Below, piece after piece: positions 1-64,000 of a stretch of 64,000 bases of DNA. Each line of letters opens with the position of its first letter. Within the stretch, counting starts at the first letter, position 1. The stretch lies in NCBI GenBank assembly GCA_035628995.1, contig DASPIR010000021.1, positions 1 through 64,000 on the forward strand, written 5' to 3'. Both the position numbers and the translations under genes were made by a program. Below the pieces are notes generated by a model that was not told the DNA's origin, did not search any database, and saw only the letters and a list, made by a program, of their open reading frames with translations. Source of the DNA: Clostridia bacterium. GTDB lineage: Bacteria > Bacillota > Clostridia > Lutisporales > Lutisporaceae.

Positions 1-192
1 TTGTATATCAGCGAACACTTATAAGTCTTTGGGTAACAGAATAGAGCTTGATACGTAGGAAAATCCGTAAGATTTACGTGATGTAAATCTAGCACATACC
101 AACAGGACGTTGGGTTTATGTGCGTTAGGATTTTACAAGTATCAAGCTCTAATTCTGTCCAAAGCTTATATTGTGTGAGTCGGTATACAAGG
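1..192. repeat. Long imperfect inverted repeat with two internal hairpins
   Basis: Bases 1-66 and 126-192 are imperfect reverse complements. The best block is AGAGCTTGATAC (about 43-54) against GTATCAAGCTCT, and outer blocks match TCTTTGG/CCAAAG and TTGTATA/TATACAA. The centre holds two further hairpins, GATTTAC/GTAAATC (71-89) and GCACATACCAAC/GTTGG..TATGTGC (92-123), so a transcript could fold as a long stem ending in a three-way junction. No ORF of note lies inside. It could be a MITE-like element or a structured RNA. The left end may lie outside the window. I do not recognise it as a known riboswitch. Confidence 0.6.
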
Positions 193-274
193 TTAATGCT
201 CTTATGTAGCTATAGTCACAAAAGTACTTCAAAGCCCTTCTCAATCCTATGAAACTTGGCTGTATATCCCTAGC

Positions 275-1108
275 CTATCCCCGTTTACCTCTAATGTACT
301 CCTGCAGCATTTCATCATAGCCCTTCATAAGTGCCTTGATTACTTGATTGTCGGCTGAGTCAAAGTGCATATCATCAATTGTACTGATTGGGAGAAGCTT
401 TGGAGAGGTGCCTGTCATGAAAACCCCATCCATATCTCCAAGCATAGAAGCATTTATGGGCTCTTCCACTATTTCAATTGCCAGCTTTTCGCAGAGTTCA
501 AATACGCATACACGGGTTATCCCTATTAATACACTGCCCTTGGGAGCTGTATATACTATGCCGTTTTTGACGAAGAATACGTTGGAACGGCTTCCTTCGG
601 TAACCTGATTTTCACGATTGACCAGCAAAGCCTCATATGCTTTAGCACTGGACAAAGCGTCAGCTACCTTTTCCTTAAAGCTTAGATTCACAACCTTTGC
701 ATTGGGGTTAGACCGCTCCTCATTGAAAAGTATGGCCGGGACTCCCCTTTTATACTCATCTGCTGCCGGATAATTGCTTTGTATGAAATATGCCATATAA
801 TCAGGGAGGATGTTTTCCAGGTTGTATACTATGATTTTTATATTCTTGTTGGGACTGTCATTAGCTTTAATCAGCTTATGGATACTGCTTTCAACATTGT
901 CTGCTATTGAGCCAACAGTACAGCCAGTGAGCCTTGCTGAAGCCTCCAGCCTTTTCAAATGCCTTTCGAGGAAAAGCGGAACTCCGGACAATACCCTTAT
1001 TACCTCATAAATTGTCTTGGAGGAACCTGCAGAAAGTGCGCCGACTTCAGATGCCGACACGATTCTACCGTTGGTTATAACATAATCTTCAATTATTTCG
1101 CTGCTCAT
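275..1108 (-). CDS. Class IV aminotransferase (PLP-dependent, branched-chain/4-amino-4-deoxychorismate lyase type)
   Basis: This is a fold-type IV PLP enzyme of about 277 residues, the usual length for branched-chain or D-amino-acid aminotransferases and aminodeoxychorismate lyases. The N-terminal part has the ITNGRIVSASEVG and IYEVIRVLSGVPLFLERHL signatures. A lysine in the SFKEK stretch is the likely Schiff-base residue, and TEGSRSNVFFV contains the PLP-contacting glutamate. The C-terminal GVFMTGTSPKLLPI matches the family phosphate-binding end. ATG at 1108 was chosen because AGGAG lies just upstream; the in-frame extension to 1165 lacks a ribosome binding site. The substrate cannot be told from sequence alone. 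It is transcribed divergently from the MgtC gene. Confidence 0.85.
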   Translation of the reverse strand: MSSEIIEDYVITNGRIVSASEVGALSAGSSKTIYEVIRVLSGVPLFLERHLKRLEASARLTGCTVGSIADNVESSIHKLIKANDSPNKNIKIIVYNLENILPDYMAYFIQSNYPAADEYKRGVPAILFNEERSNPNAKVVNLSFKEKVADALSSAKAYEALLVNRENQVTEGSRSNVFFVKNGIVYTAPKGSVLIGITRVCVFELCEKLAIEIVEEPINASMLGDMDGVFMTGTSPKLLPISTIDDMHFDSADNQVIKALMKGYDEMLQEYIRGKRG

Positions 1109-1192
1109 CAATCTGGCTCCTGTCTCCATATATTTTGAATAAACTCTACAATAAAAACTTAACACTAAGTATATTATAATTCAAGAAATTAT

Positions 1193-1220
1193 ATTATATA
1201 ACACAGGAATAAATGAGCAA
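1193..1220 (-). promoter_or_regulatory. Putative sigma-A promoter for the aminotransferase
   Basis: On the minus strand TTGCTC (1215-1220) and TATAAT (1193-1198) are separated by 16 bp, about 85 bp upstream of the chosen start codon. Confidence 0.45.
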
Positions 1221-1273
1221 TAAGTCGAATAATGTATGAAATTGGATATTATATGATAAAGAGGTGGAGACTC

Positions 1274-1939
1274 ATGCCTGATAATATGGAGCTGCTTTTA
1301 AGACTTACCCTTGCCTGTCTGTTCGGGGGGCTCGTCGGCATCGAAAGGGAACGGAACAGACATCCTGCCGGCTTTAGGACACATATACTTGTATGCGTAG
1401 GTTCCACCCTGGTTATGCTGTGCAATATCTTTATTTTTGAGCGCTATAAGAATTATGCCAATATTGATCCGTCACGCTTAGGAGCTCAAGTAATAAGTGG
1501 AATCGGTTTTCTGGGGGCGGGCACGATATTGAAGGAAGGGGTTACAGTAAAAGGCTTGACAACAGCGGCCAGCATTTGGTCAGTTGCTTGCATCGGGATT
1601 GCTACAGGATTGGGCTTCTATACTGGTTCGATATTTGCGACTGCACTTGTTCTTGTAACGCTGGTAGTCTTTTCAAGAGCTGAAGGTCGTTTGTATGGGA
1701 GAAGAAAAAGCACACTACTGAAAATTAAGGCCGTGGATAGACCGGGGCAGATAGGGAAGATAGGTACTGAATTGGGCAAATGTGGTCTGCAAATCTGCGA
1801 CATTTCCATGGAGGTTTCGGATGAAACCTCTGTTCTGATAAAAGTCAGGATTAGCAGTGCAAGACAGGATATCGACATGGAGGTAATGGACTGTTTATCG
1901 AAAATAGATGGCATTTTATATGTTGAGGTTTGCGAATGA
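1274..1939 (+). CDS. MgtC/SapB family membrane protein
   Basis: The N-terminal two-thirds has about four hydrophobic segments and the MgtC/SapB signatures GGLVGIERE..HPAGFRTHILVCVGS and GIGFLGAGTILKEG..VKGLTTAASIW. The C-terminal third is a soluble ACT-like domain (KIKAVDRPGQIGKIG...). The protein is about 221 residues, typical for the family. Family members are linked to magnesium limitation and to modulation of membrane ATPases, but transport is not established. ATG 1274 follows AGGTGGAG at good spacing, so the longer in-frame ORF from 1232 is probably not used. Confidence 0.85.
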   Translation: MPDNMELLLRLTLACLFGGLVGIERERNRHPAGFRTHILVCVGSTLVMLCNIFIFERYKNYANIDPSRLGAQVISGIGFLGAGTILKEGVTVKGLTTAASIWSVACIGIATGLGFYTGSIFATALVLVTLVVFSRAEGRLYGRRKSTLLKIKAVDRPGQIGKIGTELGKCGLQICDISMEVSDETSVLIKVRISSARQDIDMEVMDCLSKIDGILYVEVCE

Positions 1940-1993
1940 CGTTTTTTTTCTGTATAATAATATTACGTCAAAAATAACAATGGGGGACTAGTT

Positions 1994-2692
1994 TTGAAAA
2001 AAGGTAGTAATTTTCGCAATTATTTATGGTTTACGATTTGGTTTGGAGCTCTATTCGCAGTTGCTTTTATTCTTTTATATCCGACCACCCATACTTTGTT
2101 TGTGACAGCAACAAAGACGCATCCTTATATCATGGGTTTTGTAAAGGTAGCAATCCTGGCTACAATGGGTGAGCTTATGGCACTCAGAATAGTTACAGGT
2201 GAATGGAAAAGGCCCGTAGGCCTACAGTACAAGGCATTTATATGGGGACTTCTTGGTGTGGCTTTTGTATTAGTATTTGATATATTTGCTACAGGCGTTG
2301 CTGGCTCTATGAGCAAGGCGCTGCTTCCATTCAGTGGAAATAAAGCGATTGATCAAGTGTTGTTCGCTTTTTTCACCAGTGCATTAATGAACCTTATATT
2401 TGCACCGACCTTCATGCTTTTTCACAGGGTGACAGATACCTTTATAGACCTTGGAAACGGCAGGCCCTCGGAGATAATGAAAGTAAAACTGAGAGGTGTA
2501 ATTGCTAAGATAGACTTTCACGGCTTTATTAGCTTTGTTTTGATAAAGACAATTCCGATATTCTGGATTCCTGCTCATACTGTAACCTTCATGCTGGCAC
2601 CGGAATACAGAGTACTTATGGCATCTTTCCTTTCAATTGCCATGGGAGGAATACTGGCTTTCGCTAAGAGAAGAAAACCAACAGCTGCCTGA
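1994..2692 (+). CDS. Polytopic membrane protein with an Mpv17/PMP22-like C-terminus
   Basis: The protein has 232 residues with about five hydrophobic segments. It starts at TTG behind a GGGGGA ribosome binding site. The C-terminal stretch around FWIPAHTVTFMLAPEYRVL (residues 190-208) resembles the tryptophan-proline...aromatic-P..RVL signature of Mpv17/PMP22 proteins, a mostly eukaryotic organelle channel family. This is a motif-level resemblance read by eye, not a confirmed homology, and the function is unknown. It sits alone between the MgtC gene and the isomerase-like gene, both in the same direction. Confidence 0.7.
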   Translation: MKKGSNFRNYLWFTIWFGALFAVAFILLYPTTHTLFVTATKTHPYIMGFVKVAILATMGELMALRIVTGEWKRPVGLQYKAFIWGLLGVAFVLVFDIFATGVAGSMSKALLPFSGNKAIDQVLFAFFTSALMNLIFAPTFMLFHRVTDTFIDLGNGRPSEIMKVKLRGVIAKIDFHGFISFVLIKTIPIFWIPAHTVTFMLAPEYRVLMASFLSIAMGGILAFAKRRKPTAA

Positions 2693-2739
2693 TAAAGGCA
2701 GATTTTAAATAATTATAAACAAAAGGCAGGTGGAGTATC

Positions 2740-3972
2740 ATGAAGCTAAAGCTAGGAATAATCACTTTGCTTTCCGCATTACATGATGCTACTAAAGTTG
2801 AAAATTCCCACTATAATTTCATTTCAGGGCTAAAAAAGGGTTTTGACATCTCCTTCATAGACCCTGAAGATTCCGGCAGCGTAGATTTGTCAATTGTGTT
2901 TATTGGCTCGGGAGGTACTGAAAATTATTTCAGGAATATTTACGATAAACTCCCAAAGCCGGTGTTGATGTTGACAGATGGTATGCACAATTCCCTTGCT
3001 GCATCAATGGAAATACTGGCATGGGTCCAGGAGCTTGGGGATGAGGCTGTCATACTGCACGGAAGTATTGATGAGATGATTTCACAGATAAATTACAATT
3101 ATAGAGTACGCATAACCAGAAGTAGATTGAAGGAAGCCTCTATAGGAGTTGTGGGTTTTCCGTCAGATTGGCTTATCGCAAGCGATGTTAGCTACATAGA
3201 AGCCCAAAAGAAGTGGGGCGTCTTGTTTAAAAATGTCGAACTGGATGAACTCAGTCAGAAGTTAGAGCGGATAAGCATTGATGGCGCAAAGAGAATCGCA
3301 GAGGACTTTATGAAAAGGGCTGCTGGGTTAAGGGAGCCAAATGAGAAGGATGTAATTGAAGCAGCAAAGGTTTATTTGGCCTTAAAGGCATTGCGTGAAG
3401 AATATGACTTTGACGCTGTAACTGTGCGATGTTTTGATTTACTTGCAAAGCACGGAACAACAGGGTGTATTGCACTATCCCTTCTGAATGACGAAGATGT
3501 GATCGCAGGTTGTGAAGGGGACTGCCAAGGGATGTTCTCAATGCTGCTAGTGAATTTGCTTACGGTCAGCAGGTCCTTTATGGCAAATCCGGCTTATATT
3601 GATATTGAGAAAAACGATATAGTTTTTACGCATTGTACCATCCCAACTAAAATGACGGAAAAATATATTGTAAGAAATCATTTTGAATCACATATCGGAG
3701 TAGGCATACAGGGAATTGTTGAAGAGGGTCCGGTCACAGTGTTTAAATGCGGCGGAAGTAAGTTGGACAAGTACTTTGTGACATCAGGGCAGCTTATTGA
3801 AAACCTTGAGGATGACAATATGTGCAGAACCCAGCTGAAAGTGCATTTGAACTCAGATACAGACTATTTCCTGAAGAATCCTATAGCCAACCATCATTTA
3901 GTGATAAAAGGGGATCATTCCAGCCTCATAGACCGCTTTATGCACGATATGGGCTGCAAGAAGATAATGTAA
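2740..3972 (+). CDS. L-fucose/L-arabinose isomerase-like protein
   Basis: A 410-residue protein that resembles the fucose-isomerase-like family. The N-terminal half has Rossmann-like alternating segments (LSIVFIGSGGTENYF, PVLMLTDGMHNSLAA). The C-terminal half has conserved acidic and histidine residues (GCIALSLLND, CEGDCQGMFS, NHHLVIKGDH) that would fit a metal-binding aldose-ketose isomerase site. AGGCAGGTGGAG precedes the ATG. No sugar transporter or kinase gene is adjacent, so the substrate is unknown. Its stop codon directly abuts the left arm of the downstream terminator. Confidence 0.6.
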   Translation: MKLKLGIITLLSALHDATKVENSHYNFISGLKKGFDISFIDPEDSGSVDLSIVFIGSGGTENYFRNIYDKLPKPVLMLTDGMHNSLAASMEILAWVQELGDEAVILHGSIDEMISQINYNYRVRITRSRLKEASIGVVGFPSDWLIASDVSYIEAQKKWGVLFKNVELDELSQKLERISIDGAKRIAEDFMKRAAGLREPNEKDVIEAAKVYLALKALREEYDFDAVTVRCFDLLAKHGTTGCIALSLLNDEDVIAGCEGDCQGMFSMLLVNLLTVSRSFMANPAYIDIEKNDIVFTHCTIPTKMTEKYIVRNHFESHIGVGIQGIVEEGPVTVFKCGGSKLDKYFVTSGQLIENLEDDNMCRTQLKVHLNSDTDYFLKNPIANHHLVIKGDHSSLIDRFMHDMGCKKIM

Positions 3973-3977
3973 AAAAA

Positions 3978-4105
3978 GCTGCTAACCAGTGCTTATTAAC
4001 ATAACAGATATCCAGTCAATCAAAATGTTAATAATGCACTTCATTGATGTTGTGCCCTGCTGCTAGAAATGGATTCTATTACAGGGCACCTCTGAGGTTA
4101 GCAGC
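3978..4105. terminator. Bidirectional terminator stem split by a repeat element
   Basis: GCTGCTAACC (3978-3987) pairs perfectly with GGTTAGCAGC (4096-4105). An A-run precedes the left arm and a T-run follows the right arm, as in a bidirectional terminator between two convergent genes. The arms are 108 bp apart, and nearly all of that is the paired-hairpin element A1. The stem therefore looks like a normal terminator whose loop received an insertion. Confidence 0.65.
3989..4089 (-). repeat. Paired-hairpin element, family A, copy 1
   Basis: Read on the minus strand: hairpin 1 GTGCCCTG...CAGGGCAC, linker AACATCAATGAA, hairpin 2 GTGC.TTATTAACAT...ATGTTAATAAGCAC. It is nearly identical, in the opposite orientation, to the element at 63826-63926. 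The linker differs by one base from the CAAGGAA seen in that copy. Confidence 0.85.
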
Positions 4106-4109
4106 CTTT

Positions 4110-4721
4110 TTAACTTTTAGATACATATTTGTTTCCCTCTATAAAGAACCTCCAGGCCTTGTGAGTGTATTCCTCTGCATAGTCTATGTTAATCCTCGGG
4201 GAGCTTTTTATGCTGAAGGGTTCACTCTGGGCATTGCATATGTAAAGCTTGCTGCCGCAAAGGTCAAGCCCATTATCTGCCTTTCCGATACCCATCGACA
4301 TGCATAGCTTCCCGGGTCCATTGCACATTCCCAGCCTCTGTTTTGGGGACAAAGAAGAGAGATCCATGCCATATCTTAATTGCGCCATATGTGCTTCACC
4401 ATCAATTGGCTCAACAGCCCTCACCAACGCAGCTGAAGGTTTATCTTCCTGCTCTGTTACTACATTGAAGCAGAAGTACATGCCATAAATCAAGTAGACA
4501 TAGGAAGTACCTCCAATTTGGTACATGACCTCATTTCGTTTGGTTCTTCTCCCTCCATAGGAATGGCTGCCTTTATCTTCTGGACCTATATAGGCCTCTG
4601 TTTCTACTATCCTGGCTGCAATTCTGTAATACTGGGTTTCATGCACCAGCAGCTTGCCCAGCAAGTCTTTTGCTACAATCAAAGTATCTCTGAGATAAAA
4701 ATCCCTGTCGAGTTTATTCAT
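4110..4721 (-). CDS. mpg: DNA-3-methyladenine glycosylase, AAG/MPG family
   Basis: This base-excision repair enzyme removes alkylated purines. The 203-residue length and motifs are typical: DLLGKLLVH near the N-terminus, IVETEAYIGPEDKGSHSY with the catalytic glutamate, YVYLIYGMYFCFNVVT, and LGMCNGPGKLCMSMGI in the C-terminal half. ATG at 4721 follows AGGGAGA on the minus strand. The gene converges on the isomerase-like gene and shares the split terminator with it. It appears monocistronic. Confidence 0.95.
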   Translation of the reverse strand: MNKLDRDFYLRDTLIVAKDLLGKLLVHETQYYRIAARIVETEAYIGPEDKGSHSYGGRRTKRNEVMYQIGGTSYVYLIYGMYFCFNVVTEQEDKPSAALVRAVEPIDGEAHMAQLRYGMDLSSLSPKQRLGMCNGPGKLCMSMGIGKADNGLDLCGSKLYICNAQSEPFSIKSSPRINIDYAEEYTHKAWRFFIEGNKYVSKS

Positions 4722-4823
4722 AAGTTCTCCCTAAAGGTGAATTTGGAATTAGTAATGTTGCTACAAAAATACCACAAGCCTCTAAGGATGTCAAAGTTAT
4801 AAATTTAGGAAAATGTCGATTAT

Positions 4824-4852
4824 TTTACATATTTAGATTATTGCTATATAAT
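4824..4852 (+). promoter_or_regulatory. Putative sigma-A promoter for the msrC-like gene
   Basis: TTTACA (4824-4829) and TATAAT (4847-4852) are separated by 17 bp. They lie about 95 bp upstream of the start codon at 4948. A hairpin GGTTGCACG...CACAACC lies in the leader (about 4909-4926). Confidence 0.6.
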
Positions 4853-4947
4853 AGTTTTAAGTTAAATAGGTGAAGTGCAATAGGTTAGAATATCCATGAA
4901 TAGTACGGTTGCACGTTATGCACAACCAGATATTAGGAGGGGAAATT

Positions 4948-5448
4948 ATGCAGGATAACAGTAATATAAGCTCAGAGGACAGGGATAAGTTCTATAAGAT
5001 AATGCTTGTGAGATTGGAGGGCTTGCTTGCGAGTGAAACAGACTGGCTTGCAAACCTGTCAAATGCTGCGGCATTGCTTTATGCAAACCTTAAGGATATC
5101 AACTGGTCAGGTTTTTATTTTATAAAGAAGGATGAGTTGGTTTTAGGACCCTTTCAGGGCAAAACAGCTTGCACAAGAATAAAGCCGGGCAAAGGAGTAT
5201 GTGGTGCTGCTGTGGTAGAAATGAAGACTCAACTCGTGCCTGATGTACATTTGTTTCCGGGACATATTGCCTGTGACTGTGCTTCAAATTCAGAAGTGGT
5301 GGTTCCGATAATGAAGGATGGAACAGTGTATGGAGTATTGGATGTAGACAGCCCGATAAAAGACAGATTTGATGAGCTGGATGCAAAATACCTTCAGCTT
5401 TTTGTGGATAAACTCAATAAATACATAGATTGGAAACAAATAAGATAA
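4948..5448 (+). CDS. msrC: GAF-domain free methionine-(R)-sulfoxide reductase
   Basis: A single GAF domain of about 166 residues. The family reduces free L-methionine-(R)-sulfoxide using cysteines. The diagnostic residues are visible: C in GKTACTRI, C in GKGVCGAAV and C in HIACDCASNSEVVVPI, matching the three-cysteine arrangement of fRMsr enzymes. ATG 4948 was chosen because AGGAGGGG lies at correct spacing; an upstream in-frame extension falls in the leader hairpin. It probably serves in oxidative-stress defence and has its own promoter. Confidence 0.9.
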   Translation: MQDNSNISSEDRDKFYKIMLVRLEGLLASETDWLANLSNAAALLYANLKDINWSGFYFIKKDELVLGPFQGKTACTRIKPGKGVCGAAVVEMKTQLVPDVHLFPGHIACDCASNSEVVVPIMKDGTVYGVLDVDSPIKDRFDELDAKYLQLFVDKLNKYIDWKQIR

Positions 5449-5466
5449 ATGATGCGTCTTAAGCAA

Positions 5467-5680
5467 CGGGGAACGGGTACCACGGTTTTCCTTCGGAAAA
5501 ACACTGAAATCCACTAAACACACGGTGGGAAAAAATATTCTGAAACATAAGTAATAATCGATAAAGAGTAAGTATCAAAACTCTTTAATGTCGCTATATA
5601 TTATATAAAATTAATCGTGCAATTCCGTAGGAATCCGTGGAACATCCGTGTGTTCAGTGGTACCCGTTCCTCCGTTCCCC
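5467..5680. repeat. Intergenic inverted-repeat element with GGAACGGGTACCAC arms
   Basis: The left end GGGGAACGGGTACCACGG recurs as the reverse complement at the right end (GTGGTACCCGTTCC, then CCGTTCCCC). CACTGAA...ACACACGG also recurs inverted inside both arms. The centre (5535-5615) is AT-rich without an ORF. GC-rich arms around an AT-rich core suggest a non-autonomous mobile or REP-like element filling the space between msrC and glgP. Confidence 0.6.
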
Positions 5681-5698
5681 TGTGTCACATTATTCTAC

Positions 5699-7309
5699 TT
5701 ATGCGTTATATAGCTTTTCATAATATTCCTTCAGCATTCGCTCCATTGAGAATTCATATCTTGTGGAGTTAATGCTGTTTTTCATCATTTCTACCCATTT
5801 TACCCTGTTGCTGTAGTAAGTGGGCAGCACCTCATCCAGCAGCACTTTGTAAAGTGACTGCAAGTCATGCCTATCCTGCTCTGCCACATCGCTGCTCTCG
5901 AAACCATCACCTATCTGCCAGCCGTTGATTTCATGCTGGCAGGCTTCCGGCCACCAGCCGTCCAATATGCTGAGATTCAATACACCATTCATGGCTGCCT
6001 TCATACCTGAGGTACCGCTTGCTTCATTAGGCCTCCTTGGGTTATTCAGCCATATGTCGGAGCCCCTTGTCAGCATTTTTCCTATTTCCATATCGTAGTT
6101 TTCAAGGAAGACAACTGCGTTAGGATACTTCTTAGACATAGATACAAGGTTTACTATAATCTGTTTGCCCATATCATCAAGAGGGTGAGCTTTACCTGAG
6201 AACACAATCTGCAGCTTACGGTTTTCCAATAGTGGCCCAACTATACTCTCATCACTGAAAATGAAGTTGCTTCTCTTATAGGGGGCAGCTCTTCTTGAAA
6301 AGCCTATAAGCAATATATCCGGGTCCAGTATCGCTCCAGTACGTTCCTTAACAAACTCAGCCAGATTTCTTTTATTCTTCATATGAGTGTCCCAAAGGTT
6401 TCCACTGCCATCAGCTGCAGCCAAGATCTCAGGATCCACCCAGGTAGGTACATGAATGGCATTTGTTATCCCGACTATAGGCTTGGGATAATCTACATGC
6501 TCCCACATCTTGTTGGCTGTTTCGGCATGCAGGGCTGCTACAGCATTTGACCTCTTGCATACTCTTAATGCTGCAACTGTCATATTAAAGGGATTGCCTC
6601 CGATATGCACCATTTCCTCCGAAGTAAGACCATTAAAGGCTCCCATGTATTGAAGTCTGTCCAAGTAATGCTCTTCATTCCCCTGTCTTATAGGAGTATG
6701 AGTCGTAAACACTACTTCCTTTCTTACGGTATCCAAGGCTTCTGGAAAGTTCATGCCACTCTGCTGCAGCTCCTTAATAAGCTCAAGAGCTGCAAGCACT
6801 GCATGACCTTCGTTGAAATGATATATATCAACATTTATGCCCAACATTCTCAGGGCTTTAACACCACCAATGCCGAGAACCATTTCCTGAGCTATTCTTT
6901 CTTCTCCAAACCATCCATAGAGCTGCCCGGTTATCCAGGCATCCTCATTCTCGGGAAGGTCAGTGTCCAGGAGATAGATATCGGCATTCCCAAATTTGTT
7001 GACTTTCCATACCTTGCAGGCAACATCTCTCTGTCTTATATTCACTGAGACCTTAACACCTGTGTCCTCGAGAAAGTCATAGCTGTAATTATGATATGCA
7101 TCAAAGGGCTTGCTGTCCTTCCCTATTATTTGATCTCCATAGCCTTGCTTCCATTTAAGACCGATGCCGATAATAGGCATGCCGATGTCTTTTGCACCTT
7201 TCAGGTAGTCTCCGGCTAGTATCCCGAGACCTCCGGCATATATTTTAAAGTTAGTATCCAAGCCATATTCCATACAAAAATATGCAACAGCTGGAAGTTT
7301 ATTGTCCAT
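5699..7309 (-). CDS. glgP: Alpha-glucan (glycogen/maltodextrin) phosphorylase, short GT35 type
   Basis: It releases glucose-1-phosphate from alpha-1,4-glucans using PLP. The protein has about 536 residues, the short phosphorylase form rather than the 800-residue form. Visible motifs are VAYFCMEYGLD at the N-terminus, YAGGLGILAGDYLK, HFNEGHAVLAALE, and EASGTSGMKAAMNG with the PLP lysine near the C-terminus. ATG 7309 follows GGGAGG; the upstream in-frame extension runs into repeat element C1. It is divergent from malQ, and its promoter -35 overlaps a LacI-type operator, so the two genes are probably co-regulated by alpha-glucan availability. Confidence 0.93.
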   Translation of the reverse strand: MDNKLPAVAYFCMEYGLDTNFKIYAGGLGILAGDYLKGAKDIGMPIIGIGLKWKQGYGDQIIGKDSKPFDAYHNYSYDFLEDTGVKVSVNIRQRDVACKVWKVNKFGNADIYLLDTDLPENEDAWITGQLYGWFGEERIAQEMVLGIGGVKALRMLGINVDIYHFNEGHAVLAALELIKELQQSGMNFPEALDTVRKEVVFTTHTPIRQGNEEHYLDRLQYMGAFNGLTSEEMVHIGGNPFNMTVAALRVCKRSNAVAALHAETANKMWEHVDYPKPIVGITNAIHVPTWVDPEILAAADGSGNLWDTHMKNKRNLAEFVKERTGAILDPDILLIGFSRRAAPYKRSNFIFSDESIVGPLLENRKLQIVFSGKAHPLDDMGKQIIVNLVSMSKKYPNAVVFLENYDMEIGKMLTRGSDIWLNNPRRPNEASGTSGMKAAMNGVLNLSILDGWWPEACQHEINGWQIGDGFESSDVAEQDRHDLQSLYKVLLDEVLPTYYSNRVKWVEMMKNSINSTRYEFSMERMLKEYYEKLYNA

Positions 7310-7333
7310 AGTCAAAATTACCTCCCTGATTAT

Positions 7334-7468
7334 ATGTTTTGCAATAAACATTTTTACATAATAATTCAATATTGCAAAATCGTATTCCTTGATTAAGGCT
7401 TCGTCGCCGAAGGGACAAAGCCCATAGGTTGCCTAATTCTTCCTTGAACCAGCTTTAATGCAACCTAT
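7334..7468 (-). repeat. Paired-hairpin element, family C, copy 1 (in the glgP leader)
   Basis: Read on the minus strand: hairpin 1 ATAGGTTGC...GCAACCTAT (7424-7468), a linker ending CAAGGAATACG, and hairpin 2 TTTTGCAATA...TATTGCAAAA (7334-7381). It matches the copy at 30807-30914, but has an extra GC-rich hairpin GGCTTCGTC...GACAAAGCC (7397-7422) inserted in the linker. It lies between the glgP promoter and ribosome binding site, so it would be transcribed as part of the glgP 5' leader. Confidence 0.8.
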
Positions 7469-7494
7469 ATAGATAAATAAATTTAATTATTCCC

Positions 7495-7523
7495 ATTATA
7501 TACTAAGAATAAATATTGTACAA
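7495..7523 (-). promoter_or_regulatory. Putative promoter of glgP
   Basis: On the minus strand TTGTAC (7518-7523) and TATAAT (7495-7500) are separated by 17 bp. The -35 box lies inside the palindromic operator at 7518-7533, so a bound LacI-type regulator would block polymerase. Confidence 0.6.
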
Positions 7524-7533
7524 ACGTTTGCAC
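7518..7533. promoter_or_regulatory. LacI-family operator 1 (glgP side)
   Basis: GTACAAACGTTTGCAC is an almost perfect palindrome with the CG centre typical of LacI/GalR-family operators (core CAAACGTTTG). It overlaps the glgP -35 box. The probable binder is the LacI-family protein at 10179, although a CcpA-type regulator could also recognise it. Confidence 0.7.
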
Positions 7534-7598
7534 AAGAATTTTACAGAGATAATTGCAGCAAATATCTCCAATAGCATTCATATGCACTACTAATAATA

Positions 7599-7627
7599 TT
7601 GACACTGTCATGCATTTATAATAGTAT
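7599..7627 (+). promoter_or_regulatory. Putative promoter of the malQ operon
   Basis: TTGACA (7599-7604) and TAGTAT (7622-7627) are separated by 17 bp. The predicted start lies upstream of operator 2. Confidence 0.55.
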
Positions 7628-7660
7628 TATAACTGAATTTGCATTATTAATAGCAATAAT

Positions 7661-7676
7661 GCGCAAACGATTGCAC
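7661..7676. promoter_or_regulatory. LacI-family operator 2 (malQ side)
   Basis: GCGCAAACGATTGCAC contains the LacI-type core GCAAACGATTGC. It lies about 35 bp downstream of the malQ -10 box and just before the ribosome binding site, a position suited to a transcription roadblock. Confidence 0.7.
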
Positions 7677-7694
7677 TTGTTTGGAGGTAATAAA

Positions 7695-9218
7695 ATGAAA
7701 TTCAATAGAGAGAGCGGGATACTTCTGCATCCTACCTCGCTGCCTTCGAAATATGGTATTGGTGAATTGGGTAGAGAAGCATATGCTTTCGTGGATTTTT
7801 TAGTAGGAAGCAGGCAAAAGCTATGGCAAATACTGCCCCTTGGACCGGTAGGCTATGGAGAGTCTCCATATCAGTGCTTCTCTGCTTTTGCAGGCAATAC
7901 TATGATTATAAGCATTGAGAAGCTTATGGAACAGAAGCTTTTATTTCAGGAGGATATAGATGTATTGCCTGTCTTTAATAAAAAGCTCATTGAGTTTGAA
8001 AGAGTAAAGGTCTTTAAATCAGCTTTATATAGGAAGGCATTTGGAAGATTCAAAGCTGCTGGTGACAATGTAGAATATGACATATTTTTGAAGGAGAACA
8101 ATTACTGGCTTGATGAGTTTTCTTTCTTCATGGCATTGAAGGACCATTTCGGTGGAATTGCATGGAACCTCTGGGATAAAGAAATAGCTTTCAGGAATCC
8201 TAAGGCTATGGAAAACTACAGAAATATTCTTGCCCATGAAATTGAATATCAGCGGTTCCTTCAATTCGTATTCTTCAGCCAATGGCTGGAGCTGAAAGCT
8301 TATGCAAACAATAAGGGAGTGAAAATAATAGGGGATTTGCCTATTTTCATTTCCTATGACAGCAGTGATGCATGGTCTCAGCGTTCCTTTTTTGAACTGG
8401 ATGCTGCTGGGAACCCTTCAAAGGTTGCGGGAGTGCCCCCGGACTATTTCAGTGCAACAGGTCAATTTTGGGGAAACCCCCACTACAAATGGGATGAAAT
8501 GGAGAAGGATGAATTTAAATGGTGGAGAGACAGATTGGATATGTTGCTCAAGGTGGTGGACATTATCAGAATCGACCATTTCAGAGGCTTTGAAAGTTAC
8601 TGGGAAATACCTGGAGGGCAGAAAACCGCACAAATCGGCAGTTGGGTAAAAGCTCCAGGGAGAAAGCTTTTTCAAACCCTAAAAGCATACAAAAATGATA
8701 TGCCTATTATTGCTGAAGATTTGGGCGTAATCACCAAGGAAGTGGAAGAACTGAAGAATGAGTTTGAATTCCCGGGTATGAAAATACTGCAGTTTACTTT
8801 TGGGAGAGGTTCGGAGGAAAGGTTTCTGCCGCACAATTATGAGGAGAACGCAGTTGTGTATACCGGGACGCATGATAATGATACCACTGTAGGCTGGTAT
8901 CAGAAGACTAAGGAGACAGATCCCGAGTCAATTGATGAAATGAAGAGGTATTTCAGCATTACGGATGAGGTTGGGGAGAAGGCTATATGCTGGATGCTAA
9001 TAGAGAATGCCTTGAGCAGCAGAGCCAATACTGCGATATTTCCTTTACAGGACATTCTTTGTCTAGGGAGCGAGGCAAGAATGAATATTCCCAGCACAAT
9101 AGGCGGGAAGAATTGGGCATGGAGGCTTGAAGGGGGACTTCTGACATCAGAACTGGAGGAGAAGCTTGCAAGTCTGTCAGTGCGTTACAATAGGAATGCT
9201 GCAATTACGGAGGTATAA
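7695..9218 (+). CDS. malQ: 4-alpha-glucanotransferase (amylomaltase)
   Basis: This GH77 enzyme transfers maltodextrin chains between glucans. The 507-residue length and motifs are typical: RESGILLHPTSLPSKYGIGELG at the N-terminus, LPLGPVGYGESPYQ, GDLPIFISYDSSDAW, IIRIDHFRGFESYWEIP with the catalytic aspartate, PIIAEDLGVIT with the acid/base glutamate, and YTGTHDNDTTVGWY. ATG 7695 follows TTTGGAGG; the longer ORF from 7599 begins in the promoter. It overlaps nothing but is followed after 2 bp by the CPBP protease gene and then by lacI, forming one likely operon. Confidence 0.96.
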   Translation: MKFNRESGILLHPTSLPSKYGIGELGREAYAFVDFLVGSRQKLWQILPLGPVGYGESPYQCFSAFAGNTMIISIEKLMEQKLLFQEDIDVLPVFNKKLIEFERVKVFKSALYRKAFGRFKAAGDNVEYDIFLKENNYWLDEFSFFMALKDHFGGIAWNLWDKEIAFRNPKAMENYRNILAHEIEYQRFLQFVFFSQWLELKAYANNKGVKIIGDLPIFISYDSSDAWSQRSFFELDAAGNPSKVAGVPPDYFSATGQFWGNPHYKWDEMEKDEFKWWRDRLDMLLKVVDIIRIDHFRGFESYWEIPGGQKTAQIGSWVKAPGRKLFQTLKAYKNDMPIIAEDLGVITKEVEELKNEFEFPGMKILQFTFGRGSEERFLPHNYEENAVVYTGTHDNDTTVGWYQKTKETDPESIDEMKRYFSITDEVGEKAICWMLIENALSSRANTAIFPLQDILCLGSEARMNIPSTIGGKNWAWRLEGGLLTSELEEKLASLSVRYNRNAAITEV

Positions 9219-9220
9219 CA

Positions 9221-10150
9221 ATGACAGCTGGTTCAAATAAGAAGGATGTTGCATCAGCACTTTTTAGGGTTGCTTCAGTATTTACCCTTGATTTTATTAT
9301 AAATATTGCTTGGTCATTTGTTGCATTAATCATTTTTGGGGCTTTTTATTATTCAAAAGGCACTTACGGTAACAGCAACGAAATTATTGACCAAATGGTA
9401 AGAAGTCCGGAATTCTTGTTCATCACCTGTATTTACAATATATTTGTTATAATGGTGACCTACCTGGTCTGGAAGTTTGTAGATAAGCGGGATACAGAGA
9501 TTATTGGACTAAAGTGGAAGAAAAACAGCTTTAAGCTGTTTGGACTGGGTTTGGTTGGAGGCACTCTGGAAATTGCGCTTATTATGCTGCTGTCTCTTTT
9601 CATGGGAACCCTATGGTTCCAAGAATCTGGATTAACCATATTCAGCAGCGCTGAAATACAAAGGTCTCTATTATATGGTGTTTTGGCCTTTCTGCTGGTA
9701 GGCTTCGGAGAAGAAGCACTTTTCAGGGGCTACATACAGAAAAGGCTAATGCTTGCCATGGGTAACAGATGGGCGTTGTTTATAAGCTCACTGATTTTCA
9801 TGGCGGCTCATATTCTGACCTATGGAAAGCTGCTGGATTTTATAGATGTTGCATTAGGGGGCGTAGTGTTAGGCTACCTTTACATACTGACAGATTCCTT
9901 ATATATCACGGCTGCCTATCATTTCATATATGACCTTATACAGGTCAACATAGTAAAACTGCAGGATTACGAGCACTTCAAAGGCGCAGTGCTGTATGTG
10001 TTCAATAACTCTGGCGATATAGTGGTTTCAGGAGTCAATTATGGGAATATTATCGAAGTCTCTTTTATAATTGCAGAACTCATTGTTTTGATGCTGCTTT
10101 ATACATTCAGGTATAAAATCAGGAAAATGAGTACAGAGAGTAGTAGATGA
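9221..10150 (+). CDS. CPBP family intramembrane glutamic protease
   Basis: A 309-residue integral membrane protein with about seven to eight hydrophobic segments. The three motifs of the CPBP/Rce1-like family are present: GFGEEALFRGYIQ (EExxxR), FMAAHIL (FxxxH) and HFIYDL (HxxxD). These place glutamate and histidines within the bilayer. Its ribosome binding site GGAGG lies within the end of malQ, so translation is probably coupled. The substrate is unknown. Its place in an alpha-glucan operon has no obvious explanation. Confidence 0.85.
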   Translation: MTAGSNKKDVASALFRVASVFTLDFIINIAWSFVALIIFGAFYYSKGTYGNSNEIIDQMVRSPEFLFITCIYNIFVIMVTYLVWKFVDKRDTEIIGLKWKKNSFKLFGLGLVGGTLEIALIMLLSLFMGTLWFQESGLTIFSSAEIQRSLLYGVLAFLLVGFGEEALFRGYIQKRLMLAMGNRWALFISSLIFMAAHILTYGKLLDFIDVALGGVVLGYLYILTDSLYITAAYHFIYDLIQVNIVKLQDYEHFKGAVLYVFNNSGDIVVSGVNYGNIIEVSFIIAELIVLMLLYTFRYKIRKMSTESSR

Positions 10151-10178
10151 TAATAATTGTAGCCGGGAGGGCATATAA

Positions 10179-11201
10179 ATGGCAATAACAATAAAGGATA
10201 TTGCAAGGTTAGCAGGAGTTGATCCATCAACGGTCTCGAGAGTTATTGCGGATAACCCGAGGATAAGTGTAAAAACAAAGGAAAAGGTCCTTAAAATAAT
10301 GGAAGAGCTGGACTTTTACCCTAATGCCATAGCGAGGAGTCTTGCAAACAGAAGTACAAAGACAATTGGAGTTATTATGCCTCACTCCACGGAACAGGTT
10401 TTTGTAAACCCATTTTTTACCGAAGTCATGAGAGGTATAGGGGTAAGTGCCCTTAAACAAGGCTACAACGTCCTTTTCTCTACTGGCAGCAACAGCGAGG
10501 AGGAATATAAGGCTACAAGCCGCCTAGTTAATGAAAAGAGGGTGGATGGCCTTATACTGCTGACTTCAAGAATTGGGGACAAGACAATAGACAGCTTGAG
10601 GAAAAAGCGTTTTCCATTTGTTGTTGTTGGCAAACCCGCAAATATGGAAGATGTAAACTGGGTGGACAATGATAATCAAGAAGCAGGCTTTTTGGCTACT
10701 GAATACCTTGTAAAACTGGGTCACGAAAGGATTGGCTTCATTGGTGGTGAATTCACCTATGTATTTATGGGAGAAAGGTTCAAGGGTTACAAAAAAGCGT
10801 TGGATTCCTACAGTATAAAGTTTAGTAAGGAGCTTTTGAGCCTTGGTGAATTCGTAGAAGAAGGAGGATACAACGCAGTAAAAAAACTTTTAGCACAGAA
10901 AAACCGTCCTACTGCAATTGTTGTGGCAGATGACCTTATGGCTTTTGGAGCTATGAGGGCTATAAAGGAGCAAGGGCTTACAATACCTGATGATATCTCT
11001 TTAATAGGCTTTAATGATACCCCGCTTGCCAACTATGTAGACCCGCCTCTGTCCTCTATGGAGATTTTCGTATATGATCTTGGCTACAATGCCAGTGAGA
11101 CTCTAATCAATCAGCTGCAGGAAACAGATGGGCATAAAAAGCACATCATCATACCAGCAGCACTGAGAATCAGAAAGTCAACAATAAGCATTAAAAAATA
11201 G
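10179..11201 (+). CDS. LacI/GalR family transcriptional regulator, probable alpha-glucan regulator
   Basis: The 340 residues comprise an N-terminal helix-turn-helix (ITIKDIARLAGVDPSTVSRVI) with hinge helix NAIARSLANRSTKTIGVI, followed by a periplasmic-binding-protein-like sugar-sensing domain. GCCGGGAGGG precedes the ATG. The gene ends the malQ operon, and two LacI-type palindromes flank the glgP/malQ promoters, so it very likely controls both and itself. The effector, perhaps maltose or a maltodextrin, is inferred from neighbours only. Confidence 0.9.
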   Translation: MAITIKDIARLAGVDPSTVSRVIADNPRISVKTKEKVLKIMEELDFYPNAIARSLANRSTKTIGVIMPHSTEQVFVNPFFTEVMRGIGVSALKQGYNVLFSTGSNSEEEYKATSRLVNEKRVDGLILLTSRIGDKTIDSLRKKRFPFVVVGKPANMEDVNWVDNDNQEAGFLATEYLVKLGHERIGFIGGEFTYVFMGERFKGYKKALDSYSIKFSKELLSLGEFVEEGGYNAVKKLLAQKNRPTAIVVADDLMAFGAMRAIKEQGLTIPDDISLIGFNDTPLANYVDPPLSSMEIFVYDLGYNASETLINQLQETDGHKKHIIIPAALRIRKSTISIKK

Positions 11202-11205
11202 GCAT

Positions 11206-11245
11206 AAAAAAAGAAAAGCTTTGGATAGGATCCAAAGCTTTTCTT
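11206..11245 (-). terminator. Rho-independent terminator of the minus-strand ncRNA
   Basis: A perfect 15-bp stem AAGAAAAGCTTTGGA/TCCAAAGCTTTTCTT has a 5-nt loop. On the minus strand it is followed by a clean U-run (the A-run at 11206-11212). There is no comparable T-run on the plus side, so it terminates minus-strand transcription, though it may also slow readthrough from lacI. Confidence 0.75.
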
Positions 11246-11249
11246 GTAT

Positions 11250-11440
11250 TGTTTTCCCAAAATGACGTGTAGCTATAATTTGACACCTAGCTCTCGCTAG
11301 GGGGGTACCCTGATATGGGTTTCTACCTTCCTCTGCTGCTGACAGATTGTAAATGAGGCATGATATCACGTCATATACGCAGGTTCCCGTTTTGGCTCTG
11401 TAGGTTCAAATATAGGCATATCGTACATCCCAGGCTTAAT
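11250..11440 (-). ncRNA. ssrS: Structured non-coding RNA, candidate 6S (SsrS) RNA
   Basis: Read on the minus strand, this region has a closing helix (CCAAAA with TTTTGG, then ATGACGTG with CACGTCAT), a large central region, and a small hairpin CCTAGC-GAGA-GCTAGG capped by a GNRA loop on the 3' side. A terminator with a U-run follows at once. A long closing stem, an open centre and a 3'-side mini-hairpin agree with 6S RNA of Firmicutes, which binds sigma-A RNA polymerase. No ORF explains the region. The start is uncertain (11400-11440). It could instead be another structured RNA; a covariance-model search would decide. Confidence 0.55.
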
Positions 11441-11624
11441 ACTCTTAATTTAATTTTATATTAACATAAAACATTAACATAGTCTATAGAATTATATGCC
11501 GCTGCTTGTATTTTTATCTAGAGACTGAGGATATATAGTATATAATGTTCATTCTATATGGGTATTATCTGCAATGAAAAATAGATTTATGTATATTAGA
11601 AATATTTCATTTTAACGCATATTG

Positions 11625-11654
11625 TTGACCGAAGCAGGTATAATTGTATATACT
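11625..11654 (+). promoter_or_regulatory. Putative promoter of the DUF402 gene
   Basis: TTGACC (11625-11630) and TATACT (11649-11654) are separated by 18 bp, 40 bp upstream of the TTG start at 11694. The AT-rich stretch 11441-11624 before it holds no gene that I can see. Confidence 0.55.
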
Positions 11655-11693
11655 AAAAAAAAGGGTAATTGTGGATATGCAGGGGGGATTTCT

Positions 11694-12233
11694 TTGAAGC
11701 ATACAATTCTGGATTTTGAAGCAATGATTGAAAGCGTGAGGAAAGACGGAAGGATACATGATTATAGGATTCAGGAACTGCGGGTTTATGAGAATTACCT
11801 ATATTACAACAGGAGATATGTCGACCATAAGTATCATGAGTCTGTTGAGTACAATCTTTTTCCTAATGAGAACATCGGCATCTACAAGCTGCACCAATCC
11901 AACAAGCAGCAGTTTGATCCATCGGAAGTGTATAAATACTATGTGGATATGGTAAGTGTCTCTAAGGAAAAGAAGCTTTGGAGAGCAAAGGATTTATACA
12001 TAGATTTTATTGTCAAGGGCGATGGAAGATATTATGTGGTAGATATCGATGAGTTTAATGATGCTATAAGCAGCAAAGAGCTTAAGGAAAACGAGGTAAA
12101 GGATGCCCTTAATGGTTTGGATAATATTCTTAAGGGTTATTATGAAAGCAATGATCTGGAATATTATATAAATAGTCTTAGGGAGCAATACAGCGGGATA
12201 GGAAAGCTTTTGCTGAGTAAAAAAACAGCTTGA
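11694..12233 (+). CDS. DUF402 domain protein
   Basis: About 179 residues starting at TTG behind CAGGGGGGA; the longer in-frame ORF overlaps the promoter and is unlikely. The C-terminal half (YKYYVDMVSV...LWRAKDLYIDFIV...RYYVVDIDEF) matches the DUF402 core, in which aromatic and aspartate residues build a barrel. Some DUF402 proteins are nucleoside tri- and diphosphatases, but this one could have another substrate. It appears monocistronic, and the rubrerythrin promoter overlaps its 3' end. Confidence 0.7.
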   Translation: MKHTILDFEAMIESVRKDGRIHDYRIQELRVYENYLYYNRRYVDHKYHESVEYNLFPNENIGIYKLHQSNKQQFDPSEVYKYYVDMVSVSKEKKLWRAKDLYIDFIVKGDGRYYVVDIDEFNDAISSKELKENEVKDALNGLDNILKGYYESNDLEYYINSLREQYSGIGKLLLSKKTA

Positions 12234-12258
12234 CATATATTGTAAGTTAATATATAGT
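12230..12258 (+). promoter_or_regulatory. Putative promoter of rubrerythrin
   Basis: TTGACA (12230-12235) and TATAGT (12253-12258) are separated by 17 bp. The -35 box overlaps the stop codon of the DUF402 gene, and the start codon is 43 bp downstream. Confidence 0.65.
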
Positions 12259-12300
12259 TATTCTTAATAAATAATTAATATAAGTAATGGGGGTTTTATT

Positions 12301-12834
12301 ATGGATATAAAAGGTACAAAAACAGAGCAAAACTTGTTGACAGCTTTTGCTGGTGAATCTCAGGCAAGAAACAAGTATACATACTTCTCCAGTGCAGCTA
12401 AGAAAGAAGGCCTTGAGCAGATTGCGGGAATTTTTCAAGAGACTGCAGACAATGAGAAAGAGCATGCAAAAATGATTTTTAAATTCCTCTGTGGAATTGG
12501 AGACACAAAGGAAAACCTGAAGCATGCAGCAGAAGGTGAGAACTACGAGTGGAGCTCCATGTACAAGGAATTCGAGAAGACTGCCAGAGCAGAAGGCTTT
12601 CAAGCGATTGCTGAGTTTTTCAACAAGGTGGCAGGCGTAGAAAAGGAACATGAGGAAAGATACTTGGCTCTGCTGAAGAACCTTGAAGAGAATAAGGTGT
12701 TCAAGCGTGATGAGCAGACCACATGGAGATGCAGGAACTGCGGACATATTCATGTAGGTGCTGAAGCTCCTGAATTATGCCCAACTTGCAAACATCCAAG
12801 AGCATACTTTGAAATAGCAGCATTTAACTATTAA
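12301..12834 (+). CDS. rbr: Rubrerythrin
   Basis: A non-heme di-iron peroxidase that protects anaerobes from hydrogen peroxide. The N-terminal ferritin-like domain carries the EExxH-type iron ligands ([21 protein letters not shown]). The C-terminal rubredoxin-like domain has two CxxC knuckles, [10 protein letters not shown] and [11 protein letters not shown]. The 177-residue length is typical. GGGGG precedes the ATG, and a strong promoter of its own lies upstream. The transcript would run through the hairpin pair at 12839-12978 to a terminator. Confidence 0.96.
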
Positions 12835-12838
12835 TTAT

Positions 12839-12978
12839 ATATTTCGCACTTAATCCTTTATAGTATAATTCAAATAAGTGCGAAATATTACAGTTAAAGC
12901 CCGTGAAGCACTAAGTATCCTTTCTGATAAAAATTCATACATGCATCTAGTATGAATTTACATATTTAAAAACTTAGT
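12839..12978. repeat. Two-hairpin intergenic element (possible further paired-hairpin copy)
   Basis: Hairpin 1 is ATATTTCGCACTTA...TAAGTGCGAAATAT (12839-12888), a 14-bp stem. A 21-nt linker leads to hairpin 2, ACTAAGT...ACTTAGT (12910-12978), which contains an inner perfect stem AAATTCATAC/GTATGAATTT. The layout resembles families A, B and C, and on the minus strand AACTGTAATATTT also occurs in copy B1. The AAGGAA linker is absent. It lies in the rbr 3' untranslated region ahead of the terminator. Confidence 0.6.
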
Positions 12979-12991
12979 GAGTAACATGATC

Positions 12992-13026
12992 AGTCCTTGC
13001 AATTTATTGCAGGAACTTGTTTTTTT
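12992..13026 (+). terminator. Rho-independent terminator of rubrerythrin
   Basis: AGTCCTTGCAAT pairs with ATTGCAGGAACT (one mismatch), followed by TGTTTTTTT. Confidence 0.8.
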
Positions 13027-13095
13027 CAATATAATATGTTGCATAAAAACCTCCTGTATCCAAACAATATATATAAAAAGCAAGGAGGTGTTCAT

Positions 13096-13269
13096 ATGGC
13101 AAGAAAGGTAAGAGAGGGACTTGTACCCACAGTTCTCGGCACTGCTGTTACAGTGGCAGGTCTGGCAGCTTTTGGAGCTGCTCCGGTGGCCGCAGCTGGA
13201 ATAGCTGGTTTTGGACTTGCTCACGTTGTACTTGGCGGTATAGATCTTGTAACTCATAATAAAAAGTAA
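13096..13269 (+). CDS. Small hydrophobic alanine/glycine-rich protein (57 aa)
   Basis: ATG 13096 follows an excellent ribosome binding site (AAGGAGGTG). The 57-residue product has a basic N-terminus (MARKVREG), a long Ala/Gly/Val-rich hydrophobic middle spanning about residues 10-50, and a short polar tail (THNKK). It could form one membrane hairpin. I do not recognise the family. A terminator lies directly downstream. It may be a small membrane or spore-associated protein, but nothing in the sequence proves either. Confidence 0.6.
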   Translation: MARKVREGLVPTVLGTAVTVAGLAAFGAAPVAAAGIAGFGLAHVVLGGIDLVTHNKK

Positions 13270-13303
13270 AGGATGACTTTGGACTGATTGATAATCTATA
13301 AAC

Positions 13304-13342
13304 AAAAGTGTCCCGTGGCTTGATTGCCATGGGACACTTTTT
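13304..13342. terminator. Bidirectional terminator
   Basis: AAAAGTGTCCC..TGGC pairs with GCCA.GGGACACTTTT around a short loop, with A- and T-runs on both sides. It separates the small hydrophobic gene from the convergent RMD1/YagE gene. Confidence 0.85.
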
Positions 13343-13344
13343 AT

Positions 13345-14163
13345 TTATAGAAAAAATTTGAATTCAACAAGAGTAAGTATTATTTCTATTCCTATAAGTA
13401 TAATAACCATCCATTCCAGCCTATTTCCCCGCCTCTGATTCGTCAACGCTCCAAACACCTGTGTAATGTCCATCAGAGTTTCTGTCTTGGCTTGGATCTT
13501 TTCGTATCTTTCTTTCAACTCATAGAACTGGGAGAGCTGGATATAAAGAGTTTCTGCATTTTGGTTTTCCCAGGTAATATCTGGTTTATCCAAAAGCATT
13601 ATATATGATATGGTATCAAATTTAAAGCCTAAAATTCTGGCTGACATTTTAGCATTTTTTGCATCACTAATATTCAATATCCCCCGACCAAGCAAATCAA
13701 CCATATCTTCAACCTCGTCAAGGAGGCTGTTTAAATCCTTTTCTACTTTTTCAAGGGCAACAGATTTTGACAGTACGATTGCGAGTGTCTCAAGCTGGTA
13801 GCTTTTAAACTCTTTAACTGACATGCTGTTGAAGTCTACAGAGAGTTCATCGGTTCCTATTTTTAGCATGTAGCTTTCCCAAAACCTGAAATCAGCGTTT
13901 TTTAGGTTACCTTCCAGCTTTTTCAGATAATTCACCACATCAACTATTTCATTGTGCTCCATGTCGATGAATACTATGCTTCCGAAAGGGAAAATGACAG
14001 CTGATTTTCCTTCGGGGACTGGTATGACGCCTTTTAGATGCTCCTCTTTAAGAGTAAGGTAGTCTTCCCACTTATATTTTTTATTAATTCCAAAATGGGA
14101 AGAGACTTTGTCTAAGCTTATTTCATTGCATAATGAAAAAGCTTTAATAGACTTTGCTTCCAT
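13345..14163 (-). CDS. RMD1/YagE family protein (DUF155)
   Basis: A 272-residue protein with the DUF155 pattern. An early segment reads AVIFPFGSIVFIDME, a long helical middle includes KSYQLETLAIVLSKSVALEKVEKDL, and a C-terminal NQRRGNRLEWMVIILIGIEIILTL provides one membrane segment. Yeast Rmd1 relatives are membrane-associated, and the bacterial function is unknown. AGGAGAG precedes the ATG on the minus strand. It is 58 bp downstream of the glycosyltransferase gene and may share its transcript. Confidence 0.85.
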   Translation of the reverse strand: MEAKSIKAFSLCNEISLDKVSSHFGINKKYKWEDYLTLKEEHLKGVIPVPEGKSAVIFPFGSIVFIDMEHNEIVDVVNYLKKLEGNLKNADFRFWESYMLKIGTDELSVDFNSMSVKEFKSYQLETLAIVLSKSVALEKVEKDLNSLLDEVEDMVDLLGRGILNISDAKNAKMSARILGFKFDTISYIMLLDKPDITWENQNAETLYIQLSQFYELKERYEKIQAKTETLMDITQVFGALTNQRRGNRLEWMVIILIGIEIILTLVEFKFFL

Positions 14164-14221
14164 AATATCTCTCCTCTTCGGTAATATAGTTTCATCAGCA
14201 CATGTTCTTGATTTTTGCCGA

Positions 14222-15349
14222 TTAAATGCTTTTTATACATTTATTGTACACATCAAGAGTCTCTGTGACAGTCTTGTGCCATGAATATTCTTTAGCCTTT
14301 TCGATACCCATAAGGCTGTACTTCTGCCACTCATCCCTATCAGTAAGCAGTGTGAGTATCGAGTCAGCAATGTTATCAATAGAATAAGGATTTGTCAGCA
14401 TACACGCATCCCCTACAATTTCCGGTATGGAGGATACATTGGAGGTTACAACAGGGGTACCGCATTGCATCGCTTCCAAAGGAGGCAGGCCGAAGCCTTC
14501 ATACAAGGAGGGATACACGAATACCTCTGCTCCATTGTAAAAATAGGGCAAATCTGCTGTAGGAACGAAATTCAGAAACTTTACATAGTCGCAAAGCTCA
14601 AGCTCCTCAGTAAGCTTCCATAGGGATCTGAAGGACCTGGAATGCTCTCCCAAGATTAGAAGGTTAATTACTTCCTCTTTTTCCATTATAACCTTCTTAA
14701 AGGCTTTAATCAATCGGGCTATATTCTTCCTTTGGCTGAAGCCTCCGAGATAAAGCACATACTTCTTATCCACGCCATATTTGTTGAAAATCACTCTCTT
14801 TGCATTATCCTTATCCAAAGGTCTAAAGATCGGATCTGCAGCAAGGTGCGTCACTGTAATTTTGTCGTCAGCTACTCCGAAGTATTTCTGGATATCCGAT
14901 TTGGAATAATGAGAAACAGTTATTATATGAGAAACATCTTCAATGATGTATGGAGTATTTCTCAGGGTATAGTCCAAGTGGGGCCTGTCGACTGTTTCCG
15001 GCATTACATAAGGAATGAGATCATGGAGGGTTATGATTTTGACTCCCTTTAAGTTCTTAGGAAGTCCAATGCCATTGACGGTATTGTGAAAAATATCAAT
15101 GGGATAATTGATATCCCATTTCAAATCATAGACATTACGCCAGAAATCAAGACGCCTTTCGCCAATCAGAAGGTTCTTGGGTATATCATTGATGTCAAAA
15201 TAATCAGTTCTATCTTTATATGGATAGAATAAGTATATATTCTTCAATTGCTGCTGTTTGTTCAAGTTTTCCAGCAGGTTGTTGGTATAGGTAGCTAAAC
15301 CGGAGCCTATATGCCAGGTTATTATTCTTCCGTCAATCCCAAGATTCAT
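14222..15349 (-). CDS. GT4 family glycosyltransferase
   Basis: A 375-residue GT-B fold enzyme. The N-terminal domain begins NLGIDGRIITWHIGSGLATY, which fits the acceptor-side glycine loop. The C-terminal domain has YVLYLGGFSQRKNI and the EX7E nucleotide-sugar signature in PSLYEGFGLPPLEAMQCGTP. It transfers a sugar from a nucleotide donor to an unknown acceptor, perhaps a cell-surface glycan. GGAGG precedes the ATG. No other polysaccharide genes are nearby. Confidence 0.9.
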   Translation of the reverse strand: MNLGIDGRIITWHIGSGLATYTNNLLENLNKQQQLKNIYLFYPYKDRTDYFDINDIPKNLLIGERRLDFWRNVYDLKWDINYPIDIFHNTVNGIGLPKNLKGVKIITLHDLIPYVMPETVDRPHLDYTLRNTPYIIEDVSHIITVSHYSKSDIQKYFGVADDKITVTHLAADPIFRPLDKDNAKRVIFNKYGVDKKYVLYLGGFSQRKNIARLIKAFKKVIMEKEEVINLLILGEHSRSFRSLWKLTEELELCDYVKFLNFVPTADLPYFYNGAEVFVYPSLYEGFGLPPLEAMQCGTPVVTSNVSSIPEIVGDACMLTNPYSIDNIADSILTLLTDRDEWQKYSLMGIEKAKEYSWHKTVTETLDVYNKCIKSI

Positions 15350-15558
15350 ATTTTATTAACCTCCCGAAAGATATTGTGTTGCATAGGGAAGCCCTAACAA
15401 TACAAAGGTAGAAACACATATATTTTCATAATATGTATAACCGGAAAGAATGTGACTGAGATACTTGTACTATATAAATAGTAATATACGAGTAATTGCC
15501 AAATTGTGCTATAATAATTATGGTTTGTATTTTGAAATTTTGGAGGGAGGAAATATAT

Positions 15559-16677
15559 ATGCGTAATGCCGACGAAACGAGAAATCTGGTTTCAAGAAAA
15601 GACAAGCTTACTGCTGTGATGAAGGAAAAAGAAATTAAAGCGCTAGTGCTTAGTCCGTCAATGGATATGCTTTATACTACAGGCTTCAATACTTTCCAGG
15701 GAGAAAGACTGCTGGTATCTGTCCTTGATGCAAGCGGTGATATAGTATTTATAGTACCAAAGATGTATGAGCATGAGGTAAGGGGAAAAGCTATATTTGA
15801 CCGTATCATAGCGTGGGATGATTCACAGGATCCTAAGGAAATCCTTGATTTGTTGTGCCATGAAAAGGGTTATTCGGAAGGCGCAGTTGCTATCGAAGAT
15901 ACTATGTGGTTTAATATCTTTGAAAAAATATATGAAGCTTTTAAGGGCGCTCGATTTATTAAAGCGACCAGTGTAATTGGAGAGCTGAGAAAACATAAAA
16001 CGACTGATGAAGCTGATAAGATGAGGAAGTCCTCAGAGCTGGCGGACAAGGCTGTAGCAAGGACTATTCCAAGGATTAAGGCAGGTATGAGAGAGACTGA
16101 AGTAAGGGATATTTTGGAGGCAGAGCTCAAAATGCAGGGCATGTCAAGTCCATCCTTTGAAACAATTATAGGCTCCGGACCTAACAGCGCTCTTCCGCAT
16201 TATACTGCAGGGGATAGGATTCTACAGGCTGGAGACAGCATCGTTATGGACTTTGGCGGCGTACACCAGGGTTACTGCTCCGATATGACCAGAACTGTAA
16301 TGCTTGGTAAGGCAACATCGGAATATAGAGAGGTATACGAGACTGTCAAGGAAGCTCAGAGAAAGGCTATAGAAGCAGTAAAGCCAGGGGTGAAAGCTTC
16401 TGAAGTAGATGCTGCTGCAAGAAGCTATATTACTGCGAAGGGCTATGGGGATTATTTCATACACAGGACAGGACATGGGATTGGTATGGAAGTCCATGAG
16501 GAGCCGTACATATCAAATATTAGCAAATCTATACTTCAACCTGGAATGGTATTCAGCATAGAACCGGGAGTATACCTGCCAGGCAAGTTCGGAGTGAGGA
16601 TAGAAGACCTTGTAATGGTGACAGAGACTGGAGTGGAAGTGCTGAACAAGTATACAAAAGAATTGATAGAGATATGA
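15559..16677 (+). CDS. pepQ: Xaa-Pro aminopeptidase/dipeptidase (M24 family)
   Basis: A two-domain creatinase-fold peptidase of about 372 residues that cleaves bonds next to proline. The C-terminal domain shows the five dimetal ligands in order: D in VMDFGGVH, D in [10 protein letters not shown] in [13 protein letters not shown] in [10 protein letters not shown] and E in [12 protein letters not shown] 15559 follows GGAGGGAGG; the longer in-frame ORF starts within a likely promoter region. Aminopeptidase P and prolidase activities cannot be separated by eye. A strong terminator follows 3 bp after the stop codon. Confidence 0.92.
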
Positions 16678-16680
16678 AAA

Positions 16681-16710
16681 AAAGCCTGTTGCTTGCGCAA
16701 CAGGCTTTTT
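16681..16710. terminator. Bidirectional terminator
   Basis: AAAGCCTGTTGC pairs perfectly with GCAACAGGCTTTTT around TTGC. It lies between the convergent peptidase and nhaC genes. Confidence 0.9.
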
Positions 16711-16721
16711 GTTTGAACTTA

Positions 16722-18176
16722 TTAAGCTGAAACGCCTTTATTCTTTGCTTTTGGTCCCTTGTATTCCGGAGCTGATGGGTCATCTTCCAGCTTCATCATT
16801 GTGATTCCTGTGAAACCGAATACGATGGATACTATCGGGTTAACAAGATTCAGGAAGCAGTATGGAAGATATTCTATTGTTGGAACACCAAGGTATGTTG
16901 ACATTGTAGCACCGCAAGTATTCCATGGAACAAGCGGTGAAGTAAGTGTACCGGCATCTTCCAAGCACCTTGAAAGGTTTCTTGGAGCAAGGCCTCTTTT
17001 TCTGAACTCATCCTTATACATTTTGCCAGGAAGAACTATTGAAAGGTACTGGTCGCCAGCAAGAACGTTTGCGAATATGCTTGTGAAGATTGTTGCTGTA
17101 ACCAGCGAGCCTGTGCTTTTTGCAAATTTCAGGATTACTTTTGCAACAGCTTCGAGCATACCTGTCTTCTCGAGTATTCCGCCGAAAGTAAGAGCTGCCA
17201 ATATAAGTGATATAGTCCACATCATGCTCTGGTAGCCGCCTCTTGTGAGGAGGTCATCAAGCACCTGGTTTCCTGTTTCAGAAACAATGCCGTTCTGCAT
17301 TGCATTCATAATATCGGCAAGGTTTGCACCCTGGAACAAAACAGCAGCAACTCCGCCAAGGAGTGTGCCTATGAAGAGACCAGGTACAGCAGGAACCTTT
17401 TTAGCAACCATTACGATTACTATTATAGGTATAAGCAGGAGAAGGGGATTAACATTGAAATTCTCCTTCATTAGACTCATAACTTGCTGTATGTTGGAAG
17501 CGTCAAGAGCTGTGCTGGCAAATCTTGCGCCTAAGATGCCAAAGCCAATGAGTGCTATTACTAAGCTGACACCTGTGGTATATACCATATGTCTGATATG
17601 GTCGAAAAGAGTAGCACCAGCCATAGCAGGAGCCAAGTTGGTTGTATCGGAAAGAGGTGACATTTTATCACCGAAGTATGCACCGGATATTATAGCACCA
17701 GCTGTCATTGGAGCGGGTATTCCAATACCTGCGCCTATGCCCATGAGAGCTATACCTATTGTACCTGCTGTGCCCCAGGAAGTACCTGTCGCAAGGGATA
17801 CAATACAGCAAAGCAGACATGCAGCTACAAGGAAAAAGCCAGGTGAAAGCACCTGCAAACCAAAGTAGATAAGTGTGGGAACAACACCACCGAGTATCCA
17901 TGTACCTATTATCATACCTATGATTGCAAGAATTAAAATAGCCTGCATCGTACCTGATATACTGGAGATTATTCCTTCTTCAACCTCACCCCAAGTATAA
18001 CCGAGTCTGGTTATTGCAACAATTGCTGCCACAAGAGCTCCCAACACCAGTGGGATATGCACATCTCCGTTTACACCGAAGAACGGAAGAACCATATACA
18101 TTAAAAGGCCGATTGTAATTACAACTGGAATCAGTGCTTCGAGTAGTGTTGCTTCTCTTTTTGTTTTTTGTGCCAT
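16722..18176 (-). CDS. nhaC: NhaC family Na+/H+ antiporter
   Basis: A 484-residue polytopic membrane protein with about 11-12 hydrophobic segments. Conserved NhaC features include GTSWGTAGTIGIALMG, AGAIISGAYFGDKMSPLSDTTNLA and VLAGDQYLSIVLPGKMY. It exchanges sodium for protons or, in some relatives, malate/lactate with Na+. AAAGGAGC precedes the ATG on the minus strand. It is monocistronic. In an Rnf-containing organism it would help couple or balance sodium and proton gradients, which is an inference. Confidence 0.93.
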   Translation of the reverse strand: MAQKTKREATLLEALIPVVITIGLLMYMVLPFFGVNGDVHIPLVLGALVAAIVAITRLGYTWGEVEEGIISSISGTMQAILILAIIGMIIGTWILGGVVPTLIYFGLQVLSPGFFLVAACLLCCIVSLATGTSWGTAGTIGIALMGIGAGIGIPAPMTAGAIISGAYFGDKMSPLSDTTNLAPAMAGATLFDHIRHMVYTTGVSLVIALIGFGILGARFASTALDASNIQQVMSLMKENFNVNPLLLLIPIIVIVMVAKKVPAVPGLFIGTLLGGVAAVLFQGANLADIMNAMQNGIVSETGNQVLDDLLTRGGYQSMMWTISLILAALTFGGILEKTGMLEAVAKVILKFAKSTGSLVTATIFTSIFANVLAGDQYLSIVLPGKMYKDEFRKRGLAPRNLSRCLEDAGTLTSPLVPWNTCGATMSTYLGVPTIEYLPYCFLNLVNPIVSIVFGFTGITMMKLEDDPSAPEYKGPKAKNKGVSA

Positions 18177-18474
18177 TTATATTGCTCCTTTCGTATTTTA
18201 CTGACTATACCTGTGTAGTTAACATAATTCACGACTCACCCCATGCTTAGAAAACATAATATGTTGCACAGATAAAGCGGTATTAATTTATATTCATACA
18301 TTATTGTTAATAGCTATAAGTACTGGCTTTGTAAGCATGGAGATGCGTATATTATCTCAAGAAATTTACATTATGTAAATAGAAAAAATATGCAATTGAA
18401 GAGATAAATGTGAGATATTTTAGGTCAAGTAAACTTCCTCCTAATATTTTTTATCAAATGCATAATAAATATTG

Positions 18475-18578
18475 AAAAAATGCTTATAATATGAAAAACG
18501 AATATTTTGCATTTTTATCAGATTCTGGATATATAGATTTTGCGAAATACCCAATATGAAAGCTTAGTGCGTTCAAAA
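18475..18578 (-). repeat. Paired-hairpin element, family B, degenerate copy
   Basis: The left hairpin is AAAAATGC...GCATTTTT (18475-18516). The right hairpin is TTTTGCG...CGTTCAAAA (18538-18578), whose loop reads TACCCA next to the arm, that is TGGGTA on the minus strand. That loop motif is shared with the three other family-B copies. Confidence 0.55.
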
Positions 18579-18726
18579 AGATTTATCAACTTATTTGAGA
18601 ATATTTGAAATATAGGGATTGAACATGCTAAACTTCTAAAAATACAGAATATTTAGAAGTTTGCAGCTATATTTAGATTGAAAAAGTTATCATATTATAG
18701 TATCTTTATATTAATCTCCAACAATT

Positions 18727-18833
18727 TATTTTGCGAAATATCAATTTGTATATATTCAAATTTCGCAAAATATTTCATTACAGTTATTGAATTCGCACTT
18801 TACCCTTGATTGGGCTAGGGGCGTTCAATATAA
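18727..18833 (-). repeat. Paired-hairpin element, family B, copy 1
   Basis: Left hairpin TATTTTGCGAAAT...AATTTCGCAAAATA (18727-18772), linker TTTCATTACAG, right hairpin TTATTGAATTCGCAC...GCGTTCAATA (18784-18833). The right hairpin is almost the same in the copies at 42332 and 54657. It ends 23 bp before the start codon of the P-loop gene, so it is in that gene's 5' leader or promoter. Confidence 0.8.
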
Positions 18834-18856
18834 AAACATATAAGGGGGTAATTATT

Positions 18857-19267
18857 ATGGTTAAGTTTATTCTGGGTGTAAAGGGCTCAGGTAAGACAAA
18901 AAGAATGATCGACATGGCTAATGAGTCCGTCAAAGCATCAAATGGAAACGTAGTTTATATCGACAGAGACAGAAACCACATATATGACCTTAACCGAAAC
19001 ATTAGACTAATTGAGGCTGGCGAGTTTCAATTGGAAAACCTCAAATCCTTTTATGGCTTTATTTGCGGCGTGATATCACAGAATTTTGACATAGACAGAG
19101 TATTTATTGATGGGCAGAAAATAGTAAGCAGTGCAGAAGACGATTGTCTTGAAAAGTTTGTTAAGAACCTTGAGAATCTCAACGAAAAGTTTGGTGTGAA
19201 TTTCACGGTAAGCTGCAGCAGGAGTGCAGATGGAATACCGGAATTCCTGAAAAGTTACCTTATTTAA
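18857..19267 (+). CDS. Small P-loop ATP-binding protein, function unknown
   Basis: A 136-residue protein starting MVKFILGVKGSGKTKRMIDM, with a clear Walker A motif GVKGSGKT at residues 7-14. A segment VVYIDRD follows, and RVFIDG later may serve as a Walker B strand. AAGGGGG precedes ATG 18857; the in-frame extension from 18806 is repeat sequence. Similar small Clostridia proteins are often loosely labelled PilT-like, but no pilus genes are nearby. It is followed by its own terminator, so it is monocistronic. Confidence 0.75.
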   Translation: MVKFILGVKGSGKTKRMIDMANESVKASNGNVVYIDRDRNHIYDLNRNIRLIEAGEFQLENLKSFYGFICGVISQNFDIDRVFIDGQKIVSSAEDDCLEKFVKNLENLNEKFGVNFTVSCSRSADGIPEFLKSYLI

Positions 19268-19305
19268 TTAATCTAGAAAACAATTTAAGTTCATATACAA
19301 TATAG

Positions 19306-19328
19306 AAGACCCTTTTGCGGGTCTTTTA
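19306..19328 (+). terminator. Rho-independent terminator
   Basis: AAGACCC pairs with GGGTCTT around TTTTGC, followed by TTTATTTTTTT. Confidence 0.8.
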
Positions 19329-19395
19329 TTTTTTTCGAACATAAAATAGTTAATTACAATATTGTATTATTTTGATAAAATAAGTATGAGAATGA

Positions 19396-19407
19396 GAACA
19401 TATGTTT
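19396..19407. promoter_or_regulatory. LexA-like SOS box
   Basis: GAACATATGTTT matches the Gram-positive LexA/DinR half-site arrangement GAAC-N4-GTTY. It lies about 150 bp upstream of the helicase pair, which would fit DNA-damage control. The promoter itself is not clear, so this is tentative. Confidence 0.4.
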
Positions 19408-19557
19408 ATGTACAAACTCAGAATGATTATCGAAATGAACAAATGGATATATAAATATCCCTTCCGGGCAGAGTATTGCCTGTCATCGATGCAGTTTCAC
19501 TGCACGATTGGATTACATTAGGTATGCTTTAATAAATTAAAGCAAGGGGGATTAACT

Positions 19558-22197
19558 GTGAACTTTTTAAACCTGGGTGAATTTAAAAACAGGATAATAT
19601 CAACCAAGACTATAAATGCCAGAAACCCAATTTCAACAGATTTTCCAGAGGCTTTGTCTCCGGAGCTCTGCGAATACTTGAGAGGCCAAGGGGTAGACAA
19701 ACTCTACTGCCATCAGAGTGAGATGTTTGAAAAAGCTTTACAGGGAAAAAATCTGGTCATAACAACCGCCACCTCCAGTGGAAAGACACTGAGCTTTCTA
19801 TTGCCTGTGGTGCAGAAGATACTTGAGGACCCTACCACAAGGGCGATATTCCTGTATCCTACAAAGGCATTAGCCCATGACCAGTATAGGAACCTGGTTC
19901 CGATATTGGAGCACTTCGGTCCCAAAAGGATACAGGCAGGGATTTACGATGGGGATACCCCCACAAGCGAGAGGTCAAGAATCAGGAAAAATGCCAACAT
20001 TATACTGACAAACCCCGAAATGCTTAATTCATCTTTTTTGACCAACCACAGCGTCTTCGGCTTCAACCATATATTCTCACGGTTGAATTTTCTTGTGATT
20101 GACGAGCTGCATTATTACAGGGGTGCTTTTGGTTCTCATATGGCAAATATCATGAGAAGGCTGGGGAGAATATGCAGCTATTACAAGAGTTCGCCGCAAT
20201 TCCTCTGCAGTTCAGCCACTATAGCCAATCCAGTGGAGCTGGCCTCAAACATTTGCAGCAGGGAGTTCATACAAATAGATAAGGATGGTTCGCCTTCCAG
20301 TGAGAAAACAGTGTATTTCTGGCAGCCTCCCCTGGTAAGGGATACACAGTATAGGCGGACGCCGGAAGCGGAAGCCTCAGAACTGATACCGACATTGGTG
20401 GAGCAGGATGTAAAATTCATTACCTTCTGCAAGACCAGAAGAGAGGTAGAGGTTGTATTGAAGGAGGTAAGGGATAAGCTGTCCAATCTTGATGACAAGC
20501 CTACACTGGGAAGAAATCTATCTCACCTGGTAGCCGGATACAGAGGCGGCTATACCCCTGAGGAGAGAAGGGAAATTGAGTCCAGGCTGGCATCCGGCAA
20601 GCTGGCTGGAGTGGTGTCTACCAACGCACTTGAGCTGGGCATAGACATAGGAAAGCTTGATATAGTTGTCGAAGCCGGATTTCCCGGTACCAAGGCATCT
20701 TTTTGGCAGCAGCTGGGCAGAGCTGGGAGAAGGGGCGGAAAAGCGTATGGAATACTGATACTTGATGTCACACCTAACGACCAGTATCTTGCAATAAACA
20801 GCGACTGGCTCTTTGATACCGGCGTGGAGAACGCGGTAATTGACAAGGATAACCTTTTTATTCAGCTGGCTCATGTAAGGGCTGCGGCAGCCGAGCTGCC
20901 TTTATCTCTTGATGATGCAGCGATTTTTCCGGATCTTGGTGAGATAGTACCTGTACTTATACAGGCCAAGGAGCTTAGAAATGAAGGCGGGAGCTATATC
21001 TGGACGGGAAACGAGTTCCCGGCAGGGGACTTTAATCTAAGGAATATTAATAATAAGACCTATAAAGTAGTAAACAAGCTGAACGGCATGGTGATTACCG
21101 AAATGGATGAATACCTCGCATTCCATGAGGTGCATCCCAAAGCTATATATATACACGACAGCATGCAGTTCATGGTAGAGAGCCTGGATATTGTGAACAG
21201 GATAGCACATGTATTTCCTGTGGATATGAACTATTTCACAGTTCCTTTTGTTGAGACCGATGTAAATGTACTGAGGGAATTCAAGGCTCAGACTGTGAAG
21301 AGGACTGAAGCACGTTTCGGAGATGTGAAGGTGAAAGAGGCGATACCTGCATATAAGATGGTGCAGTTTCACAACCATCAGAACCTTGGTTTTGAGCGCA
21401 TAACGCTTCCTCTTTTTCAGGAGATAGAGACAGAAGGTTTGTGGTTTACGGTGGATGACGAAGTAGACAGAGTTTTCAATGCCTATACGCAGCATAACTA
21501 CTATAACGGCTTAAAGCATAGTCTGCTTAACGCTTCCATGAGAAGGACAATGTCCACACATGAGGATCTTTCGGCCACTGTATTCAACACAAAAACTGAG
21601 CAGGGGGAGGTCAAAAAGTCTCATATACTCATATATGACCTTTATCCGGGAGGGCTTGGTTTTTCTGAGAAGGCTTATGATTATGCGCAGAACATCCTGG
21701 AGGAAGCAATACTGCTGGTGGAAAACTGCGGCTGCGAGGATGGCTGTCCTGCCTGCGTAGGAGACTATCACCTGGATAAGAAGCTGGTGCATTGGGGGCT
21801 TCAATCCATGCTAAAGGAAGCGAAGACTCCCGAAAACATAAAAAAGGCAGAGCTGGCTCCAAGGATAGTGATTGAGCATATGTGCAAGCTTTCTGAGCTG
21901 CCTGCAAGATGGGATGAGTTCGTACGCTTCCTGAGGTCGAAGGGTGAGTACATGAACAGCTTCCTGAGCACAATAGACAATGTTGAAGTGTCTGGTTCCC
22001 TTCTAAATATAGTAACGGACTTCAAGTTTTATGAGGAATGGATATTGGACCCATCCAATAAGCGAAAGCTTGTGAATACAATCAAGAGATATGTAGAGGT
22101 GCCATCGGGGTTTGATATAAGCGTTAAGGTCTTAAGCAAGACCCCGGGAGATATAGGCGAGAAGATAATGAGAAGGTATGACGATTTAGTGAAGTAG
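19558..22197 (+). CDS. mrfA: DEAD/DEAH-box helicase with DUF1998 domain (MrfA/YprA-like)
   Basis: An 879-residue superfamily 2 helicase. The N-terminal RecA-like domain has ITTATSSGKTLSF (motif I) and LVIDELHYYRG (a DE-H variant of motif II). The second domain has STNALELGIDIGKLD and QQLGRAGRRGGKAYG (motif VI). The DUF1998 region ends with a four-cysteine zinc site, ENCGCEDGCPACVGD. B. subtilis MrfA (YprA) with this layout removes mitomycin-type adducts. The GTG start follows AAGGGGG. A further C-terminal 130 residues extend beyond the cysteine cluster. It is directly followed by a UvrD-type helicase in the same operon. Confidence 0.9.
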   Translation: MNFLNLGEFKNRIISTKTINARNPISTDFPEALSPELCEYLRGQGVDKLYCHQSEMFEKALQGKNLVITTATSSGKTLSFLLPVVQKILEDPTTRAIFLYPTKALAHDQYRNLVPILEHFGPKRIQAGIYDGDTPTSERSRIRKNANIILTNPEMLNSSFLTNHSVFGFNHIFSRLNFLVIDELHYYRGAFGSHMANIMRRLGRICSYYKSSPQFLCSSATIANPVELASNICSREFIQIDKDGSPSSEKTVYFWQPPLVRDTQYRRTPEAEASELIPTLVEQDVKFITFCKTRREVEVVLKEVRDKLSNLDDKPTLGRNLSHLVAGYRGGYTPEERREIESRLASGKLAGVVSTNALELGIDIGKLDIVVEAGFPGTKASFWQQLGRAGRRGGKAYGILILDVTPNDQYLAINSDWLFDTGVENAVIDKDNLFIQLAHVRAAAAELPLSLDDAAIFPDLGEIVPVLIQAKELRNEGGSYIWTGNEFPAGDFNLRNINNKTYKVVNKLNGMVITEMDEYLAFHEVHPKAIYIHDSMQFMVESLDIVNRIAHVFPVDMNYFTVPFVETDVNVLREFKAQTVKRTEARFGDVKVKEAIPAYKMVQFHNHQNLGFERITLPLFQEIETEGLWFTVDDEVDRVFNAYTQHNYYNGLKHSLLNASMRRTMSTHEDLSATVFNTKTEQGEVKKSHILIYDLYPGGLGFSEKAYDYAQNILEEAILLVENCGCEDGCPACVGDYHLDKKLVHWGLQSMLKEAKTPENIKKAELAPRIVIEHMCKLSELPARWDEFVRFLRSKGEYMNSFLSTIDNVEVSGSLLNIVTDFKFYEEWILDPSNKRKLVNTIKRYVEVPSGFDISVKVLSKTPGDIGEKIMRRYDDLVK

Positions 22198-22209
22198 GTG
22201 AGTCCTTAT

Positions 22210-24324
22210 ATGGAGGATTTGTATAGAAAGCTTAAGGGACAGGAGAAGCCTGAGCTTCAAGAGCTGCTGCAGGACCTGGATAAGCTTAATGAATATCAGA
22301 GAGCCGCTGTATTGGATCACAGCAGGGTAATGCTTCTGAATGCCCAGGTAGGCAGTGGAAAGACTACAGTATTGATAAACAAGATACTTTATCTGCACTT
22401 TGCCAAGGGGATTCCTCTTGAAAGCATGGTAGTGCTCACCTTTACCAATAAAGCTGCGGAAGAGATAAAGATACGCATAAAGGAAAAGAACAAAAGCATA
22501 AAGGAGGAGGAGCTGCGTTTCTTCGGGACCTTTCACGGAGTATGCAGAACACTTCTCTCTTCTGTGCTTCCGGTAAAAGAGCTAGGATATACCAGCGGGT
22601 TCTCAATCTATGATGCTGATGAAATGCTGGAGCTGTATGAACGGGTAATAAATGAAAATGATCTGGCTTTGAAATACAAGAATAAGATAAGAAAAAGGAT
22701 CGAACAGCACAGGCAGGGAAAGCTTCTTTATGGCAATATGAAGCATGATGATGACCTGACTGAATTCATCAAGCTTCTAGAAGCAGAAAAGAAACGCTGC
22801 AACGCAATGGAGTTTGATGATCTTATAGAGAATGCCACAGCTCTTCTGCGAAACCATGAATATGCCCCGGAATGGATAATTGTTGATGAGTTCCAGGACA
22901 GCGATGACAGACAGCTTGAGCTTATTGAGTGTATGAAGAAGGAAAAAACGCACGTTTTTGCTGTAGGGGATCCAAACCAGGTTATATATACATGGAGAGG
23001 CAGCAGAAAAGATATTTTTGGGGAGTTCAGAAAAGCATACAATGGGAATGAATTAACCCTTCCCATAAGCTATAGGTCCACCACAACTATTTTGGATGCT
23101 GCCAGAGTATTCCTTGAACCGGGACAGCTTATCAGGGGCATAAGGGACGAGGGTAAGCCCATAGTGGTGAAAAAACACCATAACACCTTCAATGAAGCCT
23201 TATACCTTTGCGACAGGATTAGGAAGCTTGTGAGCGAGGGTTTTAAGTACAGTGATTTTGCTGTACTATACAGAAAACAGAAGCAGTCGGAAGTGTTCAC
23301 GAATGTATTTGAAAAAGGCGGAGTACCCTATGAGGTTTCTTTAAAGCGGACGCTCAAGGACATACCTGTATTGTATTGGCTTGTGAGGCTGTTAAAGGCA
23401 GCAGCTAATCCTAACGACAGGGATAGCGTTGCATACATGCTTAGGGATAACAGATACGGCTTGGGTATGGGGAAAAAGCAGATAAAGGAGATTATTTGCA
23501 CCGTTGAGGCGGGTGACACCCCGGGTAACGAGCTGATGAAAAGGACCATTGAATTTAAAGCTTGGTGCGGCACTGATAATGAAATAGATGCTGTACGCAT
23601 TTTCGAATATTTCGATCTTGGCGTATATCTGATGCCCACCTCCATAACCTATGAGGAGGATAGGACAAGGGTACTGAGTTTTCTTGGGGATATAACCAGG
23701 TATGCAGCTGACACTGGACAAGAGCTATATGCCAGTATTAAGGATTATCTGAATAACTCTGCACTGTATGGAAGTCAGTTGCTTAGTGAAAGAGCAGGGA
23801 AAAGCAGCGATTCAGTCAAGCTTATGACACTGCATGCCTCCAAGGGGCTGGAATTCAAGTGTGTGTTTATTTCTGCCGCCAATCTGGGGTTGATACCTAT
23901 TCCGGCAAGAAAACCGGGAGAGGAAGAAGAGGAGAAGCGGCTGTTTTTCGTGGGTATAACCAGAGCTAAGGATTTTCTTGAGATATCCTATCATACAAAC
24001 CCCGATGAGTTTGGTGTATACGGAATACCAAGCCCATACCTGAGGATGATTCCTCCTGAACTAATTGACAGTGAGGATTTTGTAAGCCGTGGAGCGAACC
24101 TTTCAGAGCTTCGCCGTGAGATAAAAGCAAATATCGACGTCAAGAGGATAGAGCACGATGCCCAGGCAGCAATACCTGAAATCAGTGATATAGTGAAGGT
24201 ATACCATGAAAAGTATGGTCAGGGTATAGTAATTAGTGAAGATGAAGCCAATATTACGGCAGATTTCGAAGTATACGGAACAAAAGTGTTTTCCAAAGCA
24301 TTTTGCCCGCTTACTTATGTTTAA
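22210..24324 (+). CDS. UvrD/Rep-type ATP-dependent DNA helicase
   Basis: A superfamily 1A helicase of about 704 residues. It has AQVGSGKTTVLINKI (Walker A), VLTFTNKAAEEIK (motif Ia), WIIVDEFQDSDDRQLELI (motif II with DEFQD), AVGDPNQVIYTWRGS (motif III), LMTLHASKGLEFKCVFI (motif V) and FVGITRAKDFL (motif VI). ATG 22210 follows AGGTGAG; a GTG 12 bp earlier lacks a ribosome binding site. It follows the MrfA-like gene within 12 bp, suggesting joint action in DNA repair. Confidence 0.93.
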   Translation: MEDLYRKLKGQEKPELQELLQDLDKLNEYQRAAVLDHSRVMLLNAQVGSGKTTVLINKILYLHFAKGIPLESMVVLTFTNKAAEEIKIRIKEKNKSIKEEELRFFGTFHGVCRTLLSSVLPVKELGYTSGFSIYDADEMLELYERVINENDLALKYKNKIRKRIEQHRQGKLLYGNMKHDDDLTEFIKLLEAEKKRCNAMEFDDLIENATALLRNHEYAPEWIIVDEFQDSDDRQLELIECMKKEKTHVFAVGDPNQVIYTWRGSRKDIFGEFRKAYNGNELTLPISYRSTTTILDAARVFLEPGQLIRGIRDEGKPIVVKKHHNTFNEALYLCDRIRKLVSEGFKYSDFAVLYRKQKQSEVFTNVFEKGGVPYEVSLKRTLKDIPVLYWLVRLLKAAANPNDRDSVAYMLRDNRYGLGMGKKQIKEIICTVEAGDTPGNELMKRTIEFKAWCGTDNEIDAVRIFEYFDLGVYLMPTSITYEEDRTRVLSFLGDITRYAADTGQELYASIKDYLNNSALYGSQLLSERAGKSSDSVKLMTLHASKGLEFKCVFISAANLGLIPIPARKPGEEEEEKRLFFVGITRAKDFLEISYHTNPDEFGVYGIPSPYLRMIPPELIDSEDFVSRGANLSELRREIKANIDVKRIEHDAQAAIPEISDIVKVYHEKYGQGIVISEDEANITADFEVYGTKVFSKAFCPLTYV

Positions 24325-24365
24325 ATATGCTATAATAGTAGGAAAAGAAATTTGAAGGAGCTTAC

Positions 24366-25280
24366 ATGTTTGGATATATAATGCCGGAAAAGCCGGAGCT
24401 AAAGATGAAAGAATATGAGCTGTTCAGGGGTTATTACTGCGGCTTGTGCAAATCAATGGGCAGAAGCTTTGGGACCTTTTCAAGATTTGCACTTAATTAT
24501 GACTCTGTTTTTTTGGGATTATTGCTTTCCTCAGTTCATAATGAGGTGCCTGTGCTTAAGAAAGAAAGCTGCATAGCCAATCCGGTGAAAAGAAAATGGA
24601 TAGTAAAAAACAGCAGGCATATTGATTTTGCAGCAGACATTAATGTGCTGCTTACGTATTATAAATTGAAGGATAACATAAGGGATGAGGGCGGTTGGCT
24701 TCCGCGGATAGCACAAATGGCTTTCCGAAGAGGTTATAAAAATGCTGCCTCAAAAAACAAGAAGCTTGACGAAATCATAGCTGCTTCAATTTCGACACAG
24801 GTACTATTGGAGGAGCAGAAATGCAGTTCGATGGATGAAGCGGCGGAGCCCTTTGCAAATATGCTTAGCCAGTTGCTTGCCGCAGGCTACAGTGGTGAAG
24901 ATCAGTCAATATCAAGGATTCTGGGCTGGATAGGCTACAATCTGGGAAAATGGGTTTACTTAATAGATGCATTTGATGATATGGAAAAGGATATAAAAAG
25001 CGGAAGCTATAATCCTCTTTTGCAGCAATACAAATATGAAAATCAGGATATTAAAGCTTTTAAGACGGGAATTGCAGATGAGGTTAGGATAAATCTTCTG
25101 CAGGCACTGTCACAGACCACGAGTTCTATAGAGCTATTGAAGCTGAGCAATAAAGGGATAATTGATAATATCTTATATGAAGGCCTATACGGCAAGACTG
25201 AGAAAGTATTGAGCTGCATAACCAGCGAAAAAAGGAGTTGCACGAGAGATGAGAAATCCATACGAAGTATTGGGAATTAG
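24366..25280 (+). CDS. DUF5685 family protein
   Basis: A 304-residue protein beginning MFGYIMPEKPELKMKEYELFRGYYCGLCKSMG, with a CxxC pair at about residues 25-28. It contains the family pattern GWIGYNLGKWVYLIDAFDDMEKDIKSGSYNPL, where an acidic helix DAFDDMEKD recalls a di-metal or prenyltransferase-like site. The function is unknown. AAGGAG precedes the ATG. Its 3' end overlaps the start of the DnaJ-domain gene by 32 bp, so the two are translationally linked. Confidence 0.85.
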   Translation: MFGYIMPEKPELKMKEYELFRGYYCGLCKSMGRSFGTFSRFALNYDSVFLGLLLSSVHNEVPVLKKESCIANPVKRKWIVKNSRHIDFAADINVLLTYYKLKDNIRDEGGWLPRIAQMAFRRGYKNAASKNKKLDEIIAASISTQVLLEEQKCSSMDEAAEPFANMLSQLLAAGYSGEDQSISRILGWIGYNLGKWVYLIDAFDDMEKDIKSGSYNPLLQQYKYENQDIKAFKTGIADEVRINLLQALSQTTSSIELLKLSNKGIIDNILYEGLYGKTEKVLSCITSEKRSCTRDEKSIRSIGN

Positions 25281-25878
25281 AGAAGGCACAGATGCAGAGG
25301 GAATAAAAAGAGCATATAGGGAGCTGGTTAAGAAGTACCACCCGGATCAGTACCAGAATAACCCCCTGTCAGATTTAGCTGAAGATAAGCTTAAGGAGAT
25401 AAATGAGGCTTACGATTACCTTATGAAGAAGGCGGAGACACAAAAAGGGAGCAGGAGCTACAGTGCACAGGAGGGGCCAAGATACAGAAACGATCAGGAG
25501 GAAGCAGGCAGAGCCTACTATGACCAGGTAAGGACATATATAAATATGGGCAATGTTGCTGCTGCCGAGCAAATATTGGATGGAATCAGTTTCAGGGGTG
25601 GCGAGTGGCATTACCTCAAGGGACTTATCTTTATGCGACGAGGCTGGTACAATGAGGCAGTTACGAGCTTGAAGACCGCTGCGGATATGGAGCCCAGCAA
25701 CTTTGAATTCAGAGATGCTCTGAACAGGGTAATGAATACAAACGGGCAGTATCAGTCAACGGTATATAACAGGAGAGGCTATAACAATGGACCTGACTTA
25801 TGTGGCTTATGCCAGTGCATGGTCTGTACAGACTGCTGCTGCGAGTGCATGGGCGGGGACTTTCTTAGCTGCTGTTAA
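25249..25878 (+). CDS. J-domain (DnaJ-like) protein with cysteine-rich C-terminus
   Basis: Residues 1-63 form a J domain (MRNPYEVLGIREG, KKYHPDQY with the invariant HPD). The middle, about residues 85-165, looks like one or two TPR-type helical repeats (AAAEQILDGI..., AVTSLKTAADMEPSN). The last 25 residues are extremely cysteine-rich (CGLCQCMVCTDCCCECMGG...CC), which could bind metal. It is not a classical DnaJ, since the G/F region and zinc-finger domain are missing. It overlaps the DUF5685 gene, implying that the pair works as a unit with a DnaK partner. Confidence 0.88.
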   Translation: MRNPYEVLGIREGTDAEGIKRAYRELVKKYHPDQYQNNPLSDLAEDKLKEINEAYDYLMKKAETQKGSRSYSAQEGPRYRNDQEEAGRAYYDQVRTYINMGNVAAAEQILDGISFRGGEWHYLKGLIFMRRGWYNEAVTSLKTAADMEPSNFEFRDALNRVMNTNGQYQSTVYNRRGYNNGPDLCGLCQCMVCTDCCCECMGGDFLSCC

Positions 25879-25932
25879 CATAAGAGATGTAAAAATCATA
25901 GTTCTCTTATAATCTTTATAGGCGGTGACATT

Positions 25933-26451
25933 ATGAGCAGGAAAATAGCTTTTATTGGTATATTTACCGGTGCAGCGGTGGTGCTTTTGTATATGGATTC
26001 AATAATGCCTACCGGCAAGCTGACATTATATTTTTTGGCATCTTTGCCCGTAGCCTTTGCGGTAATTGAGTTTGGGACAGGAGCAGGAATTGCACTATAT
26101 TTCACTACATGTGTCCTGTCTGTACTGGTGACAGGCAATATATTTGGAATAGTGCCTTTCATGTTGTTTTTCGGGCATTACCCAATATCCAAGTATATAA
26201 TAGAAAGGGGAAGGCAAGCGGCGGCTGAAATACTGCTTAAGCTTGCGGTCTTCAATATATCAGGACTTTTATGGTATTTGCTTTTCAAGAGTCTTTTCAT
26301 TGCAGCTCTTCCTCCCCAATTCACCAAGAACAGCGTACTGTTGGTAGGTTTCATAGCGGCTTTGCAGCTGGTATTCTTTATATATGACTATGCATTTTCG
26401 AGACTGCTTTTTTATTATAAGTCCAGGTTGAGCATATTCAAGAGCAGATAG
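25933..26451 (+). CDS. Six-segment integral membrane protein, function unknown
   Basis: A 172-residue hydrophobic protein with about five to six membrane segments (KIAFIGIFTGAAVVLLYM, YFLASLPVAFAVIEFGTGAG, and others). It starts at ATG behind AGGCGGTG. The size and the charged break PISKYIIERGRQ in the middle recall substrate-binding S-components of ECF transporters, but no ATPase gene is adjacent and I do not claim a function. Confidence 0.65.
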   Translation: MSRKIAFIGIFTGAAVVLLYMDSIMPTGKLTLYFLASLPVAFAVIEFGTGAGIALYFTTCVLSVLVTGNIFGIVPFMLFFGHYPISKYIIERGRQAAAEILLKLAVFNISGLLWYLLFKSLFIAALPPQFTKNSVLLVGFIAALQLVFFIYDYAFSRLLFYYKSRLSIFKSR

Positions 26452-26480
26452 ATAAATTCATAAAAGTCAGGGGGGATTAT

Positions 26481-26549
26481 ATGCTGGAAGAGAAAGTCGG
26501 GGGCAGGTACATAAGGGAGTGGAAGAGGGAAGACAACTCGGCAAACTAA
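26481..26549 (+). CDS. Possible 22-aa peptide ORF
   Basis: ATG 26481 stands behind a near-perfect ribosome binding site (CAGGGGGGATTAT). It opens a 22-codon frame (MLEEKVGGRYIREWKRED...) ending at TAA 26549, 38 bp before the next gene. It could be a small peptide, a leader, or the remnant of a decayed gene. Confidence 0.35.
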   Translation: MLEEKVGGRYIREWKREDNSAN

Positions 26550-26587
26550 AGAACTAATCTTAATTTACATTAGGGGGAGAATCGATA

Positions 26588-27034
26588 ATGGGAAAATATG
26601 AAGAGACTCAGGCTAAAGTATTGAACTACTTTAACGACGGCTATAACTGCTGCGAATCAGTTGTAATGGCTGTATGTGATCATTTGGGTTTGGACAAGGA
26701 AATACCACAGAGAATCGCAACTCCTTTTGGAAGCGGAATGAGCAGGAACGGCAGCAACTGCGGTGCACTGAATGCAGCCTTCATCTGCATGGGCTTGGTG
26801 GGTGGAAGGAAGTCCAGCGAGGACAGCCGTGACACCTCATATATACCGGCAGACAGAGTATTTGCTAAGTTCAAAGAGAAATATGGCTCGGTCAGCTGCT
26901 ATGATATAACAGGCGTAAATCTCAGAGATCCTGAGGTAGCTGCCAAGAACAAGGAAAGAATGCACAATGAGCTTTGCGGACCTATTGTGAAGCAAGTTAC
27001 GCAGTGGGTGCTGGAGGAATTGGATAACAAGTAG
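26588..27034 (+). CDS. C_GCAxxG_C_C family redox-type protein
   Basis: A 148-residue protein with the conserved cysteines of this family: GYNCCESVVMAV near residues 20-23, NGSNCGALNAAFICMGL in place of the GCAxxG core, and later single cysteines in SVSCYDITG and NELCGPI. The family is predicted to bind metal or perform redox chemistry in anaerobes; the substrate is unknown. The start follows TTAGGGGGAG. It is followed by a bidirectional terminator shared with fba. Confidence 0.85.
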   Translation: MGKYEETQAKVLNYFNDGYNCCESVVMAVCDHLGLDKEIPQRIATPFGSGMSRNGSNCGALNAAFICMGLVGGRKSSEDSRDTSYIPADRVFAKFKEKYGSVSCYDITGVNLRDPEVAAKNKERMHNELCGPIVKQVTQWVLEELDNK

Positions 27035-27036
27035 AA

Positions 27037-27070
27037 TAAAAGGCTGTAACCGTTTGGTTATAGCCTTTTT
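27037..27070. terminator. Bidirectional terminator
   Basis: AAAAGGCT.TAACC pairs with GGTTA.AGCCTTTTT around GTTT. It lies between the convergent C_GCAxxG_C_C gene and fba. Confidence 0.88.
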
Positions 27071-27079
27071 ATCCCATAT

Positions 27080-28009
27080 TTACATTTTGCCGCTGCAGTT
27101 CAGCACATTCTTTATCTTATGCTTCACCATGTTCGTTATAGCTTCTCTTGCCGGCTTCAGATACTGTCTCGGGTCGAAATCTCCTGGGTTTTCTGCAAAG
27201 TGCTTTCTTACAGAAGCAGTCATTGCAAGTCTCAGGTCTGTATCTATGTTTATTTTGCAAACTCCGAGCTTTCCAGCCCTTAAGAGCATATCCTCAGGAA
27301 CACCTTGTGCTCCTGCAACGTTTCCACCGTACTTATTGCAAAGCGCCACAAACTCAGGAAGCACTGTTGAAGCTCCATGTAGAACTAATGGGTAGTTTGG
27401 CAGCAGCTTCGATATTTTCTCGAGTCTTGCAAAATCCAACTCAGGTTCGCCTTTGAACTTATATGCACCATGACTTGTACCTATAGCTATTGCAAGGGAG
27501 TCAACCCCTGTTCTTTGAACAAATTCAACTGCCTGATCAGGATCTGTATATGTAGCATCTTTTGCGGAAACCTTCACAGCATCCTCAACGCCTGCCAGCT
27601 TGCCCAGCTCAGCCTCTACAACCACACCTCTCGCATGAGCGTATTCAACAACCTTCTTTGTAACTGCTATGTTTTCTTCGAAGGAATGCTTGGAGCCGTC
27701 AATCATTACGGATGTGAAACCCCCATCTATGCAGGATTTGCAAATCTCAAAATCATCACCATGATCCAAGTGCAGGCAGATCGGGAGACCACTGTCTTCA
27801 ACCGCTGCTTCAACCAACTTCATAAGATACACATGCTTCGCATATTTTCTTGCACCTGCAGAAACCTGGAGTATAAGAGGAGCTTTCTCTTCCTTTGCTG
27901 CATCAACGATACCCTGGATTATCTCCATGTTGTTGACATTGAACGCACCTACTGCATATTGACCTTCATATGCATTCTTGAACATTTCCTTTGTTGTTAC
28001 TAATGGCAT
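27080..28009 (-). CDS. fba: Class II fructose-1,6-bisphosphate aldolase
   Basis: A zinc-dependent glycolytic enzyme that splits fructose-1,6-bisphosphate into DHAP and glyceraldehyde-3-phosphate. Key motifs in the 309-residue protein are AFNVNNMEIIQGIV at the N-terminus, PICLHLDHGDDFEICK with catalytic Asp and zinc His, GFTSVMIDGSKHSFEEN, LVLHGAS with a further zinc His, and CKINIDTDLRLAMTA. AAAGGAGGT precedes the ATG. It is monocistronic with an untranslated leader region of up to 200 bp upstream. Confidence 0.97.
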   Translation of the reverse strand: MPLVTTKEMFKNAYEGQYAVGAFNVNNMEIIQGIVDAAKEEKAPLILQVSAGARKYAKHVYLMKLVEAAVEDSGLPICLHLDHGDDFEICKSCIDGGFTSVMIDGSKHSFEENIAVTKKVVEYAHARGVVVEAELGKLAGVEDAVKVSAKDATYTDPDQAVEFVQRTGVDSLAIAIGTSHGAYKFKGEPELDFARLEKISKLLPNYPLVLHGASTVLPEFVALCNKYGGNVAGAQGVPEDMLLRAGKLGVCKINIDTDLRLAMTASVRKHFAENPGDFDPRQYLKPAREAITNMVKHKIKNVLNCSGKM

Positions 28010-28221
28010 GATAATACCTCCTTTGATATATATAAGTATATCTAATATTTATAGTAGTCATTCACATTAGAATGAAACTATATTACATAGAAAACCATAT
28101 AATGTTGCATTATATGAGATATATAATAGTATGGGTCAATATAAGTCCCGCTACATTAAAATGTGTCCATACCACTTTTTTATTATACCAGATATTTTCT
28201 CATTTGTACCAAAAAATTCAA

Positions 28222-28280
28222 TAAAAAAAGAACTAATTTCGGGTGGAGTGCAGCTTACAGCTGAATACCCTAATTAGTTC
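28222..28280 (-). terminator. Rho-independent terminator of the HD-GYP gene
   Basis: GAACTAATT..GGGT pairs with ACCC.AATTAGTTC, and on the minus strand a U-run follows (A-run at 28223-28229). The loop is unusually long, about 24 nt. Confidence 0.7.
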
Positions 28281-28285
28281 AATTA

Positions 28286-29320
28286 TTACAGCATTTCTAC
28301 AATTTTCAGGTCAAGTCTGCTGCTAAGGTCGATTATCGAGTCTTTCGATTTTACAAGAGGCTTGGAAATCCTGTTGGAATTAATATATATTATCTCCGCT
28401 GTGGAGCCATCGCTCAGTTTGACCATGTTTCCAACATAATAGCTTGATATATGCTTTAAGAATGTAAGCATTATACCTGTATCACACTTGGTCAGATATT
28501 CACTTTCATACATTTCCAGCACGTCAAATGGCGGCTGACGCTTCTTGTATACACGGTTGGAGGTCATTGCGTCATATACGTCAACAACGGCGAGGACCTT
28601 CGCATAATAATGAATCTGGTTTGAGCGCAGTCCGAAGGGATATCCTGAGCCATCCTCTCTTTCGTGATGCATCAATACGCCAAGAGCAACATCCTTGCTT
28701 ATGCTCTCATTTTGCTCCAGCATCTTATAGGCAGTCACCGGGTGTTTCTTAATCTCATCAAATTCTTTATTCGTAAGTGCGTCAGGCTTGTTCAGGATTT
28801 CCGGCGGCACCTTTGATTTTCCTATATCGTGCAATATCCCGCAATAAGAAAGCTGCTCAATTTGAGTATGACTGAGGTTCAGCCAGGAACCCAGCAGGGA
28901 GCAGAGCAGGGATACATTCAAGCTGTGAGTATATGTATATTCATTGATTGATCTTACCTTGCTCAGGCAATTAACCAAGTCGTTTATTGAATCGAAGTTA
29001 TTGCTAAGGCTCTTGGAAACTTCATGTATGCGTTCCATTTCCAAGCCTCTACCGCAGCTTATATCCCATATCACTTGTTTGAACTCTTCAAGATTGTTGT
29101 TGTATTGTGCTTCAATAACAACCTGCTTCTTCTCCTTAAACTCATAATCCTTATAGACCTTAACAAAATTCAGGCCAAGTTTCATCAGCTTATTTATAGA
29201 GTACTCGTCCAATACGGAGTTCTGGTATAATATTACAGCTCCATAGTCGTTTACAATGTCTGATGCCAATACCATACCAGGTTCACAATCTGAAGTTTTC
29301 ATTACTCGTACTTCGGCCAT
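28286..29320 (-). CDS. HD-GYP domain protein, probable cyclic-di-GMP phosphodiesterase
   Basis: A 344-residue protein. The C-terminal domain has the HD-GYP signatures: CGILHDIGKSKVPPEILNKP, HPVTAYKMLEQ, MHHEREDGSGYPFGL and VYDAMTSNRVYKKRQ. The N-terminal 110 residues form a small regulatory domain without a clear receiver or PAS signature. No membrane segment is seen, so it is probably cytoplasmic. AGGTGA precedes the ATG. It is monocistronic. Confidence 0.92.
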   Translation of the reverse strand: MAEVRVMKTSDCEPGMVLASDIVNDYGAVILYQNSVLDEYSINKLMKLGLNFVKVYKDYEFKEKKQVVIEAQYNNNLEEFKQVIWDISCGRGLEMERIHEVSKSLSNNFDSINDLVNCLSKVRSINEYTYTHSLNVSLLCSLLGSWLNLSHTQIEQLSYCGILHDIGKSKVPPEILNKPDALTNKEFDEIKKHPVTAYKMLEQNESISKDVALGVLMHHEREDGSGYPFGLRSNQIHYYAKVLAVVDVYDAMTSNRVYKKRQPPFDVLEMYESEYLTKCDTGIMLTFLKHISSYYVGNMVKLSDGSTAEIIYINSNRISKPLVKSKDSIIDLSSRLDLKIVEML

Positions 29321-29624
29321 TATATCACCTGTTTCTTAAATTTGAAATGTAGGGTGAACAAAATCGCATTTACATAATAATTATAACAGAATTACATAAT
29401 TATAGTAATAATAAATGCGGATAATAACTTGTCAGGTGCTGTCTGAATTTTTAGATTTACTGAAATATACAAAAATATACTTATAATTATGATTATATAT
29501 AAAATATTCGCAAAGTAAAGATAATTAGAAATAATGTATAAAAAAGGGAATATTAGGTGGATTATGCAGAAGCGTCTAGAACTAGCCTGTTACAGTGTTT
29601 TATTGGGGTCAAAGGAGGAATTCA
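29321..29624. other. Intergenic region without recognised features
   Basis: A 304-bp very AT-rich stretch between divergent genes. It must hold promoters for both, and several TATAAT-like strings occur, but I could not choose a convincing pair. No gene or strong hairpin was seen. Confidence 0.4.
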
Positions 29625-30212
29625 TTGTGTTATGTAGAATATATAAATATCAAATATGATACTGAAAAGGTGAAAAAAATGCTTACTCTAAATATTCAAT
29701 TGGATAATTTGATTTTTAAAGATATAACCAAGGATGATCTTGGCGATGTCTTGGATTTATATAACCAGAATGAGCAGAACATATATGCTACAGGTATAGA
29801 TAGAAGGATGTCCCTGGAGGATATCAATGAGAAGTATCTGGAAGTGCTGGTTAACAGCCATGAATTTTTTACGGGTATTTTCCTCAGGGAGGGTGCTGGA
29901 CTGCAAATGGTTGGTGTTATAAAAGGAAGGATAGATTATGAAAACAGTGAGGAAGCATGGATATCCTCAGTTCTTATTGACAACAGATACCAGAGGCTGG
30001 GTATAGGAACTAAGACTGTCGACATTTTGACTGACATGCTGAATAAGAGCTATGATGTTAAAAGATTCTATATAGGCATAATATCCGGAAACAATGTAGG
30101 AAAGTGTTTCTGGCAGAAGCTTGGGTTCATATATTTCAGGACTATTGAACAGTATATCAAGCTTAAGAACCTGGCAGCTGACTTTATAATAATGAAAAAG
30201 GAAACCACATAA
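29625..30212 (+). CDS. GNAT family N-acetyltransferase
   Basis: A protein of about 195 residues with the acetyl-CoA binding core of the GNAT fold. WISSVLIDNRYQRLGIGTKTVDIL supplies the R/Q-x-x-G-x-G/A loop, and the C-terminal strand YIGIISGNNVGKCFWQKLGFIYF is typical. TTG 29625 was chosen because AAAGGAGG lies six bases upstream; an internal ATG at 29679 with a weaker AAGGTG is the alternative. The acceptor substrate is unknown. It stands alone between divergent and convergent neighbours. Confidence 0.85.
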   Translation: MCYVEYINIKYDTEKVKKMLTLNIQLDNLIFKDITKDDLGDVLDLYNQNEQNIYATGIDRRMSLEDINEKYLEVLVNSHEFFTGIFLREGAGLQMVGVIKGRIDYENSEEAWISSVLIDNRYQRLGIGTKTVDILTDMLNKSYDVKRFYIGIISGNNVGKCFWQKLGFIYFRTIEQYIKLKNLAADFIIMKKETT

Positions 30213-30213
30213 A

Positions 30214-30242
30214 AAAAACTCCTGGTTCAATCCAGGAATTTT
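30214..30242. terminator. Bidirectional terminator
   Basis: TCCTGG pairs with CCAGGA around TTCAAT, with A-run and T-run flanks. The stronger U-run is on the minus strand, serving the lytic transglycosylase gene. Confidence 0.65.
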
Positions 30243-30244
30243 CA

Positions 30245-30784
30245 TTATGTCTTGTTTTTCAAATTTGACATTATACTTCTTACGTAATTCTGAGTTTCTT
30301 TGTAAGGTGGTATCCCACCGTACTTTTTAACACTTCCGGGGCCTGCATTGTATGCCGCGAGAGCGTACTCAAGATTGCCGCCGAATTCAGACAGCATATC
30401 CTTCAGATATTTTACGCCTCCATCTATATTTTCCTTGGGGTCAAAAGCATTTCTCACGCCTAAAGCTTCTGCGGTTCCAGGCATTAACTGCATGAGTCCC
30501 ATGGCCCCTGTGCTTGATACTGCCGTTGAGTTAAAGCCTGATTCTGCTTTTATAACTGCCCTTATTATATTGCTGTTGATATTATATTTTTTTGAAGCAG
30601 CTTCAATTAATTGACTATAATCGCCGCTCAACTGGCTTTGATCATCAGTTGTTCCAACAATCTCATTCTCAAGCATTTTCTCGAAGCTTGGGGGGGGTTC
30701 TTTTAGAAGCTTCACAAAAGGTGGAAGCTGACTTTGTATTTCTGAAAGCTTTTGACGAAGAAGGCCGGATAAAATAGAAGACAA
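30245..30784 (-). CDS. Lytic transglycosylase (SLT domain)
   Basis: A peptidoglycan-cleaving lysozyme-like domain occupies the C-terminal 120 residues: [30 protein letters not shown] with the catalytic glutamate, then [22 protein letters not shown]. No signal peptide is evident in the roughly 60-residue N-terminal region, so export is unclear. The start is uncertain. TTG 30784 follows AAGGAG, while the longer frame from ATG 30817 runs into repeat element C2 and lacks a ribosome binding site. Confidence 0.88.
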
Positions 30785-30806
30785 CTCAATCAACTCCTTC
30801 TGAGAT

Positions 30807-30914
30807 ATAGGTTGCATTAAAGCTGGTTCAAGGAAGATGTAGGCAACCTATGAATTCAAGGAATATGATTTTGCAATATTGAAATCGTAATATAAAATGT
30901 TTATTGCAAAACAT
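30807..30914 (+). repeat. Paired-hairpin element, family C, copy 2
   Basis: Hairpin 1 ATAGGTTGC...GCAACCTAT (30807-30851), linker GAATTCAAGGAATATG, hairpin 2 TTTTGCAATA...TATTGCAAAA (30869-30911). It matches the glgP leader copy almost base for base, except that the nested GC-rich hairpin is absent. It lies in the upstream region of the lytic transglycosylase gene, antisense to that gene. Confidence 0.82.
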
Positions 30915-31051
30915 ATTGGTACAAGCCTTTATTTCATTTTAATACAAAATGCAGTACTTATCAACAAAAGAGGAAAATTGACAGAATTTATAACGAAATT
31001 GATATCGTTTTTATTTTCCATATACAGTATAATTGTATCGAGGTGGTTGGT

Positions 31052-31855
31052 TTGAGGATGACTAGGTTTGAGAGAAATAGAAATAGAAAGGCTTTGAAGA
31101 AGGTTGTCCTTGTTTTATTTCTTGTAATTGTTCCACTGACAGCAGTTGCTGCTTCAATATTCTTTATGAATATATACAATAAAGGAAGCAGTATGGAGGC
31201 TTTAGGCGGGACACCCTCAAACAGTGTGGTTGCCTTCAAATACAACTATGAAATAAATAGCAAAGCTCTTTACAGAATAGAGCTTCAAAGCTCAGAGAGC
31301 TTCGAAGAAGCAGGAGCCTATCTAAAGAGCATTAAAGCCAAGAAGTTAAATGGCTTTATAGTTAAAGAGAAGGGCTATAAAGTCATATACGGTGTTTTTG
31401 TCAGCCAGGATGAGGCAGACAAAGTGCAGGACAGTATAGCAGTAAAAGTAAAAGGCAGCATAGTTGAGACCAGACTCCCAGGCTACAGCTTAAAATATAA
31501 TGAGACGGACAATACATTTATACAGCTGGTACAGGCAACAGACAAGCTTATCTGGGAGACTGCGAAGTCAAAGTCCATGATTAGCCAGGAAATCGCTTTA
31601 AAGTCGAATGTCGATCTTGCGCCTGCGCTTGAAGAAATCTCAAAGGGTGAGGTTAAGCTGGAGAAATACCTGGGCTATGCGGAAAATATAAATGTGTCCA
31701 AGGAGCAGATGGTTTTCAGGGAAAATTTCGTAATACTGCTGAAAGAGGTGCTTGCTCACAAGCTTGACAATGAGAAGGATTATTATAGAATTCAGGATGG
31801 TATGATGAACCAGCTTGAAGCGTACAAAAAATTTATAGGAAAGCTTTTGATATAG
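31052..31855 (+). CDS. Membrane-anchored SPOR-like protein
   Basis: A protein of about 267 residues. It has a basic N-terminus (TRFERNRNRKALKK), one membrane segment at about residues 20-42 (VVLVLFLVIVPLTAVAASIFFM), and an extracytoplasmic part. The region YRIELQSSESFEEAGAYLKSIKA...YGVFVSQDEADKVQ looks like a SPOR fold, which binds denuded peptidoglycan. TTG 31052 lies five bases from AGGTGG, while ATG 31058 is an alternative. A role in sporulation or division is inferred from the domain only. Confidence 0.7.
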   Translation: MRMTRFERNRNRKALKKVVLVLFLVIVPLTAVAASIFFMNIYNKGSSMEALGGTPSNSVVAFKYNYEINSKALYRIELQSSESFEEAGAYLKSIKAKKLNGFIVKEKGYKVIYGVFVSQDEADKVQDSIAVKVKGSIVETRLPGYSLKYNETDNTFIQLVQATDKLIWETAKSKSMISQEIALKSNVDLAPALEEISKGEVKLEKYLGYAENINVSKEQMVFRENFVILLKEVLAHKLDNEKDYYRIQDGMMNQLEAYKKFIGKLLI

Positions 31856-31885
31856 CGAGATTGGAAAGTAAAAGGGGGTATATTC

Positions 31886-32239
31886 ATGAAAATATGCGAC
31901 GTTAGCAACATATTGAACGCAGAGGTGTTGTGTGGAGATAAGAATTTGAACAAGGAGGTTTCCTATGCCTTCGGTTCTGATCTTATGAGCGACGTTCTGG
32001 CTTTTGTAAAAGGAAAGACGATTCTCCTTACCGGACTTACCAACCAGCAGGTGGTAAGAACAGCTGAAATGGCTGATTTAAGCGCCATAGTTTTTGTCAG
32101 GGGGAAAAAACCTGAAGAGGATATTATAAGTCTGGCTTGCGAGAATGAGATTGTGCTTCTCTCGACCAGGGATACTTTGTATACGGCTTCAGGAAAGCTA
32201 TACAGCAACGGGCTTGAAGGAGTAAGCATAGGCCTGTAG
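31886..32239 (+). CDS. DRTGG-domain protein 1
   Basis: A single-domain protein of 117 residues. The string SYAFGSDLMSDVLAFV...ILLTGLTNQQVVRTAEMADLSAIVFVRGK is the DRTGG-domain pattern, related to the N-terminal domain of some HPr kinases and found next to phosphotransacetylase and CBS domains. Small stand-alone versions recur beside [FeFe]-hydrogenase-related genes in Clostridia. AAAGGGGG precedes the ATG. The function is unknown; a ligand-sensing role is a guess from context. A second paralogue is at 34059. Confidence 0.85.
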   Translation: MKICDVSNILNAEVLCGDKNLNKEVSYAFGSDLMSDVLAFVKGKTILLTGLTNQQVVRTAEMADLSAIVFVRGKKPEEDIISLACENEIVLLSTRDTLYTASGKLYSNGLEGVSIGL

Positions 32240-32327
32240 GGGACTGCACCCTCGCGGTTCTGTTTTGGTTAGATGCCCTCGTTGTACTGTTTGTAATTTA
32301 TAGAGTCAATTTATGGAGGAAATACTA

Positions 32328-32759
32328 ATGCAAGATATAAATTATGCATTTACTGTTGAAAAAGATGATTTTGTCAGAGCAGGAGAAGCATCCAGCAATA
32401 TAAAAAAGATTTTGAGACAGTTGGGGATTGATTCTGCTGTCATAAGAAATATATCTATTGCTACTTATGAAGCAGAGATGAATATTGTAATTCACTCCAT
32501 GGGCGGTCATATTGAACTGGAGATCACCCCGGGGTTTATAAAAATAACAGCAAGTGATAGAGGTCCTGGCATAGCTAATGTTGAACTCGCTATGCAGGAG
32601 GGTTATTCAACAGCTACAGATAAAATCAGGGAAATGGGCTTCGGAGCTGGTATGGGTTTGCCAAATATGAAAAAATGCTCCGATAGATTTAGTGTGGATT
32701 CTTCTGCAGGAAAAGGTACGGTAATTTCTATGGAAGTTGATTTGAAAGCAGGTGATTGA
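32328..32759 (+). CDS. RsbW/SpoIIAB-like ATPase (anti-sigma-type serine kinase)
   Basis: A 143-residue GHKL-type ATPase. It has the N box ISIATYEAEMNIVIHSMGG, G1 box ITASDRGPGIAN and G2 box GFGAGMGLPNMKKC, as in RsbW/SpoIIAB kinases. ATG 32328 follows GGAGG; an ATG 15 bp earlier lacks one. No sigma factor or anti-anti-sigma gene is adjacent. It ends one base before the hydrogenase-like Fe-S gene, so coupling with that protein is more likely than sigma control. Confidence 0.88.
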   Translation: MQDINYAFTVEKDDFVRAGEASSNIKKILRQLGIDSAVIRNISIATYEAEMNIVIHSMGGHIELEITPGFIKITASDRGPGIANVELAMQEGYSTATDKIREMGFGAGMGLPNMKKCSDRFSVDSSAGKGTVISMEVDLKAGD

Positions 32760-32760
32760 A

Positions 32761-34032
32761 ATGGGAGGGAAGTACTTTCACTCGGTTGTGCTGAATGATG
32801 ACAGATGTGTCGGCTGTACAAGCTGTCTAAAAATATGTCCAACTGAAGCAATAAGGCTGAGAGAGGGAAAGGCTCGGATAATAGGCGAAAAATGCATTGA
32901 CTGCGGCGAATGTATTAGAATATGCCCCAACCATGCTAAGAATGCAGTCACAGATACTCTTGACATCATGAAAAGGTACAAATACACTATTGCTATACCT
33001 TCTCTGGTGCTTTACGGGCAATTTCCCGGGAATGTCGGAATAAATGAGATGCTGGCAGCAATAAGGAAAATAGGGTTTGACGAGATATACGAAGCATCGG
33101 TTGGCACGGAGATAATAACCAATGTATTAAAAAACCACATACTTAAGAATCCGGACAAGAAGAGACCGATAATAAATGCTACCTGTCCCGCAATACTTAG
33201 GCTTATACAGATCAGGTTCCCTGAGCTGCTGCCTAATGTGGCCGATATAGAAACTCCTATGGAGATAGCAGCGCGGTTGGCAAAGATAGAAGCTGTAAAA
33301 AAGACTGGCTTGTCCATAGCTGAGATAGGAGTTGTTTTCATTTCACCATGTACTGCAAGGATGACAAGTGTGACAAATCCATTGGGCATTAAGAATTCTT
33401 ATATCGATGGGGTATTGTCAATGAAGGCGGTTTACGGTGAAATATTGCGGAATATTAGCAGCAGCAAAGCTGAAGATATTACCAGAAGTAGCAAGGAGTC
33501 ACTGCTCTGGCCTTTAGTTGGAGGTCAGGGGGAACCGCTGGGAATAGAGAATTATCTTGCTGTTGATGGGATACATGAGGTTATCAAGGTGTTGGAAGAA
33601 ATTGAGATGGATAAGCTGGACGGACTGGAGTTCTTTGAGGGCATGGCTTGTATAGGAGGGTGTGTAGGCGGACCGCTTACCATTGAGAACCCCCATATTG
33701 CCAAAAACCGTATGAAGGCACTGTCAAAAGGGCTATCGAGCTCGAATACCTGTGAAGAAGAGATAAAAGCACAAATAGAAATGTATAAGGATGGTTTGAT
33801 AAGGCTTACAGAAAAAATTGAGCCTAGAGCAATAATGCGTCTGGATGACGATATTTCCAAGTCAATGAGAAAAATGGAAATGATAAAGGAAATATTAAAA
33901 TACCTGCCAGGTATTGATTGCGGCGTTTGCGGAGCACCAACCTGCAGGGCTTTTGCAGAAGATATTGTAAAGGGTGAGAATCAAAAGGCCATTTGCATAG
34001 TTAAGACAATGGAAAGCTTCAAAAATAAGTAA
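32761..34032 (+). CDS. [FeFe]-hydrogenase-like iron-sulfur protein with altered active-site motifs
   Basis: A 423-residue protein. Residues 14-60 form a two-cluster ferredoxin domain (CVGCTSCLKICP, CIDCGECIRICP). The middle is a hydrogenase large-subunit-like domain in which the H-cluster motifs are recognisable but changed: INATCPAIL near 138-146, FISPCTARM near 193-201, EGMACIGGCVGGP near 293-305. The four cluster-binding cysteines (142, 197, 297, 301) remain. The proton-relay cysteine of TSCCP is threonine, and MPC is SPC. The C-terminus has an extra CxxCGxPxC cluster site (387-395). A sensory or electron-transfer role is more likely than hydrogen turnover. Confidence 0.88.
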   Translation: MGGKYFHSVVLNDDRCVGCTSCLKICPTEAIRLREGKARIIGEKCIDCGECIRICPNHAKNAVTDTLDIMKRYKYTIAIPSLVLYGQFPGNVGINEMLAAIRKIGFDEIYEASVGTEIITNVLKNHILKNPDKKRPIINATCPAILRLIQIRFPELLPNVADIETPMEIAARLAKIEAVKKTGLSIAEIGVVFISPCTARMTSVTNPLGIKNSYIDGVLSMKAVYGEILRNISSSKAEDITRSSKESLLWPLVGGQGEPLGIENYLAVDGIHEVIKVLEEIEMDKLDGLEFFEGMACIGGCVGGPLTIENPHIAKNRMKALSKGLSSSNTCEEEIKAQIEMYKDGLIRLTEKIEPRAIMRLDDDISKSMRKMEMIKEILKYLPGIDCGVCGAPTCRAFAEDIVKGENQKAICIVKTMESFKNK

Positions 34033-34058
34033 AAGATAAATTAGCAGGAGGTTTAGAT

Positions 34059-34394
34059 ATGATAATAAGAGAATGCAGTGAGAAAATGGGATTAAAGCTG
34101 TTGGCCGGAACTAACGGCATAGATAAGGAATTGGGAGGAGCTTATATTTGTGATCTATTAAGCTGGGTCATGGCCCATGGCAAGAAGAATGATGCATGGA
34201 TAACTGTTCAAACTCACTCAAACATAATAGCAGTGGCAGCATTGTTGGAGCTGGGCTGTATTATTGTACCGGAAGGCATAGAGGTTGAAGAGGATACTTT
34301 ACGTAAGGCTGAGGAAGAGAACATTGCAGTTTTTCAATCAAATCTGAGCGCTTACGAGCTTGCAAAAGAACTTTACAAGATGGGAATTGAATAG
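34059..34394 (+). CDS. DRTGG-domain-like protein 2
   Basis: A 111-residue protein. YICDLLSWVMAHGKKNDAWITVQTH and NIIAVAALLELGCIIVPEGI give the DRTGG-like pattern, here with SWVMAH and WITVQTHSN replacing the residues of the first paralogue. AGGAGG precedes the ATG. It is flanked by the hydrogenase-like protein and the PHP protein. As with paralogue 1, the biochemical role is unknown. Confidence 0.82.
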   Translation: MIIRECSEKMGLKLLAGTNGIDKELGGAYICDLLSWVMAHGKKNDAWITVQTHSNIIAVAALLELGCIIVPEGIEVEEDTLRKAEEENIAVFQSNLSAYELAKELYKMGIE

Positions 34395-34395
34395 C

Positions 34396-35121
34396 ATGGA
34401 ATTTGCGGTGGATTTTCACATACACACGGCATTATCACCGTGTGGTGATGAGGACATGACACCAAGTAATATAGTGAATATGGCTCTTCTAAAAGGACTC
34501 GATATTATAGCCGTTACGGATCACAACTCCTGCGGCAATCTTCCGGCAGTTATGGAAGTGGCAAGAGAAAACGGGCTGATGGTTATCCCGGGGATGGAAG
34601 TCCAGACAAAGGAAGAAGTCCACGTAGTCTGCCTTTTCAAAAAAATAGAGGGAGCTTTAAAATTTGCTGAGATAGTATATAATTCCTTGCCAGATATAAA
34701 GAATAATGAGGAAGTGTTTGGGCGCCAACTGCTTTTCAATGCAAGAGATGAAATAGTTGGAAAAGAAGAGAGACTTCTGCTGTCTTCGGTCGCTCTTTCG
34801 GTCAATGACGTTTTTATATTGGTCAGAGGACTTGGAGGAATTTGTATTCCAGCTCATGTGGACAGACCAAGTTTTAGTATTATTGCAAATCTTGGCTTCA
34901 TCCCTGCCAATCTCAAAGTAAAAACAATAGAGATATCAAAAAAGTTCACTCCAGAAGCTGCTTTTAAAAAATACCCATTCTTAAGTAAGTTCAATTATAT
35001 AGTATCCTCTGATGCTCATTATCTGGAAGATATAAGTGAGAGAGAATTCTTTATCGAGCTGGATTGCCTGAGTATAAGTGAGATTTTTGATAAGCTTGAG
35101 GTCAAGGAAGAGGCTATGTAA
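34396..35121 (+). CDS. PHP-domain metal-dependent phosphoesterase
   Basis: A 241-residue PHP-fold protein with the metal ligands in order: DFHIHTALSPCG, IIAVTDHNS, VIPGMEVQTKEEVHVVCLF, CIPAHVD and IVSSDAH. Such stand-alone PHP proteins hydrolyse phosphoesters such as nucleotides or sugar phosphates. The substrate here is unknown. ATG 34396 begins one base after the stop of the DRTGG-like gene, so the two are translationally coupled. It is the last gene before the gap carrying the Rex-like box. Confidence 0.88.
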   Translation: MEFAVDFHIHTALSPCGDEDMTPSNIVNMALLKGLDIIAVTDHNSCGNLPAVMEVARENGLMVIPGMEVQTKEEVHVVCLFKKIEGALKFAEIVYNSLPDIKNNEEVFGRQLLFNARDEIVGKEERLLLSSVALSVNDVFILVRGLGGICIPAHVDRPSFSIIANLGFIPANLKVKTIEISKKFTPEAAFKKYPFLSKFNYIVSSDAHYLEDISEREFFIELDCLSISEIFDKLEVKEEAM

Positions 35122-35181
35122 CTATTTAATTTGCTCAATTTTTAATAAAATATGCGAAAAAATAAAAAAAATTCAAAATAA

Positions 35182-35213
35182 TTGTTAAAAAATTATCTAG
35201 TTTGTGTTACAAT
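35182..35213 (+). promoter_or_regulatory. Rex-like operator overlapping the nuoE promoter
   Basis: TTGTTAA-AAAA-TTATCTA (35182-35199) matches 12 of 14 fixed positions of the Rex operator TTGTTAA-N4-TTAACAA. A -10 candidate TACAAT is at 35208-35213. A closely similar box precedes rnfC. Rex would derepress the genes when NADH is high. Confidence 0.5.
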
Positions 35214-35296
35214 ATTGGAGGGCATAAATTGACAAATTTATATCAATCGAAATTAATAATTTCCAATTCTAAATATTTGAAGGAGGGAACTCTTTA

Positions 35297-35770
35297 ATGT
35301 CTGACGCTGCAATGAAAGAAAAGATGGAGAAACTGGAGCATGTACTTATAGAGCACAAGGATCAGCAAGGTGCTTTAATGCCAGTTCTTCATGAAACTCA
35401 GGAATTATTCGGGTATATTCCTGAAGAAGCACAGAAGAGAATCTCAGAGGTATTGAACGTCTCATTGGCTGAAATATATGGCGTAGCCACTTTTTATTCA
35501 AGGTTTACCTTGAAGCCAAGAGGTAAGAACACAGTAAGTGTGTGCCTTGGAACAGCATGCTATGTTAAAAACGCACAAGGAATACTGGATAAGCTCAAAG
35601 AAGAGCTTAAAGTAGCGGCTGGAGAAACAACAGGAGATGGAATATTCACACTTGAGGCAACCAGATGTCTTGGCTGCTGCGGACTTGCTCCGGTAATGAT
35701 GATAAATGAAGAAGTATATGGCAAATTAGTACCTGAAGATATTCCAGACATATTGAAGAAGTATCAATAG
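35297..35770 (+). CDS. nuoE: NuoE/HydC-like [2Fe-2S] subunit
   Basis: A 157-residue thioredoxin-fold ferredoxin subunit of NADH-linked complexes. It begins with the helical NuoE N-terminal domain (ALMPVLHETQELFGYIPEEAQKRIS) and holds the [2Fe-2S] ligands in VCLGTACYV and ATRCLGCCGLAP. It pairs with the NuoF/HydB-like flavoprotein 1 kb downstream, in an order seen in electron-bifurcating HydABC clusters. GAAGGAGGG precedes the ATG. It is first in a four-gene operon under the putative Rex-controlled promoter. Confidence 0.95.
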   Translation: MSDAAMKEKMEKLEHVLIEHKDQQGALMPVLHETQELFGYIPEEAQKRISEVLNVSLAEIYGVATFYSRFTLKPRGKNTVSVCLGTACYVKNAQGILDKLKEELKVAAGETTGDGIFTLEATRCLGCCGLAPVMMINEEVYGKLVPEDIPDILKKYQ

Positions 35771-35779
35771 TATTTACTT

Positions 35780-36343
35780 ATGAAAGATTTATCGCTGCAT
35801 ATTCTGGACTTGTCCCAAAATTCAGTTTCAGCAGGGGCTAGTCTTGTGAAAATTACTATTCATGAAGATATAGAAATGAATAAACTTACTATATATATAG
35901 AAGACAACGGAGCAGGCATGGATAAAGATTTTCTAGAAAGGGTCAAAGATCCCTTTGTTACTACGAGGACCACCAGAAAAGTCGGTCTTGGCATACCGCT
36001 TATGCTGGCGTCTTGCACTAGATGTGAGGGAGACCTTGTGATTGAATCACAGAAAAATGTTGGAACCAAGCTTACAGCCACATTTAAGCACAGCCATATT
36101 GACAGAGCTCCCATGGGCGACATGTCTGAAACCATGTTGAGCCTTGTCCTCGCAGGCAATGATAGTAGTAAAGCTGTTGATTTTGTATATAGGCATATTA
36201 TAGGCCATAGGGATTTTTGCTTTGATACAAGAGAGATAAGGACTGCGTTGGGTAATGATGTGCAGCTTTGTGAACCTGACGTTCTGATGTGGATAAAGGA
36301 TTATATTAATGAAGGTTTAGTGAATTTACGCGGAGGTGTGTAA
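35780..36343 (+). CDS. Histidine-kinase-like ATPase (GHKL fold) of the hydrogenase-type cluster
   Basis: A 187-residue protein with a GHKL ATP-binding domain: the N box LHILDLSQNSVSAGA, the G1 box IEDNGAGMD and the G2 box KVGLGIPLMLASC. No phosphoacceptor histidine domain or receiver domain is present, so it is not a complete sensor kinase. The C-terminal 80 residues have no recognised domain. Proteins like this recur between NuoE- and NuoF-like genes in Clostridia and are poorly characterised. Confidence 0.85.
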   Translation: MKDLSLHILDLSQNSVSAGASLVKITIHEDIEMNKLTIYIEDNGAGMDKDFLERVKDPFVTTRTTRKVGLGIPLMLASCTRCEGDLVIESQKNVGTKLTATFKHSHIDRAPMGDMSETMLSLVLAGNDSSKAVDFVYRHIIGHRDFCFDTREIRTALGNDVQLCEPDVLMWIKDYINEGLVNLRGGV

Positions 36344-36344
36344 A

Positions 36345-36713
36345 ATGAAAACAATTCAGGAATTAGAAGCGATTAGAAAGAAAACCCTTGACACAATCAA
36401 TGTTAGAAAGGATAGATCTGGCACTAGAGTAGTGGTAGGGATGGCAACCTGCGGCATAGCTGCAGGAGCAAGACCAGTGCTTCTTTCGATAATGGATGAA
36501 GTAAAGAAATACGATTTGGCGGATGTAGTTGTTGCACAGACAGGCTGTATAGGCATGTGCAGGCTGGAGCCTATTGTAGAGGTATACAAACCCGGAGAAG
36601 ATAAGGTAACTTATATAAAAGTTAATGCTGCAAAGGCCATAAGAATTGTAAACGAACATATTATTCAAGGCAAGGTTGTCGATGAATATACAATCGGAGT
36701 CGGAGATAAATAG
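36345..36713 (+). CDS. Thioredoxin-like [2Fe-2S] ferredoxin
   Basis: A 122-residue protein starting at ATG 36345 behind GGAGGTG. The [2Fe-2S] ligand set is visible as ATCGIAAGA (C near 34) and TGCIGMC (C near 69 and 73), as in the N-terminal domain of NuoF/HydB-type proteins. It probably shuttles single electrons within the NuoE-NuoF assembly. The ATG follows the previous stop codon by one base. NuoE, this protein and NuoF each carry such a domain. Confidence 0.9.
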   Translation: MKTIQELEAIRKKTLDTINVRKDRSGTRVVVGMATCGIAAGARPVLLSIMDEVKKYDLADVVVAQTGCIGMCRLEPIVEVYKPGEDKVTYIKVNAAKAIRIVNEHIIQGKVVDEYTIGVGDK

Positions 36714-36767
36714 GCGAAGGCTTGCAGAACAGAAAGCAATTACAGTAATCTGTTAGGAGGTAAATAA

Positions 36768-38561
36768 ATGGAAATGTATCGTTCCCATGTCATGATTTGC
36801 AGAGGTACTGGCTGTACTTCAACAAATTCGGAACAAATTGCAAAGAACTTTGAAGAAGAAATTAAGAAGCATGGTCTGGATGGTGAAGTTGTCGTAGAAA
36901 GGACTGGCTGCTTTGGACTTTGTGCCCTTGGACCAGTAGTAATAATATATCCTGAAGCTTCTTTTTACAGTATGGTTAAGCCTGAGGATGTTGAGGAAAT
37001 TGTAAAAGAGCACCTGGTAAAAGGAAGAGTTGTAAAGAGACTGCTTTATGCAGAATCTGTTGAGGGAAACAGAATAAAAGCAATTGAAGAGGTTGACTTC
37101 TATAAGAAGCAGGTCAGAGTTGCTTTAAGAAACTGTGGTATTATAAATCCTGAGAATATAGATGAATATATAGCTTTTGACGGCTACAAAGCTCTTGCCA
37201 AGGTACTTACAGAGATGACGCCGGCAGAAGTAGTAGATACAGTGAAGAAATCAGGACTTAGAGGAAGAGGCGGCGCAGGATTCCCTACCGGTATGAAATG
37301 GGATTTCGCTGCAAAGTCACAGAACGATCAGAAATATGTTCTGTGTAATGCGGACGAAGGAGATCCGGGAGCATTCATGGACAGAAGCGTGCTTGAAGGA
37401 GACCCGCATTCAGTGTTGGAAGCAATGACTATTGCAGGCTATGCAATAGGTGCCAATCAGGGATATATTTATTGCAGAGCGGAATATCCAATAGCTGTTA
37501 AACGTCTTGCAATAGCAATAGGGCAGGCTAGGGAATATGGACTTCTAGGTGAAAACATAATGGGAACAGGCTTCAAATTTGACCTTGAAATAAGACTTGG
37601 AGCTGGAGCCTTCGTATGCGGAGAGGAAACCGCTCTGATAGCTTCGATTGAGGGGCAGAGAGGTATGCCAAGACCAAGACCTCCGTTCCCGGCAGTAAAA
37701 GGATTGTTTGGAAAGCCAACAATACTGAATAATGTAGAAACCTATGCAAACATAGCTCCAATATTCAATAAAGGTCCGGAATGGTTTGCCAGTATGGGAA
37801 CTGAAAAGTCAAAGGGTACAAAAGTATTTGCACTTGGCGGCAAGATAAACAACACAGGACTTGTTGAAATCCCGATGGGAACAACCATGAGGGAAGTTAT
37901 ATATGAAATAGGGGGAGGCTGTCCAAACGGCAAGAAATACAAAGCTGCTCAGACAGGTGGGCCTTCAGGCGGCTGCATACCTGCAAGCGAGCTTGATGTA
38001 GCTATAGATTATGAGAACCTTATTGCGCTCGGTTCCATGATGGGTTCCGGAGGACTCATAGTTATGGATGAAGACAACTGTATGGTTGACATAGCAAGGT
38101 TCTTCCTAGACTTCACAGTTGACGAATCCTGCGGTAAGTGTACTCCATGCCGTGAAGGTACAAAAAGAATGCTCGAAATATTGGAAAGAATCACAGAAGG
38201 CAAGGGCGAAGCTGGCGATATTGAGAAGCTCGAAACACTTGCAAAGAATATTAAAAACTCGGCTCTGTGCGGGCTTGGGCAAACAGCGCCAAACCCAGTG
38301 CTTTCTACATTGAGATATTTCAGGGATGAGTATGAGGCACACATAAATGAAAAGAGATGTCCGGCAGGAGTATGCCAAGCGCTTCTAAACTATACAATAC
38401 TGGAAGATAAATGCAAGGGCTGCGGAATATGTGCAAAGCAGTGTCCGACATCCTGCATCTCAGGACAGCCAAAGAGCGCTTATAGCATAGATTCCAGCAA
38501 ATGTGCAAAATGCGGGGTTTGCCTGCAGAAGTGCCCATTCAAGGCGATTATAAAGAAATAA
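36768..38561 (+). CDS. nuoF: NuoF/HydB-like NADH-binding flavo-iron-sulfur subunit
   Basis: A 597-residue, multi-domain subunit. The N-terminal [2Fe-2S] thioredoxin-like domain (ICRGTGCTS, RTGCFGLC) is followed by the NuoF core binding FMN and NADH (SGLRGRGGAGFPTGMKW, NADEGDPGAFMDR, GAGAFVCGEETALI). Next comes the [4Fe-4S] site ESCGKCTPCREG, and finally a two-cluster ferredoxin tail (CKGCGICAKQCP, CAKCGVCLQKCP). This domain set is that of HydB in bifurcating hydrogenases and related formate dehydrogenases. It should oxidise or reduce NAD(H). No HydA follows, so the partner subunit is not encoded here. The operon ends in a terminator. Confidence 0.95.
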   Translation: MEMYRSHVMICRGTGCTSTNSEQIAKNFEEEIKKHGLDGEVVVERTGCFGLCALGPVVIIYPEASFYSMVKPEDVEEIVKEHLVKGRVVKRLLYAESVEGNRIKAIEEVDFYKKQVRVALRNCGIINPENIDEYIAFDGYKALAKVLTEMTPAEVVDTVKKSGLRGRGGAGFPTGMKWDFAAKSQNDQKYVLCNADEGDPGAFMDRSVLEGDPHSVLEAMTIAGYAIGANQGYIYCRAEYPIAVKRLAIAIGQAREYGLLGENIMGTGFKFDLEIRLGAGAFVCGEETALIASIEGQRGMPRPRPPFPAVKGLFGKPTILNNVETYANIAPIFNKGPEWFASMGTEKSKGTKVFALGGKINNTGLVEIPMGTTMREVIYEIGGGCPNGKKYKAAQTGGPSGGCIPASELDVAIDYENLIALGSMMGSGGLIVMDEDNCMVDIARFFLDFTVDESCGKCTPCREGTKRMLEILERITEGKGEAGDIEKLETLAKNIKNSALCGLGQTAPNPVLSTLRYFRDEYEAHINEKRCPAGVCQALLNYTILEDKCKGCGICAKQCPTSCISGQPKSAYSIDSSKCAKCGVCLQKCPFKAIIKK

Positions 38562-38570
38562 TTATAAATA

Positions 38571-38609
38571 AAAGGCCGGCTCAGTTGAAAACACTGAGTC
38601 GGCCTTTTA
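38571..38609. terminator. Bidirectional terminator overlapping a coding end
   Basis: AAAGGCCGGCTCAGT pairs with ACTGAGTCGGCCTTTT around a short loop. The right half includes the stop and last codons of the convergent DUF3189 gene. Confidence 0.88.
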
Positions 38610-39105
38610 CATCTATATCGAGGACCAGGCATTCATTGGATTTTTCACGACAGATTTCCTTTGACTTTTCGACCAGTTTTGTTATATTATAATATGTCTG
38701 CTGTGCACCTTTCGCAAGGAGGGGAACTCCGATAAAGTTAATATGGAGACCTCTGGAAAAAAAACCGCCCATAGTCATTAAAGGGGGTACGGTAGGTGAG
38801 CAGTTTATAAATAAAAAGTGCTCGTCTATACCATTATCCTTGCACAAAGCGATTGCCAAATTACGCATTGCAGGCACCAAAGCTCTTGAAGTACCTCGTC
38901 CTATGGTATATACACAATTACCTTCATCGTCGACCCCGTGGAATATAAGGCGGCCCATATCACTATAGGTCAGCCTGTTGAAGTGTTCTATACCTAATAT
39001 TTCTTGTTTTGTAGGAATTCTGTCCATGGGCAGCTTTTTTAGATGTATAGCGGAGGCAAGTATCGAGGAATGCGTCCCTCCATAACAGTTATAAATAATT
39101 ACCAT
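38581..39105 (-). CDS. DUF3189 family protein
   Basis: A 174-residue protein beginning MVIIYNCYGGTHSSILASAIHLKKLP, a pattern of the DUF3189 family of Clostridia and Bacilli, some of which are sporulation-associated. The glycine-rich GGTHSS stretch after the first beta strand recalls a nucleotide-binding loop, but no function is established. AGGTGA precedes the ATG. It converges on nuoF, and its coding end forms part of the shared terminator. Confidence 0.85.
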   Translation of the reverse strand: MVIIYNCYGGTHSSILASAIHLKKLPMDRIPTKQEILGIEHFNRLTYSDMGRLIFHGVDDEGNCVYTIGRGTSRALVPAMRNLAIALCKDNGIDEHFLFINCSPTVPPLMTMGGFFSRGLHINFIGVPLLAKGAQQTYYNITKLVEKSKEICREKSNECLVLDIDVKGRLSVFN

Positions 39106-39245
39106 ACGATGTATTCACCTCAATAATATTATTGGCAGATTGAGAAATAATATATGCACCAGAGCTTATTAACATCAAAGTTTTCAGGCTATCATCAAAT
39201 TATGATATATGTGTAATGCTTGAAAATGTTGGCATTTGCCCATTT

Positions 39246-39263
39246 GTGTTAAAATATTATCTA
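39246..39263 (+). promoter_or_regulatory. Rex-like operator upstream of rnfC
   Basis: GTGTTAA-AATA-TTATCTA matches 11 of 14 positions of the Rex operator, with the same right half-site as the box before nuoE. Candidate promoter strings TTGGCA (39229-39234) and TAAAAT (39250-39255) overlap it. It lies about 120 bp before the rnfC start. Confidence 0.45.
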
Positions 39264-39383
39264 GTAAATTAAAATTATTCCAAAAGGATTTTGTATACAA
39301 GCGTCGAATAGATACTAATTGTGAGTTTACACGGTCTCAATTTCTACACTTAAAATATTTATATAAATTAAGGGGTGAGCTAA

Positions 39384-40721
39384 TTGGATATAAGAACATT
39401 GACGTTTAAGGGCGGAACTCATCCACCACACAGTAAAAAAGCTACTGAAAATCTGGCAATTGAAAGAGCAAATGAACCTAAAGTTGTTGTAATTCCTATG
39501 CAGCAGCATATAGGTGCTCCATGCGACCCTATTGTGCAGATTGGTGATGAGGTAAAGGTAGGGCAGAAGATAGGAGAAGCTAAAGGCTTTGTATCAGTTC
39601 CGGTACACTCTAGTGTATCAGGAAAGGTTGTGGCTGTGGAGCCAAGACTTTATTCAGGAGGAATGGCTGTTCCATGTGTTGTTATTGAATCTGACATGCA
39701 GAATACCGTTTCGGCTGAAGTTACTCCTAAGGGAGACCTTTCAAAGCTTTCAGCAGAGGATGTAAAAAACATAATAAAAGAAGCTGGTATAGTAGGAATG
39801 GGAGGCGCGACCTTCCCGACTCATGTGAAGCTGGCTCCGCCACCTGATAAAAAGGTGGATACAGTAATTTTAAACGGTGCTGAATGTGAACCGTACCTGA
39901 CTTCAGACCACAGGCTGATGCTTGAATACCCGGATGATGTTGTATTCGGATTACAGGCGCTTATGAAAGCATTGGGAGTGAAAAAAGGGTATATTGGTAT
40001 TGAGACAAACAAACCCGATGCGATAGAAAAAGTCTATGAAGCAGCTAAAGGAATTGAAGGTATTGAAGTAGTTGCATTAAAAACAAAATATCCACAAGGT
40101 GCTGAAAAACAGCTTATTTTTGCATGCACAAAGCGCGAAGTTCCATCAGGCGGGCTGCCTGCAGATGCGGGAGTCGTCGTCAACAATGTCGGAACAGCTG
40201 CTGCTGTGGCTCAAGCAATAAAGACAGGGATGCCTTTGATTGAGAGAATAGTAACTATTACAGGTGCTGGAGTGAATAATCCTAAGAACCTTTTAGTAAA
40301 GATAGGAACGTCTTTCAGGGAGGTAATAGACCAATGTGGAGGACTTAAGGGCAATATAGGGAAGATTATTGCAGGCGGACCTATGATGGGTATAACCCAA
40401 TTCTCATTGGATATACCGGCAATAAAAGGCACATCAGGAATTCTCGTGCTTTCTGAAGAGGAAGCAAGGCTGCCTGAGCCTTCAAATTGCATAAGGTGTG
40501 GAAAGTGTGTAGAAACATGTCCAATAAATTTAATGCCTGTAAATATCAGTGCATGCTCGCTCGCAAACAAGCATGAGCAGGCTGAGGCATTAAATGCAAT
40601 GGATTGTATAGAATGTGGATCGTGTTCTTTTGTATGCCCTGCCAAAAGACCGCTTGTTGATTCTATAAGGGTATCAAAACGCGAGATACTGGCTAGGCGC
40701 AAAAAAGCCCAGTCTAAGTGA
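39384..40721 (+). CDS. rnfC: Rnf complex subunit RnfC
   Basis: The 445-residue peripheral NADH-binding subunit of the ferredoxin:NAD+ oxidoreductase (Rnf), which couples electron transfer to Na+ or H+ export. It has the NuoF-like core (GIVGMGGATFPTHVKL, LNGAECEPYLTSDHR) and two C-terminal [4Fe-4S] motifs (CIRCGKCVETCP, CIECGSCSFVCP). The TTG start follows AAGGGGTGAG. First gene of rnfCDGEAB, the usual clostridial order. Transcription probably begins at the Rex-like region upstream. Confidence 0.97.
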   Translation: MDIRTLTFKGGTHPPHSKKATENLAIERANEPKVVVIPMQQHIGAPCDPIVQIGDEVKVGQKIGEAKGFVSVPVHSSVSGKVVAVEPRLYSGGMAVPCVVIESDMQNTVSAEVTPKGDLSKLSAEDVKNIIKEAGIVGMGGATFPTHVKLAPPPDKKVDTVILNGAECEPYLTSDHRLMLEYPDDVVFGLQALMKALGVKKGYIGIETNKPDAIEKVYEAAKGIEGIEVVALKTKYPQGAEKQLIFACTKREVPSGGLPADAGVVVNNVGTAAAVAQAIKTGMPLIERIVTITGAGVNNPKNLLVKIGTSFREVIDQCGGLKGNIGKIIAGGPMMGITQFSLDIPAIKGTSGILVLSEEEARLPEPSNCIRCGKCVETCPINLMPVNISACSLANKHEQAEALNAMDCIECGSCSFVCPAKRPLVDSIRVSKREILARRKKAQSK

Positions 40722-40735
40722 TGGGAGGGAAAAGC

Positions 40736-41689
40736 ATGGAAAATACTAGATATTTGGTATCTTCATCGCCGCATATCAGATCTGGGGAAAGTACCCAGAG
40801 GATAATGCTGGATGTAATAATTGCACTTATGCCCGCGCTTTTTGCCGGGATATTATACTTTGGGTTCGGAGCACTGACCCTTACAGTTACTGCTGTTGCG
40901 TTTGCCGTGGCTACTGAAGCTGTTATGCAGAAGATAATGGGCAAGCCCATTACAATAAATGACTTAAGTGCTGTAGTTACAGGAATGCTTATTGCTTTCA
41001 ACGTACCGGTTACACTTCCTCTTTGGATAGTAGCTGTTGGATCGGTATTTGCAATCTCAGTCGCAAAACAGTGCTTTGGCGGATTGGGTTTCAACTTTAT
41101 AAACCCTGCATTGGCAGCGAGAGCTATGCTTCTGGCTTCATGGCCGGTGAGAATGACTACCTGGGTTGCGCCTGGACCAGATGCTGTTTCAACAGCAACA
41201 CCACTTGCTATCATAAAGGGTGGAGAAGCGGCAGGACAGGCATTGCCAAATGTCATGAATCTCTTTTTGGGCAATGTAGGTGGATGTATAGGTGAGACAT
41301 CAGCACTTGCACTTATAATTGGCGGAGCTTATCTGTTGTATAGGGGAGTAATAAGCCACAGAATACCTGTTGCTTTTATAGGAACGGTAGCGGTACTTTC
41401 ATTCCTCTTCGGAGGCTTTGATCCCTTTGCTATGATTTATCATGTATTTGCAGGAGGACTTTTCCTCGGTGCAATATTTATGGCTACAGACTACTCATCA
41501 TCTCCAATGTCTGCAAGAGGTCAGATAATTTTCGGCGTAGGCTGCGGTATCTTAACTTCGGTTATAAGATTCTATGGAGGCTATCCGGAGGGCGTTTCCT
41601 ATTCAATACTTCTGATGAACCTTGCAACTCCTCTTATTGATAAGTATACAATGCCCAAGAAATTCGGGGAGGTGAAGAAAAGTGCGTGA
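40736..41689 (+). CDS. rnfD: Rnf complex subunit RnfD
   Basis: A membrane subunit of about 317 residues with around nine helices. In RnfD/NqrB proteins an FMN is bound covalently to a threonine; here the motif is in PDAVSTATPLAIIKG. ATG 40736 follows GGGAGGG; the longer ORF overlaps rnfC and is not needed. It overlaps rnfG by 8 bp. Confidence 0.96.
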   Translation: MENTRYLVSSSPHIRSGESTQRIMLDVIIALMPALFAGILYFGFGALTLTVTAVAFAVATEAVMQKIMGKPITINDLSAVVTGMLIAFNVPVTLPLWIVAVGSVFAISVAKQCFGGLGFNFINPALAARAMLLASWPVRMTTWVAPGPDAVSTATPLAIIKGGEAAGQALPNVMNLFLGNVGGCIGETSALALIIGGAYLLYRGVISHRIPVAFIGTVAVLSFLFGGFDPFAMIYHVFAGGLFLGAIFMATDYSSSPMSARGQIIFGVGCGILTSVIRFYGGYPEGVSYSILLMNLATPLIDKYTMPKKFGEVKKSA

Positions 41690-42266
41690 TTATATTAGAT
41701 TGGCCGGTGTCTTGTTGCTAGTATGTGCTATTGCTGCTGCAGGTCTAGGTTATACAAATGCAGTAACCTATGAAAAGATACAGGAACAGCTTGTAATTGC
41801 AAGCGATGAAGCAAGAAAGACAGTACTTCCCGGAGCGGATGCATTTGAGAAGCTGGATGATAGCACTTTTTCCGCTTTGAAATCCAATGATAAATATAAA
41901 TTCGTAACAGAAATATATACAGCAAAGGCTGGAGGAAGTATTATAGGCTATGCTGTCAAAGTGGCTCCTAAGGGTTATGCCGGAGCAATAGATGTAGTTG
42001 TTGGTGTTACTGCAGATGGCAGTGTACAGGGAATTAAAGTCGGAAACAACAATGAGACTCCAGGACTTGGGAAAAATGCAGCAACTCCGAAGTTCCAGGA
42101 TCAGTTCGGCGGTAAGACCTGGGGCAATCCAATCAACGTTATAAAGAGCGGTACTCCAAAGGATAATGAAATTGCTGCATTGGCAGGTGCGACAATCACA
42201 TCAAGGGCAATTGCGGACGGAGTTAACCAGGCCCTTGAAGCGGCAAAGGAATTATCAGGTAAGTAA
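41682..42266 (+). CDS. rnfG: Rnf complex subunit RnfG
   Basis: A 194-residue protein with one N-terminal membrane anchor (LAGVLLLVCAIAAAGLGY) and an extracytoplasmic FMN-binding domain. The covalent FMN attachment motif is in EIAALAGATITSRAI, the threonine of S/AGAT-type sequences. The GTG start lies within the end of rnfD behind GGGGAGGTG. It is followed, unusually, by a 139-bp gap that holds element B2 before rnfE. Confidence 0.96.
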   Translation: MRDYIRLAGVLLLVCAIAAAGLGYTNAVTYEKIQEQLVIASDEARKTVLPGADAFEKLDDSTFSALKSNDKYKFVTEIYTAKAGGSIIGYAVKVAPKGYAGAIDVVVGVTADGSVQGIKVGNNNETPGLGKNAATPKFQDQFGGKTWGNPINVIKSGTPKDNEIAALAGATITSRAIADGVNQALEAAKELSGK

Positions 42267-42272
42267 TAAGGT

Positions 42273-42379
42273 GTTTCGCAGAAAACAATTATAAATTCAA
42301 ACAAATTCTGCGAAACGGTTACATTGATTGTTATTGAATTCGCACTATACCCATTATGGATACTTGTGTGCGTTCAATA
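42273..42379 (-). repeat. Paired-hairpin element, family B, copy 2 (inside the rnf operon)
   Basis: Left hairpin GTTTCGCAGAA...TTCTGCGAAAC (42273-42316), a perfect 11-bp stem. Linker GGTTACATTGATTG. Right hairpin TTATTGAATTCGCAC...GTGCGTTCAATA (42332-42379). The loop has TATACCC, that is GGGTATA on the minus strand. Stems at this position could pause, terminate or mark processing of the rnf transcript between G and E. Confidence 0.85.
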
Positions 42380-42405
42380 TCCGAGAAAATTTGGAGGTGA
42401 AAATA

Positions 42406-43002
42406 ATGAATCTTTGGAAGGATTTCAGTAATGGACTCTTAAAAGAGAATCCTACATTCAGGTTGGTCCTTGGAACCTGTCCTACCCTTGCTGTTACTAC
42501 TGCTGTGTTTAATGGTATTGGTATGGGAATAGCAGCAGCTGCGGTTCTTATAGGCTCAAACCTTATAATATCACTTATAAAAAAGATAGTGCCAAATGAG
42601 GTTAGAATTCCGATATATGTTGTAGTTATTGCTACATTTACTACAGTAGTTCAGATGCTTATACAGGCGTTTTCGCCGGAGTTGGATAAACAGCTGGGAA
42701 TATTTATCCCTCTTATAGTTGTTAACTGTATAATACTTGCCAGAGCAGAAGCTTTTGCAGCAAAGAACCCGCCATTGAATTCTGTTATGGATGGTATTGG
42801 AATGGGTCTTGGATTTACAGTTGCTCTTACAGTAATAAGTTCAGTCAGGGAAGTTCTTGGAGCTGGTACATTCTTCGGAATGCAGTTATTCGGAGCAAAT
42901 TTTGAACCAGCATTGATAATGATACTGCCCCCAGGAGGCTTCATGGTATTTGGACTTTCAATTGCTGCATTTAACAAAATTATGAGCTTGAAAAAGAGCT
43001 AA
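42406..43002 (+). CDS. rnfE: Rnf complex subunit RnfE
   Basis: A 198-residue integral membrane subunit with six helices, homologous to NqrD. Typical segments are KENPTFRLVLGTCPTLAVTT near the N-terminus, IVVNCIILARAEAFA, and VREVLGAGTFFG. ATG 42406 follows TTTGGAGGTG; the upstream in-frame extension is repeat B2. The cysteine in GTCPTLAV corresponds to the position that ligates the membrane iron-sulfur cluster between RnfA and RnfE. Confidence 0.97.
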   Translation: MNLWKDFSNGLLKENPTFRLVLGTCPTLAVTTAVFNGIGMGIAAAAVLIGSNLIISLIKKIVPNEVRIPIYVVVIATFTTVVQMLIQAFSPELDKQLGIFIPLIVVNCIILARAEAFAAKNPPLNSVMDGIGMGLGFTVALTVISSVREVLGAGTFFGMQLFGANFEPALIMILPPGGFMVFGLSIAAFNKIMSLKKS

Positions 43003-43016
43003 GGAGGAGGATAAAG

Positions 43017-43601
43017 ATGAGACTGGGATTAATAATAATTAGTGCAATATTTATAAATAACTTTGTCCTCTCCAGGTTCTTGGGTATTTGCCCGTTCTTG
43101 GGAGTGTCAAAGAAGGTAGAGACTGCAGTAGGAATGAGCTTGGCAGTTACTTTCGTTATGGGTCTTGCATCTGTAATATGCTGGATGGTTCAGTACTTTA
43201 TTCTTATTCCTCTTGGGATAGGATATATGCAAACCATCGCCTTTATATTGGTTATTGCAGGACTTGTTCAGTTTGTTGAAATGGTTATTAAAAAGACAAG
43301 TCCTACACTATATCAGGCACTTGGTGTGTATCTGCCTCTTATTACTACCAACTGCGCAGTGCTAGGGGTTGCTATATTAAATATTCAGAGTAATTACAAT
43401 CTTATCGAAACCCTTGTAAACGGAGTAGGCGGGGGTCTGAGCTTCACACTTGCAATAGTACTCTTTGCAGGAGTGAGAGAGAGACTTGAGTTTGCACCCA
43501 CTCCAAAAGCCTTGGACGGATTCCCGATAGCAATGTTGGCAGCCAGCCTGTTTTCCATTGCTTTCCTTGGATTCAGCGGCTTATTTAGTGGATTGCTGTA
43601 G
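43017..43601 (+). CDS. rnfA: Rnf complex subunit RnfA
   Basis: A 194-residue integral membrane subunit with six helices, homologous to NqrE and inverted relative to RnfE. Signatures are NNFVLSRFLGICPFLGVSKK and LPLITTNCAVLGVAILN, containing the conserved cysteines of the membrane [2Fe-2S] site. AAGGAGGAGG precedes the ATG. Confidence 0.97.
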   Translation: MRLGLIIISAIFINNFVLSRFLGICPFLGVSKKVETAVGMSLAVTFVMGLASVICWMVQYFILIPLGIGYMQTIAFILVIAGLVQFVEMVIKKTSPTLYQALGVYLPLITTNCAVLGVAILNIQSNYNLIETLVNGVGGGLSFTLAIVLFAGVRERLEFAPTPKALDGFPIAMLAASLFSIAFLGFSGLFSGLL

Positions 43602-43628
43602 TTATTATAGAAAGTAGAGGTGACTACC

Positions 43629-44606
43629 TTGATTAATAATATAATCTGGCCTGTCATAGTCTTGGGGGGAATCGCAGTTTTCTTCGGTATTGTACTTGCG
43701 TATGCATCAAAGAAATTTGCTGTTGAAGTTGACCCTAGGGTTACAGAAGTCAGAGAAGTTTTACCTGGTGCTAACTGCGGCGGATGCGGCTATGCTGGCT
43801 GCGATGCTCTAGCAGAGGCCATCGCAAGAGGCGATGCAGCAATTACAACTTGTCCTGTAGGAGGAGCTGAGCTTGCGGCAAAACTTTCTGTGATTATGGG
43901 TGTAGAAGCAGGCAGCATGGAACGCGAAGTAGCAAGAGTAATTTGCTGCGGAGATAAGAATAATGCTAAAGAAAAATATGAATATCAGGGCATAGAGGAC
44001 TGCAAGGCAGCCGAAATGCTCGCAGGTGGATCCAAGAGCTGCCGTTACGGCTGTACTGGACTTGGCACCTGTGTTAGAGAATGTCCATTTGATGCTATTC
44101 ACGTAGTCAATGGCGCTGCTGTTGTAGATGAAGAAAAATGTACTGCCTGCAAAAAGTGCATAGCAGTATGTCCTAAGGGAATAATCGAACTGGTTCCAGT
44201 ATCAAATAAGGTAAGAGTGCTTTGCAAGAATCTGGATAAAGGCAAATCTACAATGGATGTTTGCAAGATCGGTTGTATAGCTTGCCAGAAATGCGTAAAA
44301 GCATGCAAATTTGATGCAATCAAGGTTGAGAACAATGTAGCGAAGATAGACTACAGCAAATGCGTCAACTGTATGATGTGCGCGGAAGTGTGTCCTACAA
44401 AGACCATATACGCAAATTTTGCAGATAGAAAGAAAGCTTTCATTAGTGATGATAAGTGCATAGGCTGCGCAATTTGTAAAAAGCATTGCAACTTCGAAGC
44501 AATTGAAGGCGAGCTTAAAAGCAAGCATAAGGTACTGGACGACAAATGTGTCGGCTGCAGTCAATGCTCAGTTAAGTGCCCTAAAGATGCTATTGAAATG
44601 AAATAG
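43629..44606 (+). CDS. rnfB: Rnf complex subunit RnfB, multi-cluster form
   Basis: A ferredoxin-accepting subunit of about 325 residues. An N-terminal membrane helix (WPVIVLGGIAVFFGIVLAYA) is followed by the 4Fe-4S domain GANCGGCGYAGCDALAE...TTCPVGG. Six further CxxCxxC-type motifs follow, from CTGLGTCVRECP to CVGCSQCSVKCP. Proteobacterial RnfB has only two ferredoxin-type clusters, so this is the expanded clostridial version. TTG 43629 lies six bases after AGAGGTG and is preferred over the upstream GTG. It is the last gene of the operon, with a terminator at 44619. Confidence 0.96.
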   Translation: MINNIIWPVIVLGGIAVFFGIVLAYASKKFAVEVDPRVTEVREVLPGANCGGCGYAGCDALAEAIARGDAAITTCPVGGAELAAKLSVIMGVEAGSMEREVARVICCGDKNNAKEKYEYQGIEDCKAAEMLAGGSKSCRYGCTGLGTCVRECPFDAIHVVNGAAVVDEEKCTACKKCIAVCPKGIIELVPVSNKVRVLCKNLDKGKSTMDVCKIGCIACQKCVKACKFDAIKVENNVAKIDYSKCVNCMMCAEVCPTKTIYANFADRKKAFISDDKCIGCAICKKHCNFEAIEGELKSKHKVLDDKCVGCSQCSVKCPKDAIEMK

Positions 44607-44618
44607 AATAATATGGTA

Positions 44619-44654
44619 AACAAGGGTTAACGTAAAGTCGTTAACCCTTGTTTT
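44619..44654 (+). terminator. Rho-independent terminator of the rnf operon
   Basis: ACAAGGGTTAAC pairs perfectly with GTTAACCCTTGT around GTAAAGTC, followed by TTTTG. Confidence 0.92.
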
Positions 44655-44853
44655 GTCTATATATTATATAAATTGTCGATTTTTGGATGTTAAATGGGTT
44701 CCAAATAAGTTGAAGTCTAGTATTTAAAATGTTAAACTTAAACTTGAGGCATTGTATGAATTACTGGATTCTCACCAATAAAAAACAGATATCGACATTT
44801 TACACCTCACAGTTTACAATACATAAGAAATGCTAATAATAAAGGAGTTGAAC

Positions 44854-45108
44854 TTGTTGAGAAGAGAGAGCAGTAGAAGTGGTTTGGTGATGCTTTTAAT
44901 GGTGATATGCGGTCTAGTTGTAGGAGGCTTCTTAGGTGAGCTGCTGGGCAAGTATCTTCCAATACTGAAGTATGGATATAACTTGGGTATTTCCACACAT
45001 GAGTGGAATTTTCATGTGCTTAGACTTACATTAGGATTGAACTTTGATATCAATATGTTTAGTATACTTGGTATTGTACTCGCGATTTTTTTATACAAAA
45101 AACTTTAG
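44854..45108 (+). CDS. DUF4321 small membrane protein
   Basis: An 84-residue protein with two membrane segments (GLVMLLMVICGLVVGGFLGELLG and FSILGIVLAIFLYKKL). The central LRLTLGLNFDINMFSILG is the DUF4321 signature. A TTG start at 44854 follows AAAGGAG. Such genes commonly sit just before maf in Clostridia, as here. Function unknown. Confidence 0.82.
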   Translation: MLRRESSRSGLVMLLMVICGLVVGGFLGELLGKYLPILKYGYNLGISTHEWNFHVLRLTLGLNFDINMFSILGIVLAIFLYKKL

Positions 45109-45140
45109 ATTCTTAGTATTTAACCGAACAGGGGAGACTT

Positions 45141-45710
45141 ATGAGAATAATACTGGCATCAAATTCACCAAGGAGAAAAGAATTATTATCACAAGCTGGA
45201 GTTTTATTTGAAATAATTCCGTCTGAATTTGAGGAGCAGGTAATTGAGCTGCCACCGGAAAAGCTTGTGGAGTATTTTGCCTATATGAAGGCAAAGGATA
45301 TAGCAGGAGCAGTACAGGGGGAAGCATTGGTAATAGGCTCTGATACAATTGTATACCTTGATGGGATTATGGGAAAACCCAGGGATAAAGAGGACGCCTT
45401 CAATATGCTGAAAAACCTTAGCGGGAAGCAGCACCTGGTGTTTTCAGGTCTCAGTATAATCAATACTGCTTCAGGAGAAAGCCAGACCGAGTATGAAAGC
45501 ACCAAGGTAAAAATGAAGGAACTGAGCGATGCTGAGATTACGGCTTATATAAATACCGGAGAACCGATGGATAAAGCAGGAGCTTACGCAATACAAGGCA
45601 TGGGTTCATTATTTATTGAAGGAATAGAAGGGGATTATTTTAATGTTGTGGGACTTCCACTGTTCCGACTTGGGAAAATGCTGAATTGTTTTGGGATTAG
45701 GCTTATATAG
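45141..45710 (+). CDS. maf: Maf family nucleotide pyrophosphatase
   Basis: A 189-residue house-cleaning enzyme that hydrolyses non-canonical nucleoside triphosphates (dTTP/UTP-type). Motifs are ASNSPRRKELL at the N-terminus, VIGSDTIVYLDG, GKPRDKEDAFNML, and AGAYAIQGMGSLFIEGIEGDYFNVVGLPL. GGGGAG precedes the ATG. It lies upstream of radC and mreBCD, the classic B. subtilis-type order linking it with cell shape and division. Confidence 0.96.
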   Translation: MRIILASNSPRRKELLSQAGVLFEIIPSEFEEQVIELPPEKLVEYFAYMKAKDIAGAVQGEALVIGSDTIVYLDGIMGKPRDKEDAFNMLKNLSGKQHLVFSGLSIINTASGESQTEYESTKVKMKELSDAEITAYINTGEPMDKAGAYAIQGMGSLFIEGIEGDYFNVVGLPLFRLGKMLNCFGIRLI

Positions 45711-45722
45711 GAGAATGTGCAT

Positions 45723-46418
45723 ATGAAGATACAGGATGGTCATGCTACAATTAAAGATCTCCCGGCTGAGGAAAGACCCAGAGAGCGTCTTATAAGACAC
45801 GGCGCTGCTGTTCTCTCAAATGCAGAACTCCTGGCGGTACTATTAAGGGTTGGCACCAAGGAAGAAAATGCTATTTCACTGGCGCATCGAATATTGAAAC
45901 AAGAGCAAGGACTCAGGTACTTGGTTGACAGTAAAGTGGAGCAGATGTCTTGCATCAAAGGAATAGGCCAGGCTAAGGCTGCACAGATAAAAGCTGCAAT
46001 TGAACTGGGCAAACGTTTGAGTACATTTGAGCTCGGGGTGGACAAGCCTGTAAAGAGCCCCAAGGATGTTGCGGATTTACTTATGGAAGATATGAGATAT
46101 CTTAAAAAGGAACATATGAAGCTAGTACTTTTAAATATAAAATGTAATCTTATATCAGTAGAGGAAATTTCAATAGGGAGCTTGAATGCTTCAATCGTGC
46201 ATCCGCGGGAGGTTTTCAATCCCGCAATTAAAAAATCGAGTGCAAGCATAATTATGGTGCATAATCATCCGAGCGGTGATCCATCGCCAAGCAGCGAGGA
46301 TATAGGAATAACTGCAAGGATTTCTGAAGCGGGGAAGCTCATAGGTATTGAACTTGTTGATCATATAATTATTGGAGATGGTAAGTATATAAGTATGAAG
46401 GAAAAAGGTCTGTTTTGA
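45723..46418 (+). CDS. radC: RadC family protein (JAB/MPN domain)
   Basis: A protein of about 231 residues. It has an N-terminal helix-hairpin-helix-like region (MSCIKGIGQAKAAQIKAA) and a C-terminal JAMM metal site (IMVHNHPSGDPSPSSED). Despite its name, a role in DNA repair is unproved. ATG 45723 is preferred; a GTG two codons earlier is possible. It is the last gene before the mreB promoter. Confidence 0.95.
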   Translation: MKIQDGHATIKDLPAEERPRERLIRHGAAVLSNAELLAVLLRVGTKEENAISLAHRILKQEQGLRYLVDSKVEQMSCIKGIGQAKAAQIKAAIELGKRLSTFELGVDKPVKSPKDVADLLMEDMRYLKKEHMKLVLLNIKCNLISVEEISIGSLNASIVHPREVFNPAIKKSSASIIMVHNHPSGDPSPSSEDIGITARISEAGKLIGIELVDHIIIGDGKYISMKEKGLF

Positions 46419-46528
46419 TATGATAAAGCCCATAGACCGGCAAATTAACAAAAAAATGTAAATCTGCTTGGTGCGGTGAATAACTTGCACTGGACTTGTA
46501 AAACATATAAAAAAGACTATTTCTATAA

Positions 46529-46556
46529 TTGCACCCTATAAGTAGTAAATTATAAT
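46529..46556 (+). promoter_or_regulatory. Putative promoter of mreB
   Basis: TTGCAC (46529-46534) and TATAAT (46551-46556) are separated by 16 bp and lie 42 bp upstream of the start codon. Confidence 0.55.
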
Positions 46557-46564
46557 ACAAATGA

Positions 46565-47638
<1,074 letters not shown>

Positions 47639-47686
47639 TAAGAAAAAAATTAGATATAAAAAGTATTAGTGTGAGGTTATATATAT

Positions 47687-48496
47687 ATGAGGATTAGAAA
47701 TAAGCTTTTTATTTCTGTAATAATAATATCAATACTATTAATAGTATTGATTACTATTACTTCTCAAGGTAGGACAAGACCTGATGTTTTGGGGGGATTG
47801 TTCGGGAGAATAATAACCCCGGTACAGAGGGTGTTCTACTCCTCAGGGGAGTTCTTTGAGAATACCTTTAAGAGCTTGTATGATTTAAGGAACCTTAAAA
47901 CTGACAACGAAGCACTTAAGGTTGAATTGGAGACGCTAAAGGACCAGAACAGACAGCTTATCCAGATGGCACTAGAGAACAACAGACTGCGCAGTCTGTT
48001 GGAGTTTAAGGAATCAAATACGCAGTTTAATTATATAGGGGCTAGCGTAACAGGCCGGGATCCGGGCAATTGGTATGATGTCTATACAATAAATAAAGGC
48101 TCCAAAGACGGAATTGAAGTCAATGATGCGGTAATAGTCAGTCACGGTTATCTTGTAGGGAAAATAATAGAGGTAGGCGCTAATTATTCTAAGATTATGG
48201 CAATCATTGATGAAAGAAGCTCTGTAAGTATAGTTGTAAATAGGACAAGGGATATGGGTATTGTATCAGGGAGCTCTGACTATGATGTCACAGCAATTAT
48301 GGAGCTTGAAGCAGATATAGTCAAGGGCGATGACATTATAACCTCTGAATACAGTACACTGCCAGAGGGACTATATATTGGAAAGGTAAAAAGTGTAGAA
48401 AAACAGGAGCGAAAGCTGCAAAAAATGGTTGAGATAGAACCTTCAGTTGATTTTAAAAGATTGGAAGAAGTATTTGTTATAAAGACGGTAAAATAA
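47687..48496 (+). CDS. mreC: Rod-shape-determining protein MreC
   Basis: A 269-residue protein with an N-terminal membrane helix (KLFISVIIISILLIVLITIT) and a coiled coil at about residues 66-105 (NLKTDNEALKVELETLKDQNRQL). An extracytoplasmic beta-barrel domain follows (ASVTGRDPGNWYDVYTINKG, GLYIGKVKSVEK). It connects MreB with PBPs. AGTGTGAGG precedes the ATG. Confidence 0.95.
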   Translation: MRIRNKLFISVIIISILLIVLITITSQGRTRPDVLGGLFGRIITPVQRVFYSSGEFFENTFKSLYDLRNLKTDNEALKVELETLKDQNRQLIQMALENNRLRSLLEFKESNTQFNYIGASVTGRDPGNWYDVYTINKGSKDGIEVNDAVIVSHGYLVGKIIEVGANYSKIMAIIDERSSVSIVVNRTRDMGIVSGSSDYDVTAIMELEADIVKGDDIITSEYSTLPEGLYIGKVKSVEKQERKLQKMVEIEPSVDFKRLEEVFVIKTVK

Positions 48497-48500
48497 ATAT

Positions 48501-48604
48501 GTGCCTCTTAACAGGAAGGATTCCTTATCCTGCAGAGGCACAACACCAAGGAAATGTATTTTCAACACTTGAATAGTTGGAAATATGTTGTGTTGAAAAA
48601 CATT
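48501..48604 (+). repeat. Paired-hairpin element, family A, divergent copy 3 (between mreC and mreD)
   Basis: Hairpin 1 GTGCCTCT...AGAGGCAC (48501-48541) with an inner CAGGA/TCCTG stem. Linker AACACCAAGGAA. Hairpin 2 AATG.TTTTCAACAC...GTGTTGAAAA.CATT (48553-48604). Stem sequences differ from copies 1 and 2 at several paired positions, always compensated on the other arm, while the linker stays almost the same. It begins 4 bp after the mreC stop codon. Confidence 0.82.
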
Positions 48605-48621
48605 AAAGTGAGGGGTAGCTT

Positions 48622-49134
48622 GTGAGGATAGCAGTTATTTGCACATTGGCAGTTGTAAATGTCATACTTGAATCGACTCTGTTTCAGTATACGCGCATAT
48701 ATGGTATAAAGCCGGACTTCTCCATAATGATTATTGTAGCTTATGCGATTATGAGGGGAAGCTCCTATGGCGCTTTTACGGGTCTGGGAATAGGGCTGCT
48801 CATAGATATGATGTATGGACGAGCCATAGGTATAAATGCTCTGTCCTATATGGTGACAGGGTATGTTATTGGGCAGGCTCATGAAAACGTATTCAAGGAC
48901 AGCTTCATACCCTCCTTTATTTTCAACTTTATTGCAATAATTATATTTCAGCATAGTTTCATGCTGCTCGCTTATTTCTCAAATAATATTTCCAGCACAG
49001 GAGTCTCATATATGTACATGCTCTTGAAGGTGATATTTCCACAGGCTATTTATAATGCAGCAGTGGGTTCGATTTTATACAGGTATATTTACAAGTTGGA
49101 TGAAGCCCCGTTCATGAACAGGAGAATATACTAA
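48622..49134 (+). CDS. mreD: Rod-shape-determining protein MreD
   Basis: A 170-residue membrane protein with about five helices. It has the MreD pattern GIKPDFSIMIIVAYAIMRGSSYGAFTGLGIGLLIDMMYG. A GTG start follows AGTGAGGGG. It is separated from mreC by element A3. Confidence 0.93.
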   Translation: MRIAVICTLAVVNVILESTLFQYTRIYGIKPDFSIMIIVAYAIMRGSSYGAFTGLGIGLLIDMMYGRAIGINALSYMVTGYVIGQAHENVFKDSFIPSFIFNFIAIIIFQHSFMLLAYFSNNISSTGVSYMYMLLKVIFPQAIYNAAVGSILYRYIYKLDEAPFMNRRIY

Positions 49135-49165
49135 AGGAATATCAGGTATTCCTGAATAGTATGGT

Positions 49166-49319
49166 TTCGCGTTACGCATTTCGAGTTTCGCGATTTAAGA
49201 ATGGCTATGGAGTAGGAAACAAGAGTATGGAGATTAGATTCTCGACTAGTGGTCGTCCAGATAGGCTTCGTAGAACGAGCTAAATACGCATAACACGCAA
49301 CACGAAACGCGTAACCAGT
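49166..49319. repeat. Intergenic inverted-repeat element with cgCGTTtcg-type arms
   Basis: TGGTTTCGCGTTACG (from 49166) is imperfectly repeated as the reverse complement CGAAACGCGTAACCA at 49305-49319, enclosing about 120 bp without an ORF. CGCGTTTCG and ACGCATAACACGCAAC variants recur inside. It shares its arm sequences with the repeat block at 55769-55860. It fills the gap between mreD and the PBP2 gene. Confidence 0.6.
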
Positions 49320-49390
49320 TATATCACTATGAGAACTTTTGTTTAGATGAGCAGCTATTTAATAATTATAAGGTATTGTCGGGTGATTAT

Positions 49391-51832
49391 ATGTTTAAAA
49401 AATATTTTAAAGATAGACTTGATATTGTTCGGGTAGTCACAATTTTAATTTTTTTTGTTATTGCTTTCAGGCTGGCGGATTTGCAAATAGTAAAAGGTGA
49501 TTACTATTGGAAAAAATCTGAGACCTTAAGGACGAGGAATATTTCGGTTACTGCTCCCAGAGGTCCAATCGTGGATAAATTCGGACGCACTATAGCGGGG
49601 AACAAGCAAAGTTATTCTGTTAATATTATGAAAACCGAAATACCACAGGAGACTCTGAATGACATAGCGCTTTCCACGATTAACATAATCGAGCAAAATG
49701 GAGATACCTATAGGGATGAAATTCCCATACTTATTAACCCCACAAGGTTTTCCTACCAGGATGATGAGAGCAACTGGAAAAAGAAGTATGGTATCTCAGC
49801 AAATGCTACAGCTCGAGAAGCATTTGCAAAGCTCAGGGTGGACTATGGCATTCCGGTGGATACTATTGACCTGGAAGCTTATGAGCTGCTGAAGGATGAG
49901 AACAATGTTGAGCTTCCTTTTGATATTACTGAATTCCAATATGACTTTAGGAAGTCAGAATTGAAATGGAAGCAAAGCAATGGCTTTAGTGCTGAGAAAA
50001 GTGCCCAGGAAGTATTTGATGCTCTTTGTATAAAATATAAGATACCCAGAGATATATATGATGACCAAAAGGCTAAAAAAATACTGACGGTTAAATATCT
50101 GGTTGGACAGAACAAATATAAGGCCTATGAGCCTGTGGAAATCGCCACAAACATAAAAAAAGAGACAAGAGCGAAAATTGAAGAGAATAAGATATTCCTG
50201 CCTGGTGTAGAAATAATTCAGAAGCCGCTAAGATATTACGCTAATAAAGATTTTGCAAGTCACATCGTAGGATATATGAGCAAAATAGGAACTGAGCTCG
50301 AAGAGCTTTCAAAGCAGGGATATACACCTCAGGATCTTATTGGCAAATCCGGCATTGAGAGCTCAATGGAAAAGTATCTTAAGGGTAAGGATGGGTCGAA
50401 GCAAATCGAGGTAGACGTAAACGGAACATTGATAAATACAATAGATGAAATAGATCCGATTCCAGGTGATACAGTTTTCTTGACCATTGATAACAAGCTT
50501 CAGAAAATAGCGGAGGATTCACTGACAAAAACCATGGAGGAAATAAGAAACGGTGTAGGGAAGGACAAGACTTATCCCAACGCAACCTCCGGTGCAGTAG
50601 TAGCTATTGATGTGAATACCGGGAAGATACTGGCTCTTGCAAGTGAACCTAAATTTGACCCCAATATTTTTGCGGCGGGAATAACCAACGAAGCCTGGAA
50701 GATGCTTCAGCCTACAAGTAAGGATGTGTATGCACCAAAGCCGCTTATAAATAATGCAATTTCAGCCACTCTTCCTCCGGGCTCAACCATGAAGCTGGTT
50801 AGTGCCGTAGCCGGCTTGGAGACTGGGGCAATCACTCCTACAGAAAATATATTTGATAAAGGTCATTATACTGCGATACCTGGGGTATCTCCTTCCTGTT
50901 CAATATTTAAGTCAACAGGTATACCTCATTATAATCAAAATGTGTCGTTGGCAATTAAGAACTCATGCAACTACTTTTTCTTTGAGGTTGGAAGAAGAAT
51001 AGGCGGAGAGACATTTGAAAAGTATGCCGAGAGATTCGGCTTTGGAGAGAAATCAGGCATAGAGCTTCCCTCAGAGTACAAAGGCAGCGTAGAAGGGCCT
51101 GAGCATAAAAAGGACCAGTATAAGAGATATCTGGGAAACTACATTGTAAACAATTTGAAAATAAATGATCAGAAAATACTTGATGAGATAAAAGGATATA
51201 TAGACAATAACCCTGGCACCAGGCAGATAAGAACAAGACTTAAAGAGCTTGGCATTACCGATGCCAAAGCAGTGGAAAGAGTATTGAGGTATATAAGTGA
51301 GAGCAAGTACCAGCCGGGGAATGTGCTAAATGCGACAATAGGCCAGGGGCTGAACGATGTTACCCCTCTTCAGCTTTTAGATGCCACTGCGGCCGTAGTA
51401 AACGGTGGTACGAGATACAAACCATACCTTGTAGATAAGGTCATAGGCTATGATGGTACTGTGAAGCTCGCAAAGCAGCCGGAAGTGGCGGAAAAGATAG
51501 AGATTTCATCAGCCAATCTTGAAGCAATAAAGCAAGGCATGTACGCTGTTACCAATGAAGCAGGAGGAACAGCCAGAAGTGCTTTTGTAGGCAGCAAGGT
51601 TGTAATTTCCGGTAAGACGGGTACTGCCGAAGCGGGTAAGGGTTTAGACAGCCATGCTTGGTTCGTTGCTTTTGCGCCTTATGAAAAACCTGAGATTGCA
51701 GTTGCAGTTCTGATATTCCAGGGCGGACATGGAAACTATCCTGCACCGATTGCCAGGGCAATAATTGAAGAGTATCTGGCTCCTGAGGCGGCGAAGGACA
51801 ACATATTAATGGATAATGATATAATTCCATAA
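49391..51832 (+). CDS. mrdA: Penicillin-binding protein 2 (class B transpeptidase)
   Basis: An 813-residue elongasome transpeptidase. It has an N-terminal membrane helix (VVTILIFFVIAFRLADLQIV), a long dimerisation domain (APRGPIVDKFGRTIAGNKQSYSVN), and a transpeptidase domain. The active-site triad is visible: STMK (Ser near residue 465), SCN (about 525) and KTG (about 742). About 60 extra residues between SCN and KTG (573-635) form a charged helical insert (NNLKINDQKILDEIKGYID...). ATG 49391 follows GGGTGA. It acts with MreBCD. No rodA gene follows. Confidence 0.95.
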   Translation: MFKKYFKDRLDIVRVVTILIFFVIAFRLADLQIVKGDYYWKKSETLRTRNISVTAPRGPIVDKFGRTIAGNKQSYSVNIMKTEIPQETLNDIALSTINIIEQNGDTYRDEIPILINPTRFSYQDDESNWKKKYGISANATAREAFAKLRVDYGIPVDTIDLEAYELLKDENNVELPFDITEFQYDFRKSELKWKQSNGFSAEKSAQEVFDALCIKYKIPRDIYDDQKAKKILTVKYLVGQNKYKAYEPVEIATNIKKETRAKIEENKIFLPGVEIIQKPLRYYANKDFASHIVGYMSKIGTELEELSKQGYTPQDLIGKSGIESSMEKYLKGKDGSKQIEVDVNGTLINTIDEIDPIPGDTVFLTIDNKLQKIAEDSLTKTMEEIRNGVGKDKTYPNATSGAVVAIDVNTGKILALASEPKFDPNIFAAGITNEAWKMLQPTSKDVYAPKPLINNAISATLPPGSTMKLVSAVAGLETGAITPTENIFDKGHYTAIPGVSPSCSIFKSTGIPHYNQNVSLAIKNSCNYFFFEVGRRIGGETFEKYAERFGFGEKSGIELPSEYKGSVEGPEHKKDQYKRYLGNYIVNNLKINDQKILDEIKGYIDNNPGTRQIRTRLKELGITDAKAVERVLRYISESKYQPGNVLNATIGQGLNDVTPLQLLDATAAVVNGGTRYKPYLVDKVIGYDGTVKLAKQPEVAEKIEISSANLEAIKQGMYAVTNEAGGTARSAFVGSKVVISGKTGTAEAGKGLDSHAWFVAFAPYEKPEIAVAVLIFQGGHGNYPAPIARAIIEEYLAPEAAKDNILMDNDIIP

Positions 51833-51833
51833 C

Positions 51834-51870
51834 AAAAAGTATGTTTGACTGTGTCAAACATACTTTTTTT
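51834..51870 (+). terminator. Rho-independent terminator of the mreBCD-PBP2 operon
   Basis: AAAAAGTATGTTTGAC pairs with GTCAAACATACTTTTTTT around TGT. Confidence 0.92.
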
Positions 51871-51986
51871 CGCGAAAAAGAAGGATTTATGCTAATTATG
51901 AAGAAATTTATAATGCATAGGAAAGCTATTTTTATAATATAGAGCTTATATGCACTTATTTAACGAAAGCGACCGGGGGTACTGTC

Positions 51987-52652
51987 ATGGCTGAAAACGC
52001 AGTTATTTTTAAAGGTACAAAAGATGGGTTATACATAATACTAAAAGAAGAAATGGATTTGGACACAATAAAGGCCAATCTTGACAAGAAAATCAAACCT
52101 TCCAAACGTTTTTTCGAAGGTGCAAAGATAATGAACTTCAAGGGGAAAAAACTGACTCAGGAAGAGTTTGATGATCTTAAGGAAGTCATAGAACAAGAAT
52201 ATGGAATGACAGTGGTTGGGAGCTTTAATGAAAAAAGCTTTGAAGCAAAAGCTGAAAGTTTTGAAATAAAAAAGCCCGACATGCTTGAGCAGCTTCCTTT
52301 CGAAAACGTGCATAAAGGAGAAGCACTGTTAATTAGGGCTACTCTCAGATCAGGACAGTTGATTCAGTATAAAGGTGATGTAGTGATTGTCGGCGATGTG
52401 AATCCCGGAGCACACATTAAAGCAGGCGGGTCGGTCATCATTATGGGCACAATGAGAGGAATTGTTCACGCAGGTGCCAACGGTGACTACGGAGCATTCA
52501 TTGTTGCATATAAAATGCAGCCCACACAGCTTAGAATAGGCGATATAATAACACGTTCTCCTGATGGGCTGGGCAGCAAGTACAATAATCCTGAGATCGC
52601 GATGGTAAAGCAGGGGATGGTAGTTGTAGAACCATATTTACGGAACAAGTAA
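51987..52652 (+). CDS. minC: Septum-site determining protein MinC
   Basis: A 221-residue FtsZ inhibitor. The N-terminal domain (residues 1-105) is followed by a right-handed beta-helix C-terminal domain (GEALLIRATLRSGQLIQYKGDVVIVGDVNPGAHIKAGGSVIIMG), which binds MinD. CCGGGGG precedes the ATG. Begins the minCDE operon. Confidence 0.96.
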   Translation: MAENAVIFKGTKDGLYIILKEEMDLDTIKANLDKKIKPSKRFFEGAKIMNFKGKKLTQEEFDDLKEVIEQEYGMTVVGSFNEKSFEAKAESFEIKKPDMLEQLPFENVHKGEALLIRATLRSGQLIQYKGDVVIVGDVNPGAHIKAGGSVIIMGTMRGIVHAGANGDYGAFIVAYKMQPTQLRIGDIITRSPDGLGSKYNNPEIAMVKQGMVVVEPYLRNK

Positions 52653-52699
52653 TAAATACGGAATAATTCGGGTAGGTAATAAATAATGGAGGTAGTATA

Positions 52700-53503
52700 A
52701 TGGGTGAAGTAATTGTTGTTACATCAGGAAAAGGTGGGGTTGGCAAAACAACTACTACGGCAAATATAGGCACCGGCTTGGCACTTAGAGGCAAAAGCGT
52801 TGTTTTGGTTGATGCAGATATCGGGCTGAGGAATCTGGACGTTGTAATGGGTTTGGAAAATAGAATAGTATATGACCTTGTTGACGTTGTTGATGGAGTT
52901 TGCAGAATGAGACAAGCGCTGATTAAGGATAAAAGATACCCTAACCTGTATTTGCTTCCAGCTGCGCAGACAAAGGACAAGAATTCAGTTAATCCTGAAC
53001 AAATGCAGAAGCTTGCTGCAGAGCTTGCAGAAGAATTTGAATATGTCATATTTGACTGCCCTGCAGGAATAGAGCAGGGGTTTAAAAACGCAATAGCGGG
53101 TGCAAACAGGGCAATTGTAGTTACTACACCTGAAGTATCGGCTGTAAGGGATGCGGATAGGATAATAGGGCTCCTGGAAGCAAACGGACTGAGAAATCCT
53201 ATGCTTATAATAAATAGAATCAAGATGGATATGGTTAAACGCGGGGATATGATGAATATTGATGATATGATTGACATCCTTGCCATAGACCTCATAGGAG
53301 TGGTTCCTGATGATGATTTCATTGTTGTTTCGACCAACAGAGGGGAACCTGCAATTTCTGTAGAGCAGTCTTTGGCCGGACAAGCCTATAGGAATATTGT
53401 AAGAAGGATAATGGGAGAAGATGTTCCGTTCATGAACCTGGAATCAGACGACGGCTTTTTCAATAGGGTGGCAAAGCTGTTTGGATTGAGTAAGAAAAGA
53501 TAG
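52700..53503 (+). CDS. minD: Septum-site determining protein MinD
   Basis: A 267-residue ParA-like ATPase. The deviant Walker A motif is SGKGGVGKTTTTANIG, and DADIGLRNLDVVMG and VIFDCPAGIEQGF follow. The C-terminal amphipathic membrane-targeting helix is FFNRVAKLFGLSKK. ATP-bound MinD recruits MinC, and MinE releases it. Confidence 0.98.
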   Translation: MGEVIVVTSGKGGVGKTTTTANIGTGLALRGKSVVLVDADIGLRNLDVVMGLENRIVYDLVDVVDGVCRMRQALIKDKRYPNLYLLPAAQTKDKNSVNPEQMQKLAAELAEEFEYVIFDCPAGIEQGFKNAIAGANRAIVVTTPEVSAVRDADRIIGLLEANGLRNPMLIINRIKMDMVKRGDMMNIDDMIDILAIDLIGVVPDDDFIVVSTNRGEPAISVEQSLAGQAYRNIVRRIMGEDVPFMNLESDDGFFNRVAKLFGLSKKR

Positions 53504-53521
53504 GAGGAGGAGGTGTAAGTG

Positions 53522-53803
53522 ATGGACTTGTTTAAAATGTTTAGCAAGAGTGACAGTAGTAAGGATATAGCCAAGGAAAGACTTAAACTGGTTTTAATCC
53601 ATGACAGGGCCAATGTATCTCCTCAATTCCTTGAAATGATAAAGGGTGAACTGATAAAGGTAATATCAGATTATATGGAGATTGACGAAAAGGGGCTTGA
53701 AATCAAACTTACCAGAACCAAAAGGGAGTTTGACGATTCCACTGTACCTGCACTTGTTGCCAATATACCCATAAAGAGAATGAAAGATAACGGAAAGTTT
53801 TAG
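53522..53803 (+). CDS. minE: Cell division topological specificity factor MinE
   Basis: A 93-residue protein with the N-terminal anti-MinCD helix region (ERLKLVLIHDRANVSP) and the C-terminal topological-specificity domain (IKGELIKVISDYMEIDEKGLEIKL). ATG 53522 follows AGGAGGAGGTG. The presence of MinE points to an oscillating Min system rather than DivIVA-only control. Confidence 0.95.
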   Translation: MDLFKMFSKSDSSKDIAKERLKLVLIHDRANVSPQFLEMIKGELIKVISDYMEIDEKGLEIKLTRTKREFDDSTVPALVANIPIKRMKDNGKF

Positions 53804-53813
53804 CATGTTTACT

Positions 53814-53843
53814 AAACCCGGAGCAGTTTGCTCCGGGTTTTTT
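53814..53843 (+). terminator. Rho-independent terminator of minCDE
   Basis: AAACCCGGAGCA pairs with TGCTCCGGGTTTTTT around GTT. Confidence 0.93.
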
Positions 53844-53880
53844 GTGTTTATTGGACATAAATCTCCCTGGTCAATAATAT

Positions 53881-53910
53881 AGATATACAAGATATACAAG
53901 ATATACAAGA
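53881..53910. repeat. Short tandem repeat (9-bp unit)
   Basis: The 9-bp unit AGATATACA is repeated three times plus a partial unit, in the short leader of the SpoIVFA-like gene. The copy number may vary by slippage and alter promoter or leader spacing. Confidence 0.7.
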
Positions 53911-53929
53911 ACTATGGGGGAGAGAATAT

Positions 53930-54661
53930 ATGAATAACAATAATTTCGAAAATATTCCAAGACCAAAGTACATAAAGGAATATAGAAAAGTCGGCAGTAT
54001 GTTCAAATCAAAGAAATACGGAGAGAAGAGCTACTTGGACAGGTTTCTCATGCAGTCCTTCATATCCCTCGTAACCATAGCAGCAGTACTTTTGATAAAT
54101 AATATTAATATGAATCTGACAAATACGATATCTGACGGAATAAAAACAACTATAAACTGGAATATGAATTTCTCCAAGGCTCTTGGAACATTTTCAAATA
54201 TAAAGAATATAATACCAGAAGCAAAGAAAAATCTTGGGGTAATAGGGGCAGTACAGGAAAGCTTTGAGGATAATCCAAGCTTTATAATGCCTGTAGAAGG
54301 GGAGATAACTTCAGAGTTTGGTGAAAGAGTCCACCCGGTATTTAAAACAGTGAAAATGCATACTGGAGTAGATATTGATTCGAAAATCGGCACTCCGATA
54401 AAATCCTCCACGGCAGGCAAAGTGCTTAAGGTGGGTGAGGATGCTATAAATGGCAAGTACGTGAGAGTTAAGAGCGGTAATTATGAGGTAGTCTATGCAC
54501 ACTGCTATAAGATAAGCGTCAAAGAGGGTCAGAGTGTAAAGCAGGGGGATATACTGGGCGAGGTAGGAGATACAGGGGTTACATCGGGCCCTCACCTGCA
54601 TTTTGAGGTGCAGGAGAATGGAACAGCACTGAACCCCATGGATAAGCTTATGGGAGATTGA
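53930..54661 (+). CDS. spoIVFA: SpoIVFA-like membrane protein with M23 (LytM) peptidase domain
   Basis: A 243-residue protein. A cytoplasmic N-terminus leads to one membrane helix (SFISLVTIAAVLLINNI, about 48-64) and a linker. A C-terminal LytM domain follows with MHTGVDIDSKIGTP and SGPHLHFEVQENGTALNP, retaining the HxxxD and HxH zinc residues. Its place directly before the SpoIVFB homologue indicates the SpoIVFA role of holding or inhibiting that protease in the forespore membrane. The stop codon TGA lies inside the 5' arm of element B3. Confidence 0.85.
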   Translation: MNNNNFENIPRPKYIKEYRKVGSMFKSKKYGEKSYLDRFLMQSFISLVTIAAVLLINNINMNLTNTISDGIKTTINWNMNFSKALGTFSNIKNIIPEAKKNLGVIGAVQESFEDNPSFIMPVEGEITSEFGERVHPVFKTVKMHTGVDIDSKIGTPIKSSTAGKVLKVGEDAINGKYVRVKSGNYEVVYAHCYKISVKEGQSVKQGDILGEVGDTGVTSGPHLHFEVQENGTALNPMDKLMGD

Positions 54662-54760
54662 ACGCACAAGGGCAAATGACTTGGGTATGGTGCGAATTCA
54701 ATAACACTAAGGAAACATTTACGCGAAATTTGAATTAATTTTACAATATGAATTTCGCGA
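54657..54760 (+). repeat. Paired-hairpin element, family B, copy 3 (between spoIVFA and spoIVFB)
   Basis: Hairpin 1 ATTGAACGCAC...GTGCGAATTCAAT (54657-54702) with loop motif TTGGGTATG. Linker AACACTAAGGAAACATTT. Hairpin 2 CGCGAAATT...AATTTCGCG (54722-54759). The first arm overlaps the stop codon of the upstream gene. Here the linker has AAGGAA, linking family B with families A and C. Confidence 0.85.
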
Positions 54761-54837
54761 AATGCATTGTACAGTAAAAGGGCAGATAAAATAAGCAGAT
54801 ATTGTATTCATGTTCGGAATTGCTGGAGGTTCACATT

Positions 54838-55677
54838 GTGAGGATAAAACTTAATGCGTTTTTTATCCTTTTTTTATTTGCAAGCTATTTTGCGGGTTGG
54901 CTGCAGCAATCATTGATATTGTTTGCAGGTGTGCTCCTCCATGAACTTGGACATGTATTCACCGCAAAAAAAATGAGAATACAGGTGTTCGAGATTGAGC
55001 TGCTGCCATATGGGGGAGTTGCCAGGATGGAGGAACTGTCAAAATTCGGTGGCGCTGCAGAAGCTATTGTCTCGGCTGCAGGACCTGTCACAAGCTTACT
55101 CGTCGCCGGAGCATGTTACCTCTGCAGAAACTTTTCTGGATTGATGGAGCTAGGTTATAGATACAATCTGGTCATCTGCATTTTTAACCTTCTGCCTATA
55201 ATTCCATTGGATGGAGGCAAGATTGCAAGAAATCTGCTGATTTTCTTTATGGGTTACAGGCAGGCAACAAGGATTCTGGTATTGGCGGGAAGAGCAGCCG
55301 CCTTTATACTGCTGGGATACAATATATATATGCTTGCGACCGGGAGCAGAAGTGCTGCTCTTATTATTGCAGCTGTCTTCATATACATAGGCACTGTAAA
55401 AGAGGAGAAGTTCAGCTCATATTACTACCTTTTCACTGGGAACAGCACCAAGAACATGCTTATCACCCGGGGGCATATAAGAAAAAGGTTTATAAAAGCC
55501 AGGGAGGATGCCCGGATAAGCTCGGTTGTTAATCGCTTCAGTCCTGTGACTCTGTGCTATGTGCAGGTAGTGGATGCCTCAGGAGCAATAAAAAGAATAA
55601 TCAGTGAGGATGAAATTATGAAAGGCTTTCTAAAATACGGTTATGACGGAAGAATCAGGCAAATTATAAACATTTAG
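54838..55677 (+). CDS. spoIVFB: SpoIVFB-like site-2 protease
   Basis: A 279-residue intramembrane metalloprotease with around six helices. It has the zinc motif VLLHELGHVFTAKKM, NLLPIIPLDGGKIARN (the third ligand aspartate), and a C-terminal soluble part resembling a CBS domain. In B. subtilis it cleaves pro-sigma-K in the mother cell. A GTG start at 54838 follows GGAGG. It is separated from its partner gene by element B3. Confidence 0.92.
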   Translation: MRIKLNAFFILFLFASYFAGWLQQSLILFAGVLLHELGHVFTAKKMRIQVFEIELLPYGGVARMEELSKFGGAAEAIVSAAGPVTSLLVAGACYLCRNFSGLMELGYRYNLVICIFNLLPIIPLDGGKIARNLLIFFMGYRQATRILVLAGRAAAFILLGYNIYMLATGSRSAALIIAAVFIYIGTVKEEKFSSYYYLFTGNSTKNMLITRGHIRKRFIKAREDARISSVVNRFSPVTLCYVQVVDASGAIKRIISEDEIMKGFLKYGYDGRIRQIINI

Positions 55678-55768
55678 TAGAATTTTATACTACAATTATG
55701 TAATAATATGAGTGTGACAATTTTACTATTATGCAAATAAAGCTATAGCAAAATGTTAAAAATTATCT

Positions 55769-55860
55769 GGTTGCGAGTTACGAGTTACGAGTTGCGAGTA
55801 TTGAGTAAGTTTTCGAAGAATTTGCTTAAGCGCGAAACGCGAAACGCGAAACGCGAAACT
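55769..55860. repeat. Tandem gcgagtta / gcgaaac repeat block
   Basis: GGTTGCGAGTTACGAGTTACGAG begins about three degenerate copies of a GAGTTACGAGTT-like unit (55770-55800). These are followed by four copies of CGCGAAA (55831-55858). Similar units occur at 49166-49319. The block lies in the leader of the TIGR03960 gene. Confidence 0.75.
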
Positions 55861-55880
55861 GAAAAGCATCGGAGGAACAA

Positions 55881-57737
55881 ATGATATACGATAATACAAA
55901 GGAATACATATATGAGGAGCTGCTTCCCAGAGTGGAAAAGCCAGGAAGATATATAGGGACGGAATGGAACAGTATACATAAAGATCCCTCAAAGGTAGAT
56001 ATAAGATTTGCCTTTTGTTTTCCTGATGTTTATGAGGTAGGAATGTCTCATTTGGGAATGAAGATATTGTACCATCTTTTAAACGAGCAGCAGGACATTT
56101 TTTGCGAGAGGGTCTTCGCACCATGGCCTGATATGGAAAAAGAAATGCGTAATAACAATATAAAGCTTTTTGGACTGGAAAGCAGGGACTATATTGACAG
56201 TTTTGATTTTATAGGTTTTACACTCCAATATGAGATGAGCTATACAAACATTGTGAACATGCTTGATTTGGCGGAGATACCCATAAGATCCAGCGGAAGG
56301 AATGAAAATCATCCTTTCATAGTTGCTGGAGGACCATGTGCCTTTAACCCGGAGCCCCTACACGACATTGTGGACTTTTTCATGCTTGGAGAAGGCGAGG
56401 AACAGCTGCTTGAGGCAATGGAAGTGTATAGGAAGTGGAAAGAAGCGAAGGGTACAAGGAATGAATTCCTGCAGATGATTGCCGGCATCAGAGGCGTATA
56501 TGTGCCCAAGCTTTACAATGTTGACTACAACGAAGATGCAACAATAAAAGCAATTATGCCTGTAAACGAGGATATGCCGCAAAAGGTAAAGAAGAGGGTC
56601 ATAAAGAGCCTAAAAGGCGCTTATTTCCCTGACAAAATAATAGTGCCTTTTATAGACATTGTCCATGACAGGATAATGCTTGAAATATTCAGAGGCTGTA
56701 CAAGAGGCTGCCGTTTCTGCCAAGCAGGGATGATATACAGGCCGGTTAGGGAAAGAGAGGTAGAGGAGCTTGTAGAAATTGCCGACAAGCTTATACAAAG
56801 CTCCGGCTATGAGGAGATATCATTGTCATCCTTATCAACCAGTGATTTCTCAAAGCTCCACCAGCTGGTAGAAAAGCTGGTATCCAAATATCAGAGCAGG
56901 AGGATAGGACTTTCGCTTCCATCTCTGCGTATTGACTCATTTTCTTTGAAGCTTGTACAAGAGGTGCAGAAGGTGAGGAAAAGTGGTCTTACCTTTGCTC
57001 CGGAAGCAGGTACCCAGAGGATGAGAGATGTCATTAATAAGGGTGTGGATGAACAAGACCTTATTAATTCTGTGGGCGCGGCTTTTGAGACGGGCTACAG
57101 CAGCGTCAAGCTGTATTATATGATAGGCCTTCCAACGGAGACTATGGAAGATATTCAGGGAATAGCTGATTTGACCTTTAAGGTTGTGGATAGGTATTAT
57201 CAAGTGCCTAAGGAAAAAAGAGGAAGAGGTCTGAATGTAACTGCGAGCGCTTCCTCCTTTGTTCCCAAGCCGTTTACTCCCTACCAGTGGGAGCCGCAGG
57301 ACTCGATAGACACTCTTATAGAAAAGCAGAGGTATCTGCAAAAAGCCATAAAGAAAAAACAGATTACCTTCAATTGGCATGAGCCTTATGTAAGCTATAT
57401 GGAAGCTGTATTTGCAAGAGGTGACAGGAGGCTCTGCGATGTCCTGATAAAGGCGTGGGAGCTGGGCTGTAAATTTGACGGCTGGGATCAGCATTTTAAA
57501 TTTGATGTTTGGATGAAGGCTTTTGAAGAAACCGGCATTGATCCTAACTTTTATGCCATAAGGCGCAGGGACTTTGAGGAGATTCTTCCTTGGGATCATA
57601 TCGATGTAGGGGTAAACAAGAAATACTTGAGAAGTGAGTATAAAAAGTCCCTTAAGGCTGAGCTTACAAGAGATTGCAGGACTGCCTGCACAGGCTGCGG
57701 TATAAATCTGCTTGAGGAAGGCGGTGTCTGCAAGTAA
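55881..57737 (+). CDS. TIGR03960 family B12-binding radical SAM protein
   Basis: A 618-residue protein. The N-terminal cobalamin-binding-like domain (RFAFCFPDVYEVGMSHLGMK) is followed by a radical SAM domain with CTRGCRFCQAG (4Fe-4S, CxxxCxxC), LSLSSLSTSDFSKL and SASSFVPKPFTPYQWEP. The C-terminus ends CRTACTGCGINLLEEGGVCK. The function is unproved; the family always travels with a TIGR03936 protein, as here. CGGAGG precedes the ATG, and the stop codon overlaps the next gene. Confidence 0.93.
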   Translation: MIYDNTKEYIYEELLPRVEKPGRYIGTEWNSIHKDPSKVDIRFAFCFPDVYEVGMSHLGMKILYHLLNEQQDIFCERVFAPWPDMEKEMRNNNIKLFGLESRDYIDSFDFIGFTLQYEMSYTNIVNMLDLAEIPIRSSGRNENHPFIVAGGPCAFNPEPLHDIVDFFMLGEGEEQLLEAMEVYRKWKEAKGTRNEFLQMIAGIRGVYVPKLYNVDYNEDATIKAIMPVNEDMPQKVKKRVIKSLKGAYFPDKIIVPFIDIVHDRIMLEIFRGCTRGCRFCQAGMIYRPVREREVEELVEIADKLIQSSGYEEISLSSLSTSDFSKLHQLVEKLVSKYQSRRIGLSLPSLRIDSFSLKLVQEVQKVRKSGLTFAPEAGTQRMRDVINKGVDEQDLINSVGAAFETGYSSVKLYYMIGLPTETMEDIQGIADLTFKVVDRYYQVPKEKRGRGLNVTASASSFVPKPFTPYQWEPQDSIDTLIEKQRYLQKAIKKKQITFNWHEPYVSYMEAVFARGDRRLCDVLIKAWELGCKFDGWDQHFKFDVWMKAFEETGIDPNFYAIRRRDFEEILPWDHIDVGVNKKYLRSEYKKSLKAELTRDCRTACTGCGINLLEEGGVCK

Positions 57738-58438
57738 TGAATATAAGATTGAAATTTACAAAAGGGAACGAAGTAAAATATATATCTCATCTGGATCTTA
57801 TGAGAGTATTCCAGCGGGCTATAAGGCGCACAGGCATACCCATATCATACAGCATCGGCTTCAACCCGCATCAGGAGATATCTTTCGGTGCTCCTTTATC
57901 CCTTGGAGTTACAAGTAATGCGGAATATGTAGATTTTAAACTGTCTGGGACAATGGATGTCGAGGAGATAAAAGACCGATTGAATAGTTCTCTTCCTGAA
58001 GGAATAAAAATTCTTGGAGGCATGAAACTGCGGGAAAACTCTGAGAGTGCAATGTCTGTTGTCACCCATGCAAGATACAAGATTAGGATTAATATTGAAA
58101 ATGTTGCTGCTGAAGCCCTGAATAAGAGCATTGAAGAGTTCATCGCACAGGACAGTATTAAAGTCATGAAGGAGCAGCCCAAGAAGGGCTTTGCGCTTAA
58201 AGAGGTTGATATAAGACCAATGATTGTAGGTATGAAGCTCTCTGAGGCAAGAGAGAATATGTATATTATAGACTGTCTTCTCTTGAGCGGCAGCAGGGGG
58301 AATCTCAAGCCGGAATTATTAATGATGGCTTTCAAGGAATTTACAGGTTATAATATTGTTGGAATTAGGATAAACAGGGAAGAAGTTTATGCTGAGAAGA
58401 ATAATATACTTGTTGATTTGCTGGAATATGAAAGCTGA
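57737..58438 (+). CDS. TIGR03936 family protein (DUF2344), radical-SAM linked
   Basis: A 233-residue partner of the preceding radical SAM protein. Motifs are KYISHLDLMRVFQRAIRRTGIPISYSIGFNPHQEISFGAPLSLG and EYVDFKL. In other bacteria the two are fused or overlapping. Here ATG overlaps the upstream stop (TAATGA), so they are translationally coupled. The likely role is tRNA or ribosome-related modification, given the placement before RNase G/E and L21, but this is inferred. Confidence 0.93.
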   Translation: MNIRLKFTKGNEVKYISHLDLMRVFQRAIRRTGIPISYSIGFNPHQEISFGAPLSLGVTSNAEYVDFKLSGTMDVEEIKDRLNSSLPEGIKILGGMKLRENSESAMSVVTHARYKIRINIENVAAEALNKSIEEFIAQDSIKVMKEQPKKGFALKEVDIRPMIVGMKLSEARENMYIIDCLLLSGSRGNLKPELLMMAFKEFTGYNIVGIRINREEVYAEKNNILVDLLEYES

Positions 58439-58469
58439 TATCATTTGAAGGGCAAAGGAGTACATGTTG

Positions 58470-59993
58470 ATGAAGGAAATAATCATTGATGTCGGTTCAA
58501 GGCAGACCAGGGTTGCTCTGCTGGAAAACAAGGAACTGACTGAAATATATATTGAAAGGCAGAGCAATGAAAGGATAACAGGCAATATATACAAGGGAAA
58601 GGTAGAAAATGTGCTGCCCGGGATGCAGGCAGCCTTTGTTGATATAGGCTTGGACAAGAATGCATTCTTATATGTGAAGGATGCACTGCCCAATACATAT
58701 TCTGATGAAGATGATGAATGCATCGACCCCTCACAGTATAAGGATTATCAGATAGATGAGCTTCTGAAAGCAGGCCAGGAGATTATGGTGCAGGTTATGA
58801 AGGAGCCCATAGACACTAAAGGCGCAAGAGTAACCACTCACATCACGCTTCCCGGAAGGTTTGTAGTATTGATGCCAACAGTTGAATATATCGGGATATC
58901 CAGGCGTATAGAGAGCGATGCAGCTAGAGAAAAACTCAAAAAGACTGTTGAAGAATTGAAGCCAAAAGGAATGGGACTGATAGTCAGAACAGCTGCAGAA
59001 GACTGCACAGCTGAGGATATAGGCAATGATATAAATTTTTTACTGAAGCTTTGGGATAATATAAAACAAAAGCAAAAAACCGGAGTTACCCCGAGAATAG
59101 TGCATAAGGACATCAGCATCGTATACAGGACCATCAGGGACATGTTCACAAAGGGTATAGAACGGCTTGTGATTAACAACAAAGAGAACTACGAAAAGGT
59201 ATGTGAACTTGTTGCGCTGATTTCATCCCATCTTAGAAGCAAGGTTGAATACTATAATAAAGGTTATGATATATTTGAGTTTTATCAGGTCGAACCTCAG
59301 ATAAGCAAGATAATAAACCGGAAGGTATGGCTTAAATGCGGCGGCTATATAGTCATAGACCAGACTGAAGCACTTACCTCCATAGATGTGAATACCGGAA
59401 AATTCGTCGGCACGGTTGATTTAAAAGATACTGTACTGAAGACAAACACAGATGCTGCAAAAGAGATAGCGAAGCAGCTAAGACTAAGGGATATCGGGGG
59501 GATTATAATAATTGACTTTATAGATATGCCTGATATCGAACATGAAAGTGTAGTTCTTGAGGCTCTGAAGAATGCATTGAGAAAAGACAGAACGAGGACT
59601 AACGTACTTGGAATGACTCAGTTGGGTCTGGTAGAAATGACAAGGAAAAAGGTAAGACAGCGAATTGAGAATGTTCTGCTGGCGCCATGTCCATATTGCA
59701 AGGGAGAGGGAAGGATTCTCTCCAGTGAGACAATTGTCAAAAAAATAGAGAAGGAGGTAAACAGCCTGTTTTTTAATACCGGTGCCATGGCTGTTTATCT
59801 TGAGATACATCCCGACGTAGAGGAGCTTATAAACTATTACATAGCTGAAGATTTAATTGAACTTGGGAAAGACTATAAGAAACCTGTACTTATCAGGACT
59901 TCTGCTGAGCTTCATAGAGAGGGTTATTCCGTGAAGGGTATTGGTATGTCCGAGCTTACAGAGCTTCGCAAAGGTGGCTGCAGGGAGATATGA
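58470..59993 (+). CDS. rng: Ribonuclease G/E family protein
   Basis: A 507-residue endoribonuclease with an N-terminal S1 domain (NIYKGKVENVLPGMQAAFVDIGLDKNAFLYVKDA). The catalytic DNase-I-like domain has SIDVNTGKFVG and GGIIIIDFIDMPD with the two Mg-binding aspartates. CPYCKGEG is the zinc-link cysteine motif. It lacks the long C-terminal scaffold of RNase E. ATG 58470 was chosen from AAAGGAG spacing; a start 6 bp earlier is possible. Often found upstream of rplU in Clostridia. Confidence 0.95.
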   Translation: MKEIIIDVGSRQTRVALLENKELTEIYIERQSNERITGNIYKGKVENVLPGMQAAFVDIGLDKNAFLYVKDALPNTYSDEDDECIDPSQYKDYQIDELLKAGQEIMVQVMKEPIDTKGARVTTHITLPGRFVVLMPTVEYIGISRRIESDAAREKLKKTVEELKPKGMGLIVRTAAEDCTAEDIGNDINFLLKLWDNIKQKQKTGVTPRIVHKDISIVYRTIRDMFTKGIERLVINNKENYEKVCELVALISSHLRSKVEYYNKGYDIFEFYQVEPQISKIINRKVWLKCGGYIVIDQTEALTSIDVNTGKFVGTVDLKDTVLKTNTDAAKEIAKQLRLRDIGGIIIIDFIDMPDIEHESVVLEALKNALRKDRTRTNVLGMTQLGLVEMTRKKVRQRIENVLLAPCPYCKGEGRILSSETIVKKIEKEVNSLFFNTGAMAVYLEIHPDVEELINYYIAEDLIELGKDYKKPVLIRTSAELHREGYSVKGIGMSELTELRKGGCREI

Positions 59994-60007
59994 GCTCACT
60001 GGTTCGA

Positions 60008-60048
60008 GGTGCGGGAATCGTAGGGGCGAACAGTGTTCGCCAGTAATA
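60008..60048. repeat. Short intergenic repeat remnant with GCGAAC hairpin
   Basis: GGTTCGAGGTGCGGGAA is followed by GTAGGGGCGAACAGTGTTCGCC, in which GGCGAAC pairs with GTTCGCC around AGT. G-rich fragments of this kind are common repeat debris in Clostridia; this one has no ORF. Confidence 0.4.
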
Positions 60049-60069
60049 TGAAACAAAAGTTCAGGATAA

Positions 60070-60098
60070 TTGACAAACAAGGTATGTTATGATAATAT
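60070..60098 (+). promoter_or_regulatory. Promoter of the rplU operon
   Basis: TTGACA (60070-60075) and TAATAT (60093-60098) are separated by 17 bp, 88 bp upstream of the rplU start codon. Confidence 0.75.
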
Positions 60099-60104
60099 AT
60101 ATTG

Positions 60105-60186
60105 GCGTAGGCGTATCCGCTCGAATCGGGTTTTAAAAATTTTACCTAGTATTCGGCGAGACTTAATTATGAGGAGGTGTAGCCTA
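60105..60186 (+). promoter_or_regulatory. rplU (L21) mRNA leader, candidate autoregulatory structure
   Basis: The transcribed leader contains a hairpin CTCGAAT (60120-60126) with ATTCGGCGAG (60151-60160), plus an AGGAGGTG site. Firmicute rplU transcripts carry an L21 leader that probably binds ribosomal protein L21. The position and fold agree, but the consensus was not checked base by base. Confidence 0.5.
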
Positions 60187-60498
60187 ATGTATGCAATAAT
60201 AAAGACTGGCGGCAAGCAGTATATGGTTAACGAAGGTGACGTGTTGATGGTAGAAAAGCTTGACGTAGAATCCGGTGCCAAGGTTGTGTTTGAAGAAGTA
60301 CTTGCTGTAGGAAACAATGGTGAGCTGAACCTTGGTAGTCCTGTAGTTTCAGGTGCTAAAGTAGAAGCAACTGTAATTCAGAATGGCAAGGAAAAGAAGG
60401 TAATTGTTTTCAAATACAAGCCAAAGAAGGATTATAGAAAGAAACAAGGTCATAGACAGCCATTCACAAAGGTTAAAATCGAAAAAATAAACGCATAG
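60187..60498 (+). CDS. rplU: Ribosomal protein L21
   Basis: A 103-residue 50S subunit protein with the typical sequence [20 protein letters not shown] and the C-terminal [24 protein letters not shown] 60187 follows AGGAGGTG; longer in-frame sequence lies in the leader. First gene of rplU-prp-rpmA-spo0B-obg. Confidence 0.98.
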
Positions 60499-60509
60499 AA
60501 GCGATTTTT

Positions 60510-60842
60510 ATGATTAAGATTATAATCTATAAAGCCCGAGAGGGCGAAATAACAGGTTTCAAGGTAACAGGACATTCTGGCTATGCTGCGCATGGTAAGG
60601 ATATCGTCTGCAGTGCAGTTTCAGCCCTTGCCCAAACGGCTCTGCTGGGACTTTTAAAGGTCGCAGAAGCAGACGTAGCTTATAAGATTGATGAGGGATA
60701 CCTCACATGTAATCTTATGAACGCCGGCTCGGAAAGAAAGCGCATTATGTGTGAAGCAATACTTGGAACTATGTATGAAGGACTTAAGAATATTCAGGAT
60801 AGCTATATAAAACACATTGATATAGTTGAAGAGGAGGTGTAG
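60510..60842 (+). CDS. prp: Ribosomal-processing cysteine protease Prp
   Basis: A 110-residue protease that trims the N-terminus of L27. The catalytic pair is visible as His22 in [12 protein letters not shown] and Cys34 in [17 protein letters not shown]. It lies between rplU and rpmA as in all Prp-containing Firmicutes. The matching cleavage site is seen in L27. Confidence 0.96.
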
Positions 60843-60844
60843 AT

Positions 60845-61117
60845 ATGTTCAAGATGAACCTTCAGTTATTTGCACATAAGAAAGGTGTAGGTAGCTCAAG
60901 AAACGGTAGAGACTCTCATTCACAGAGGCTTGGCACAAAGAGGGCTGACGGACAGCCAGTACTTGCTGGTAATATACTTGTAAGACAGAGAGGAACAAAG
61001 ATCCATCCCGGCATAAACGTAGGGATAGGTAAAGACGATACTCTGTTTGCGCTTATAGAAGGTGTTGTAAAATTCGAGCGTAAAGGTAGAGACAAGAAGC
61101 AGGTAAGTGTATACTAG
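60845..61117 (+). CDS. rpmA: Ribosomal protein L27 with Prp-cleaved N-terminal extension
   Basis: A 90-residue 50S protein. The start [17 protein letters not shown] has the extension and LQLF/AHKKG cleavage site recognised by Prp. The mature N-terminus AHKKG reaches the peptidyl-transferase centre. AGAGGAGGTG lies in the end of prp, so translation is coupled. A terminator follows at 61139. Confidence 0.98.
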
Positions 61118-61138
61118 GCATAATAATAACGTAGAATC

Positions 61139-61172
61139 AATAAAGGTACGGCTAGACTGTACCTTTATTTTT
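61139..61172 (+). terminator. Rho-independent terminator after rpmA
   Basis: AATAAAGGTAC pairs with GTACCTTTATT around GGCTAGACT, with a T-run. Readthrough or a separate promoter would be needed to express spo0B-obg. Confidence 0.85.
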
Positions 61173-61251
61173 AATCATTTTTATTAGAATAATTTTCCTT
61201 AATTGATAATGTATACATGGGTATATCCCGAAATACATGGGGGACTGATTA

Positions 61252-61965
61252 ATGAAGAAAAATATAGAGGAATTCAAAACCGGCGTAATTACAAAAGGCA
61301 GAAGAGATGATGGAGTTGGAGGAGATTATGACATGCTTGAAGCTGAGAAGGAACGTTCTATAGAAAGCCTCAAAGCTCATTTGAGTGAGCAACGCCATGA
61401 TTTTTTCAACCTATTGCAGGTGCTGTATGGTTACACACAGCTTAAAAAGCCGGACAAGGTGCTTTCGCACATAAAAGATTACTGCACACAAATGGAGAAT
61501 ATAGGAAGACTCTATAACTGCAAATGTATAAAATTGGCCGATTTACTTTACACTAAAGACAAAGAAGCAGGGAGTATTGATCTGAACTTGGAGGTCAATG
61601 TCGATGTAAGCTTTGAACCTGTTGTAAGAATGCTTGATGATGAAGCCGTTTTGCATGCTGTGGATCATGCTGTATCTATATTTTTGTATGTTCTTGATGA
61701 TAAGGGCTTAAAAAATTCCCATATACAATTTGACTTGAGGGAAGGTGCAGATGACTTCCAAATGGAAATATACTGCAGGGAGCTTAGGGAAGGGCAACTC
61801 GAGCCTATAAGCTTTGTTATTCCTCTGCAGGAAATATATTGGAAAAAGATTGAAAGAAGTATAGTATGCATGGATAGAATTACAAAGCATTGCAATGACA
61901 AAGGCTTTGATGGAAGAATGCTTGAGGATGATTCAACTTTTGTATTAAGCATTCGCAAAAAATAA
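61252..61965 (+). CDS. spo0B: Spo0B-like sporulation phosphotransferase
   Basis: A 237-residue protein. The N-terminal helical hairpin contains SEQRHDFFNLLQVLYGYTQL with His49 at the phosphoacceptor position of Spo0B-type proteins. The C-terminal half is a degenerate histidine-kinase-like ATPase fold. Its place between rpmA and obg is the same as in Bacillus. Whether it functions in a full phosphorelay in this Clostridia strain, where Spo0A is often phosphorylated directly, is open. An N-terminal leader of 30 residues is rich in charged residues. Confidence 0.82.
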   Translation: MKKNIEEFKTGVITKGRRDDGVGGDYDMLEAEKERSIESLKAHLSEQRHDFFNLLQVLYGYTQLKKPDKVLSHIKDYCTQMENIGRLYNCKCIKLADLLYTKDKEAGSIDLNLEVNVDVSFEPVVRMLDDEAVLHAVDHAVSIFLYVLDDKGLKNSHIQFDLREGADDFQMEIYCRELREGQLEPISFVIPLQEIYWKKIERSIVCMDRITKHCNDKGFDGRMLEDDSTFVLSIRKK

Positions 61966-61994
61966 AATCGAACATAAAACGATGGGGTGTAAAC

Positions 61995-63272
61995 ATGTTT
62001 ATTGATAAAGCTAAAATATTCATAAAATCAGGGGACGGCGGAGATGGCAGGGTGGCCTTCCGAAGAGAGAAATATGCTCCTAATGGCGGGCCTAATGGCG
62101 GAGACGGCGGAGACGGTGGAGACATTGTGTTCGTGGTTGATGAGAATATGAGGACGCTTATGGACTTCAGGTATAGGAGAAAACACGTTGCAGAAGATGG
62201 AGAAATGGGAGGCAACGTTAACTGCTCAGGCAGAAGTGCTGAGGATCTGCTTATTAAGGTACCTGCCGGTACATTGCTGAGAGATGTTGAGACTGGATCA
62301 CTGATAGGGGATTTGAAGCACCCGGGAGATAGAGTTGTTGTTGCTCGCGGAGGTAAGGGCGGGAAAGGAAATCAGCATTTTGCCACTGCCACAAGACAGG
62401 CTCCCCATTTTGCACAGCCAGGGGAGAAGGGCATGGAAAGATGGATTGAAATGGAGCTTAAGCTTTTGGCTGATGTAGGACTGGTTGGTTTCCCCAATGT
62501 AGGGAAGTCCACCTTCTTATCCATTGTGACCTCTGCAACGCCTAAAATAGCAAATTACCACTTTACTACTCTTGTACCAAACTTGGGAGTAGTGGAGATG
62601 GAAGGTGGCAGAAGCTTTGTAATTGCAGATATACCGGGACTTATTGAAGGCGCATCAAGTGGTGTGGGACTTGGACATGATTTTTTACGGCATGTTGAAA
62701 GAACAAAAGTGCTGATTCATTTGTTAGATACCTCAGGACTTGAGGGAAGGGATCCCCTTGAAGATTTTTATAAAATAAATGATGAGCTTAAGATCTACAG
62801 CGAAAAGCTTGTGAACAAACCACAGGTGGTTGCCTGCAACAAAATGGACATTCCTGAATCTGAGGAGAATTACAGAATAGTAGCTGAGGAATTGGGCAAG
62901 AAGGGCTATGAGGTGTTTGCCATTTCAGCTGCGACTAGGGAAGGGATAGCGCCCCTGTTGGACAGAGTTTACAATCTGCTTGAAAAGGTAAAAGATGTTG
63001 AAGAACCAGTTGAAGAAATATTGGATTTAGTGTATCATAATAATACAAGTGATAAGCCATTTACTGTCAGAAAGGAAAATGGGGTATTTGTTGTTGAAGG
63101 AAGACTGGTTGAGCAGCTGCTTGCATCAGTTAACATGGAGGACAACGACTCTATAAAGTACTTTCAGAAGGTACTGAGAAAGAGGGGTATCGTTGATGAG
63201 TTGAGGCAGTTTGGTGTTAAAGACGGTGACACAGTAAAAATGCAAGAATTAGAATTCGAATATTTTGAATGA
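61995..63272 (+). CDS. obg: Obg family GTPase (ObgE/CgtA)
   Basis: A 425-residue ribosome-assembly and stress GTPase. The Obg fold (residues 1-157) is glycine-rich (KSGDGGDGRVAFRREKYAPNGGPNGGDGGDGG). The G domain has GFPNVGKSTFLS, DIPGLIEGA, NKMD and SAATREG. The C-terminal OCT domain (DKPFTVRKENGVFVVEGRL) is present. GATGGGG precedes the ATG. Confidence 0.98.
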   Translation: MFIDKAKIFIKSGDGGDGRVAFRREKYAPNGGPNGGDGGDGGDIVFVVDENMRTLMDFRYRRKHVAEDGEMGGNVNCSGRSAEDLLIKVPAGTLLRDVETGSLIGDLKHPGDRVVVARGGKGGKGNQHFATATRQAPHFAQPGEKGMERWIEMELKLLADVGLVGFPNVGKSTFLSIVTSATPKIANYHFTTLVPNLGVVEMEGGRSFVIADIPGLIEGASSGVGLGHDFLRHVERTKVLIHLLDTSGLEGRDPLEDFYKINDELKIYSEKLVNKPQVVACNKMDIPESEENYRIVAEELGKKGYEVFAISAATREGIAPLLDRVYNLLEKVKDVEEPVEEILDLVYHNNTSDKPFTVRKENGVFVVEGRLVEQLLASVNMEDNDSIKYFQKVLRKRGIVDELRQFGVKDGDTVKMQELEFEYFE

Positions 63273-63296
63273 TGAACTGGAGGTCAATTGTAGGAA

Positions 63297-63482
63297 ATGA
63301 ACTGCATGCATTGCGAAAATTGTAAACAGAACACCGCTACGTATTTCTGCTTGGCGAAGAACGAAATCATAATTAATGAGAATTTTGTGACCAATACTGA
63401 AAAAAGCAGAAGTGGATGGAAGAAGGGTGACCCTGGATACGAAACTCATCGACGCAAGCTCAAAAAAGAAGTAGAGGTATAA
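63297..63482 (+). CDS. Small cysteine-rich protein (61 aa), function unknown
   Basis: A 61-residue protein starting MNCMHCENCKQNTATYFCLAKN, with CxxCxxC and a further Cys, which looks like a partial zinc ribbon. The C-terminal half is basic (RSGWKKGDPGYETHRRKLKKE). GGAGGTC precedes the ATG. It lies in the obg-yhbY operon in line with both, so a ribosome-related role is a reasonable guess only. Confidence 0.7.
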   Translation: MNCMHCENCKQNTATYFCLAKNEIIINENFVTNTEKSRSGWKKGDPGYETHRRKLKKEVEV

Positions 63483-63533
63483 AACCTATGGCAGACGCGA
63501 GTCTGCCTTTTAAACATAACGGAGGAATATAAT

Positions 63534-63824
63534 ATGTTAACAAGCAAACAAAGAGCTTATTTAAGAGGACTTGCCAACACACTGGAACCTGCCTTCATTA
63601 TAGGGAAGGGCGGCTTGAACGACAACATGATAGCAGATATTGACGCGGCTTTGGAGGCAAGAGAGCTTTTGAAGATAAAGGTATTGAACAACAGCATGGC
63701 AGAGCCCAAGGAAGCAAGCATAGAAATAGCCGATAGAATTGGTGCTGATGTGGTGCAGGTGATTGGCGGGAAATTTGTATTATACAAGCAGTCCAGGGAG
63801 AACCCGTCAATAGCATTACCATAA
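63534..63824 (+). CDS. yhbY: YhbY family RNA-binding protein (CRM domain)
   Basis: A 96-residue CRM-domain protein. MLTSKQRAYLRGLANTLEPAFIIGKGGLNDNMI contains the family's GKGG loop, and ELLKIKVLNN follows. It binds pre-50S ribosomal RNA and typically lies close to obg. GGAGG precedes the ATG. Confidence 0.96.
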   Translation: MLTSKQRAYLRGLANTLEPAFIIGKGGLNDNMIADIDAALEARELLKIKVLNNSMAEPKEASIEIADRIGADVVQVIGGKFVLYKQSRENPSIALP

Positions 63825-63825
63825 T

Positions 63826-63926
63826 GTGCCCTGTAACAGAATTCGTTTTTAGAAGCAGGGCACAACATCAAGGAAGTGCGTTATTAACATTTTGAATGAC
63901 TGGGAATCTGGGATGTTAATAAGCAC
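63826..63926 (+). repeat. Paired-hairpin element, family A, copy 2
   Basis: Hairpin 1 GTGCCCTG...CAGGGCAC (63826-63863), linker AACATCAAGGAA, hairpin 2 GTGC.TTATTAACAT...ATGTTAATAAGCAC (63876-63926). It starts one base after the yhbY stop codon and ends 14 bp before the GTG of the next gene. It is the best-preserved copy. Confidence 0.87.
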
Positions 63927-63940
63927 TAGGGGGTGATTAT

Positions 63941-64000
63941 GTGAAACGTAAAGCGGTCGCAGTAATCAGCATATTGATTATCATAGCCTTTATGCTGTCT
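63941..64000 (+). CDS. Partial gene with N-terminal membrane segment or signal peptide
   Basis: GTG 63941 follows AGGGGGTG. The first 20 codons encode MKRKAVAVISILIIIAFMLS, a basic start followed by a hydrophobic core as in a signal peptide or membrane anchor. The rest lies beyond the window. Confidence 0.6.
   Translation, partial: MKRKAVAVISILIIIAFMLS

Follow-up and report, generated by a model that had tools for sequence, protein, structure and literature searches.

The gene hydS, at positions 32761 to 34032 of the window (the whole 64,000-nucleotide stretch of DNA analysed here), encodes a protein that is, by its sequence, a group D (subclass M2e) HydS-type [FeFe]-hydrogenase homologue, for which TamHydS is the characterised model. 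Its product probably acts as a low-turnover H2 or redox sensor, built on the [FeFe]-hydrogenase scaffold and signalling through the RsbW-like ATPase encoded next to it. The finding is known in kind, as the literature on group D already describes the lost relay cysteine, the neighbouring kinase-like ATPase and a role in sensing, and a sensory role with a kinase-like neighbour has been proposed for the group (Land 2020, PMC8163306; Carere 2012, PMC3561251). What is new here is a variant group D family that lacks the proposed alternative proton relay, the equivalent of E252 in TamHydS.

The hydS gene and its product

The hydS reading frame starts with the ATG at 32761 and ends with the stop codon at 34030–34032; an in-frame GTG nine bases 5' of this ATG is an alternative start. 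The product matches the Pfam families Fe_hyd_lg_C (1.2e-31), Fer4 and, at its C-terminus, FeS (4.2e-12). Its features are as follows.

32761–34032, + strand: hydS, group D (M2e) HydS-type [FeFe]-hydrogenase homologue, 423 aa, recognised from Pfam, alignments, trees, the structural model and PDB matches
32806–32928, + strand: N-terminal 2×[4Fe-4S] domain (C16, C19, C22, C26, C45, C48, C51, C55)
33175–33189, + strand: L1 motif N139-A140-T141-C142-P143, from alignments
33343–33360, + strand: L2 motif S195-P196-C197-T-A-R200, from alignments
33526–33528, + strand: Q256, where TamHydS has E252, which has been proposed as the proton relay of group D
33637–33663, + strand: L3 motif E293-G-M-A-C297-I-G-G-C301, E293 being the equivalent of TamHydS E289
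33919–33996, + strand: C-terminal cluster site Cx2Cx4Cx16C (C387, C390, C395, C412), Pfam FeS

In the L1 motif, T141 occupies the site of the relay cysteine C299 of CpI (A137 in TamHydS), and in the L2 motif S195 corresponds to M353 of CpI and R200 replaces a lysine. The earlier note had read these changes as TSCCP to NATCP, with loss of the relay cysteine, and as MPC..K to SPC..R, and both readings are borne out. The H-cluster cysteines 142, 197, 297 and 301, which it described as kept, are indeed invariant, together with E293, in 160 sequences that include the window's family. The eight N-terminal cysteines and C387, C390, C395 and C412 are invariant in an alignment of 81 sequences, giving three predicted [4Fe-4S] sites besides the H-cluster ligands; the C-terminal site is thus present as claimed, with four cysteines instead of the three originally noted. 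Structure prediction, which had been proposed as a check, yields a confident [FeFe]-hydrogenase fold (AlphaFold2, mean pLDDT 93.1; the best solved matches are all [FeFe]-hydrogenases), but the model is silent on whether a diiron subsite binds. Because HydS is kept at 60–81% identity across the window's (Lutispora-like) family, it is neither a chance reading frame nor a degenerate hydrogenase, both of which are ruled out by this identity and the invariant ligands.

Placement in group D

Group D proteins, represented by the characterised TamHydS (PMC8163306, PMC10407848, PMC13104023), have no relay cysteine, carry Ser or Thr in place of M353, a change typical of M2e (PMC8163306), and end with a Cx2Cx4Cx16C site. 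HydS of the window combines an H-domain, two N-terminal [4Fe-4S] motifs and the C-terminal Cx2Cx4Cx16C with T141 at the site of C299 (CpI) and S195 at that of M353. Pfam finds no match in it to a PAS domain, of the kind fused in group C (M2f). It is 51% identical to the group D protein of Thermoanaerobacter wiegelii (locus L036) and only 25–28% identical to the group A, B and C enzymes of its own genome, and trees, with no root other than a single distant row or the midpoint, place it with known group D proteins. Membership of group A, B or C is ruled out by the absent PAS domain, the identities and the family scores.

TamHydS positions were located through T. wiegelii, whose numbering plus 2 gives that of TamHydS at each published residue checked (A137, S249, E252, D265, E289, C379 and C404). 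The proposed group D proton pathway of E252, E289, S249 and D265, which is highly conserved in the group and not strictly defining, is incomplete in HydS: E293 and D269 are kept, whereas E252 has become Q256 and S249 has become V253. These changes weaken the case for use of that pathway by the window's family, not its placement in group D. In the initial reading the family went unrecognised, and Q256 in place of E252, the fourth cysteine at the C-terminus and the other genes of the module had not been noticed.

The H-cluster pocket of the window's family

Q256, N139, R200 and a Thr, Ser or Asn at position 141 are common to all 19 sequences of the window's family. Because the E252 equivalent is Q256 on top of the missing relay cysteine, both proposed relays, the group A cysteine and the group D glutamate, are gone from this family. 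Among the 160 non-redundant sequences, two of which are distant non-group-D hydrogenases, residue 256 is Glu in 124 and Gln in 31; A141 is paired with E256 in 113 sequences and with Q256 in none, and the 24 sequences with R200 all have Q256. In the family comparison, which leaves both distant hydrogenases out, only seven alignment columns cleanly separate the window's family from E-type group D. Besides one insertion these are six columns, three of which lie at the H-cluster; the chance of this is near 0.002 if about 20 of the 423 positions are assumed to line the pocket.

The window's family forms one clade (100% SH-aLRT) and only two E/Q changes at position 256 are needed over the whole tree, so the Q256 pattern marks a lineage and does not reflect repeated convergence. 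An independent co-evolution of positions 141 and 256 was therefore dropped, shared ancestry explaining the strong pattern, and a loss of E282 (CpI) is not claimed, that column being poorly aligned and variable. Four other group D relatives (L126, L160, L169 and L173; L060 holds the same gene as L160) combine Q256 with an Asp at the relay-cysteine position, and in these the acid seems to have changed sides at the cluster. Neither Asp at 141 nor Glu at 256 occurs in the window's family.

These residues bear on whether HydS might be a slow but genuine hydrogenase, taking up or evolving H2, that sits in a regulatory operon by happenstance. TamHydS does catalyse both reactions, if slowly, and its Km for H2 is low (PMC10407848); the N-terminal electron-transfer clusters of HydS are intact in sequence. 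Against this, only with Asp in place of the relay cysteine did a group A enzyme stay active, and all other replacements had less than 14% of wild-type activity, the limit of detection (PMC3485046); E252 variants of TamHydS lose activity (PMC10407848), and Q256 is without that carboxylate. Since the pairing of hydS with a kinase-like ATPase gene is, additionally, near universal, we consider catalysis as its function highly unlikely.

A five-gene module around hydS

The hydS gene lies in a module of the order DRTGG–RsbW–HydS–DRTGG–PHP, in which it is accompanied by the following genes.

31886–32239, + strand: DRTGG-domain protein 1, 117 aa (Pfam DRTGG 2.1e-10), with a D-L-M-S motif
32328–32759, + strand: RsbW/SpoIIAB-like GHKL ATPase (Pfam HATPase_c_2 2.7e-11), reading frame open from 32313
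34059–34394, + strand: DRTGG-like protein 2, 111 aa (Pfam DRTGG 1.9e-5, narrowly missing the cut-off), with a D-L-L-S motif
34396–35121, + strand: PHP-domain metallophosphoesterase, 241 aa (Pfam PHP 1.4e-10)

The RsbW-like gene more likely starts at the ATG at 32328 than at 32313, because GGAGG sits just before 32328, and it ends at 32759, one base upstream of the hydS ATG, as described before. Between it and the first DRTGG gene, positions 32240–32270 hold a stem-loop followed by a T-rich stretch, a weak terminator-like match that is no better than those in shuffled sequences. The best solved relative of the RsbW-like product is the anti-sigma F factor SpoIIAB (E 2e-4), although its score of 55.5 bits stays below the curated anti-sigma F factor cut-off of 135. 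Its N, G1 and G2 boxes, which mark a GHKL ATPase, are 92–100% conserved (E56, E58 and N60; D85-x-G-P-G; GFGAGMGLPN; alignment numbering).

Counting the window and 80 further loci, 76 of 81 have the RsbW-like gene immediately 5' of hydS. Of the five exceptions, one is a contig edge, three are Anaerosolibacter/Alkaliphilus loci with a DRTGG gene instead, and in L087 the order differs because the hydrogenase taken there is a more distant one. In three related loci (L045, L075 and L090; Pfam check on L075), an OmpR-type response regulator gene directly precedes the RsbW–HydS pair, and DRTGG genes were not found in place there. The gene of DRTGG protein 1 is found upstream in 74 of 81 loci and that of DRTGG-like protein 2 in 72 of 81, and the full five-gene set is present in 67 of 80 loci and extends over several phyla, with Firmicutes and contigs labelled Syntrophorhabdales, Deltaproteobacteria and Sumerlaeota.

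The Asp and Ser of the D-L-x-S motif are 100% conserved in both DRTGG proteins (74 and 72 sequences; D42 and S45 of protein 1 in an alignment numbering that begins 10 residues before its ATG), and the DRTGG domain of the pyrophosphatase of the same genome reads G-A-M-N-P at this position. The metal-site residues of the PHP protein are likewise 100% conserved (72 loci). The core module includes no gene for a sigma factor, a STAS protein or a DNA-binding protein. From their conservation, we hypothesise that the DRTGG serines may be phospho-acceptors in place of STAS proteins. Beyond the module, no gene recurs consistently in the loci inspected that would serve as a clue to the target.

The downstream operon and other hydrogenases of the genome

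Beside the module lies a hydrogenase-type operon with hydC- and hydB-like genes and without hydA, which is absent there in the whole of the window's family.

35297–38561, + strand: hydrogenase-type operon of four genes, hydA absent
35297–35770, + strand: NuoE/HydC-like, from Pfam and curated family matches
35780–36343, + strand: second GHKL ATPase, between the NuoE-like and small [2Fe-2S] genes
36345–36713, + strand: small [2Fe-2S] protein
36768–38561, + strand: NuoF/HydB-like

The second GHKL ATPase is conserved in most hydABC-linked loci. In relatives outside the window's family that have hydB, hydA usually comes next after it; in the window's family, Rnf genes take that place. Of the 56 group D loci whose downstream flank is complete, 18 are without hydB, and the module therefore does not depend on a bifurcating hydrogenase.

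The missing hydA raises the idea that HydS replaces HydA as the electron-input or regulatory subunit of the adjacent NuoE/HydB-like NADH oxidoreductase, in line with the NuoE, HATPase, ferredoxin and HydB genes that trail the module without hydA in the Lutispora-like family. However, the genome encodes a group A HydA elsewhere, beside a selenocysteine-type formate dehydrogenase gene, and HydS keeps the full sensor architecture and its module. Partners are ambiguous as well, because there are three HydB homologues in the genome, and a role as substitute subunit is, in our view, barely credible. The formate dehydrogenase gene that adjoins the group A hydrogenase (L146, 3151–5829, − strand) contains an in-frame TGA, in DHCARL(U)HASTVAGL, which is probably a selenocysteine codon.

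Another locus of the same genome (L145, 5820–10209, − strand) has three consecutive genes, for a group C HydS that carries a PAS domain, for a SpoIIE-type phosphatase and for a group B hydrogenase, an arrangement resembling the hfs operon; the L1 motif of this group C HydS is TTCCP, with the relay cysteine kept. Because the group C HydS precedes a SpoIIE-type phosphatase, kinase-type and phosphatase-type outputs are attached to two sensor groups, D and C, in one genome.

Maturases and the H-cluster

HydF and HydG are present in the window's genome along with other [FeFe]-hydrogenases. Among 393 genomes of the class, 135 have both HydS and HydG and 41 have HydS without HydG (odds ratio 3.6). 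However, 38 of these 41 hold other Fe-hydrogenase-domain proteins, so that the missing HydG is more likely a search or assembly gap, and the co-occurrence was dropped as proof of an H-cluster. Several near-complete genomes (G074, G157, G228 and others) encode several [FeFe]-hydrogenases, including some of group A size, and give no match to HydF or HydG; this pattern is patchy within genera and perhaps again reflects a search or assembly gap.

These data, and those on the pocket, have to be weighed against the alternative that the HydS scaffold, no longer supplied with a diiron subsite, senses redox state by [4Fe-4S] clusters only and signals through the same RsbW-like ATPase. Such a sensor would fit Arg for Lys at 200, Asn for Ser at 139 and Gln for Glu at 256, replacements that all lie in the [2Fe] pocket and are shared by 19 of 19 sequences of the family, as well as the lack of hydA in the family's cluster and some group D-positive genomes in which HydG or HydF is not matched. 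On the other hand, it leaves the invariance of the four H-cluster ligands and E293 in 160 sequences unaccounted for, the window's genome has the maturases HydF and HydG and other [FeFe]-hydrogenases, and the HydG negatives are probably gaps. We therefore regard a sensor with [4Fe-4S] clusters only as rather unlikely.

Proposed mechanism

Taken together, these findings favour a low-turnover H2 or redox sensor that signals via the RsbW-like ATPase. Sensing with a GHKL output, already put forward in the earlier note, gains partial support from the adjacency in 76 of 81 loci, the intact ATP boxes and the three response-regulator loci; the idea is not new, having been published for group D. In TamHydS, turnover is very low, the Hred state is stabilised and H2 induces a structural change (PMC8163306, PMC13104023), while H2 elicits no response from the C-terminal cluster (PMC13104023). 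Because of these two properties, the change in structure and the unresponsive cluster, we favour a conformational over a redox output.

Specifically, HydEFG would insert the H-cluster into HydS, and H2 or electrons would then shift the state of this cluster slowly, proton exit being presumably poor, so that HydS would dwell in a reduced state instead of turning over. The resulting conformational change would be passed on to the RsbW-like kinase/ATPase, which may phosphorylate or bind a partner, most likely a DRTGG protein via its D-L-x-S serine, and the neighbouring NADH- and ferredoxin-linked genes would be adjusted in expression or activity. Against this scheme stand the slow H2 turnover that TamHydS does show and the lack of sigma factor, STAS and DNA-binding genes in the core module. 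No experiment was found in which a group D protein senses H2 in living cells, and the signal of the window's family might not be H2, because this family is without both proposed relays and hydA. A bolder version, to which we give only a small chance, holds that the rebuilt pocket (N139, T/S/N141, R200 and Q256) passes protons through neither the group A cysteine nor the group D glutamate and forms a near-zero-turnover H2 or redox switch driving an RsbW-like kinase that acts on DRTGG proteins replacing STAS proteins, which would be a new partner-switching pathway.

Comparison with known systems

The RsbW-like neighbour resembles the anti-sigma kinases SpoIIAB and RsbW in its GHKL family and intact N, G1 and G2 boxes, but it scores far below the curated anti-sigma F factor family and its module has no STAS antagonist or sigma gene. 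HydS shares with group C (M2f) HydS proteins (TmHydS, R. albus HydS and HfsB) the sensory proposal, the frequent loss of the relay, a C-terminal FeS site and a signalling enzyme gene nearby. Unlike HydS, the group C protein has a PAS domain and a SpoIIE-type phosphatase partner (L145, same genome), and the two are 28% identical. Cthe_0335 and other M2e proteins, found beside kinases and upstream of bifurcating hydrogenase genes, have been called sensory (Carere 2012, PMC3561251). In that listing their clusters include all subunits of a trimeric hydrogenase, whereas in the window's family hydA is missing from the cluster; among the sequences aligned here, an Acetivibrio relative (L094) has A141, K200 and E256.

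TamHydS of Thermoanaerobacter mathranii is like HydS in its domain order (an eight-cysteine N-terminal domain, the H-domain and Cx2Cx4Cx16C, with no PAS domain), in the absence of the relay cysteine, in Ser at M353 and in the E289 and D265 equivalents. The flanking genes also agree, with an RsbW-like gene upstream and a DRTGG gene downstream as seen in T. wiegelii (L036), and because these two flank hydS there, the name 'AraC' probably refers to the DRTGG gene. Unlike TamHydS, HydS carries E252 to Q256, A137 to T141, Lys to R200 (L2), S135 to N139, S249 to V253 and D403 to I411, and hydA is missing behind hydB in its family. A natural lineage with Gln in place of E252 offers a test of the published group D proton-pathway model, and the compact, near-universal module of DRTGG, RsbW-like ATPase, HydS, DRTGG and PHP genes offers one candidate kinase and one candidate serine. 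With the Gln lineage and this module, signal transmission by sensory [FeFe]-hydrogenases becomes testable.
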